Below are positions 1 through 42,607 of a DNA stretch of 42,607 nucleotides, piece after piece. Position 1 is the stretch's first letter; every line of letters begins with the position of its first letter. The position numbers were made by a program, and so were the translations under genes. This DNA is from Gammaproteobacteria bacterium (lineage in GTDB: Bacteria > Pseudomonadota > Gammaproteobacteria > SZUA-229), in NCBI GenBank assembly GCA_015488885.1, contig WFMW01000011.1, positions 1-42,607 of the forward strand, in the 5' to 3' direction. The notes under the pieces are model-generated. The model was given only the letters and a program-made list of their open reading frames with translations, had not been told where the DNA came from and made no database searches.

Positions 1-417
1 AAAAACAGCAATGCTCACACAGAGCGGTAGCAACCATTTTGTTTTCGCAAGATTATTACCAGCAGGGTCGCCTGGCCGGTTTTTTGTTAGCGCCGAACCA
101 GGCAGCCGGGTCTCGTTGGATTCTTTCTGGTAGCTATTATTGCCTGACTCAATATTGACCGGCTCAAACAGTTTAAGTAAAAAAATATACCAGAAAACGT
201 AACGACCACTATCAAACAGCCAGTAACCAGACCAGTTAAGCTGATTTATATAACCATAGGCAAGTGTGGCTGAGAAGAATGCCCATATTGCGCTGACCAG
301 CATCGTCATGGTCAGCCGCCGTGCCAGCTGACTTTGAGACCAGCTAAAGAGTAATAATAGCGTAAAAAAACTGTAGGCGAAAAAGGCTGCGGTGTAACTG
401 TAAAAACCGGAATTCAT
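1..417 (-). CDS. prsK: PrsK-like sensor histidine kinase, N-terminal membrane part (3' end outside window)
   Basis: The minus-strand frame is open from an ATG at 417 to the window edge and gives 139 residues beginning MNSGFYSYTAAFFAYSFF. Hydrophobic stretches at about residues 5-25, 36-58 and 70-85 are consistent with membrane helices. A hydrophilic Asn/Lys-rich linker follows at about 86-126, and another hydrophobic segment starts near 128. This resembles the multi-spanning N-terminus of PrsK, the histidine kinase associated with exosortase A/PEP-CTERM loci. The neighbouring FN3 lipoprotein and TIGR03013-type sugar transferase on the same strand support that. The kinase core lies outside the window, so the call rests on topology and context. 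The RBS is weak (GAGAAAA before the ATG), and a MITE ends only about 20 bp upstream of the start. Confidence 0.6.
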   Translation of the reverse strand, partial: MNSGFYSYTAAFFAYSFFTLLLLFSWSQSQLARRLTMTMLVSAIWAFFSATLAYGYINQLNWSGYWLFDSGRYVFWYIFLLKLFEPVNIESGNNSYQKESNETRLPGSALTKNRPGDPAGNNLAKTKWLLPLCVSIAVF

Positions 418-437
418 TCTTTTTTCTCATATGCTAG

Positions 438-604
438 CTAAGGATCATCTGAATAAGTCGTGGATACATATTTTGAATCCAGTGTTCTCATAGCAGCGTT
501 ACTAAGCAATTGAAATAGAATAACTATTCCAATCACTTAGCGCCTTGCTCTGAAACTACTGGCTCTCAATCTGCTGTACCCAGACTTATTCAGAGGTTAC
601 CTAA
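438..604. mobile_element. MITE-like element, 159 bp, with 18-bp TIRs and CTAA target duplication
   Basis: The element spans 442-600. Its 18-bp ends are 442-459 (GGATCATCTGAATAAGTC) and the reverse complement of 583-600 (GTAACCTCTGAATAAGTC), matching at 15 of 18 positions, with 11 perfect inner bases. Weaker similarity continues inward (TGGATAC versus TGGGTAC). The tetranucleotide CTAA flanks both sides (438-441 and 601-604), as expected for a target-site duplication. CTAA fits the YTAR target of the IS5 group. The centre holds an imperfect stem (502-517 with 525-540, 13 of 16 pairs). There is no coding capacity. It is probably a non-autonomous derivative of an IS5-group element; the parent element is not in the window. 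Confidence 0.8.
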
Positions 605-729
605 CCACAGAGGATAGTATATAGAAACAACTTTGCACGAAATGAAGGGCGTAGTGGCGGTAAAACATCATAAACAACACTCAGATAAACCTGGAAAGTC
701 CTGCTCCCTGACAAAGAATTACCGGTATT

Positions 730-1131
730 TTATATCGTCACCTTGATTTCATTTGAATACAGACTTTCACGTCCATCACTATCAATGGTTGTCATAGTAA
801 AATAATAGGTTCCATGAGGCAAACTATTCAAAGTATAATCACTCACAAGCTGGCCATTTGCATCTTTAGCGCCATTTATATTCAGGCTACCGGTATAATT
901 ACCTGAATTGCTCCCATAATAAATTTTATAACCTGCAATCTGCTTCACAGGTAATGCAGTTCCATCTTCACGCATTGTAGGTACGCTCCAGTCCAGAACC
1001 TTTGCAGCAATGCCAGCGACTTTATTACTTGATCCAGCCGGTGTTGTTGCAGCACATCCGGTAATAAATAACAATGCAACAATACCTGCCAGCTTTATCA
1101 ACCTGGTAGTCAGTTTCTTACTATTCATCAT
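730..1131 (-). CDS. Small fibronectin type III-like lipoprotein
   Basis: This is a 133-aa protein with a short basic N-terminus, a hydrophobic h-region (LAGIVALLFI) and a lipobox ending TGC, so it is probably a signal peptidase II substrate anchored in the envelope. The mature part contains one FN3-like beta domain. It starts at LDWSVP, continues GYKIYYGSNSGNYTGSL and ends HGTYYFTMTTIDSDGRESLYSNE, the usual spacing of such domains in exosortase-associated proteins. The ATG at 1131 is chosen because AGGA (1141-1138) lies six bases upstream. A TTG two codons earlier and an ATG one codon later are the alternatives. It lies between the PrsK-like gene and the sugar transferase on the same strand, which suggests a role in EPS/PEP-CTERM surface assembly. 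The exact role is unknown. Confidence 0.8.
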   Translation of the reverse strand: MMNSKKLTTRLIKLAGIVALLFITGCAATTPAGSSNKVAGIAAKVLDWSVPTMREDGTALPVKQIAGYKIYYGSNSGNYTGSLNINGAKDANGQLVSDYTLNSLPHGTYYFTMTTIDSDGRESLYSNEIKVTI

Positions 1132-1646
1132 CCACAATCCTATAAGCAGCTATACCGCTTAAGTCAGTTTATTCTCGGGTATTTTTATGGATTTAATGAA
1201 TAACGGAATAGTTTTAAATATACCGCTACAATATGTGTTACACGACAACTGTAACCATAAATTATATTTTCATTTGGGATTTTTACAACGATTCAGGTTC
1301 GTTGTTTTTTGCTTTTGAAAATTTATATTTAGCCTGTACCTTCAAGACATGAAGAAGCAAATTTAAAATCGGGCGAATCATAGCACAGCGAAAAATAGAT
1401 TGCCAGAGTCATGACACTCTTTGTCGATTTAATAACACTATTTGACAAAAAACATCTGCAGCTCACAAAGAGCTGGCGCCATCAGGGATTTATTAATTTA
1501 TTGTTTTATCAAGAATAAAAGTCACAGAATAGCAACCTTTGAACCTGTTTCATTTAATAAATTGATTATAGTACAACGTACAGAAATTACCGCATATCCG
1601 TTATAAACTGACTAAATTTCAACATTTCAACTTAATCAGGTCATTA
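1132..1646. other. Intergenic region, 515 bp, AT-rich
   Basis: No open frame with a convincing start was seen. A GC-N10-CC pair at 1532-1545 reads, on the minus strand, AGGTTCAAAGGTTGCT. Its -12 half (TTGCT) is good but its -24 half is poor for sigma-54. It lies about 400 bases from the lipoprotein start, so it is only a weak promoter candidate. No intrinsic terminator with a clear T-tract was found behind the sugar transferase. Confidence 0.4.
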
Positions 1647-3065
1647 TCACGCACCTTTCGCCAGCAATACCACTTCAGCGGTTTGCAGCAGGATAAGGAA
1701 ATCCAGGAAGATGCTCTGATTTTTTACATAATAAAGGTCATATTGTAGTTTTTGCAGGCCATCTTCCTCGGTATTGCCGTATGAATAACGAATTTGCGCC
1801 CAGCCGGTCAGGCCCGGTTTTACCCGGTGGCGCTCTTCATAGTAGGGGATTTTTTCCGCCAGCCTGGCAACAAATTCCGGGCGCTCCGGACGGGGGCCAA
1901 TAAAACTCATATCCCCTTTCAATACATTAAATAACTGGGGCAGTTCATCGAGACGACCTTTTCTGAGCACCGAGCCAAGCCGAGTAATCCGGCTGTCATT
2001 TTTTGATGCCCAGCGTGCCACCCCATCTTTTTCCGCATCACTCACCATGCTGCGGAATTTGTATATCTTAAATGGCCGATTATCCTGTTTTACCCGAACC
2101 TGACTGTACAGGATCGGCCCTCGTCCGCGACTTTCAATGATAATTGCCAATGTCACCAGCACCATTAAAGGCAGGGCAAGCGGCAACAGTAACAGTACCA
2201 TGGTAATATCCAGCGTCCGTTTGGCAATACGCCGGAAAATATTTACTTTAAATCCATCGGATAAATATAACCAGCTCGGGTGAAGCATATCCAGCCTGAT
2301 TTTACCGGTTCGGCGCTCGCAGAAAGTCACCAGGTCAAGAATTTCAATACCACTCATTTTACAATCCAGCAGGTCTTTTGCCGGTAAGTTTGCCTGTCGC
2401 CGGTCATCAACCGCCAGCACAATTTCATCAATATCCTGCTCTTCAACAAACTGAATCAGTGGTTTGTCCAGAACGAGTAGATCCGATTGATTTTCTGTTT
2501 TTTCATCGCCATCCATGGCGACAAAGCCAATAATATTCAGACTTTCCAACTCACCGTTAGCCATCGCTTCACGGATAAGAGCCGCCCTTTTCCCTGCCCC
2601 CAACACAAGTATTCGTGTCCACATCGTGCCTTCTTTCACCACATTCCTGAAAAACAGGCGGATGAAGGTAATAAAGAAAAAACTTAGTGTAACAGCAATA
2701 AGCAAAACCCCTCGACCAAGAAAAAAACCAGGAACAATATAGAAGCTGACACCCAGCGGGATCAAACCCAGCAACAACCCACTGGCAATCCTCAGCACCA
2801 GCTCATCCAGAAACCGCCCGGCCTGACGCTGATAAACACCAAATGCAAGAAGACTTAGTTGCAATACACCTGCATAGGCCATCGCTTTAGGAAAAAAAGA
2901 ACCAAGGTGCTGTTGCCAGTCGAACCCTGCATAGCGAAAACATAAAGCCAGATACAGCGCAAACATCAGCGCAAGAAATTCTGTAACAGCCAGTACCACA
3001 AACTCAGTAGGCACATGGTAGCGAAATAATTGCGTTGAATGGCGAAAAAATCTGACGGTACTCAT
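1647..3065 (-). CDS. Undecaprenyl-phosphate sugar phosphotransferase, exosortase/PEP-CTERM-associated type
   Basis: This 472-aa protein is a polyprenyl-phosphate hexose-1-phosphate transferase (PHPT) that would start EPS repeat-unit synthesis by moving a sugar phosphate onto undecaprenyl phosphate at the inner membrane. Hydrophobic helices lie at about 20-44, 61-77, 92-115 and 119-138. A Rossmann-like CoA-binding segment (RILVLGAGKR) begins at about 151. The C-terminal bacterial sugar transferase domain (PF02397 type) runs from about 281 (KRTLDI, membrane anchor), through YKFRSM at 335-340 and RLDELPQLFNVLKGDMSFIG at 371-390, to RPERPEF, PGLTGWAQ and YDLYYV. Length and N-terminus fit TIGR03013, the PEP-CTERM-associated form of the family. 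The start is the ATG at 3065 with a poor RBS. A PrsK-like gene and an FN3 lipoprotein follow downstream. Confidence 0.9.
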   Translation of the reverse strand: MSTVRFFRHSTQLFRYHVPTEFVVLAVTEFLALMFALYLALCFRYAGFDWQQHLGSFFPKAMAYAGVLQLSLLAFGVYQRQAGRFLDELVLRIASGLLLGLIPLGVSFYIVPGFFLGRGVLLIAVTLSFFFITFIRLFFRNVVKEGTMWTRILVLGAGKRAALIREAMANGELESLNIIGFVAMDGDEKTENQSDLLVLDKPLIQFVEEQDIDEIVLAVDDRRQANLPAKDLLDCKMSGIEILDLVTFCERRTGKIRLDMLHPSWLYLSDGFKVNIFRRIAKRTLDITMVLLLLPLALPLMVLVTLAIIIESRGRGPILYSQVRVKQDNRPFKIYKFRSMVSDAEKDGVARWASKNDSRITRLGSVLRKGRLDELPQLFNVLKGDMSFIGPRPERPEFVARLAEKIPYYEERHRVKPGLTGWAQIRYSYGNTEEDGLQKLQYDLYYVKNQSIFLDFLILLQTAEVVLLAKGA

Positions 3066-3187
3066 AAATTATTTATCTTTTACCTGAAGCGACGAACTCA
3101 GGTTTTAATTTCAATCCATTTTTTTTGTAAATATTATTGTGAATGTCACTTTTATTCGTTGATTGTAGACCAGTTATAAACAAATAC

Positions 3188-3215
3188 ATTATATGAGTAT
3201 TTTAGCATATTTAAA
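3188..3215 (-). promoter_or_regulatory. Candidate sigma-70 promoter for the sugar transferase
   Basis: Read on the minus strand, TTTAAA (3215-3210) is followed after 16 bases by a perfect TATAAT (3193-3188). It would give a leader of about 115 bases ahead of the sugar transferase. The -35 box matches only four of six positions. Confidence 0.35.
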
Positions 3216-3222
3216 TAACACC

Positions 3223-4227
3223 CTATTCCTGCAAAAAGTCAGTAATGGCTCCACCATAAAAGGTTTTTGCCACCTCCCAGTTTGCCGGATCAACGGAATC
3301 CAGCAGATCGGCATAAACGATCATCGAATTTACATTTTGCCCCGTCTCTTTATTCAGCCAGAATGCCCGATACAGGGTTACATCGCCGTCGGCATCCATT
3401 TGTAACTGACTGGCCTGTAAAAAGTCATCCATATCATCCATTTGCATATAGACACTGGTATTTTCCGGCAACATAAACGGGGTTTGTCTGGCAATCACAA
3501 TTTCACCACCCCATTGTGCCTCAAACTGCGCGACATCAAACGCTTTCCACCAGTCCGGTTTTGTGGATTGATAACGTCCAATAAACTGTTTCGGACGCAA
3601 TTTTTCCAGATAGGCATCAACCCATCGTTCAAATAAACGCTTTTTATTGATCAGTTTTTTCTGCTTACCCTGATCATATAAATAACCGGCATGCTGTAAA
3701 TTGGCCATTACCGGGCCAATACTGCCAAGTGCGACACCAACCTTTTTTGCAATAACACGGTACGAGGCATTTAATAATGCTGGCGAGTTCAGGAAGGCAT
3801 ACAGCAAACGTATCCCTGCCGGATTAAATACCCGGCCTTTCTGCACCTGATGTACTAAACGTGGATCCTTATTGCCCTTAACAAAAACACCATCACACAA
3901 TGAACCAAGATACATATTACCGGCTTTATCCACAAAATGGATGGCTTGCTGCTTTAATTTCTCCGCCATTACCGGATTAATAAAATCAGCCAGCAGTAAC
4001 CCGGCATGCATAGCGCGCAGTCGCTGCAATAAAGCTGAAAAATTTTGCTGCGGCGCCCATGCCTGTATACATGCGACTGAACGAACATTATTCTGCATTA
4101 ATACAACATAATCTTTACCGGAAGCTGTATCTTTAACCTGAAAAACAGGCCTGTCCATCCCGGTCATTTGTTGATTCAAATGGTTCAGCGTCTTTATTAA
4201 GATTTGTTGTTTATTATTATCCAGCAT
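3223..4227 (-). CDS. AbiEi-family (type IV antitoxin-like) protein, orphan
   Basis: This is a 334-aa protein. The middle and C-terminal regions resemble the AbiEi_2 family (PF09952), the transcription-regulating antitoxin of type IV AbiE systems. Shared traits are a segment LLLADFINPVMAEKL (about residues 75-89) followed by IHFVDKAGNMYL, and a helical winged-helix-like region (about 142-182). Next comes the family's most recognisable block, WGGEIVIARQTPFMLP, then a tyrosine-containing strand (VYMQ). The ATG at 4227 is taken because AAGAG lies just upstream; an upstream extension to 4290 has no family similarity. In AbiE systems a nucleotidyltransferase toxin (AbiEii) follows directly, but here the next gene is the sugar transferase, so the antitoxin-like gene stands alone. 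It may be a domesticated transcription regulator. Confidence 0.7.
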   Translation of the reverse strand: MLDNNKQQILIKTLNHLNQQMTGMDRPVFQVKDTASGKDYVVLMQNNVRSVACIQAWAPQQNFSALLQRLRAMHAGLLLADFINPVMAEKLKQQAIHFVDKAGNMYLGSLCDGVFVKGNKDPRLVHQVQKGRVFNPAGIRLLYAFLNSPALLNASYRVIAKKVGVALGSIGPVMANLQHAGYLYDQGKQKKLINKKRLFERWVDAYLEKLRPKQFIGRYQSTKPDWWKAFDVAQFEAQWGGEIVIARQTPFMLPENTSVYMQMDDMDDFLQASQLQMDADGDVTLYRAFWLNKETGQNVNSMIVYADLLDSVDPANWEVAKTFYGGAITDFLQE

Positions 4228-4426
4228 TACTATGCTCTTTTTATTATCAAAGCCAGGAGCTTGTCCAAGACAAACCCAACACGTGAACATCCGGGACAGA
4301 TTCTATCATATTTCATTAATAATGAACGACACTATTTACCCTGATCTAATAACAAATCAATCCTTATCCTTTAGACACTACCAACTTCTTTTAAATCGGC
4401 ATACATTTATAGCTTTCCCGCGCAGA

Positions 4427-4957
4427 TCAATCGTTTTCAGCAACCTGTGCTGCAATTTGAATACAAGGTCCAAACTCCGCGCTGTCATTTTCTGACGAAA
4501 CTGTGACTAACGGTGTCGCTTGCGTTGATGATACCGACATTTTCTGATGACCGTAATTTTTTTCATATAAGGTGTCCAGCTGAGCAATCAACGCATGCAA
4601 TTCATCCTCTGGGCAACCGTTTAACTCAAGATAGTTAAACAGGACTTTTATGACATCAAAAGGATATAACTGGAAGCGGTCAATATAGGTTTCCACCAGT
4701 GACCAGAAAAAAGGGCGGACTTTACTGACTTCAAGGTTCTTTTCATTTAATAATTGCCGAATAACTTCACCCAGCTGTTCAAGATCAGCGGGCACTTCCG
4801 TTCCTCCGGTAAGAGATCCATCATCGACAGGCTCGCTAGAACTACTTCTTGATTGTGGCTCCAATACTGTTTCGGTATTAATTTTTGTTTTTTCTACATC
4901 AGTCAATGACGTAAAACTAAAAAGATCCAGACTGTTTATCACTCGCTTATTAAACAA
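4427..4957 (-). CDS. Hypothetical protein, 176 aa, non-ATG start
   Basis: I do not recognise this protein. The first 60 residues are polar and low in order (Ser/Glu/Thr-rich, with a run SRSSSSE). Residues about 60-135 look like a compact helical domain (DLEQLGEVIRQLLNEKN, FFWSLVETYIDRFQLYPFDV, DELHALIAQLDTLYEKNYG). The tail is again polar. An in-frame stop lies immediately before the TTG at 4957, and the first ATG of the frame is only at about residue 139, after the helical core. Translation must therefore begin at TTG 4957, GTG 4942 or a later non-ATG codon, unless the 5' end is damaged. No good Shine-Dalgarno sequence is visible for any of these. It precedes the AbiEi-like gene by about 200 bp on the same strand, so a joint transcript is possible. 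Confidence 0.55.
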   Translation of the reverse strand: MFNKRVINSLDLFSFTSLTDVEKTKINTETVLEPQSRSSSSEPVDDGSLTGGTEVPADLEQLGEVIRQLLNEKNLEVSKVRPFFWSLVETYIDRFQLYPFDVIKVLFNYLELNGCPEDELHALIAQLDTLYEKNYGHQKMSVSSTQATPLVTVSSENDSAEFGPCIQIAAQVAEND

Positions 4958-5353
4958 TCATTCGGTTTTTATTACAAGGGTTTTATTTGCCCTGATAGTT
5001 CATAGAAATATTTCTGAACAGGGATTATGGCTGTAGCATGATAAAATACATTATCGTAACAGAACCTTCACACCTTAACCTTATGTCACTTTACCAACAA
5101 AAATTGTCGAATTTTATTACATTATTCAACAATAAAAATATACATTTTTTATTATCTCATTGATATAAAAAGAATTAAAATAATTAGCATGAATATTGCA
5201 TAATCATATTTGAAACACGTATTTAATGTTTTTTCAATCACCAGTGGTGTTTTGAACAATATTTAACCAATCAGAAAAGTATTTTAGACACGAAAGCACA
5301 ATATATTATAAAACACTAATTTTAACGGACAAACGCCAGCAATAAATACAATA
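4958..5353. other. Intergenic region between divergent genes, 396 bp
   Basis: This is a very AT-rich spacer that must hold promoters for both flanking genes. The only structured items seen are a candidate sigma-70 promoter at 5285-5312 and one copy of the GTCG-N7-TTACA arrangement at 5106-5121, which is the reverse complement of the repeats at 32141-32356. No small ORF with a convincing RBS was found. Confidence 0.4.
5285..5312 (+). promoter_or_regulatory. Candidate sigma-70 promoter for the HDOD kinase
   Basis: TAGACA (5285-5290, five of six matches to TTGACA) and TATAAA (5307-5312) are separated by 16 bases. Transcription would start about 35 bases before the ATG at 5354. Confidence 0.4.
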
Positions 5354-7486
5354 ATGGATCACGTAGAAAAACAGTTACTCATGCACGCCAATATCGACAG
5401 ACTTCCCTGCCTGCCGCATGTTTTGTTACATCTACTGGATATTTGCCAGAGTGAAAATCCATCTTACAATAAACTGATCCACGCCCTCAAAAAAGACCCT
5501 GCTTTGTATATGCGTGTCTTTTCAGCACATTACCGAACCCCTTGCACTGCTGACGACAATACCAGTCCCGAACACAGACTACATCAAACCGACATCCACA
5601 CGATTAAAAGCATTATCGTGACCGCAGCGGTACAACAGTTTTTTTCCCGCAACGAAGCGGAGCATACCGATTTCATTAAACAACACTGGCAGCACTCCGT
5701 CTACTGCGCCTGCATGGCAGAAGCGTTAGCACAATTATCTCACTACACCGATGTCGATGAAGCTTATACAGCTGGTTTATTACATGATATCGGGCAACTG
5801 GCACTGGAAATTAATTATTCCGACGATTATACCTCAGCATTTAAGCAGCATGGTTTACAGGCTGACTTCTTTACCCAGGAACAACAGCTTTATCACACGA
5901 CTCATCAGGCAGTCGGTGCAACTTTATTAGCCCGATATGGGGCCAGTAATTTTATCTGCGATGCAGTACGCTATCATCATGAACCCGTAGAACAGATACT
6001 CGATGCTCACCCATTGGTAAAAATTGTTTACCTCGCCAATGCATTCAGCAACACGGAATTCCATAGCAATGATAACAAACCAAACAATAACAAACTCTTT
6101 GAAAGCGCAGAGCAATTGCTTGGGCTGAATAAAAGCCTGATTCTGGGCGCACTGGAAAAAACGACTGAACGCGTCAATGCTTACAACAGCACACTGGATA
6201 TTCAACCCGTCACTGAAACCACAGATAAAAAAGTTATTCAGCAAATTACTGCCAATGATGAACAGAAACTGATACAACTGGCTGCACAAATACGCAATAT
6301 TGCCTTACTGAGCAATATTCACCAGCCTTTGTCACATGCCGATAACCGCACTGTATTACTTGATACGATTGCCCAGCACAGCAGCATTTTATTCGGCATC
6401 AAACAGACAATTGTGTTTCTATACAGCAACACCACAGAGCGTTTACATGCACTTGCCAGCAGCAATCAACCCTCACAGTTAAATGATTTTAGCCTGCCAC
6501 TACAGGCCGGTAGAAGCCTGGTAGCGGATACCTTATTAAGCAAATCACCCAGTCATACTTTTGCGCAAAACAACGGTGCCAGTAGCCTGAGTGTTATCGA
6601 CCGACAGTTAATCGGCCTGGGAAATAAAAAGGGTTTTATCTGCCTGCCAATGATTATAAACAATACCGCACTGGGGGCACTGGTTTTTGCCACCGATGAA
6701 ATACAATACCAGTATTTATGGAAACAACACTCACTGTTAGCGCACTTTACCAACGAAGTTGCCCAGGCTATCAGTGACCAGCAAAACCAGAGCGCCACCT
6801 TACCCAACGACACGGCAGCATATTCAGGCCTGCAAAACCGCATCCACGAGATGATACATGAAGTCCGTAACCCACTCAGTATCATGAACAATTACCTTGG
6901 TATATTGAGCTATAAACTGGAAGACAATAAACCTGCCCAGGAAGATATTGAAACCATCAAAACAGAAATTGACCGTGTTGGCATGATTATTAATCGTTTA
7001 TCTGAAAACCATACCAGCACCGATGAAACGGCTGCGGTTGATATTAATACCATTATTACTGATCTCACCCATATTTTTCAAACCTCTTTATTTACCGCGA
7101 ACAAAATTCAGATTAGCCTGGATCTGGACGATAATATCCAGGCAATCCAGAGCAATGCTAACGCCTTAAAACAGATTTACACCAACTTGATAAAAAATGC
7201 AGTTGAAGCACTTTCAACAAATGGTCAAATTATGGTCTACACTCAAGATCATGTGAATGTTGATGGTAAGGAACACCTTGAAATTTGTGTCGCAGATGAT
7301 GGCCCCGGTATTGCTGAAGATATTCTGCCAAAACTTTTTTCACCGGTAGAAACAAGCAAGGATGGTGATCATGCTGGCCTCGGACTTACTATTGTTAAAA
7401 ATCTGGTAAGTGAGCTGCATGGCTCCATTCGTTGCAGAAGTGGTGAAAAGGGCACCAGCTTCCATATATTGTTACCAAAAACATAA
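5354..7486 (+). CDS. HDOD-GAF sensor histidine kinase
   Basis: This 710-aa protein has no obvious membrane segment, so it is probably a cytoplasmic sensor. Residues 1 to about 230 form an HDOD domain (RLPCLPHVLLHLLDI at 16-30, then LLHDIGQLAL at 142-151 with His144-Asp145, and VRYHHEP at about 205-211). A GAF-like sensory region covers about 320-470. The kinase core follows, with the phospho-acceptor His502 in HEVRNPLS, the N box NLIKNAVEA (about 612-620), the G1 box DDGPGI (about 648-653) and the G2 box GLGLTIVKNL (about 675). All catalytic boxes look intact. The ATG at 5354 lacks a strong RBS. The REC-PAS-GGDEF-EAL gene that begins about 140 bp downstream on the same strand is the obvious phosphotransfer partner, linking this kinase to c-di-GMP. 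The signal sensed is unknown. Confidence 0.88.
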   Translation: MDHVEKQLLMHANIDRLPCLPHVLLHLLDICQSENPSYNKLIHALKKDPALYMRVFSAHYRTPCTADDNTSPEHRLHQTDIHTIKSIIVTAAVQQFFSRNEAEHTDFIKQHWQHSVYCACMAEALAQLSHYTDVDEAYTAGLLHDIGQLALEINYSDDYTSAFKQHGLQADFFTQEQQLYHTTHQAVGATLLARYGASNFICDAVRYHHEPVEQILDAHPLVKIVYLANAFSNTEFHSNDNKPNNNKLFESAEQLLGLNKSLILGALEKTTERVNAYNSTLDIQPVTETTDKKVIQQITANDEQKLIQLAAQIRNIALLSNIHQPLSHADNRTVLLDTIAQHSSILFGIKQTIVFLYSNTTERLHALASSNQPSQLNDFSLPLQAGRSLVADTLLSKSPSHTFAQNNGASSLSVIDRQLIGLGNKKGFICLPMIINNTALGALVFATDEIQYQYLWKQHSLLAHFTNEVAQAISDQQNQSATLPNDTAAYSGLQNRIHEMIHEVRNPLSIMNNYLGILSYKLEDNKPAQEDIETIKTEIDRVGMIINRLSENHTSTDETAAVDINTIITDLTHIFQTSLFTANKIQISLDLDDNIQAIQSNANALKQIYTNLIKNAVEALSTNGQIMVYTQDHVNVDGKEHLEICVADDGPGIAEDILPKLFSPVETSKDGDHAGLGLTIVKNLVSELHGSIRCRSGEKGTSFHILLPKT

Positions 7487-7585
7487 TTGTTGCATATATA
7501 TAAACAGCATGGACACATAAAAAACAAACAAAATAAAACTAAGGATGGTTGCTAATACCTCGAAACTGTGCACCGTATAATTAAA

Positions 7586-7607
7586 ACAAAGGTCAGCACG
7601 CCTTTGT
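7586..7607 (+). other. Stem-loop just upstream of the response-regulator start
   Basis: ACAAAGG (7586-7592) and CCTTTGT (7601-7607) form a perfect seven-base stem with an eight-base loop. It ends 16 bases before the ATG at 7624 and overlaps the alternative GTG at 7606. It might hold the leader of the mRNA in a particular shape; there is no T-tract, so it is not an intrinsic terminator. Confidence 0.4.
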
Positions 7608-7623
7608 GCCAAAGAGCAACCTG

Positions 7624-9801
7624 ATGAGCATTAATGAGCAAAAAATACTGATTGTTGACGACGACCCCATCGTTTTAAAAAGTTTAAAAGATTTATTAAC
7701 TGTCAGGGGCTACAACACCCATGCCGCCATCGGTGGCCAGGAAGCCATCTGCCAGTTAGACCAGAACATTTTTGACCTGGTTTTACTCGACCTGTATATG
7801 CCATACGTCAACGGCCATGATGTGATGGCGCATATTCGCACCCGGAACATTAATACATCGGTGATTGTTGTCAGCGGCGAAACCTCCTTTGAAGCCGCAA
7901 AAAATGCCTGTTCGCAGGGTGCATACGACTTTTTACGCAAACCCTATGCCACCGACGAACTGCTTATCACTATTAACAATGCATTAAAAGAAAAGCATCT
8001 GCAAAAACAGAATATGTTTATGCAGAAACAAATGGTCGAATCGGAACGACTGCACCGTTATATCGTTAACACCTCACCGGATATTATTTATATTCTGGAT
8101 CACGAAGGCAATTTTACCTTTATTAACGAACGCATCGAATCGTTACTGGGTTTCAGCAAAAAAGACATCATTGGCAAACATTATTCATTCCTGGTACATC
8201 AGGAAGACATGGAACAGGCCAAATACGTATTTAACGAACGCCGCATCGGTACTCGCGCATCGAAAAATATTGAACTTCGACTCAAATGTAAGGATGAAAA
8301 AAATGGTCGTCATTTTAATACTCGAACATTACCGATAGAACTAAGTTCTATCGGCATGTACAGCAGTGAAAACAACCGTAATAAAGCCTACCTTGGTACT
8401 TATGGTGTAGCACGTGATATCACCGATCGCAAACAGGCCGAAGAAACCATTAACTTCCAGGCCTACCATGACCTGCTCACTAAATTACCTAACCGTGCAC
8501 TGCTGCGTGACCGTCTCAGTCTGGCAATCAGCCAGGCAAAACGTGATAATGAAAAACTTGCGGTAATGTTTCTTGACCTCGATCGCTTTAAAAATATTAA
8601 TGACAGCCTGGGTCACATGATCGGTGACGAACTGTTGCAGCAGGTAAGCGGCCGACTCAAAGGTTGCATCCGTGAAGGCGATACCCTGGCACGTTTTGGC
8701 GGTGATGAATTTACCCTGTTATTACCCAGAATTGCTCATCCACGCAAGGATGCTGCCATGCTTGCTGAAAAAATCACCCTTGCTTTAAAACGGCCTTTTT
8801 TAATTGATGGTCATGAACTGTATGTGAGCACCAGCATTGGCATTGCCATGTATCCACAGGACGGCACCCAGATGGACAGCCTGATCAAACACGCTGACAT
8901 TGCCATGTACCACGTTAAAGGCCAGGGAAAAAATGGCTTCCAGTTCTATTCTAATGAAATGAATGCACCCTATTATGAAAAACTTTCACTCGAAACTGGC
9001 ATTCATAAAGCGCTGGATAACAATGAATTTAGACTGGTCTACCAGCCACAGATAAATCTGAACAGTGGGGAGATTGTGGGTGTTGAAGCTCTATTGCGCT
9101 GGGAACACCCGGATCATGGCACCATATCACCCTGTGAATTTATTCCTTTTGCTGAAGAAAGCGGCATGATTGTTGATATTGGCCGCTGGGTATTCAAAAC
9201 AGCAGTTGCCGAATTACATAAATGGCGTCAGGCCGGATTACCGAATGTACGCATGGCTATTAATATGTGTGCCCGCCAGTTAATGGAAGCAGATATTGTT
9301 GATTATATTATTTTAACCATGAAGGAATACCATCTGCCGGGCAACAGCATTGAACTTGAAATTACCGAAAATGCGATTATGGAAGACATGGATGTTGTGA
9401 TCCATAAACTGGGTGAATTAAGCCGCTATGGCATTACGATTGCCATTGACGATTTTGGTACTGGTTATTCCTCGCTGAGTTATTTACATAAACTGCCGAT
9501 ACAGACCTTAAAAATCGACCGCGCTTTTCTCAAGCAAAGCCGGATAAATAAAGGTGATAACACCATTATTAACACCATTGTTGCGATGGCAAAAGGCCTG
9601 CATTTGAATGTCATTGCTGAAGGTGTAGAAACCCATGCCCAGCTGGAATATTTACGTGAAATTGAATGTAGTGAAGCACAGGGTTTTCTATTTGGAAAAC
9701 CCCTGCCTCCTGATATTATTTCACAGCTATTAATTCAGGAACCTTATGCTACACCAGCTGTAAAAACCGGCATGGTTCGGGGTACACAACGGCGGCATTA
9801 A
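7624..9801 (+). CDS. Response regulator with PAS, GGDEF and EAL domains (c-di-GMP turnover)
   Basis: This is a 725-aa protein. The receiver domain occupies residues 1 to about 120, with acidic pocket VDDD (11-14), phospho-acceptor Asp56 in LLDLYMP and Lys106 in LRKPYA. A PAS domain follows (about 140-270, ending in the usual GVARDITDRKQAE). The GGDEF domain (about 275-440) has an intact GGDEF motif at 359-363 and an RxxD inhibitory site (R350-D353) five residues before it. The EAL domain (about 455-705) keeps EALLRWEHP (from Glu488), the EITENAIMED block, DDFGTGYSS, KIDRAFL, IAEGVE and QGFLFGKPL. Both enzymatic centres therefore look competent, and synthesis and hydrolysis of c-di-GMP are both possible. 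The start is the ATG at 7624, which gives MSINEQKILIVDDD; a GTG at 7606 would add six residues. Confidence 0.9.
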   Translation: MSINEQKILIVDDDPIVLKSLKDLLTVRGYNTHAAIGGQEAICQLDQNIFDLVLLDLYMPYVNGHDVMAHIRTRNINTSVIVVSGETSFEAAKNACSQGAYDFLRKPYATDELLITINNALKEKHLQKQNMFMQKQMVESERLHRYIVNTSPDIIYILDHEGNFTFINERIESLLGFSKKDIIGKHYSFLVHQEDMEQAKYVFNERRIGTRASKNIELRLKCKDEKNGRHFNTRTLPIELSSIGMYSSENNRNKAYLGTYGVARDITDRKQAEETINFQAYHDLLTKLPNRALLRDRLSLAISQAKRDNEKLAVMFLDLDRFKNINDSLGHMIGDELLQQVSGRLKGCIREGDTLARFGGDEFTLLLPRIAHPRKDAAMLAEKITLALKRPFLIDGHELYVSTSIGIAMYPQDGTQMDSLIKHADIAMYHVKGQGKNGFQFYSNEMNAPYYEKLSLETGIHKALDNNEFRLVYQPQINLNSGEIVGVEALLRWEHPDHGTISPCEFIPFAEESGMIVDIGRWVFKTAVAELHKWRQAGLPNVRMAINMCARQLMEADIVDYIILTMKEYHLPGNSIELEITENAIMEDMDVVIHKLGELSRYGITIAIDDFGTGYSSLSYLHKLPIQTLKIDRAFLKQSRINKGDNTIINTIVAMAKGLHLNVIAEGVETHAQLEYLREIECSEAQGFLFGKPLPPDIISQLLIQEPYATPAVKTGMVRGTQRRH

Positions 9802-9886
9802 CCCGGATATTTCATGGGAATGCAGGATTTTTGGGTGGATGTTATATAAAAGCAGTCAGTGAGTCCATTTGGATGATTCGGGTTAA
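9798..9886. repeat. 89-bp element with inverted ends, beginning at the stop codon of the regulator gene
   Basis: The left end TTAACCCGGAT (9798-9808) is inverted at the right end, where 9886-9876 reads TTAACCCGAAT on the minus strand. The first 24 bases of the region (9797-9820) recur at 26314-26337 with one mismatch. The right end forms the 12-base palindrome CGGGTTAACCCG (9879-9890), and a run of seven T follows at about 9902. The element fills most of the gap between two convergent genes. It may be a short mobile-repeat relic or a bidirectional stop for transcription. Confidence 0.5.
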
Positions 9887-9920
9887 CCCGGAACCTGTTA
9901 ATTTTTTTACCACCGACTAT

Positions 9921-11738
9921 TTATTTTGCCCGTCCACGACTGGCAGTTTTACGGCCATTTTCCGTCAAAATTTTCTTGCGGATGCGAATACTTGAAGGTG
10001 TCACTTCAACCAGTTCATCATCATCAATAAATTCCAGCGCCTGCTCCAGGGTAAATTGAATATGTGGTGACAGGGTCAGCGCTTCATCGGTGCCTGAAGC
10101 ACGCACATTAGTCAGTGGTTTAGGTTTAATCGGGTTGACCACCAGATCATTATCACGCGAGTGAATACCCACTATCATGCCTTCGTAAACTTCCTCATTG
10201 TTACCTACCAGTAATTTACCGCGTTCCTGCAACGGACATAAGGAATAAGCCACCGCCTTGCCACGGGCATTGGAAATCAACACCCCGTTAATACGCTGGC
10301 CAATACTGTCCTGCTGCAATGGCCCGTAATGGTCAAAGACATTATAAAGCAAACCGGTTCCTGAGGTCATGGTCAGAAAATCGGTACGAAACCCGATCAG
10401 GCCCCGGGCGGGAATAATATAATCCAGCCGAACCCGTCCCTTCCCATCCGGCACCATATCTTTCAGCTCCGCCTTGCGCGTACCCAGCGCTTCCATCACC
10501 GCCCCCTGATGATCTACTTCAACATCGACGGTCAGCTCTTCATACGGCTCCTGCCTGACCCCGTCCTTTTCATGAATGATTACTTCAGGCCGCCCCACTG
10601 CCAGCTCAAAATTCTCCCGACGCATAGTCTCAATTAATACCGATAGATGCAATTCACCACGACCGGAAACCTTGTATTTATCCCCCTCAACCTGTTCTAC
10701 CCGCAAGGCAACATTATGCTTTAATTCCTGTTGCAGGCGATCCCAGATATTCCGACTGGTTACATATTTACCTTCATTACCGGAAAAAGGTGATGAATTA
10801 GCCTGAAATACCATGCTAATCGTCGGTTCATCAACACTCATGGGCGGCAAGGCTTCGACCTGATTCGGGTCACACAGAGTATCGGAAATCGACAATGGAT
10901 CAATACCGGTAATCGCCACAATATCACCTGCCTCTGCAGATGCCACCTCTACCCGTTCCAGCCCGTTGAAACTTAATACCTGCAAAACACGACCACCGCG
11001 TACCTTGTCGGCAGCATCAATAATTTTCACGGCCATATTGGTTTTGACTTCACCACGACGGATGCGGCCAATACCGATTATGCCCACATAGCTGTTATAA
11101 TCGAGTGTTGAGATTTGAAGTTGCAGCGGCCCGTCTTTATCTACTTCTGGCGCATGCACATGTTCAATAATGGCATTGAATAACGGGGTCATATCACCAC
11201 TGGTAATCGCCGCATCATCCCCGGCATAACCATTAATGGCTGAACAGTAAATCACCGGAAAGTCCAGCTGCTCATCGGTTGCCCCCAGCTTGTCAAACAG
11301 ATCAAAGGTGAGATCCAGCGCCCGATCAGGGTCGGCACCTTCACGGTCAATCTTGTTAATCACCACAATCGGTCGAAAACCCATAGCAAAAGCTTTTTGG
11401 GTAACAAACCGGGTCTGCGGCATCGGCCCATCCACCGCATCAACCAGCAACAACACCGAATCCACCATCGACAGCACGCGTTCGACTTCACCGCCAAAAT
11501 CAGCATGTCCCGGGGTATCGACAATATTGATATGATAGCCTTGCCAGTTAATCGCGGTGTTTTTTGAGGTGATGGTGATGCCGCGTTCTTTTTCCTGATC
11601 GTTGGAATCCATGACCCTTTCGGTAGGTGCTTTGCGCTCATCCAGAGTACCGGACTGTTGTAGCAACTGGTCAACCAGTGTGGTTTTGCCATGATCAACA
11701 TGGGCAATAATGGCAATATTGCGAATTTGCTTATTCAC
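9921..11738 (-). CDS. typA: Ribosome-associated GTPase TypA/BipA
   Basis: This 605-aa protein has the full length of the TypA/BipA family of translational GTPases, which bind the ribosome and help 50S assembly and stress or cold adaptation. The G motifs are all present: AHVDHGKT (12-19), the switch region RGITITSKN (52-60), DTPGHAD (74-80) and NKID (128-131). EF-G-like domains III and V and the family's own C-terminal domain follow, with [19 protein letters not shown] and a C-terminus ending in basic residues. The start is a GTG at 11738, supported by AGAGAG (11749-11744) five bases upstream. A TATAAT lies about 31 bases before the start. Confidence 0.97.
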
Positions 11739-11769
11739 GATAACTCTCTAATCAGGGAAAAAGGGCGCT

Positions 11770-11775
11770 ATTATA
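11770..11775 (-). promoter_or_regulatory. Candidate -10 box for typA
   Basis: A perfect TATAAT is read on the minus strand about 31 bases ahead of the typA GTG. No acceptable -35 hexamer is present at the usual spacing, so support is weak. Confidence 0.3.
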
Positions 11776-11800
11776 GGGGGTTTACTGCAAAGATACTGCA

Positions 11801-12535
11801 TTAATTTAATTTTTTTAGATTTATCCAGCCACGCACTGCTTCACGAGCCGGTTTATTGACCGGTCTGACCAGTAAACCGGTACGCGAGATGAGTACGGTA
11901 TATTTTGCACCATCCGTCATTGGCAGAAATATTGCACTGCCAAAAATGGCATCAACAAAATGCAGTTTGTCGGCATAATCATGCGCCCATGTCCAGATAT
12001 CCAGCGTCCAGTCATTTAGTTGCCATTGAGCAGTACTGGATGCATCCAGTGTATCGGCTGACAGTAATGAATAAATCGTGCGCGGTGCCTGGCGAGCCTG
12101 TTTAATATTGCGATAACGCCCTGCCAGACGATAGAGACGATAACCGGCATCCAGCCCCAGCAAACTGGCCAGCCCTTTCCAGATTAATACCTGTGCATCC
12201 AGCTGCCATTCGTCGCCACGTAAATCGAAAAGTTGTTGTTTACCGGTATCTCGTCGGCTTAACGTAACATGATAAAGCTGGGGCCGGATACGCGTAAACT
12301 GTATATCTGCAACCGGTCGCTCATAAACCAGGCGCTGATAGGTATGTAAATTAGAAGCCAGCAACAGGAAAACAGCCGCTATGGCAAAAAAAACCATAGC
12401 AGCCGATGTCAGGCCAAGACCCGATAGCAGACGCCGTCGAAACAGGACACGCAAACCCCGGGCAAAAATGACCACTGCCAATACGGCAAACAGCCCGCTA
12501 ATAACGGGTATAGCGGACATCGGGAAATTGCCCAT
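11801..12535 (-). CDS. Conserved membrane protein of unknown function, two TM helices
   Basis: This is a 244-aa protein with two N-terminal hydrophobic helices (about residues 7-31 and 40-62) separated by an Arg-rich turn (RGLRVLFRRR). After that comes a region of about 180 residues that is probably periplasmic. It includes LYHVTLSRRDTGKQQLFDLRGDEWQLDAQVLIW and then helical stretches (GLDAGYRLYRLAGRYRNI). The C-terminus has a strand-rich part ending in a tyrosine/isoleucine segment and an RGWINL tail. I recall similar proteins of about 240 aa in gammaproteobacteria carrying efflux-related names without experimental support, so no function is given. It starts 22 bases after the stop of the TPR gene, suggesting one transcript, and lies upstream of typA. 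The ATG at 12535 has a weak RBS; the ATG at 12520 is an alternative. Confidence 0.7.
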   Translation of the reverse strand: MGNFPMSAIPVISGLFAVLAVVIFARGLRVLFRRRLLSGLGLTSAAMVFFAIAAVFLLLASNLHTYQRLVYERPVADIQFTRIRPQLYHVTLSRRDTGKQQLFDLRGDEWQLDAQVLIWKGLASLLGLDAGYRLYRLAGRYRNIKQARQAPRTIYSLLSADTLDASSTAQWQLNDWTLDIWTWAHDYADKLHFVDAIFGSAIFLPMTDGAKYTVLISRTGLLVRPVNKPAREAVRGWINLKKLN

Positions 12536-12557
12536 TCATGACGGCTTATTCGTTTCG

Positions 12558-13589
12558 TTAATTGCGTATTCTGGCTCGGGTCTGCCGGGCTTTTTCCGGC
12601 TCCCCGGTGGTTTCGTAAATAGTTGCCAGGGTATCCAGTGCACGCGGGTTATCGGTATCGACCGACAGGGCCTGCTCACATAGATCAATGGCTTTGGCGG
12701 TATTGCCCAAATGCTGCTGAACCCGCGCAAGCCCGAGCACGGCATACAGGTCATGACCAACTTTCAGGCTGGAATTATAATGATATATTGCCTCATCAAG
12801 CTGATTCAACGAAACCAATGCGTCACCAACCCGTGTCCATAAGGACTGGTTATCGGGTTCCTGGTCGAGAATTTTATCCCACCAGAAAACCGCTTTTTCC
12901 ATTTTTAGCTGCCCACGATAACAGTCACCCATGCCAAACAGGGCAAAATTATTATCCGGTTCAATCTCCAGTGCGCTTTCGTATAAACTCATTGCCCGGT
13001 CAAATTCCTTACGCCTGCGATAAATATTTCCCATCATGGTCATCAGCACCACATTATGTGAACTGTTTTTTGACATCAGCTTTTCAAAACAGTCGAGTGC
13101 TTTTTCATCATCCTGCTGAGCGTAATACACATTACCCAGGCCCAACAGGGCGAACGGATCATAAGGCCGAATCCGCAGGGATTGTTCATAAAAATCAATC
13201 GCCTGCTCAATCTGATTCATTTTATGATAAGCATCGGCAATACGCACCATAACATGGCTGTCTTTGGGGTTGATCTCCAGATAACGCAGCCAGTAGGCAA
13301 TCGCCTCCTGTGGCCGCTTCATCCCGCGACGCGCATCCCCCGCACCACGCAGAGCAAAAATATTATTGGGATCAAACTTTAATACCTCATCGTATTGCTG
13401 CCCCGATTCAACAAAACGATTCAGCTTGCGATAAACATCACCCAGCCCCGAAAGCACATAGGGATTTTCTGCATCCATGGCTTTCGCTTCAAGATACACC
13501 TTTTCGGCCGCTTCAAACTGCCCGCTACGAAATAGCCGACTGCCTTTTTTCGATAACTCAATAATTGCTTTTTTAGATATTTCTGACAT
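12558..13589 (-). CDS. Tetratricopeptide repeat protein
   Basis: This 343-aa protein is built almost entirely of about ten 34-residue TPR units, each showing the W/L-G-Y-A-F-A-P pattern. Examples are ENPYVLSGLGDVYRKLNRF, DPFALLGLGNVYYAQQDDEK and DNNFALFGMGDCYRGQL. TPR arrays act as protein-binding scaffolds. No signal peptide or membrane segment is seen, so it is probably cytoplasmic. The ATG at 13589 (MSEISKKAIIELSKKG) is chosen. An in-frame extension to 13640 gives a poorly ordered N-terminus (MLVYNQHHQLPERTAIS) with no RBS. Partners and role are unknown. One TGTAA-N7-CGAC motif lies about 80 bp upstream. Confidence 0.85.
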   Translation of the reverse strand: MSEISKKAIIELSKKGSRLFRSGQFEAAEKVYLEAKAMDAENPYVLSGLGDVYRKLNRFVESGQQYDEVLKFDPNNIFALRGAGDARRGMKRPQEAIAYWLRYLEINPKDSHVMVRIADAYHKMNQIEQAIDFYEQSLRIRPYDPFALLGLGNVYYAQQDDEKALDCFEKLMSKNSSHNVVLMTMMGNIYRRRKEFDRAMSLYESALEIEPDNNFALFGMGDCYRGQLKMEKAVFWWDKILDQEPDNQSLWTRVGDALVSLNQLDEAIYHYNSSLKVGHDLYAVLGLARVQQHLGNTAKAIDLCEQALSVDTDNPRALDTLATIYETTGEPEKARQTRARIRN

Positions 13590-13668
13590 ACTGATAGCTG
13601 TTCTTTCTGGTAACTGATGATGCTGATTATACACTAACATATGTTCTTCGCTCTTTTAACTATACTTA

Positions 13669-13684
13669 TGTAACTTTTACCGAC
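13669..13684 (+). promoter_or_regulatory. Single TGTAA-N7-CGAC motif
   Basis: TGTAACTTTTACCGAC has exactly the same architecture as the three repeats at 32141-32356, including the TAC before CGAC. It lies between the divergent TPR and exonuclease genes. No GG-N10-GC pair typical of sigma-54 promoters was found next to it, so function is doubtful. Confidence 0.25.
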
Positions 13685-13742
13685 ACCGCGTTTATTACCC
13701 TATCGACCCGCAGACCAAAAGCTATAGGCTACCACTCCCAAT

Positions 13743-14651
13743 ATGATAAATCCGCCCGGCCCTACACGAAAAAAACGTATTTACCTTATCGATTCCAGTA
13801 TATATATTTTTCGTGGCTGGCATGTCTATTCAGATGAGATCGTTGATTGTGAAGGCCAACCGAGTAACGCGGTTTATGGCTTCACTGAATTTTTACGTGA
13901 ACTGCTGGTTCTTGAACAGCCTGAATATATTGCCTGCGCCTTTGATGCCAGACAGACCCATTCCTACCGGCGCGAAATCTACCCGGAATATAAAGCCAAC
14001 CGCCCTCCTGCCCCGATAGCATTGAAAAATCAGTTTAAACACTGCCGCAACTTCTGTCGTGCTGCCGGTATTGCGGACTTTTCCAGCAACCGTTTTGAAG
14101 GCGATGATATTATCGGCACCCTGGCCACCCGTCTACGCAAGGATGGCTTTGCCATTACCATTCTCAGCGCCGACAAAGACCTTGCACAATTACTCCGCCC
14201 TGGCGATATCTGGTGGGATTATGCCCGCAATAAAATTTTACATTACAAAGATGTGGAAAAAAACTTTGGTGTCAAACCCGAACTTATTGCCGACATGCTA
14301 GCTCTGGCAGGTGACAAGGTTGACAATATCCCCGGCATTCCTGGTATCGGTTATACCCTGGCGGCAAAATTACTGAAAAAATATCCTGGCGTAGAATCTA
14401 TTATGGAAAATATTGATAAAATTTCAGCCATGAAATTTCGTGGTGCCGCCAGAATTCAGGCACTGGTTGATGAACATCAGCATATATTACCCATGACCAA
14501 ACAGCTTACCACCATTGTCACCGATGCTGAATTCAAAGGCCCAAAACAGGATTTACGCTGGTCAGGTATTAATAAACTCTCTATGCAGACCATATTTGAG
14601 CAGTTTAATGCTGCCCCGGCAAGATGCCAGCGCTGGTTTGATTTAGCCTAG
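13743..14651 (+). CDS. 5'-3' exonuclease / flap endonuclease of the DNA polymerase I N-terminal type
   Basis: This 302-aa stand-alone nuclease corresponds to the N-terminal domain of DNA polymerase I and would be a metal-dependent flap or 5'-3' exonuclease in replication and repair. The acidic metal ligands are in their usual blocks: Asp17 in LIDSS, Asp68 in FDAR, Glu119-Asp121-Asp122 in FEGDD, Asp144 and Asp146 in SADKD, and Asp191 and Asp194 in GDKVDN. Other hallmarks are YKANRP (83-88) and the helix-three-turn-helix GIPGIGYTLAAKLLKKY. It is somewhat longer than E. coli Xni (ExoIX), and I cannot tell whether it is an orthologue or another pol I-like nuclease, so no symbol is given. The last codons and the stop lie in a 15-bp tandem duplication. 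Confidence 0.9.
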   Translation: MINPPGPTRKKRIYLIDSSIYIFRGWHVYSDEIVDCEGQPSNAVYGFTEFLRELLVLEQPEYIACAFDARQTHSYRREIYPEYKANRPPAPIALKNQFKHCRNFCRAAGIADFSSNRFEGDDIIGTLATRLRKDGFAITILSADKDLAQLLRPGDIWWDYARNKILHYKDVEKNFGVKPELIADMLALAGDKVDNIPGIPGIGYTLAAKLLKKYPGVESIMENIDKISAMKFRGAARIQALVDEHQHILPMTKQLTTIVTDAEFKGPKQDLRWSGINKLSMQTIFEQFNAAPARCQRWFDLA

Positions 14652-14665
14652 TTTGATTTAGCCTA
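14636..14665. repeat. Exact 15-bp tandem duplication spanning the exonuclease stop codon
   Basis: GTTTGATTTAGCCTA occurs at 14636-14650 and again at 14651-14665. The first copy encodes the last residues (FDLA) and begins the TAG stop. The second copy is in frame and would encode FDLA again before a TAA if the first stop were read through. It probably arose by slippage. Confidence 0.9.
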
Positions 14666-14684
14666 AGAGTCTGTCCGGGAGTAG

Positions 14685-15698
14685 TTACTCCATCTCTAAT
14701 AATGACAACCCCTGTGTAATCGCTGATTCGTTGATTACGTCAAAAACCTGTTTGTCCGATACCGTTATCACCCCGCATAGATCCAGCCAGCCACAGCCTT
14801 TTAACCAGGCTGGCAAGGCAACAGCTCCCTGAAAAACCCTGGGTAATAGATACACTTTACCGTTTCTGAACAAACAGTTAAATGGCTGATTAGCCTGTTG
14901 ACAGCGTTCAATTAACTGCCAGCTTTGCGCACGGGTATCGGCTGTCAGACAGTTCACCGGATAATCCCGATTACCACCATTATGTGACCACTGTGTTTTC
15001 TCAACCGGCAAAGGCGCGGCGCGCACAAACCCCTGACAATGCAGATGATTAACCGATGCGCCTGCCGCCAGGCTATTGTAACCGATGGCAAAACCCGGGA
15101 TGTTTTTTACCACATCCTGCGCCAGTTCAAAAATGAAGTCATGTGCCATGCGGGTTAAATATTGCGGCTGGTTTTTTTCCGCTGCTATCACGATTAACAG
15201 GTGGTAATGACTAAACGGAAATTTGTTATACAGAACTTTCAGCGATACACCCCGATATATGGCCTGCCATAATATTTCCGGCTTTAAAAATGCCTTGTTA
15301 AAATGAAACCGGTCGGCATCAAACGTCTGCCGAATAGAGGTGAGGATTTGCGCTGAGGAACGTGTCGGGCGCAGGGCACGTAAAACATTCAGGGTTATCT
15401 CCCAACCACCTGATTGTCGTGTTTGCCATAAAGGAAGAGCGCGGATGTCCTGCCCCAACAGCTGCCTGAATACGGCCAGATCATCATCAGTAGCTTTCAA
15501 ACTACACTGATGATAACCCTGTTCAAGGGCGGAACCCTTTTGCTTCAATGCCTCCATCAATCGCTCTCTTGACGTATCATCCTGCAAACTGTTAGCCAGT
15601 ACCAGAATAAAAGCCCCCAGCTCATCATCAGACAACATGGCCTGCATTTTATTGATAAACAGGGCTTTAAACTGATTAAAATCTTCAGCAATAAACAT
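14685..15698 (-). CDS. HIT-superfamily protein, possible nucleotidyltransferase or hydrolase
   Basis: This is a 337-aa protein. A histidine-triad-like catalytic block (NSLAAGASVNHLHCQGF) places His218, His220 and Gln222 in an H-x-H-x-Q arrangement. About 55 residues earlier a strand PFSHYHLLIV (161-170) matches the first part of HIT/GalT folds, in which the substrate phosphate is bound. The context NSLxxxASVNHLH is reminiscent of GDP-hexose phosphorylases and of Apa2-like adenylyltransferases, rather than of the short Hint proteins. The N-terminal 140 residues are helical and not recognised. Substrate and reaction cannot be read from the sequence. It is convergent with the exonuclease gene and lies about 55 bp downstream of the ParA-like gene on the same strand, so the two may be co-transcribed. 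Confidence 0.65.
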   Translation of the reverse strand: MFIAEDFNQFKALFINKMQAMLSDDELGAFILVLANSLQDDTSRERLMEALKQKGSALEQGYHQCSLKATDDDLAVFRQLLGQDIRALPLWQTRQSGGWEITLNVLRALRPTRSSAQILTSIRQTFDADRFHFNKAFLKPEILWQAIYRGVSLKVLYNKFPFSHYHLLIVIAAEKNQPQYLTRMAHDFIFELAQDVVKNIPGFAIGYNSLAAGASVNHLHCQGFVRAAPLPVEKTQWSHNGGNRDYPVNCLTADTRAQSWQLIERCQQANQPFNCLFRNGKVYLLPRVFQGAVALPAWLKGCGWLDLCGVITVSDKQVFDVINESAITQGLSLLEME

Positions 15699-15754
15699 TA
15701 GTGAAAAAATCAGGAAAGAGGCAGTGGAAACGATAAAAAATACGCTTCATTTAC

Positions 15755-16393
15755 TCAGGGGCGGCTGCGTTTACTTTTTAACCACTTCACCAGCGGTTCC
15801 CAGTCAGCCAGATCCTGCCATACCTGCGAGGGAGGCAGTTCGAATATGCCCAGACCACGCTCTTCCGCTTTAATATAATTTTGTGTATCACGCAGGGTGG
15901 CGACATAGGGTAATTTCAGGCGCTTGATAAAATCATACAGTTCAGTGAATATTATGGTGTTTTCACGTACCCGGTTGGCAATAATACCGATTTTAATCTG
16001 CTTGCGTTTCACCCGGCCACTGGCCTGTAATTCCTGTAAATAGTCGGTTGCGGCGCGTATATCGATGGGTGAGGGCATCAGTGGAAACAGGATGGTTTCA
16101 ACTTTATGCAATAGCTGGGTGAGTTCTTTGCCATGTACCCGCGCCGGGGCATCCATAATCAGTACATCGGTATCTCGGGGACATTTTAGTGGATTTTTCC
16201 AGGCGGCAATGCCAGTAATCGGTTCCCGACTGCTATCACGCGCCTGTAACCATGCCATACTTGAAGCCTGTGGGTCATAATCGGCCAGTACCACTTTTTT
16301 ACCCATCTCAGCCGCATAATAACTGGCCAGATTGGTCGAGATTGTACTTTTACCGCAACCACCTTTGGCATTTAATACCAGTATTGTTCGCAT
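15755..16393 (-). CDS. ParA-family ATPase, orphan
   Basis: This 212-aa P-loop ATPase of the ParA/MinD group has the deviant Walker A KGGCGKST (10-17) with its signature lysine Lys10. It also has the Walker A' segment LADYDPQASS (about 36-45) and the Walker B VLIMDAPA (about 77-84). It lacks the N-terminal DNA-binding extension of plasmid ParA proteins and no ParB gene or parS-like repeat is nearby. A role in partitioning the chromosome is therefore unlikely. Small orphan ParA proteins usually position a protein cargo (chemoreceptor arrays, flagella, carboxysomes) or plasmid-like complexes; which applies here cannot be told. The ATG at 16393 is the natural start (MRTILVLNAKGG). The HIT-like gene follows downstream on the same strand. 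Confidence 0.88.
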   Translation of the reverse strand: MRTILVLNAKGGCGKSTISTNLASYYAAEMGKKVVLADYDPQASSMAWLQARDSSREPITGIAAWKNPLKCPRDTDVLIMDAPARVHGKELTQLLHKVETILFPLMPSPIDIRAATDYLQELQASGRVKRKQIKIGIIANRVRENTIIFTELYDFIKRLKLPYVATLRDTQNYIKAEERGLGIFELPPSQVWQDLADWEPLVKWLKSKRSRP

Positions 16394-16425
16394 TTTTGTC
16401 CCCTGTAAAAAGATACCGGGTAATT

Positions 16426-17838
16426 CTACAGAGTTTTAACCCCGGCAATCAATTCCGATACCGCTTTTTGACCGTCACCGTATAACATCCGGGTATTATC
16501 GGCATAGAACAGGTGATTTTCGATACCGGAGAAACCGGCACCTTTACCGCGTTTAATGACAATAACATTCTGTGCTTTATCGGCATTCAGAATCGGCATA
16601 CCGTAAATCGGGCTATCCGGGTTGGTACGTGCCACCGGATTCACCACATCATTGGCACCGATAACCAGCGCCACATCGGCCGTCGGAAATTCAGGATTGA
16701 TTTCCTCCAGGTCAAAAATACGGTCATAATCAACGCCTGCTTCAGCCAGCAGTACATTCATATGCCCCGGCATCCGTCCAGCTACCGGGTGAATCGCATA
16801 TTTCACTTCCACCCCGCGAGCTTCCAGCAAATCTTCCAGCTCTTTCAGTTTATGCTGTGCCTGTGCTACTGCCATGCCATAGCCCGGTACAATAATCACT
16901 TTCTGCGCGTAGGCCATCATAATAGCTGCATCCATTGCCTGAATTTCTTTCATACTGCCTTCAATGTCTTCCTCAACAGCTGTACCGCCGCCGCTGCCAA
17001 AGCTGCTGAACAACACATTGGATATCGGTCGATTCATGGCTTTGGCCATTAACTGGGTTAGCAGGGTACCGGCTGAACCGACTACAGTACCGGCAACAAT
17101 CATGGCGGCATTGTTAAGCACAAAGCCCTCAAACGCAACGGCCAGCCCGGTTAAGGCGTTAAACAGGGAAATTACCACCGGCATATCCGCGCCGCCAATC
17201 GGCAGGGTCAACATAACCCCGAGTATAATCGCCAGAATAAAGAAAATAATAACCAGATTAAAACTTACCGGTTGCCCGGTGGCAACCAGATAACCGGTGA
17301 CCAGCACACCGATAAACAACACAATATTGATAAGCTGATGCAAGGGCAGCCGCAGGGTTTTTTTCATAATGCCCTGTAATTTTGCAAATGCAATGGCCGA
17401 ACCCGAAAAGGATACTGAACCAATCACTGCACCTAATACTGCAAGCACCTGCATAGTGGCATCATGCGTCACCACATCACTCTGTGTGGCAGAAGAAAGT
17501 TTCACCAGTTCAACGGCGGCAATGGCAGCCGCTGCGCCACCGCCCATACCGTTATACATAGCAATCATCTGCGGCATATCAGTCATCGCAACACGCTTTG
17601 CAGAGAAATAAGCAATACCTGAACCAATAATGATGGCAAGCAGCATTAACTGTAAATTAATACTGGCAATATCAAGTGAAATATCCTGTGCCCCAAAAGT
17701 AACCAGGGTGGCGATAACCATCGCAATACCCGCCCAGACAATACCACGGTGAGCGGTCACCGGCGATGACATCTGTTTCAGGCCAAGAATAAAAACTGCG
17801 GTGGTGATAAAGTAAACCGCATCAATAAGAAAAGTCAT
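16426..17838 (-). CDS. pntB: NAD(P) transhydrogenase subunit beta
   Basis: This 470-aa inner-membrane subunit of the proton-translocating transhydrogenase couples hydride transfer from NADH to NADP+ with proton entry. About eight or nine hydrophobic helices fill residues 1 to about 265. The NADP(H)-binding domain III follows, with the typical blocks IIVPGYGMAVAQAQH, YAIHPVAGRMPGHMNVLLAEA, the IGANDVVNP segment and a C-terminal KRGKGAGFSGIENHLF. It starts two bases after the stop of pntAB, so the three genes form one operon (pntAA-pntAB-pntB). The product supplies NADPH for biosynthesis and redox balance. Confidence 0.97.
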   Translation of the reverse strand: MTFLIDAVYFITTAVFILGLKQMSSPVTAHRGIVWAGIAMVIATLVTFGAQDISLDIASINLQLMLLAIIIGSGIAYFSAKRVAMTDMPQMIAMYNGMGGGAAAAIAAVELVKLSSATQSDVVTHDATMQVLAVLGAVIGSVSFSGSAIAFAKLQGIMKKTLRLPLHQLINIVLFIGVLVTGYLVATGQPVSFNLVIIFFILAIILGVMLTLPIGGADMPVVISLFNALTGLAVAFEGFVLNNAAMIVAGTVVGSAGTLLTQLMAKAMNRPISNVLFSSFGSGGGTAVEEDIEGSMKEIQAMDAAIMMAYAQKVIIVPGYGMAVAQAQHKLKELEDLLEARGVEVKYAIHPVAGRMPGHMNVLLAEAGVDYDRIFDLEEINPEFPTADVALVIGANDVVNPVARTNPDSPIYGMPILNADKAQNVIVIKRGKGAGFSGIENHLFYADNTRMLYGDGQKAVSELIAGVKTL

Positions 17839-17840
17839 GA

Positions 17841-18134
17841 TTATTTTTCTCCTTTGCTGGATGTTTTGAACATTTCCAGCATTCGGACAGTGGAAAAATA
17901 ACCCCCTACTGCATTACCTGCTGCCAACGTCACCGCAAAAAAACCAATCGTCAGCTCCAGTGTGCCTTCAGCACGCCCCAGCGCAATCATGGCACCAACC
18001 AGGACAATACCGTGTACGAAGTTGGAACCGGACATTAATGGCGTATGTAAAATAACCGGCACCCGGCTGATGACCTCGTAACCGGTAAATGCTGCCAGCA
18101 TAAAAATATATAACGCAGGTAAGCCTTCAATCAT
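17841..18134 (-). CDS. pntAB: NAD(P) transhydrogenase subunit alpha part 2 (membrane part)
   Basis: This 97-aa protein with three or four hydrophobic helices corresponds to the membrane part of the alpha subunit in organisms where alpha is split in two. Typical features are FTGYEVISRVPVILHTPLMSGSNFVHGIVLVGAM and the final GNAVGGYFSTVRMLEMF. Its ATG overlaps the TAA of pntAA by one base (TAATG), which points to coupled translation. It assembles with PntB to form the proton channel. Confidence 0.96.
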   Translation of the reverse strand: MIEGLPALYIFMLAAFTGYEVISRVPVILHTPLMSGSNFVHGIVLVGAMIALGRAEGTLELTIGFFAVTLAAGNAVGGYFSTVRMLEMFKTSSKGEK

Positions 18135-19288
18135 TATTTTGCACCACTCTTGTCAGCATTATTCTTCTCGGTATTTTTATAGCGCTCATGCACAATGGCA
18201 CCATTATAGGTTAATAAGCAACCAGCAATCACATCATCGTCCAGATCCAGGGCCAGCTCACCACTCTCGGAAATAAAGGGTGACAGCAGATTAAACAGAT
18301 TTTTGGCATACATTTCACTGGCATGAATGGGTAATTCGCTGGGTACATTTAAGGGGCCGTGAATAGTAACACGCTGTTTATACTCAATGGTTTCACCAGG
18401 TTTGGTCAGTTCACAGTTGCCGCCACCTTCCGAGGCCAGGTCAACAATCACCGCACCGGTTTTCATTGCTTCAACCATGTCCGCAGAAATAATTTTAGGT
18501 GATGGGCGCCCTGGAATTGCAGCCGTACTGATGACCACATCAGCCATGGCAATATGTTTGGCCAGCACATCCTGCTGTTGTTGTTTTTCGTCATCGGTGA
18601 GTTCCCGCGCATAACCACCGCTACCATCGGCGCTGACGCCGGTATCAATAAATTTTGCCCCCAGCGACTCAACCTGTTCACGGGTAGCCGTACGCACATC
18701 ATAGGCCTCAACAATGGCTCCCAGCCGTCTGGCGGTGGCAATAGCCTGTAGCCCGGCGACACCCACACCAATAATAACCACTCTGGCCGGGCGAATAGTA
18801 CCCGCAGCGGTGGTTAACATAGGGAAAAACACCGAGGCTAGTCGCGCGCCCATCAATACGCCCATATAACCGCTGATCGAGGCCTGCGAGGATAGCGCAT
18901 CCATGGATTGTGCCCGGGTAATTCGCGGTACCAGTTCCATCGCCAGTGAGGTGATTTTTTTGGCACACATTTTTTGCATCATCTCAGCATTCAAATGCGG
19001 TGCCATAAAACCAGCCACCGTCACCCCATCACGCATTTGATCAAGCTCATCGAGGGTTGGTGGCTGTACTTTAAATATCAGATCAGCCGTTTTGTAAAGC
19101 GTCGTAGCATCTGCAACGATTTCTACATCAGTAAAATCTTCATCTTTAAAATACGCTGACAGCGCCGCACCATGCTGCATAGCAATGTGCACACCGCTGG
19201 CAACAAGTTTTTTAGCGACCCCCGGCTCCAATGCAATACGGCGTTCGCCCGGTGTGATTTCGTTTGGTATAACCAGCCTGATTGGCAT
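18134..19288 (-). CDS. pntAA: NAD(P) transhydrogenase subunit alpha part 1 (NAD-binding)
   Basis: This 384-aa soluble domain I subunit binds NAD(H) and resembles alanine dehydrogenase. Visible blocks are the N-terminal EITPGERRIALEP (about 10-22), the substrate-side region LAMELVPRITRAQSMDALSSQA, the Rossmann motif VVIIGVGVAGLQAIATARRLGA and the mobile-loop-like region around GGGNCELTKPGE. It carries no membrane helix; those are in pntAB and pntB immediately downstream. GGGAG-like SD bases lie about five bases before the ATG at 19288, confirming the start. The promoter must lie in the spacer 19289-19577, shared with the divergent hemH, but no convincing -35/-10 pair was identified for this strand. 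Confidence 0.97.
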   Translation of the reverse strand: MPIRLVIPNEITPGERRIALEPGVAKKLVASGVHIAMQHGAALSAYFKDEDFTDVEIVADATTLYKTADLIFKVQPPTLDELDQMRDGVTVAGFMAPHLNAEMMQKMCAKKITSLAMELVPRITRAQSMDALSSQASISGYMGVLMGARLASVFFPMLTTAAGTIRPARVVIIGVGVAGLQAIATARRLGAIVEAYDVRTATREQVESLGAKFIDTGVSADGSGGYARELTDDEKQQQQDVLAKHIAMADVVISTAAIPGRPSPKIISADMVEAMKTGAVIVDLASEGGGNCELTKPGETIEYKQRVTIHGPLNVPSELPIHASEMYAKNLFNLLSPFISESGELALDLDDDVIAGCLLTYNGAIVHERYKNTEKNNADKSGAK

Positions 19289-19519
19289 GGGAACTCCCGG
19301 AATGTTGATGAATAAATGATGTGAAGTTTACAGTATTCTTCAAAAATGACCAGATAATCTATTGTTTATTGAGCCTGGATTAATCATGAATTAAGCAGCC
19401 ATCCTGTCGTCATATTTCAAATATAGCACGTTGTGTTAACGCAAAAAGTTCCATCTTTGCGATAGTTAATAAAGAAAACTTTGACGAAAACCTTGAGCAA
19501 TAAAGTTAAATCTGTCACT

Positions 19520-19568
19520 CTTTATATAATCACCATCAAACTTTATATAATATATAATCACCATCAAA
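19520..19568. repeat. Imperfect tandem duplication in the hemH leader
   Basis: A 21-bp unit (19520-19540) starting CTTTATATAAT and ending CACCATCAAA is followed directly by a 28-bp version (19541-19568) that carries seven extra bases of TATAAT-like sequence. The last 18 bases of each are identical (19523-19540 and 19551-19568). The copy ends nine bases before the hemH GTG. It multiplies TATAAT-like hexamers right at the start of the gene. Confidence 0.85.
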
Positions 19569-19577
19569 GATAATACT

Positions 19578-20657
19578 GTGTCAGATCCTGTAGCAGAAAA
19601 GTCACCCTATACCCATAGCAGCCAGGGAAAATGCGGTATTTTGCTGGTCAACCTGGGCTCACCCGCTGCACCAACAGCTCTGGCAGTGCGAAAATATCTT
19701 GCACAATTTCTCGCTGATCCCCGAGTCGTCGAAACTAACCGCCTGATCTGGTGGTTTGCCCTGCATGGGGTTATTTTACGCATCCGACCATCACGTGCAG
19801 CCAAAGCCTATCAGAAAATATGGACGGATGATGGCTCACCACTTATTCATCTCTCACGTTTACAGACCCACGCCCTGCAAAATAAATTTAACCAGCTATT
19901 TCAAGGACATGTAATCACTGATCTGGCCATGACCTATGGTGACCCCTCTATTAAGAGTGGCCTTGAAGCCCTGCGTCGAGCAGGTGCCACGCGCTTACTG
20001 ATTTTACCCTTATACCCGCAATATTCCGCTACCACCACGGCAGCGGTATTTGATGAAGTCACCCGGGTTTTGCGCCACTGGCGCTGGCTGCCTGAACTAC
20101 GTTTTATTAACCAGTATCATGACCACCCTGAATACATTCAGGCACTGGCAAACAGTATTCGCCAGCACTGGCAACAGCAGCCCCGTGGTGACAAACTTTT
20201 ATTCTCTTTTCATGGCATTCCACAACGCTATATTGATAATGGTGACCCTTATTTCTGCCACTGCCAGAAAACCGCCCGCCTGGTTGCCGAAGAACTGGAT
20301 TTAAACGAAAACAGCTGGCAGCTGGTGTTTCAATCTCGCTTTGGCCGTGAACCCTGGTTACAGCCCTATTGCAGCATCACCTTACAGGAACTGCCCGCAA
20401 CCGGAGTAAAGTCGGTCGATGTGGTCTGCCCCGGGTTTTCTGCCGACTGTCTGGAAACACTGGAAGAAATCAGCATGCAGAATCGCGACCTGTTCCTGGC
20501 CGCAGGAGGCCAGCAGTTTAATTACATCCCCTGTTTAAACGACAGCCCGCAGCATATTGAGGCTTTATGTGAAATACTTACCACAAATATGTCCGGCTGG
20601 CCTGAAATTACACCTGGGTGGGATGCTGGTACACTGGCTGTGGATGCAAGGCAATGA
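19578..20657 (+). CDS. hemH: Ferrochelatase
   Basis: This 359-aa enzyme inserts ferrous iron into protoporphyrin IX, the last step of haem synthesis. Family blocks are GILLVNLGSPAAPT (20-33), VRKYLAQFLADPRVV (37-51), the TDDGSPL segment (83-89), MTYGDPSI (118-125) and LLILPLYPQYSATTTAAVFDE (140-160). The metal-binding His212 lies in LLFSFHGIPQRYIDNGDPY, and the acidic partner region is CPGFSADCLETLEEI (284-298). The start is a GTG at 19578 with little SD sequence, directly after a tandem repeat. The downstream DUF523 gene overlaps by four bases (ATGA). Confidence 0.96.
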   Translation: MSDPVAEKSPYTHSSQGKCGILLVNLGSPAAPTALAVRKYLAQFLADPRVVETNRLIWWFALHGVILRIRPSRAAKAYQKIWTDDGSPLIHLSRLQTHALQNKFNQLFQGHVITDLAMTYGDPSIKSGLEALRRAGATRLLILPLYPQYSATTTAAVFDEVTRVLRHWRWLPELRFINQYHDHPEYIQALANSIRQHWQQQPRGDKLLFSFHGIPQRYIDNGDPYFCHCQKTARLVAEELDLNENSWQLVFQSRFGREPWLQPYCSITLQELPATGVKSVDVVCPGFSADCLETLEEISMQNRDLFLAAGGQQFNYIPCLNDSPQHIEALCEILTTNMSGWPEITPGWDAGTLAVDARQ

Positions 20658-21175
20658 CCCCGCCACCGAGCGGCAAAAAACCTCTGGTTGGCGTCAGCCA
20701 GTGTTTGCTGGGTGACGCTGTGCGTTATGACGGCAAATCCAGAGGCAATATAATTGTTATTGAACAACTCAGCAAAATTTTTCAGCTACTGGCCGTATGC
20801 CCGGAAGTCGAAGCCGGTCTGCCCGTTCCCCGCCCTGCCGTACAACTCACTGGCAGCCTGCAAAATCCGCAACTTACCGGCGTTACTGAGCCGTCATTGA
20901 ATATCACCACGCGCATGCAGCATTATTGCCGGGAAAAGTCTGCTGAGCTTGAATTTTTGCATGGCTTTATTTTTAAAAGCCGCTCACCAAGCTGTGGTTT
21001 ACACAGCACAGCGATATTTATCGATAGAAAACCGGTTACCGACACCGGTCGCGGCGTTTTTGCCGCCAGCCTGTGTCGGCAATACCCGCAACTGGCAGTG
21101 ATTGAAGACACTGAACTGGCAAATAAAACCCGGCTGAATGCCTTTATAAACAAGCTGCAACAGAAAAATTATTGA
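20654..21175 (+). CDS. DUF523 family protein, TudS-like iron-sulfur desulfidase candidate
   Basis: This is a 173-aa protein of the DUF523 family. Three cysteines sit in the family's conserved places: Cys17 (SQCLLGDAVRYDG), Cys49 (VCPEVEAGLPVPR) and Cys114 (KSRSPSCG). In the studied member TudS these three ligate a [4Fe-4S] cluster used to remove sulfur from thiouracil; whether this protein does the same is inferred only. The ATG at 20654 overlaps the hemH stop in ATGA with GG four bases upstream, which is a better start than the in-frame ATG-like codons further upstream inside hemH. The coupling to ferrochelatase suggests co-expression with iron and haem metabolism. Confidence 0.85.
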   Translation: MTPPPSGKKPLVGVSQCLLGDAVRYDGKSRGNIIVIEQLSKIFQLLAVCPEVEAGLPVPRPAVQLTGSLQNPQLTGVTEPSLNITTRMQHYCREKSAELEFLHGFIFKSRSPSCGLHSTAIFIDRKPVTDTGRGVFAASLCRQYPQLAVIEDTELANKTRLNAFINKLQQKNY

Positions 21176-21270
21176 TTAACCCTGATTAATATCATAACCC
21201 TATTAAATACAATTAACGTATAATTCTCACTTACCCTCTACAGACTGCCAATCTGGCTGGAATCTATTGT

Positions 21271-22299
21271 ATGAAAAAGAAAATAATTGTGGTGATTGTT
21301 TTGTTATTAATTATTAGTGCAGCAGCGATATTTTTTAACCGACATGGGTCACAACAACCGACCAGTGAACTCACTTTGTTCGGTAATATTGATATACGCG
21401 AAGTTCAGCTAACCGTTAACGCCTCTGAACATATTGCCACCATGTATGCGCAAGAAGGCGACCGGGTTAAAAAAGGCCAGTTGCTGGCCAGACTTGATAC
21501 GCCATTGCTCAAGGCACAACTTGCTGAAGCACAGGCGGCACTGCTCGCTCAACAGCAAACCGTGGCACGTTTACATGCTGGCAGTCGCCCGCAGGAAATC
21601 AAAAAAGCCAGAGCCGATTACCGTGCTGCCCAGGCTGAAGCCAGAACCGCACGCGATACCGCCCATCGTCTGGAGAAATTATTACCCAAAAGGCAGGCCT
21701 CTGCCGATGATGTCGAAACGGCCATGGCAAAAGCCGCCGCAGCCAAGGCCCAGGCCGAAGCTGTTGCACAGACCATGGCATTAGTTATTGCCGGACCACG
21801 CAAGGAAGATATTGCCCTGGCAGAAGCCGAGCTACAAGCTAAACAGGCCAGTGTACGGCTGGCGCAACAACACCTTGATGATGCCAGTTTATACAGCCCT
21901 GCTGATGGTATTATTCGCAACCGTATTCTGGAACCCGGCGACATGGTAACGCCACAGTCGGCTATTTATACACTGGCTTTGGTCAACCCCATCTGGGCAC
22001 GCGCCTATGTGCCGGAAACGGCACTGGGGAAAATTGCCCCCGGCTTTGATGCCGAAATTTTCACTGACAGTTATCCCGGTAAATTATACAAAGGCTGGGT
22101 CGGCTATATTGCCCCTACTGCAGAATTCACGCCTAAAAACGTCCAGACGGCCGAATTACGCACCCGGCTGGTCTACTCTATCCGCGTGTATGCCTGCAAT
22201 GCGCAGAATGAACTGCGTTTAGGCATGCCGGTTACGGTAAAAATTCCCTTACATCAGCATAAAACCACAACACCTCACCAGTGTGATAAAACAAAATGA
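21271..22299 (+). CDS. HlyD/YbhG-type membrane fusion protein of an ABC exporter
   Basis: This 342-aa protein has an N-terminal signal anchor (residues about 3-22, IIVVIVLLLIISAAAIFF). Next is a lipoyl half-domain (about 40-75, including IATMYAQEGDRVKKGQLLARLD) and a long coiled coil rich in Ala/Gln/Glu (about 75-205). The second lipoyl half then follows, with YSPADGIIRNRILEPGDMV, and a beta-barrel part. It would bridge the inner-membrane transporter and an outer-membrane channel in the periplasm. The gene overlaps the ATPase gene by four bases (ATGA), so the exporter is built as one operon with the order of E. coli ybhGFSR. A TATAAT lies at 21219-21224, about 47 bases upstream, but without a matching -35. 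Confidence 0.9.
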   Translation: MKKKIIVVIVLLLIISAAAIFFNRHGSQQPTSELTLFGNIDIREVQLTVNASEHIATMYAQEGDRVKKGQLLARLDTPLLKAQLAEAQAALLAQQQTVARLHAGSRPQEIKKARADYRAAQAEARTARDTAHRLEKLLPKRQASADDVETAMAKAAAAKAQAEAVAQTMALVIAGPRKEDIALAEAELQAKQASVRLAQQHLDDASLYSPADGIIRNRILEPGDMVTPQSAIYTLALVNPIWARAYVPETALGKIAPGFDAEIFTDSYPGKLYKGWVGYIAPTAEFTPKNVQTAELRTRLVYSIRVYACNAQNELRLGMPVTVKIPLHQHKTTTPHQCDKTK

Positions 22300-24065
22300 G
22301 TGTCGCCGAAGTCAGCGTCGAAAATCTGTGTAAAACCTTTCACGTTGGCAAGCAAACCATTCAGGCGCTGAATAATGTCAGTTTTAGCCTTAAACCCGGA
22401 CAGGTAACCGGCCTGATCGGCCCCGATGGCGCGGGCAAAACCACCCTGATGCGCCTGTTGTGCGGCCTGTTAACCATTGATAGTGGCCGCATCACCGTGT
22501 CCGGGCTTGACGGCGCAACCCAGGCGGCAGATATTCAGGCCAGTGTCTCCTATATGCCACAGCGCTTTGGTTTGTATGAAGACCTGACTGTACAGGAAAA
22601 TCTCGACCTCTATGCTGACCTGAAGGGGCTTGCTCCCGGCCAGCGTCAGACACGTTATGAGGAATTAATGAAGCTTACCGGCCTGGCACCGTTTACCGGG
22701 CGACTGGCAGGTAAACTTTCCGGCGGCATGAAACAGAAACTGGGGCTGGCCTGTGCGCTGGTGGTCACCCCAAAAGTATTAATTCTGGATGAACCCACCG
22801 TGGGTGTCGATCCGATATCACGGCGTGAATTATGGCACATTGTTTATCAACAGGTTGAACAGGCTGGTATGACTGTTTTACTAAGCACGGCCTATCTGGA
22901 TGAAGCCGAACGGTGCGCCGAAGTCATCCTGTTACATGAAGGCAAAATGTTACAACAGGCAACCCCGGCCATATTCAGCGAGCGCGTTCAGGGTAGATCG
23001 TGGTTAGTCAGCAGTCCGCATTTGAGTAACCGGCAACTCCAGCTGAAACTATCTCAACTACCCGGCATTATCGATGCCTTAATCGTTCAGGGCGGCGTCA
23101 GAGTTGTTACCGAAACAGCGGATATCAGCTTTATCCAGCCCAGTTTCGATGCCGCCACCAGCCTGCAGACAAAAGCGATTACGCCTTCATTTGAAGACAG
23201 CTTTATTGATCGCTTGAAACAGCACAATACAGACACAGGCAAGACAGCCATTACTGCCCATATAGCCGCCGAACACCCCAGCGATGAAGTAGTGATTAAA
23301 GTTGACCAGCTGAAACGGACTTTTGGTGATTTTATAGCCGTTAACAAGGTCTCTTTCAATGTTAATAAAGGTGAAATATTTGGCCTGCTCGGTGCCAACG
23401 GTGCAGGTAAATCCACGACTTTTCGCATGTTGTGCGGCCTGTTGCCAATCTCATCCGGACACTGTTCGGTTGCCGGGGTCGATTTACGCCATGCTGCCAA
23501 TCAGGCCAGGCAAAATATCGGTTACATGGCACAGAAATTTTCCTTATACGGCCAGCTTACCGTCATGCAGAATTTACGTTTTTATGCCAGTTGTTATGGC
23601 CTGTTTAAAAAACAGCAACAGGCGCGTATACAGTGGGCAATAGATACTTTCGAGCTGGAACCTTACCGCAATACGAATACCGCCGACATGCCTTTAGGCT
23701 ACAAACAACGTATGTCGTTTGCTGTCGCGCTGATGCATCAACCCGATATACTCTTTCTGGACGAACCTACATCGGGCATTGACCCACTGGCAAGACGCGA
23801 ATTCTGGGCGCGTACCAATGCACTCGCCGAATCGGGCGTTACCGTACTGGTTACCACCCATTTTATGGAAGAAGCAAACTATTGTGACCACATGGTGATT
23901 ATGGCCAATGGTACCGTGCTGGCAAAAGGCACGCCAGAGCAGATGAAACAACTTGCACAGCAGGAAAACCAGCCTGAACCGAGCATGGAAGATGCGTTCA
24001 TTTACCTGATTGAACAACAGATGAATAAGCAGTCGGCCCGGCAAAAACAGGTATCCACACCATGA
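22296..24065 (+). CDS. Duplicated ABC-transporter ATPase (YbhF type)
   Basis: This 589-aa protein contains two fused nucleotide-binding domains. The first has Walker A GPDGAGKTT (from residue 42), signature LSGGMKQK (about 141-148) and Walker B ILILDEPTVGVDP. The second has Walker A GANGAGKST (from residue 366), the altered signature MPLGYKQR (about 464-471) and Walker B ILFLDEPTSGIDP. The degenerate second signature is also known in YbhF, so it is a family trait rather than damage. A linker of about 90 residues joins the domains. The gene overlaps both neighbours by four bases (ATGA), indicating coupled translation with the fusion protein and first permease. Such exporters are linked to efflux of drugs or sodium, but the substrate here is unknown. 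Confidence 0.93.
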   Translation: MSVAEVSVENLCKTFHVGKQTIQALNNVSFSLKPGQVTGLIGPDGAGKTTLMRLLCGLLTIDSGRITVSGLDGATQAADIQASVSYMPQRFGLYEDLTVQENLDLYADLKGLAPGQRQTRYEELMKLTGLAPFTGRLAGKLSGGMKQKLGLACALVVTPKVLILDEPTVGVDPISRRELWHIVYQQVEQAGMTVLLSTAYLDEAERCAEVILLHEGKMLQQATPAIFSERVQGRSWLVSSPHLSNRQLQLKLSQLPGIIDALIVQGGVRVVTETADISFIQPSFDAATSLQTKAITPSFEDSFIDRLKQHNTDTGKTAITAHIAAEHPSDEVVIKVDQLKRTFGDFIAVNKVSFNVNKGEIFGLLGANGAGKSTTFRMLCGLLPISSGHCSVAGVDLRHAANQARQNIGYMAQKFSLYGQLTVMQNLRFYASCYGLFKKQQQARIQWAIDTFELEPYRNTNTADMPLGYKQRMSFAVALMHQPDILFLDEPTSGIDPLARREFWARTNALAESGVTVLVTTHFMEEANYCDHMVIMANGTVLAKGTPEQMKQLAQQENQPEPSMEDAFIYLIEQQMNKQSARQKQVSTP

Positions 24066-25189
24066 GCCACAATCCCCGTTTACAACGCTTAAAGGGACTC
24101 GTCCGCAAGGAAACCCTGCAAATCATACGCGACCCTTCCAGTATTGCACTGGCTTTTGTACTGCCGATTATTCTGTTATTTTTATTTGGCTATGGCGTTT
24201 CACTGGATGCGCGCAATATCCCTCTGGGTATTGTGGTTGAACAGCCTGATGCCGCTACGCAGTCACTGAGCGGCTCATTTGAACAATCCTATTATTTCTC
24301 TCCACACTATTTCCAGACCATTCAACAGGCCGAAACCGCACTAAAATTCCACCAAATACAGGGCATTATCTGGTTAAAACAGAACTTTGCCCGCCAGTTA
24401 TTCAGCCATACTCAGGCCGTTATCGGGGTACGTGTAAACGGTGTTGACTCCAACCAGGCGAATCTGACACTGGGTTATATACAGGGCACCTGGCAGGACT
24501 GGTTATACCGTTACGCACGGGTACAGGGGGTCAAACTAAATATTCCCATCGAAGCCGAGCCTCGCGTCTGGTTTAACCCTGCCGTAAGTAGCCGTATGTT
24601 TCTTATACCTGGTGTGGTAGCCATTATTATGACCATCATTGGCTCATTATTAACAGCAATGGTCGTCGCCAGAGAATGGGACAGAGGCACCATGGAGGCA
24701 TTACTGGTCACGCCACTAAGTAATATCGAGTTTATCGCCGGCAAAATCATTCCTTATTTTGTTCTGGGTATGGGCAGCCTGGCAGCAACGGTTATTCTGG
24801 CAATATGGCTGTTTGATGTCCCTTTTATTGGTTCAGTGGGTATCCTGCTTGTTACTGGCGCCCTGTTTATGCTGGTGAGCCTGGCTGTCGGCCTGCTGAT
24901 ATCGGTGTTATCTAAAAATCAGTTTGTCGCTGGCCAGGTTGCGATTGTTATCAGCTTTCTCCCCGCTTTCATCCTGTCGGGTTTTGTCTTTGATATTCAC
25001 TCCATGCCTGCGGCCATTCAGGTTATTACTCATATTGTACCGGCACGTTATTTTGTGGCCATCTTACAAAGTCTGTTCCTGGCGGGTAATATCTGGCCTA
25101 TTATCCTGACTAATACTGCTGAGCTGCTCATTCTGCTGCTGATTTTTTCCAGGCTGGTAGCAAAAAAAACCCGTAAGCGTCTGGAGTAA
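24062..25189 (+). CDS. ABC-2 type permease (YbhS-like)
   Basis: This 375-aa protein has one N-terminal helix (about residues 27-48, SIALAFVLPIILLFLFGYGV), a periplasmic domain of about 130 residues, and then a bundle of five hydrophobic segments from about 178 to the C-terminus. The block VAREWDRGTMEALLVTPLSNIEFIAGKIIPY is the ABC-2 family's conserved cytoplasmic loop. It is the first of two paralogous permeases in this operon and probably forms a heterodimer with the next one. The start ATG overlaps the ATPase gene, and the next permease begins four bases after its stop. Confidence 0.93.
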   Translation: MSHNPRLQRLKGLVRKETLQIIRDPSSIALAFVLPIILLFLFGYGVSLDARNIPLGIVVEQPDAATQSLSGSFEQSYYFSPHYFQTIQQAETALKFHQIQGIIWLKQNFARQLFSHTQAVIGVRVNGVDSNQANLTLGYIQGTWQDWLYRYARVQGVKLNIPIEAEPRVWFNPAVSSRMFLIPGVVAIIMTIIGSLLTAMVVAREWDRGTMEALLVTPLSNIEFIAGKIIPYFVLGMGSLAATVILAIWLFDVPFIGSVGILLVTGALFMLVSLAVGLLISVLSKNQFVAGQVAIVISFLPAFILSGFVFDIHSMPAAIQVITHIVPARYFVAILQSLFLAGNIWPIILTNTAELLILLLIFSRLVAKKTRKRLE

Positions 25190-25193
25190 CCTC

Positions 25194-26318
25194 ATGTCTA
25201 TACGTCGTCATTTATTACTGATTATCGCACTGGCCATCAAGGAACTGCTGGCTTTGTTACGTGATAAAAAAAGCCGTATGGTATTGATTGGCCCACCTAT
25301 CGCCCAGTTACTTATTTTTGGCTATGCCGCCACCTTCGACCTGAATCATATTACCCTTGCTGTTTATAACGAAGACCCTGGCGAAGCATCAAGAGAACTT
25401 ATTAGCCGTCTAAGCGGCTCACCTAATATCGATCTGCTTTACACCATTCAACATGAAAGTGAAATTAAACCGCTTATTGATAATCAGGATGTCCTGATGG
25501 TGGTACATATTCATCCACAATTCAGTGCCGATATAAGCCAGGGTAAAAGTGGCAAAGTGCAACTGATACTTGATGGAAGAAACTCCAATACCGCAATGAT
25601 CGCATTAAATTATACCCGGGAGATTATTTTGCAGCTCAATCAACAGTGGGCGAAGAATGGTCTCTTACACGGGCCACCAGTCATTCTCGAATCACGCGCA
25701 TGGTATAACGAAAATTTACGCTCACGCTGGTTTATCGTCTCCGGTATTATCGGTTTGTTATCACTGGTTGTATCACTTGTGGTCACTGCCCTGTCAGTGG
25801 CGCGAGAACGTGAGCAGGGTACCTTTGACCAGTTACTGGTAACGCCCGTACACCCGGCATTTATCCTTATCGGTAAAGCCATACCCGGGCTGCTTATCGG
25901 CATACTGGAAGCGAGCTTTATTATCGTCGTCGCTGTATTGTGGTTTGACCTGCCCTTTCGTGGCAGCATTGGTGCTTTATATCTGGGCGTGTTTTTATTT
26001 ACCCTGTCATCCGTTGGTATCGGGCTAATGATTTCGTCCATCTGTGTTACCCAGCAACAAGCTGTATTAGGAGCCTTTATGTTTCTGGTGCCGGCTGTCA
26101 TCCTGTCCGGTTTTGCTACCCCGATTGCCAATATGCCTGATTCTGTGCAGCTGATCACCTATCTGGATCCATTACGTTATTTTCTTATTATCGTACGCTC
26201 AGTATTTATGGAAGCAGGCAGTTATAACCTATTCTGGCCACAATACTGGCCCATGGTTATTATTGCCATAACTACCCTTACCATGGCTGCCTGGCTGTTT
26301 CGTCACAAGATGTATTAA
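25194..26318 (+). CDS. ABC-2 type permease (YbhR-like)
   Basis: This 374-aa paralogue of the preceding permease has the same plan: an N-terminal helix (about 28-46), a large periplasmic domain and five C-terminal hydrophobic segments. It carries the conserved loop VAREREQGTFDQLLVTPVHPAFILIGKAIPG and the later LDPLRYFLIIVRSVFM. The gene closes the exporter operon. Its stop codon lies inside a short repeat shared with the end of the GGDEF-EAL gene (9797-9820), so the last residues may have been altered by insertion of that repeat. Confidence 0.93.
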   Translation: MSIRRHLLLIIALAIKELLALLRDKKSRMVLIGPPIAQLLIFGYAATFDLNHITLAVYNEDPGEASRELISRLSGSPNIDLLYTIQHESEIKPLIDNQDVLMVVHIHPQFSADISQGKSGKVQLILDGRNSNTAMIALNYTREIILQLNQQWAKNGLLHGPPVILESRAWYNENLRSRWFIVSGIIGLLSLVVSLVVTALSVAREREQGTFDQLLVTPVHPAFILIGKAIPGLLIGILEASFIIVVAVLWFDLPFRGSIGALYLGVFLFTLSSVGIGLMISSICVTQQQAVLGAFMFLVPAVILSGFATPIANMPDSVQLITYLDPLRYFLIIVRSVFMEAGSYNLFWPQYWPMVIIAITTLTMAAWLFRHKMY

Positions 26319-26337
26319 CCCGAATATTTCATGGGAA
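26314..26337. repeat. Second copy of the stop-codon repeat
   Basis: These 24 bases match 9797-9820 with one mismatch (the base after ATTAACCCG is A here, G there). In both copies the TAA stop of the upstream gene is inside the repeat at the same place. The inverted right end seen in the first copy is not found here. Confidence 0.7.
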
Positions 26338-26422
26338 CGCTATAATTTCTGCTTAACATCATGAATTTACATATAAATATTGGTATAAGATTACCTTTTC
26401 ACACTATAACTTCAGGAAAGAA

Positions 26423-26776
26423 ATGAATGGGATAAACACTATTTTTAATGCTATTGATCATTTTGACCCAGAGTCTTTTGCCAGTCACTTTACAGATAAC
26501 GCCAGCTTTAAATTTGGTAATGCTGACATGGTATTTGGTAGAGATAATATCAAAGACGCTGTAACAAATTTCTTCTCAGCTATTAAAGCGATAGAACATT
26601 CAATTGAAAATAACTGGGTAGTTGATAAATATGTATTTATTCAAGGCGAGGTGACCTATACACGGCATAATGACACCCGCTTAACTGTGCCGTTTGCTAA
26701 CATTTTAGAAATGAATGGTGGTAAGGTAGCCACTTACCAGATCTATGCAGATATTTCCAGGTTATTTGCAACCTGA
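26423..26776 (+). CDS. SnoaL/NTF2-like small protein
   Basis: This is a 117-aa protein with the plan of the NTF2-like superfamily. It opens with a helix (MNGINTIFNAIDHFDPESFASHFTDNASFKFGN) leading into strands. The block MVFGRDNIKDAVTNFFSAIKAIEHSIENNWVVDKYVFIQGEVTYTR is typical of SnoaL-like proteins in bacteria, with a final strand KVATYQIYADISRLF. Members bind small hydrophobic ligands or catalyse isomerase-type reactions; the ligand is unknown. AGGAAAG lies five to six bases upstream of the ATG, an excellent RBS. It stands alone between the exporter operon and the DUF349 gene. Confidence 0.75.
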   Translation: MNGINTIFNAIDHFDPESFASHFTDNASFKFGNADMVFGRDNIKDAVTNFFSAIKAIEHSIENNWVVDKYVFIQGEVTYTRHNDTRLTVPFANILEMNGGKVATYQIYADISRLFAT

Positions 26777-26828
26777 GCAATCACTTTCCAGATACCTGTA
26801 AAAAAATTAATATCAATGTCAGGAAACT

Positions 26829-29681
26829 ATGTTAACCAGCCTTTTTAAACCTGCCTGGCAAAGTCGCTCAACGGAAAAACGCCTGAAAGCGGTTACCACA
26901 ATGGACCATACCCGCCCCGAGAAACAGCAGATACTTGCTCAACTGGCCACTGATGATGAAAACATTTCAATTCGTCTGGCCGCCATTCAAAAAATAACAT
27001 CGGTAAGCGTGTTATCGGCAATACTACAAAACCATAGCAGTAAGCCCACGCATATTGAAGCCGAAAAAAGGCTTGAGGAACTGATTACTACCAACCTGTC
27101 TCTGGACGAAAACCAGTACCATGATTTACTCCATCATTGTCCGCAACTGGCAGGCCATATTGCCACCCATGTAAAACTAGCCTCAGTCAGAATCAGCGCC
27201 ATAAAAATTTTACCGCCAGATAAACTGCTGGCGATACTGGAACAAAGTATTTATACCGACACCCGGCAATGTATTGCAGATCAACTGGCTTACAGTGAAA
27301 CCGATATAAAAATACTTGAGTCAGCCAGAAAAATACTGCACGGCAAAGACAAAAAGGCCGAGCGCATTCTCAGACATAAAATTGATGACTGTAAAAAATG
27401 GACACGGCAGCAGGCAGAAAACCTCACTTGCACACAAAAGCTGACAGAAGAAATCGAATTCATGGCCAGTCGTGACTGGCGACCTGAGTTCAAGGCAAAA
27501 CTAATATTTAACCGGCAACAATGGGGCAAGCTTGATTTTGACATAGACCAGCAACTGCTTCAACGCTATCGAACTGCCCGTAGCATGGTCGATGCCAGGT
27601 TTGAACAACAATGCATAATTGAACAGACACATCAATCTCAGCAGCAGCTGATTACTGACACTGAAATATTTCTTCAAACGATAGCAGCACAGACAATCAC
27701 TGAGTTGGCTAGCACACAGGCTGCTATATTAGCAAGACAAACCCAACTCCATACAAACTGGCAACAGCTGGCAGAGAAAAACCAACCAGATATAAGCATG
27801 CAGAATAACGTTGAAAGGATATTCACTGCATTACAGTCTGTCTACCAGCTACTATCACATGCCGCTGATGTATTACAGAGCAGCAATACTACCGAAGCCA
27901 ATCACCTTAACACCGACAGACAGAACAGCGAACAAGACCAATTAGCAGAAAATTGCAAAAAACTTAAAACCACTTTAGAAAAATTTAACTGGCCTGATGA
28001 ATATGGTGAACTACAGGCAGCCACTGAATTGCAGACACAACTAACAGCCTGGCAGAAACAACTGAAGGCATCCATTGATGAACAAAAACATAGCATTGAT
28101 CGGCTACATAAAAAAATAAGTTCTGTGTTTCGGTTTTCACGTAGTGGTAATCTACCCGCAGCAAAACAGTTTTGTGAAAAAGTTGAGAAAGGTATACAAA
28201 AAATTGAAGGGAAAGATCGTCAGCTTCTTGAACAGCGCTTTGAAGAAGCCAGAAAAACACTGGAGAACATGGATGACTGGAAGAATTTTGCCACTGAACC
28301 TAAATATATCGAACTTTGTGAGACCATGGAGCAGCTTGGCAAGGCAGCCTACCACCCCGACAAACTTTCTGTAGAAATCAAAAAACTCCAGCAACGCTGG
28401 AAAAAACTTGGGCACTCGGATATATCTGAACATTACTGGCCACGTTTCAAACAGGCCGCCGATACTGCCTACCAGCCCTGTGCTGTTTTTTTTGAAAAAC
28501 GCCACCAGACTCGCCAGCAGAACCTCAACCAACGTCAGCAATATGTCGAACAGATGCAGAAACTGCTTGAAGAAACCGACTGGACAAACCAGCCTGACTA
28601 TAAAGCCACACAGTCTGCCATGCGCAGCATTAATGATAAGTTTACCCGTATCAAGGAGGTTGAACACAAAGCGGGGCAGAAACAATGGAAACAGTTCTCA
28701 GCATTACGCGATCAGCTGACAGCAAAGCTCGATGTAGCTTATGATGAAAATATCGCATTAAAGCACCAGTTAATTCAATATGCACAGGCTCTTGCCGAAG
28801 TCCCTGCCAGAGACGAGAACCTGATCAAACTCAAGTCCTTGCAGGCAAGATGGAAAAACACAGGTATTACCCGACGCCACGAAGATCAACAGGCATGGAC
28901 TCAATTCAAAAAATACAGTGATATTGTCTACAGCAATATACAGCAGCTTCGCCAGCAGCATAAACAGGAAACAGATCAGCAACTCAATGCCTACCAGAAT
29001 ATTATCAAAGCCATCGAGAAACTTGCCTCAACGGCAAAAGACCTGACCGAAGCCGATCAGTTATTTGCTACATTACAATCCAGCTATGCTGAGCTACCCG
29101 AACTGCCCGCCCTCCCAGAAAAACTGCTCGCAGGCATTAAACGTGATTACCAGCATGCCTGTGATAAATTTGACCAGCGCCATACTCAGATTATTAGCAA
29201 TAGACATAATCGCCAGATTAAAGCCCTCCATCAAAAAGCTGATCTTTGTGCTCAACTTGAAGCACTGGGAAAAACATCTGCTGGAGAAAGCATTCAGGCT
29301 ATCGAACAACAATGGAATGCCATAGATTTACACGATTCAACACTGTCACACCGCATAGAAAAACGTCGGCAAACGGCGCATATGGAAATTGACCGAACCG
29401 CCATTTCGCAACAGCGCAGGCTACTTTGTATTCAACTTGAAATTACGGCTGGCATCGAAAGTCCAGAAGAAGATAAAACCATGCGTATGAAGTACCAGCT
29501 CGAACAGATGAATAAATCGGGATTAGGCCACCAGCTGATAAATAGTATACAACAGCTGGAAGCACTGGAAATAGACTGGCTATGCATGCCAGGTGCCGAA
29601 ACGTCACAGCAGAAAAAATTCGACCAGCGTTTTCAGCAGGCACTTGGCAGAGCGAAAAATAGCCAATATAAAGCAGAATGA
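26829..29681 (+). CDS. DUF349-containing coiled-coil protein
   Basis: This is a 950-aa cytoplasmic protein, very rich in Gln, Lys and Glu. The N-terminal 150 residues contain HEAT-like helices (TDDENISIRLAAIQKI, the repeated D/E-N-I/V-S-x-R-L pattern), followed by long coiled coils. Several DUF349 units follow in the second half, marked by tryptophan-centred motifs such as LQQRWKKLGH, LQARWKNTG and WKQFSALRDQL. DUF349 proteins are widespread in gammaproteobacteria and of unknown function. AGGAAA lies about four bases before the ATG at 26829, supporting the start. It begins about 50 bp after the NTF2-like gene and runs convergent to the VanZ-like gene. Confidence 0.9.
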   Translation: MLTSLFKPAWQSRSTEKRLKAVTTMDHTRPEKQQILAQLATDDENISIRLAAIQKITSVSVLSAILQNHSSKPTHIEAEKRLEELITTNLSLDENQYHDLLHHCPQLAGHIATHVKLASVRISAIKILPPDKLLAILEQSIYTDTRQCIADQLAYSETDIKILESARKILHGKDKKAERILRHKIDDCKKWTRQQAENLTCTQKLTEEIEFMASRDWRPEFKAKLIFNRQQWGKLDFDIDQQLLQRYRTARSMVDARFEQQCIIEQTHQSQQQLITDTEIFLQTIAAQTITELASTQAAILARQTQLHTNWQQLAEKNQPDISMQNNVERIFTALQSVYQLLSHAADVLQSSNTTEANHLNTDRQNSEQDQLAENCKKLKTTLEKFNWPDEYGELQAATELQTQLTAWQKQLKASIDEQKHSIDRLHKKISSVFRFSRSGNLPAAKQFCEKVEKGIQKIEGKDRQLLEQRFEEARKTLENMDDWKNFATEPKYIELCETMEQLGKAAYHPDKLSVEIKKLQQRWKKLGHSDISEHYWPRFKQAADTAYQPCAVFFEKRHQTRQQNLNQRQQYVEQMQKLLEETDWTNQPDYKATQSAMRSINDKFTRIKEVEHKAGQKQWKQFSALRDQLTAKLDVAYDENIALKHQLIQYAQALAEVPARDENLIKLKSLQARWKNTGITRRHEDQQAWTQFKKYSDIVYSNIQQLRQQHKQETDQQLNAYQNIIKAIEKLASTAKDLTEADQLFATLQSSYAELPELPALPEKLLAGIKRDYQHACDKFDQRHTQIISNRHNRQIKALHQKADLCAQLEALGKTSAGESIQAIEQQWNAIDLHDSTLSHRIEKRRQTAHMEIDRTAISQQRRLLCIQLEITAGIESPEEDKTMRMKYQLEQMNKSGLGHQLINSIQQLEALEIDWLCMPGAETSQQKKFDQRFQQALGRAKNSQYKAE

Positions 29682-29720
29682 ATCTCCCTGCCGCAAGCAG
29701 CAGAGGAATGATATTAAATT

Positions 29721-30737
29721 TTACTTCAGCAACAAACGGATACGTCTCATATATAGTTTAACTGTGGGCTGCATCTGCCTGCCCAACCCCGCATTTATTC
29801 TAAACAGCATTAACTTATGGATATGCCGCATATCCATTAACCTGCCAGCGGGCGCCCGTTTAACCTTATCAAGTGAAACCTGCAGGTGATTCCATCCCGG
29901 TTTTAATTCATAAGCATGATTATAACGATCGGTATATTCCTGATTATGCTGTTGATCTGAAATACGCAATACCAGATAAATACTACTCGTTGCAAGCAGA
30001 TATACCTTTACCGACAGATGATGATAAGCAGACCAGTCCGGGTAGGGATCAATGATTGCTATACCCTGATAACGTCCGGTTTTATCAAATTTTATTTCCG
30101 CTATTTTACGGCCATCCAGAGTCTGCAACCGAGCAGGCGTATCGTCGATACTCATGTGCACGTGTTGTTTATGCAAAAAAACCTCAGACCAGGGTTTGCT
30201 AAAGTTTATAATGACTGGAAAGGCCTGATTACGTTGCCAGTAAGCGATGGAAACAGGAAGCAGCGGAAACAGGCTGGCAACCAGTAATAACAGCGCAACA
30301 AGGTACAACCCCGCCTGCCAGATAATAGTTTTTATATGTTTTTTATCTGCCTGCCGACGTAAATCCAGCGCAATGCACACGCTTAATACCGAAAAAATAC
30401 CCAGTGCATCACGCAAAAAATCTATCACTGATGCAGTTCTTGGGGTAAAAAGCTGGATCAGCTCAATACCTGCACCCAGCCCAAGCGCAATCATTGCCGC
30501 ATAGAAATACATTTTAAGCGGATGACGATGTTTAAAATAATCTGTCTGGCGTAACAGGTACAGGCATAATACCGCGATACAGCCAAATAATGGCGTATGG
30601 CCAAAATTCTGTAGCTCACGCCATAACAGCGAATTCCCTGGCAGGGAAACAAAACCAACAAACAATAGCAAACTTACAATTACTGTAAAACTTAACAACT
30701 GCTTCCATTTAGCATAAGAAACTATTTCTGATAACAC
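29721..30737 (-). CDS. VanZ-like membrane protein with C-terminal beta domain
   Basis: From the GTG at 30737 the protein has 338 residues. The N-terminal part is VanZ-like, with four or five hydrophobic helices and the family signature GIELIQLFTPRTASVIDFLRDALG. After the last helix (LYLVALLLLVASLFPLLP) comes a beta-rich extracytoplasmic domain of about 175 residues containing WSEVFLHKQHVHMSIDD, DKTGRYQGIAIIDPYPDWSAYHHLSVKVYL and PGWNHLQVSLDKVK, which resembles carbohydrate-binding jelly-roll modules. The GTG lies one base after the ATPase stop (TAAAGTG). Earlier ATG codons at 30806 and 30797 would overlap the ATPase. VanZ-family genes are frequent in exosortase/EPS clusters. The role is unknown. 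Confidence 0.8.
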   Translation of the reverse strand: MLSEIVSYAKWKQLLSFTVIVSLLLFVGFVSLPGNSLLWRELQNFGHTPLFGCIAVLCLYLLRQTDYFKHRHPLKMYFYAAMIALGLGAGIELIQLFTPRTASVIDFLRDALGIFSVLSVCIALDLRRQADKKHIKTIIWQAGLYLVALLLLVASLFPLLPVSIAYWQRNQAFPVIINFSKPWSEVFLHKQHVHMSIDDTPARLQTLDGRKIAEIKFDKTGRYQGIAIIDPYPDWSAYHHLSVKVYLLATSSIYLVLRISDQQHNQEYTDRYNHAYELKPGWNHLQVSLDKVKRAPAGRLMDMRHIHKLMLFRINAGLGRQMQPTVKLYMRRIRLLLK

Positions 30738-30738
30738 T

Positions 30739-31608
30739 TTATACCCGGCGGACAACAGGCGGCAACAGGCCCTCACGGTGCAACTCCACGACGACATGCA
30801 AAGCATCTTCACCATTGAGAATCAGTTTATTTTTCAAACCACCGAGGATAAACAGCCGATGACAGATTAAATTAATTTTTCTTGGTACCCCGGCACTGAA
30901 TTTATGTATCAGCGACATGGCTTCATGGGTGATTTCAGGACTACCTATCCAGCCAACCTGGTGCAGGCGATGTTCTACATAAGCTACAGTTTCTTCCTTA
31001 TTTAAGGCATCAAGATGCGATGCAGCAATCAGCCGCTGATGTAACTGCTCCATACCTGGTGCACGGATGTTATCGAGCAGCGCCTCCTGGCCAACAAGAA
31101 AAATTTGTAATAACAACTGGTTTTGAAACTGCATATTAGACAACAGCCTTAAATCTTCCAGCCCCTGTTTGCTCAGGCACTGCGCCTCATCAATAATGAG
31201 TATATTACGCATTCCCTTGCGTGCCCCTTCAATTAAATACCGCTTAAACGCTTCCCACTGCGTTAATTCTTTTACTGCCATATGCACATTGAATGCTTCA
31301 ATCACAGCATCAAGCAAAGCATCAGCACGAATCTGGGCACTTTCCAGGGTAACTGCACGCACAAATTCAGGATTAAGCTCAGCCATCAGCGTTGCGATAA
31401 GCGTTGTTTTCCCTGTGCCCGGCGCACCGGTGACGGCCACAATACCTTCTCCCTCGGTTATGGCATATTTAAGATAGGAATGGGCATTTTCATAACTACG
31501 GTGCCCATAGGAAAAACGGCTGTCCGGACTTAGACGGAAAGGCTGATCCTGTAGACGATAACATGATTTATAAACATCGAGCATGGTATGGCTAATACCG
31601 GCTGGCAC
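30739..31608 (-). CDS. AAA ATPase of the exosortase/PEP-CTERM-associated ExeA-like type
   Basis: This 289-aa ATPase has Walker A GAPGTGKTT (about 61-69) and Walker B ILIIDEAQ (about 134-141). It also has a sensor-like segment QIFLVGQE and a winged-helix C-terminal region (SLIHKFSAGVPRKINLICHR). The N-terminal YRLQDQPFRLSPDSRFSY is the hallmark of the ExeA-like ATPases, and this size fits TIGR03015, found in PEP-CTERM loci. The GTG at 31608 is preferred because AGAGAG lies five bases upstream; an ATG at 31584 has no SD. It is translationally coupled to the VanZ-like gene. An intrinsic terminator ends only 22 bases upstream of the start. Confidence 0.85.
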   Translation of the reverse strand: MPAGISHTMLDVYKSCYRLQDQPFRLSPDSRFSYGHRSYENAHSYLKYAITEGEGIVAVTGAPGTGKTTLIATLMAELNPEFVRAVTLESAQIRADALLDAVIEAFNVHMAVKELTQWEAFKRYLIEGARKGMRNILIIDEAQCLSKQGLEDLRLLSNMQFQNQLLLQIFLVGQEALLDNIRAPGMEQLHQRLIAASHLDALNKEETVAYVEHRLHQVGWIGSPEITHEAMSLIHKFSAGVPRKINLICHRLFILGGLKNKLILNGEDALHVVVELHREGLLPPVVRRV

Positions 31609-31630
31609 CGGACTCTCTTCTCAATCCTGA

Positions 31631-31666
31631 TAAAAAAACCGCAGCAGGGTGAACTTACCCTGCTGC
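31631..31666 (-). terminator. Strong intrinsic terminator between micropeptide gene and ATPase gene
   Basis: A perfect ten-base stem (31641-31650 with 31657-31666; GCAGCAGGGT paired with ACCCTGCTGC) has a six-base loop. On the minus strand it is followed by GG and a run of seven T (31638-31632). It lies downstream of the small membrane peptide gene at 31733-31822 and upstream of the ATPase start, so it either ends the small transcript or acts as an attenuator. Confidence 0.85.
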
Positions 31667-31732
31667 TATAGACTGAGAATTTTAACACACATGCATCGAC
31701 ACTATTTTGTCTTGGCCAATAGAAGCTTTGTC

Positions 31733-31822
31733 CTAGCCAATAGAAGCAAAACTAAATAACGCCATGACAAATAATGACAGAAACACAACTACAAACGTGA
31801 GTTTTCTTGTATTTTCTTCCAT
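31733..31822 (-). CDS. 29-aa membrane micropeptide
   Basis: This is a very short gene, called from sequence signals rather than homology. The peptide starts MEENTRKL and continues as a single hydrophobic helix rich in Val, Phe and Leu (LTFVVVFLSLFVMALFSFASIG), so it would be a single-pass membrane peptide with an acidic-basic N-terminal tail. GAGGAG at 31835-31830 lies seven bases before the ATG, the best Shine-Dalgarno sequence in the neighbourhood. A strong terminator follows about 70 bases downstream and a sigma-54 promoter match lies about 240 bases upstream, so the signals fit a real transcription unit. It may also be a leader peptide for the ATPase-VanZ pair. No PEP-CTERM motif is present. 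Confidence 0.6.
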   Translation of the reverse strand: MEENTRKLTFVVVFLSLFVMALFSFASIG

Positions 31823-32059
31823 TTCATTTCTCCTCAATACCTGCCACGGATAATGACAGGTAAAGTTACAACGCATAGATACCATCAATACAACAGCACT
31901 ACACAACAAGTTTAAAAACACGATATTCCCTTTAATACCAACTACTTCCAAAATAAAAAGCACTATGATTCAAGCAAAATATCACCCTGTAAAACAACAC
32001 TACAAACTAAACCTATATACAATTTAGCCGCCACATTAACTAACGGGCATATAACACTA

Positions 32060-32076
32060 AGCATATAGCGTGCCTA
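32060..32076 (-). promoter_or_regulatory. Sigma-54 promoter (-24/-12)
   Basis: Read on the minus strand the sequence is TAGGCACGCTATATGCT. Its -24 element GGCACG matches the TGGCACG consensus apart from the first base. Its -12 element ATGCT matches TTGCW apart from one base, and GG and GC are ten bases apart as required. The start of transcription would be about 32049, roughly 225 bases before the micropeptide ATG. It is the best sigma-54 match I found in the window. Confidence 0.7.
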
Positions 32077-32140
32077 AATTAAAAAACTCAACAAAAATAG
32101 ACACTTAATAAAAAGCAGGTAGCCAAAAAACACTAAAAAG

Positions 32141-32356
32141 TGTAAAGAATATCGACCTTAATTCTTGAAAACCTTACACTACCGCATGCTTATAGGCACT
32201 GATTTCTAATATTTTATAGTGGATCAGCTAAAACACACTAAAAACACCACAATTCTGTAATATTTACCGACAAATTACAAGCCCTGTAAGCAATATGCTT
32301 ATATTATCATATATTGATATGGCAATGTAACACCCTTAACTGTAAACAATACCGAC
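32141..32356 (+). promoter_or_regulatory. Three TGTAA-N7-CGAC repeats, likely activator-binding sites
   Basis: The copies are at 32141-32156, 32256-32271 and 32341-32356, all in the same orientation and all with exactly seven bases between TGTAA and CGAC. The bases before CGAC are TAT, TAC and TAC. They lie about 67, 182 and 267 bp upstream of the -24 element of the sigma-54 promoter at 32060-32076, where binding sites of an enhancer-type activator are expected. PrsR, the partner of PrsK, is the natural candidate because PrsK-type genes occur in this window, but this is inferred. The surrounding 31823-32451 spacer (629 bp, AT-rich) contains no other gene that I could support. Confidence 0.6.
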
Positions 32357-32451
32357 TTTAAGTTTTTTTACATAAGAAATCGTCCACCATTGCTGGCAGT
32401 AAGGGGTTAGCCTGAACACGCTGGTAAAAAGATATAAACCTGATGGGATGA

Positions 32452-33327
32452 CTATTTAATACAGGAAACGATCTGTGCGGCTTCGCGTCTGGCGAATAAG
32501 TGACGTAATAAAACAGTGCTGCGGGTCATCCTACCCCCTGGCTTTTCGATTGAATAGCTTATTCTGTAAACGGAGACCTGATCACATTGCCCTGAATAAT
32601 CCGGTGTCAGACGGGCTTCTTCCATGGTATAAATAATATGATTAATGTCTTCAGTAATAAATGTTGAGACAACCGCATGGCCAAAATTATTACTCTTGCT
32701 AAACGACCACAGGTACTCAATCAACTGCTGTATATCAACCAGTGATAAGGCAGATAGATTTACCTGCCCCATATATATCGGTTGATTCAGGACACTCGGC
32801 ACAGACAGATCCACCCCACTTCGGCTGATGACACTACGCTTTAATACACGATCATAATAATATATATCTGGTGCATTCATATCGACGCGGGCAAACTGGT
32901 AATAGAATTTAGTTTCATCCTCATCAACAAGCTGACGATAAACAGGCAGAAGGCTGGCTGCTGTTTCAGACCAGTTTAAGGCCTCTGTCAAATCTACGGC
33001 TGAAAGCTCATACTGTGGTTGATTAACCCGATCAGCAACGGACAGAATACTGGTGTTTTTAATATGATGTATTGTATAACTACTGGCATCTGTGACCGCC
33101 GCCGGTATCGGTGCATGATAAAATCCACTCGGTGTGCGCTGATCAAAATAAACAGCATGCAATAATGCCCTATCAGCATCTGATACTTTATCCAGCGCCG
33201 CTTTATTCACCGAATCAGTCGTGCCAGATCCACCCGCGCCGCCACAGCTAACCAACACCGGAACTATCAGAATACTTAGCAGCCGTAGAATAATTCGCTG
33301 AAAGCCATACTGCACGGGGGTAACCAT
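32452..33327 (-). CDS. Lipoprotein of unknown function, downstream of cheW
   Basis: This is a 291-aa protein with an N-terminal signal sequence (IILRLLSILIVPVLV) and lipobox VSC, followed by a glycine-rich linker (GGAGGSGTT), so it is probably lipid-anchored. The mature part is mixed alpha/beta with a tyrosine-rich central strand (DETKFYYQFARVDMNAPDIYYYDRVLKRSV) and late cysteines. I do not recognise a family. The ATG at 33327 is chosen because AGG lies seven bases upstream; an upstream extension to 33366 overlaps cheW and lacks an RBS. It begins seven bases after the cheW stop, so the two are surely co-transcribed. It may be a periplasmic partner of the chemoreceptors, but this is inference. 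Confidence 0.7.
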   Translation of the reverse strand: MVTPVQYGFQRIILRLLSILIVPVLVSCGGAGGSGTTDSVNKAALDKVSDADRALLHAVYFDQRTPSGFYHAPIPAAVTDASSYTIHHIKNTSILSVADRVNQPQYELSAVDLTEALNWSETAASLLPVYRQLVDEDETKFYYQFARVDMNAPDIYYYDRVLKRSVISRSGVDLSVPSVLNQPIYMGQVNLSALSLVDIQQLIEYLWSFSKSNNFGHAVVSTFITEDINHIIYTMEEARLTPDYSGQCDQVSVYRISYSIEKPGGRMTRSTVLLRHLFARREAAQIVSCIK

Positions 33328-33334
33328 GATGTAC

Positions 33335-33895
33335 CTACGCCGCAGCAGAGTCCGCCGCTGGTTCATTCTGGACAGATAAGGCTTTTATCTGATTGTCTGC
33401 AAACACCTGCTGCATATCCAGCACAATCACGAAATGATCATCGACCTTCCCCATGGCTTCAATAAATTCAAACTGAACTCTCGTTCCCAGAGAAGGCGCT
33501 TTCTCAAGCTGATCCGGCCTTAACTCAATCACTTCCTGAACCGCATCGGCAAGCACCCCGAGAACAGTCAGCGTGGCTTCAATTTCAATTTCGATAATAA
33601 TGATACAGGTATCCACATCTGGCTGTTTGGCCGCCATGGAAAATTGCTGACGCAAATCAACAATGGGTACCACATTACCACGCAGATTGATCACCCCAAG
33701 CATATAGTTCGGCGTGCGTGGAACCGGCGTTATTTGAGCATATTCAAGCACTTCACGTACTCTGGAGATTTCGGTAGCAAACGCCTCGCCATCCAGTGAG
33801 AAGGTTAAATACTGTGTTGATACATTATTTTCTGAAATATCCGTTGCAGGAACAGCAACCTGAGGTGAGTTTTGATCTGATTGATTGTTTTCCAT
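33335..33895 (-). CDS. cheW: CheW-like chemotaxis coupling protein
   Basis: This is a 186-aa protein. The CheW domain (about residues 28-170) starts QYLTFSLDGEAFATEISRVREVLEYAQITPVPRTPNYMLGVINLRGNVVPIVDLRQQF, which holds the family's most conserved stretch (P-N-Y-x-L-G-V-I-N-L-R-G). It is flanked by short disordered ends rich in Asn/Ser and Ala. CheW joins chemoreceptors to the CheA kinase at the cytoplasmic tips of receptor arrays. No cheA, cheY, cheR or cheB lies in the window, so it may serve the three receptor genes upstream together with a kinase elsewhere. The ATG at 33895 has little SD sequence and sits nine bases after a long stem-loop. Confidence 0.92.
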   Translation of the reverse strand: MENNQSDQNSPQVAVPATDISENNVSTQYLTFSLDGEAFATEISRVREVLEYAQITPVPRTPNYMLGVINLRGNVVPIVDLRQQFSMAAKQPDVDTCIIIIEIEIEATLTVLGVLADAVQEVIELRPDQLEKAPSLGTRVQFEFIEAMGKVDDHFVIVLDMQQVFADNQIKALSVQNEPAADSAAA

Positions 33896-33904
33896 ACGAC
33901 ATTA

Positions 33905-33945
33905 CCGATAGTTAAGTGTTAAACCGCCTACACTATTACTATCGG
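33905..33945. other. Long stem-loop ahead of cheW
   Basis: CCGATAGT (33905-33912) pairs perfectly with ACTATCGG (33938-33945). An inner stem AGTGT with ACACT extends it, with a short bulge between. No T-tract follows on the minus strand, so it is more likely an mRNA processing or protection structure, or an operator, than a terminator. It separates the first receptor gene from cheW. Confidence 0.55.
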
Positions 33946-34014
33946 CAAAAACGCAGGAAACTTTAGAAAAATGAATACTCAGGCCTTAGACCGCTTAAAC
34001 AATTAAAAAAGACA

Positions 34015-36633
34015 TCAGGCCACATCAGCCTTTCCCTGCTCACTATCCAGTTTGAAGAAAACCATGGCGTTACGCTGCTCATCAGCCTGTCTCGACAAAA
34101 CTTCTGCCGAAGCCGCCATTTCACCTGCAGAAATAGCCGAACGCTGCACTACCTGATCGAGTTGCTGCAACGCCTGATTCATTTCTGCACTACGACTTTC
34201 CTGCTCACGGACCGTTACATTGATCTCCTCTACCAGTTCAGCAGTTTGCTTGATATCAGGCACCAGGCTGGTTAGCTTATCCCCTGCCTGTTCTGCAACC
34301 ACCAGCGTTGTGGATGACAGTTCACTAATTTCAGCCGCTGCTTTCTGACTACGCTCAGCCAGCTTGCGCACTTCGGACGCGACCACAGCAAAACTCTTGC
34401 CATTTTCGCCAGCTCGAGCCGCCTCAATGGCCGCATTTAACGCCAGCAGATTAGTTTGCCGGGCAATTTCTTCAACAATACGGATTTTTTGTGCAATATT
34501 TTTCATTGCCTTAACCGCCTGCATTACGGCCTGTCCACTTGCATCGGCATTAATGGCCGCAGTACGCGCAATGCCTCCAGTCTGCTCCGAATTGCTTGCA
34601 TTGAGGCTGATATTAGCAGCCATCGTTTCCATCGAAGCGGAAATCTGTTCCAGTGATGCAGCCTGTTCCGAGGCACCCATGCCCAGTTTCTGGGCAACTT
34701 CATTTACTTTCTTCGACGTAGCAGCACTTTGATCCGCATTTTTATAAACCGTAGAAATAACCTGTGTCAGTTGTTCGACGGTGGTACTGACATCATTGTT
34801 GAGCTGTCCCAGTATCCCCTGATAATTCGCATCGGCATCCATTTTTTTAGTCAGATCACCGGATGCCAATGCCCGCATAACATCACCAACATCTTCAATC
34901 GCCGAGCGGGTAACACCTAGCAACTGATTGATACCTACCGCCATCACCTTGTGAAAACCCTCCTTGCCTTTAATCGAAATGGCGCCATCAAAATCACCCT
35001 GAGTAGCTGATTTGACAATCATTTCAATCTGTTTTTCTACCTGAACATCTGCACTCCGGTTGATCCATTCAATAACAGTACCGAGATAATCATCATGGTC
35101 AATCACCGGTGTCATGGATATATCCAGATACAAATTACCAATATCAATAGATAACTGTTTGTTATCCTGCAAATAAAGGCTATCAAAGTTGCGTAATTCA
35201 GGCACATTAGACAAAAAGCCCAAATCCTGTCCCAACATGTTGTCTGCTGAAAACTCCGGTGCCACTTCCTGTATAACCGACTCAATCGACTGGAATAAAT
35301 GAATAGCAGAATGATTCATATAGATAAGCCTGCCACTATCATCATTCATCGTTACACACATCGATGCCCTGTCCAGTGCCGTTTTTATGCGCTCATTGTC
35401 TGCTGCGGTTATCGCATCAAGTTTCAGACGATCACGAAGCTGTGTCTGCATAACTGAAAGCGAGTGCAACAGGCATCCGATTGCATCCTTACGCTGGGTA
35501 TCAATATCATTATCGAACTGCTTGTTTGCAATGTGCGCAGAAACAGTAACTGCTCGGTTGAGATGTAACGAGATATTTCGGGCAATCAACCACGAAAACA
35601 GCAAAATAGTCATAACACATATAAATATAATAAGAGCAAACTGTTCTGTATTATTGCGCATAGCAAATTCGGCAGTCTGGTTGACTTTGTTAATCATACC
35701 CTGCTCAATAGAAACCAGTGATAAAATTAACTTACGCGCCTGCTGCAACACACCGGTATATTCAGATTGGATCAGATAGGCATCTGACCGCCATTTCTGC
35801 GAACTATGGATGGTTATCATGGTTCGCAAATTATCCATAAAAGTGAGCCGAACTTTTTTCAGTTGTTCCACTGCATCCGCCTGCTCCAGTGTTAACAGAT
35901 CATCATTGGCAGATATTTGATTAAATGTTTTCCTGGCCTGCGCTTCATACAGGTTAATATTAATAAGTGCCGACGGGCTTTTGAAGGCAAGATAAAGGCG
36001 CATTTCGCTAATAATTCTGTTCCAGGCATAACGTAATTCATACAAACTACTGGCGAATGCCTTTCTGCTGGCAGACACATCTTCATCATTCTCAGATGAA
36101 ATCATCTGTGAAATCAACTGCAGGATTTCTCTACTTAATGGATTGATATGTGCAGAGGAATATTTTATTGCCGGGAAGTTTTCCATATCATTTTTAGCAT
36201 ACAAAATAAACTGTTGTTTATAGCTTGTTATTTTATTAATCGCTTGCTGAAGTTGTTCTACTTTACGCTGTATCCTGCTATCCGTTTCATTCTGATGAGA
36301 ATTCCCTGATAATGATAATTTTATTCTGGCAACAAGTTTCTGCATGGTTAACAATGATGCTATATAATTCTTTCTGTCCGCATTATTCTTACTCAGCAGA
36401 TAAAAACCCAACGACTCCGCACCTGCATCCAGCACATTATTTAACTGCTCCAGTTTATGCAAACGAAGTTCACTTTGCCTGTTCAATACCTTTAATGACT
36501 GATCCTGACGATCAAGCTTAAGCATAATAGCACCGCTTGCAACAACCATTACAATGACCGGCACACCGAATGCAAGCAAAAACTTTTTAAGAATAGATAA
36601 ATCGCCCCAGATACATTGAATCTGATTTTTCAT
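34015..36633 (-). CDS. Methyl-accepting chemotaxis protein 1
   Basis: This is an 872-aa receptor. A transmembrane helix near residues 12-36 ([21 protein letters not shown]) and a second one near 325-350 ([20 protein letters not shown]) bracket a helical periplasmic domain of about 290 residues. Inside the cell come a HAMP segment, a PAS-like module ([20 protein letters not shown] to [13 protein letters not shown]), another HAMP-like region ([13 protein letters not shown]) and the signalling hairpin. The tip is [27 protein letters not shown], with Asn and Ser in place of the His and Gly seen in the next two receptors (GEHGKGF). No C-terminal CheR-binding pentapeptide is seen. The ATG at 36633 is preferred over 36648 because GAGA lies at good spacing. 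Confidence 0.9.
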
Positions 36634-36739
36634 TTCATTCTCTTTCATACCTCTTATTTTATATGTTCAAAATATATTTCTTAATGGCCAACCGTTACCA
36701 GGCTTATTCTGATGGAAGATCTGATCACTCATCCATAAA

Positions 36740-39427
36740 TTAATCAGCCCCTCCCTGAGAAAAAAACTTCATGGACTGTTTCTGCTTATCCGACTCCTGA
36801 GTTAAAACCTGAGCGGAAGATGCCATTTTTTCAGCTGAAACAGCTGAACGCTGTACCACAGAATCCAGTTGCTGCAAGGCTGTGTTTATTTCATTGGCGC
36901 CACTGTCCTGTTCTCTCGCAGCGACACTTATTTCCTGTACCAGCCCTGCTGTTTTTTGAATTGACGGCACCAGATCATTTAAACGATCCCCAGCCAGTTC
37001 GGCGACAGTTACTGTGTCACCAGATAATTCACTAATTTCTGCCGCTGCCTTCTGGCTACGCTCTGCCAGTTTACGTACCTCTGCCGCTACGACAGCAAAA
37101 CCCTTTCCATGCTCACCCGCACGTGCAGCTTCAATGGCTGCATTTAACGCCAGTAAATTGGTTTGCCTGGATATTTCTTCAATAATTGAAATCTTTGTGG
37201 AAATCTGTTTTATTGAGCTGACTGCTTCTACCACAATCCGGCCACTTACTTCTGCATCAGCCGACGCTTCATTGGCAATTTTTTCTGTTTGCAATGCATT
37301 ATCCGCACTATGACTTATATTAGCGGCCATTTGCTCCATGGCAGAGGAAATCTGCTCAAGCGATGCTGCCTGTTCCGAAGATCCACTGCCAACCTGCTGT
37401 GCTACATTATTTACATCACTGGAAGTCATCGCCACCTGCTCGGCAGCCACCTGAATGGAATGAATAACGCTGGAAAGCCTGTCCACAGTCCTGTTTACAC
37501 TTTTTTTAAGCTGGGCGAAAACACCATCATAATTCCCTTCCATTGTTTTTGACAGATCACCCTGTGATAAGGCGGTTAGTACATTTTCTATATCGTTAAT
37601 GCTGTTTCCGGTATTTCCAACAATAAGATTGATACCTTCACCCAAATGATTATAGAACTGACTATCGCTAACAAAATTCAGTTTACGGTTAAAATCACCA
37701 TTGGCTACTGCCTGAACAACGGTCGCCAGTTCAGTTTCAATATTTATTTCTGCCGTTCTATCATCCCATTCGATAACACTGCCGGTATAACCGCCAGCTT
37801 CATCAGTAATAGTCGTAATCTTTACATCGAGCGTTATATTCGCAACTTCTATCTGTGCTTTACAGTTGCCCCGTTGCTGTTGCAATCTATGTGGGTGCAA
37901 TTCCTTAATATCAGGAAGAAAATCTATCGCATTACCAATAAGTTTCTCTATTTTAAAATCTATAATCAGGGATTGCAGCACCGGTGTAATTTTTTCAAAT
38001 AAGGCATAACAGGCTTTGTTTATATATAAAACGCAACCATTTTCATCCGTCATCATCACGCTGGTTGAAGCATTATCCAGTGCTGATGATATTCTTCCCG
38101 TTTTTACCGCCTGCTCCCGTGCTGCAGACAGATCCAGGCTGATTTTATTCTGCATAGTTTCAAGCTCCTGCAAAGCATGACCTACTTCATCTCTGGTTTT
38201 TATTTTCACCTCATTATCAAAATGGCCAGAACCAATTTTTTTAAATAATTCAAGTAATTGTTTTAAACCCGAAACCATGCCAACACCTATCCACATGGCA
38301 AAGGCAAGACTGAATATAACCGCTGTACCAATATAAAAAATCCGACGATGCAAATTAGTGCTCAGTCGATGTTGTTCTGCTGATGCCATATGTATAAATA
38401 GCTTCAGTGAAGTAACATAAAGACCGGCAGTCGCCTCTATTGCATGGCTACCCAGACGAAACAACCTGCTATTTTTATTCACATCAGCTGTTTTTACTGC
38501 ATGGTCATTAAAAGCCATAGCCATTACTGTATTGATATACGCCAAATTTATTTTTTTTGCCTTTTTAATTTCACTCGCAAGGGTTTCGACCATGGCGTGA
38601 TTGACTGCAAAGGCAAGTTTCAGCTTTTTATCAATAATACTTATATCTTTACGTACGTTATTAACCCGGTTAATCAGATCATATTTGCTCTCCTCTGTTA
38701 TAGTATGTCTTGCCATAATACCGGACACCGTACCGCGTAGAATGCCTAGATTATTAATCAGCTGAGGAAGCTCCCAGCTTATTACATTAACCAGATAATA
38801 ACGGTCTATATTTTTATCCACCACCATATAGGATTTTTCGGCTATTTGTGTAATCAGATTCTGAATATTTTCAACCAACTTATTATGTCGTTCGAACACC
38901 GTCGATGCACGAGCCGACAATGAACCTGTTTTTAACTTTAACCATTGTTGTTTTATTTTTTGCCATTTATTGCTTACCCCGAACCAGTCTTTCTCTGCAA
39001 TTTTTTTATCTATGATACGAATATCTTTATCGACGACTGCATTCACCGTTACAAGCTGGCTGGCTACAGTTTGATCACCATTTAATATCCTGCTTTCCAG
39101 GTCACGATGTCTTTCTATATCTATCAGCATGGGATTTAATGGTGTCAAAAACATTGCCCCCTGTATTTCCAGGCCAGCATATTTTATTTTCTGGCTATAA
39201 TCATTGATATAATCAGAGAATAATGATGCTAGCGGTAACATCAGCGCAACAATTACCAGAACCAGTTTCAATGAAAGATTCATTTTTGCAAACAGATTAA
39301 ATCGCTGCCACAATGATGATTTACGCTTTACACTGGAAACGCTTATTTTTTCACGTGCAGTACCGGCCTGCACTACTTGCTGCTGTGAAGTTTTATCCAG
39401 TTTGGTTATCGATATATTATTTTTCAT
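36740..39427 (-). CDS. Methyl-accepting chemotaxis protein 2
   Basis: This is an 895-aa receptor with the same plan as its neighbours. Its N-terminus is a cytoplasmic stretch of about 48 residues that contains QAGTAREK and [12 protein letters not shown]. The same stretch follows the PAS domain in the Aer-like receptor next door, which suggests descent from it by loss of PAS. Two transmembrane segments (about 50-72 and 355-380) enclose the helical periplasmic domain. A HAMP segment, a PAS-like module ([18 protein letters not shown] to [11 protein letters not shown]), a second HAMP-like region and the tip [27 protein letters not shown] follow. It ends [11 protein letters not shown], with no pentapeptide. 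The ATG at 39427 gives the longest frame; no strong RBS is visible. Confidence 0.9.
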
Positions 39428-39481
39428 AACAAATCATCATATAGTGGCAGGGATTATTTTTGTTTATGCCTTAAGGGCATC

Positions 39482-42400
39482 TTAATAACGAACAAAATTC
39501 GAGGTGTCGTAGTCATCATCCATATTCAGGTTAACACCACCCGTAGCTCCGTCACTTTCCGGCATAGCTGAAGATTTCTCCCCCATAGCTATACGCTCAT
39601 TACGTATCACCTTTGTTACCGATGTATTCGTTTCGGTTTTTTCTGGATTAATTATTGCCGTTGTGCTGGCAACATGACTTACGTCAGTAGGCTCTGCGCC
39701 GGTCGTAAAGAATGCCATTTCCTGCTGTTGTGCCGCCAGCACGTCCGATAGTTGCTCGGCTGCACTGGCCAACTGTTCGGAGGCAGCCGCTGATTGCTGT
39801 ACTACTGTGTCCAGTTGCTGAATTGCTGTATTAATTTCACTGGCGCCGCTATCCTGCTCACGCGAGGCCACACTTATTTCCTGTACCAGTTCAGCGGTTT
39901 TCTGAATATCCGGCACTAGATTAACCAGACCTTCTCCAGCATGTTCAGCTACTTCAACCGTACTGACTGACAGTTCGCTGATTTCTCCCGCTGCTTTCTG
40001 ACTACGTTCAGCCAGCTTGCGAACTTCTGAGGCAACCACCGCAAAACCCTTACCATGTTCACCCGCTCGTGCTGCTTCTATGGCAGCATTCAATGCCAGC
40101 AGGTTAGTCTGACGTGAAATTTCTTCAATGATGGAAATTTTTTCAGCAATGGATTTGATTGCCGTTACGGCTTTTGTAACCGAATCACCGCTAGCCTTTG
40201 CATCCTTCGCAACTTTTTGTGAAATTTGTTCTGTCTGCCCCGCATTATCTGCACTCTGGCGGATATTGGCAGTCATCTGCTCCATTGCAGATGAAATTTC
40301 TTCCAGTGAAGCTGCCTGTTCCGATGAACCCTGACCAATCTGTTTTGCCGTATCACTAACCTGTGTTGATGATATCGCTGCATTATCGGCGTTAGCCTGT
40401 ATATTTACTATCATTGAACCAATTTTTTCGGCACTGCTATTCAGTCCACTCTGTAGTTCCCCAAATACGCCTTTATAATTGCCTTCTATTCTGAACACCA
40501 GATCCCCCTGTGCTATATGCTCCATACCCTGTAGGACAATATTGATATTTTTACTGGTAATCAATAACATCTTGTTGATGCTTGCAGCCAGATCAAGATA
40601 GCTTTCATCCTGATGATTTCCAGTATCGAACTGGCTGAAATCGCCTTGTTCTGCAGCAGCAATTAGATGCTGGACAACTCGGTTGTGAGCGGTCTGATTT
40701 TCCCATTCAATAACGGTTCCCTGATGCTGTCCCTGATCATCCAAAACAGGGGTAGCAATAATCTGTAAATCAATGCCTGCTACAGACAGTTTCTTTGTAC
40801 AACTGGTGGTTAAAGTTTGTAATGCCGGACAGTTTGATGAAATTTTTGCCAGTAGTTTATCAATATTTTTTCCCGATAAATTTTCAGCATCAAAATCGGG
40901 GATAACCGATGTCAGTTCATCACTAATACTAACTAACATGGCTTGCACCGAATCATTCATATAGATAATATTATTGTTAACATCCGCCAACATGACATTG
41001 TTGCTGGCAACATCCAGTGCGGTTTTTATCCGCCCGCTATTGTTCGCAATCTCCGCCGTATTTTTAATATCAAAACCTAGCCTGGTCTGTAATGCTTTTA
41101 GGCCATCGAGAGTAATTGCAATTTCATCATTACCATTGATAACAATATCATTATCAAATTTACCACCGAGGATGGATTTGAACGTGGTAATTACCTGATT
41201 GAGTCCATGACTGATTCTCTTGCTTACCAGCAACGACAGACTGACAGCAAGCAAAATCACCATTAACACTATTGCCATGGACCAGTATAATTGTGTTGTC
41301 AAGGTGCTTAAACGCCTGTTTAATAATTTTGTTAATTGCCCTGATGAAACATTAAACAGCTCGACAGCTTTTTTTATGGCCGCCGTGCCTTTATTAAAAT
41401 ACATGGCGGCTTTATAATTCAATGTTGTCGAGTCTATAATGTCGGTTTCCGTTAGACTTGAAAAACCATGGTTAGCCATCTGAAATATTTTTAACGGTTG
41501 CTCAATCGTGGTTTTAACCGCCGGGTTATATTCGAGCATTTCGGACAGCCCGTTACCTATCCTGTCAAGATGCGTGCTAACTAGCACCACCAGGCGTTCC
41601 ATCCTGCTTTTCTGCATGGGGGACATTTTGTGTGCCGAAAGAATACCGGCACCAATGCCCCGTGCCTGGCCAACCGCATCGATCAAAGGCAATATATCGG
41701 TAACGATACGTGCCAGCTCATTACTGTCCTGATCAGGGTCAGTAGTTAGCTTTGCTGCATTGCGCATCGTTAGTGCCAGCGAAATAATCTGTTTGATTAA
41801 TCCTGTATGCCAGGCAAAACTGTCTGCTGCGACAATATGCTCAGAATTCCCCCCCTGCTGCTGCCAGTCGTTTTTTATCTTATTCCATAAATCAGTAATA
41901 GTATGGTTGTCCACAGTTGATAGACGTTTATCAATATCGTTGATATCACCGACTATTTTTTGACGTTGCCGGGTGAGCTGAGATTGATAGCCGGTATTAC
42001 CGTTCAGATAAGCATTGGTTTTACCACGATGCACAGCAATATCTGTAAGTAAATGCCGTAAAGGCAGGATATTGTTAACCCCGGCAAGTTCTGTTCGGGT
42101 GAAACCAAGCTGTTCTATCCGTCCATAAATAAACAGCCCGGAAAAGACAGTGGTACTTAATAACAACAGGCTAACCATCAGCATAATTTTCTGACCGACC
42201 GACAGTCGATTGAAAATATTTATTTTCTGTAAAACAGCTGACTTGTGCTTTATTTTACCAGCATTGATATCGGCATAATGTTTTTCTGCGGTACTGATTT
42301 CATCACCTGCAGGACGCGTTCTTACCGACATATAGCCGATTACTGAGCCATTCTCCATAAGCGGTGTTACATTGGCCTTAACCCAGTAAAAATCACCATT

Positions 42401-42607
42401 CTTGCAACGGTTTTTAACCAGTCCTGTCCATGTTTTACCGACCTTGACAGTATTCCATAAATCCTCAAAGGCTGCAGCTGGCATATCAGGATGGCGTACC
42501 ATATTATGGTTTTTGCCAATAAGCTCGTTTTCCTTATAACCACTTATGGTAATAAAATCGGTATTACAATAGGTGATAATCCCTTTTAAATTTGTTTTGG
42601 AAACCAG
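39482..42607 (-). CDS. Aer-like PAS-containing methyl-accepting chemotaxis protein 3 (5' end outside window)
   Basis: The frame is open to the window edge, giving at least 1041 residues; an internal Met at 42502 is not the true start. The visible N-terminus is an Aer-type PAS domain ([23 protein letters not shown], then [18 protein letters not shown] and [26 protein letters not shown]), the type that senses redox or oxygen through FAD in Aer. Next come a linker ([27 protein letters not shown]), two membrane segments around a helical sensor domain, HAMP, a PAS-like module ([17 protein letters not shown]) and the signalling tip GEHGKGF. The C-terminus is a longer variable tail ending [12 protein letters not shown], without a CheR pentapeptide. 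The FAD-binding residues cannot be judged because the start is missing. Confidence 0.92.

Follow-up and report, generated by a model that had tools for sequence, protein, structure and literature searches.

Why should the first gene behind a sigma-54 promoter with an ordered array of activator repeats encode a membrane peptide of only 29 residues, and what links that peptide to the PEP-CTERM-type genes that lie next to it? The question is raised by a locus in a 42,607-nucleotide contig of a gammaproteobacterial genome (WFMW01000011.1, assembly GCA_015488885.1), the whole of which we refer to as the window. A sequence-only reading of this DNA had proposed that three repeats in one orientation, 67, 182 and 267 bp upstream of an excellent −24/−12 element, serve a promoter for a micropeptide that matches no described family, that a strong terminator and then PEP-CTERM-type ATPase and VanZ-like genes follow, and that, given a PrsK-like kinase in the same organism, PrsK and PrsR control the unit. 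Here, we set the locus against its own genome, its relatives and the systems already described.

Promoter and activator boxes

The micropeptide gene lies at 31733..31822 on the minus strand (ATG at 31822, stop at 31733) and encodes 29 amino acids, MEENTRKLTFVVVFLSLFVMALFSFASIG, followed by a stop codon, with one predicted membrane helix. The sequence GAGGAG at 31830..31835 (−) reads as its Shine-Dalgarno element, and both this and the start codon are conserved among homologs, which occur in several genera. The proposed membrane peptide downstream of the promoter is thus borne out by a good ribosome site and a conserved family. The strong −24/−12 element ahead of it was recovered as well, at 32060..32075 (−) (AGGCACGCTATATGCT; score 19.7 on a hand-weighted consensus), with a predicted start near 32049 and a stretch of 237 bp from promoter to ATG. 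A sigma-70 promoter scan found 3 matches against 3.0 expected, and Rfam gave no match in the locus region.

Three exact minus-strand copies of the pattern GTCG-N7-TTACA fall within 216 bp (32141-32356) upstream of this element. The proximal box, a predicted PrsR site of the Haft motif 1 kind, occupies 32141..32156 (GTCGATATTCTTTACA), the middle box 32256..32271 (GTCGGTAAATATTACA), 115 bp above the proximal one, and the distal box 32341..32356 (GTCGGTATTGTTTACA), 85 bp above the middle one. They end at distances of 65, 180 and 265 bp above the sigma-54 16-mer, which upholds the same-orientation repeats originally placed at 67, 182 and 267 bp. Five boxes lie in the whole window; dinucleotide shuffles predict 0.14, no shuffle yielded as many as five, and three of the five stand upstream of the micropeptide promoter. 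The remaining two, also exact, lie at 13669-13684 and 5106-5121 without a convincing sigma-54 element, the former pointing at a TPR protein that is distantly PrsT-like (121 bits, below cut-off).

The arrangement is reminiscent of the element described by Haft et al. 2006, a 17-nt motif 1 that ends in TTTACA, is sometimes repeated and is followed by a sigma-54 motif, with a spacer of 32-92 nt (mean 62.8, SD 10.6) to the −24(GG)/−12(GC) positions and a phylogenetic profile that matches those of PrsR, PrsK and PrsT (PMC1569441). Compared with the motif as described in the text of that paper, the window shares the end sequence (TTTACA is present in two of the three boxes, the proximal and the distal), the orientation and the spacing (65 bp), and its genome likewise holds PrsR and PrsK over their cut-offs. 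The two differ in what comes first, a PEP-CTERM protein behind the Haft element and, in the window, a micropeptide heading an ATPase/exopolysaccharide run behind two or three boxes in an ordered array. What is new here is the micropeptide, the boxes fitting the previously published motif 1, and on this likeness we infer that they are sites for PrsR binding.

In the window genome, PrsR (TIGR02915; 711.4 bits, cut-off 502.6) and PrsK (TIGR02916; 728.6 bits, cut-off 300) are both encoded on contig C18, PrsT reaches 343 bits (cut-off 312), and there are eight PEP-CTERM candidates. The PrsK-like kinase ascribed to the organism thus exists, as a true PrsK at 729 bits and a further fragment at the window edge, whereas the intact kinase of the window (5354-7486) is not PrsK; it scores 80.5 bits against the TIGR02916 cut-off of 300, over its C-terminal half only, and was rejected as a candidate.

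The bare box pattern occurs at 20 sites in the whole genome, against 25 for the reversed control, and is not enriched, so that only clustering and pairing with sigma-54 elements are informative. When a box was required together with a TGGC-N8-TGC element at 45-75 bp, 37 family genomes gave 46 sites and the reversed controls none; in 21 genomes outside the family, the counts were 6 and 1. The non-random spread anticipated for the motif therefore fails for its bare form and holds for the sigma-54-paired form. Many of the paired sites precede genes whose products end in PEP or VPxPA sorting signals; in the window genome itself, another box with a sigma-54 element precedes a protein whose C-terminal sorting signal is of the VPLPP type, and a one-mismatch box with a sigma-54 element also precedes a PEP-CTERM protein. 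A full box and sigma-54 element are found, too, at a TonB-dependent receptor-like gene of this genome (L073:10674-12819, G000:C66), named from its sequence and not from a model, which suggests that the PrsR regulon extends past sorting-signal proteins.

The geometry of the array recurs in relatives, where the proximal box ends 65-96 bp above the sigma-54 element, mostly 73-75, and the second box usually lies 114-116 bp above the proximal one, distances of 103-104 and 124 bp also being seen. Taken modulo 10.5 bp, the distances between boxes are clustered (vector length 0.87, unique values), and the corresponding value for the proximal box distances is 0.66. These figures suggest box-to-box spacings of about whole helical turns, a phasing that small numbers and the relatedness of the genomes leave suggested rather than proven. 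In a promoter-anchored ungapped alignment, little is conserved besides the sigma-54 element and the AT-rich stretch before it, so that the spacing is probably not merely a matter of shared ancestry.

A micropeptide family with two classes

Homologs of the micropeptide, both classes described below taken together, were found in 26 of the 54 genomes of the GTDB family, one of these 26 only at a chance-level E-value. A class-wide search added one strong match outside the family (genome G231), its other matches being at chance level. The genomes are mostly drafts, many of them probably metagenome-assembled, and since the micropeptide alignment is too little conserved for searching contigs, the ATPase alignment was used as the query instead. 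The homologs form two classes, type I beside one ATPase subtype and type II not beside it.

Type I genes sit 136-285 bp upstream of that ATPase subtype. A sigma-54 element scoring at least 18.7 precedes all 17 distinct type I sequences. When one mismatch is allowed, 16 of them have a box, typically a pair some 115 bp from each other, L121 being the homolog without; most of these 17 loci come from one genus (g11) and are thus not independent. Seen from the ATPase, a type I micropeptide is found at 15 of 15 family loci of the subtype with upstream sequence present. At five more loci the contig ends cut the sequence short, and in one of these genomes, G065, the micropeptide lies on another contig. 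Two genomes considered as exceptions without a micropeptide, G010 and G036, were dismissed, as their contigs break off within the ATPase gene or just ahead of it.

The micropeptide is under purifying selection. Codon comparison gives a pN/pS of 0.27 within type I, pN being below pS in all 120 pairs, and of 0.30 within type II. Along the helix, conserved positions recur with a period of about 100 degrees; shuffling gave p = 0.001 for type I, p = 0.036 for the 31 sequences of both types and p = 0.09 for type II by itself. The conserved face of the window peptide comprises L8, V12, L15, V19 and L22, and a selected face of this kind implies packing against a partner or against the peptide itself. 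The charged N terminus (ENTRK) ahead of some 20 hydrophobic residues predicts an N-in orientation.

That the peptide matches no described family, as first supposed, held on closer search: the window micropeptide has no match in Pfam or NCBIfam, where one paralog gave only sub-threshold chance matches. Judged against TIGR02595 it is not a PEP-CTERM protein, having no PEP and carrying its charged residues before the helix, and literature searches found no paper on a micropeptide of the PEP-CTERM/PrsR system. By sequence comparison, we regard it as a new, conserved and previously unannotated family.

Type II genes (L109-L118, L128, L129, L137 and L138; for example, G025:C22:17819-17923) are stand-alone cassettes in varied neighbourhoods, with one to three copies per genome and a peptide of 35-37 residues. 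None of the 14 distinct sequences has a box, and there is a single weak −24/−12-like match, 32 bp from the ATG. An FNR-like site, defined by at least 8 of the 10 consensus positions of TTGAT-N4-ATCAA, lies 87-97 bp before the start in 7 of the 14 genes, in six of them at or near −95. In most of them the 5′ region can form a short stem-loop (84.5% of cells paired, with modest covariation), and they carry a strong Shine-Dalgarno sequence and usually a GGCGAC..GTCGCC terminator, an intrinsic terminator following 10 of the 14 genes. Genome G025 has type II without PrsR and without this ATPase subtype, and the presence of type II in such genomes indicates that the ancestral partner need not be operon-encoded.

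It is possible, and we put it forward tentatively, that a family of roughly 30-residue micropeptides has split into an operon-head class under PrsR and sigma-54 and a free-standing class behind an FNR-like site, the shared helix face tuning a common inner-membrane target and so coupling the production of surface matrix to oxygen or anaerobic signals. The split control predicted for the two classes would be the most novel part of our findings.

Genes downstream and their order in relatives

An intrinsic terminator with a 10-bp stem and a T run, GCAGCAGGGT-AAGTTC-ACCCTGCTGC then GGTTTTTTTA, lies between the micropeptide and the ATPase gene at 31632..31666 (−). The strong terminator first noticed here is thus real, but it is not a conserved design: a clear terminator is found at only one of the 17 type I loci, that of the window genome, with a weaker candidate in L125, and we reject it as a conserved element. 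Beyond it stand the two genes anticipated, an XrtA/PEP-CTERM-associated ATPase-like gene (30739..31608, −; likely start ATG 31584) and a gene for a VanZ-like membrane protein (29721..30815, −; NF037970 24 bits, cut-off 20; PF04892 26.9 bits, cut-off 30.1), which clusters with genes following the ATPase in four relatives. The ATPase resembles those of TIGR03015 in a nearly full-length match and in the adjoining exopolysaccharide genes. It departs from them in scoring below the curated cut-off (253.7 bits against 324.5; 273.5 bits for the ATPase of a relative) and in belonging to a distinct subtype, to whose profile it scores 502.9 bits and which always has the micropeptide ahead where upstream sequence exists. 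Just upstream of the locus, at 33335-42502, are three consecutive large Aer2-related chemoreceptors and a CheW-like gene.

Relatives carry on one strand, in order, the micropeptide, the ATPase, (the VanZ-like protein), (a nucleotide-sugar dehydrogenase), epsB, often a lipoprotein, prsK and prsR (L055, L059, L060, L067, L069, L070 and others), with one opposite-strand gene interrupting the run before prsK in L060 and L069. In the relative tested, PrsK, PrsR and EpsB all exceed their cut-offs; a few relatives found by the ATPase search are labelled Gammaproteobacteria. In the window this run is split, micropeptide, ATPase and VanZ-like genes lying at 29.7-31.8 kb and epsB, lipoprotein and prsK at 0-3 kb, and the roughly 26 kb between them include TypA, transhydrogenase, ferrochelatase and an ABC exporter.

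The second part comprises an EpsB_2-type polyprenyl glycosylphosphotransferase (1647..3065, −; TIGR03013 537 bits, cut-off 393), a small putative lipoprotein (730..1137, −) whose place between epsB and prsK is conserved in relatives, and the N terminus of PrsK (1..417, −), cut by the contig end and a weak match to TIGR02916 (32 bits). This fragment shares 35-45% identity (68-137 residues) with the PrsK encoded in the gene run of relatives, and 29% with the PrsK of contig C18. As several relatives have two PrsR genes, the operon-type prsR may lie beyond the end of the window contig. Adjoining epsB on its other side, at 3223-4290, is a homolog of AbiEi-type antitoxins or regulators (PF09952, 98 bits).

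What the micropeptide may do

The fit to the Haft element, the presence of PrsR and PrsK and the gene order of relatives together support the idea of a PrsK/PrsR-type sigma-54 unit with the micropeptide first, and this regulation of the locus is well supported by inference. PrsK would signal to PrsR, and phospho-PrsR would occupy the boxes, two or three in number and facing roughly the same side of the DNA helix, and loop to the sigma-54 polymerase at −24/−12, from which the transcript would start. In relatives, this transcript probably reads through the ATPase, the VanZ-like protein, epsB, prsK and prsR, so that the regulators are probably expressed from the very promoter they would control, closing a positive loop; in the window genome, the split run and the terminator would uncouple the micropeptide from the ATPase. 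The peptide itself is probably N-in in the inner membrane, its conserved face packing against a membrane partner, and within the exopolysaccharide/PEP-CTERM apparatus that the operon encodes it may well be an accessory or stabilising subunit. The comparisons above establish the sequence elements, their conservation, the gene linkage and the selection on the reading frame; read-through, topology, partner and function are proposed on that basis. Taken as a whole, that a PrsR-activated sigma-54 promoter drives a conserved single-pass micropeptide, the first gene of a PEP-CTERM-linked exopolysaccharide operon and such a subunit of its apparatus, is a reading we hold with moderate confidence, a little above even.

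A parallel is found in the pepA-prsT locus of Aquincola tertiaricarbonis (PMC9850573), where mapping identified an RpoN-dependent PEP-CTERM gene that lies behind a predicted enhancer of the Haft kind and is itself followed by a terminator. It shares with the window a sigma-54 promoter with a predicted upstream enhancer, a single first gene and a terminator ahead of the next gene of the PEP-CTERM system, and differs in that its first gene encodes a PEP-CTERM protein, whereas that of the window encodes a micropeptide without a PEP motif.

Another parallel concerns the partner. MgrB, of the PhoP/PhoQ system, is a small membrane regulator of a sensor kinase, and the micropeptide would likewise be a short single-pass membrane protein induced by a two-component system. 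On this model, the PrsR-induced micropeptide would bind the membrane domain of PrsK and damp or sustain its signalling, as MgrB does on PhoQ. The PrsR boxes ahead of the gene, its place in one gene run with prsK and prsR in relatives and the single helix with one conserved face all agree with such feedback, against which stand the type II paralogs that share the conserved face in the PrsR-less genome G025 and several PrsR genomes without any micropeptide homolog (G004, G006 and G033). Since operon linkage favours operon products as the partner and type II in G025 argues against PrsK as the sole one, we rank the apparatus subunit first and PrsK modulation second, as a doubtful reading that nevertheless has a real chance of being right.

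A small hydrophobic toxin like those of type I toxin-antitoxin systems, or a peptide that depolarises the membrane, would suit the size and hydrophobicity of the product and the dispersed type II cassettes at one to three per genome, yet type I is strictly linked to one operon and one promoter architecture and the Rfam search drew a blank in the region, and we think a toxin very unlikely. We find it likewise very unlikely that the short frame encodes an attenuator leader peptide, its translation deciding whether transcription passes the hairpin ahead of the ATPase: the hairpin after the frame is strong and a real terminator in the window, but its rarity at type I loci, the conservation of the amino-acid sequence without a run of one codon and the type II paralogs standing alone with terminators of their own all speak against it. 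That the frame is untranslated, only the promoter and an untranslated RNA being of consequence, would accommodate the long 5′ region and is barely credible in view of the low pN/pS, the conserved Shine-Dalgarno sequence and start, and homologs recognisable at the protein level in several genera and, outside the family, in one genome.

The locus also offers a comparative case for enhancer arrays at a sigma-54 promoter, with their near-whole-turn spacing of about 115 bp. More broadly, the micropeptide is probably an overlooked part of the PEP-CTERM/exopolysaccharide machinery, apparently induced by PrsR, placed first in the run that encodes this regulator and the sugar transferase, and absent from Pfam and NCBIfam. 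As such, it may provide a small, testable handle on PEP-CTERM/exosortase function and on the signal that PrsK senses.
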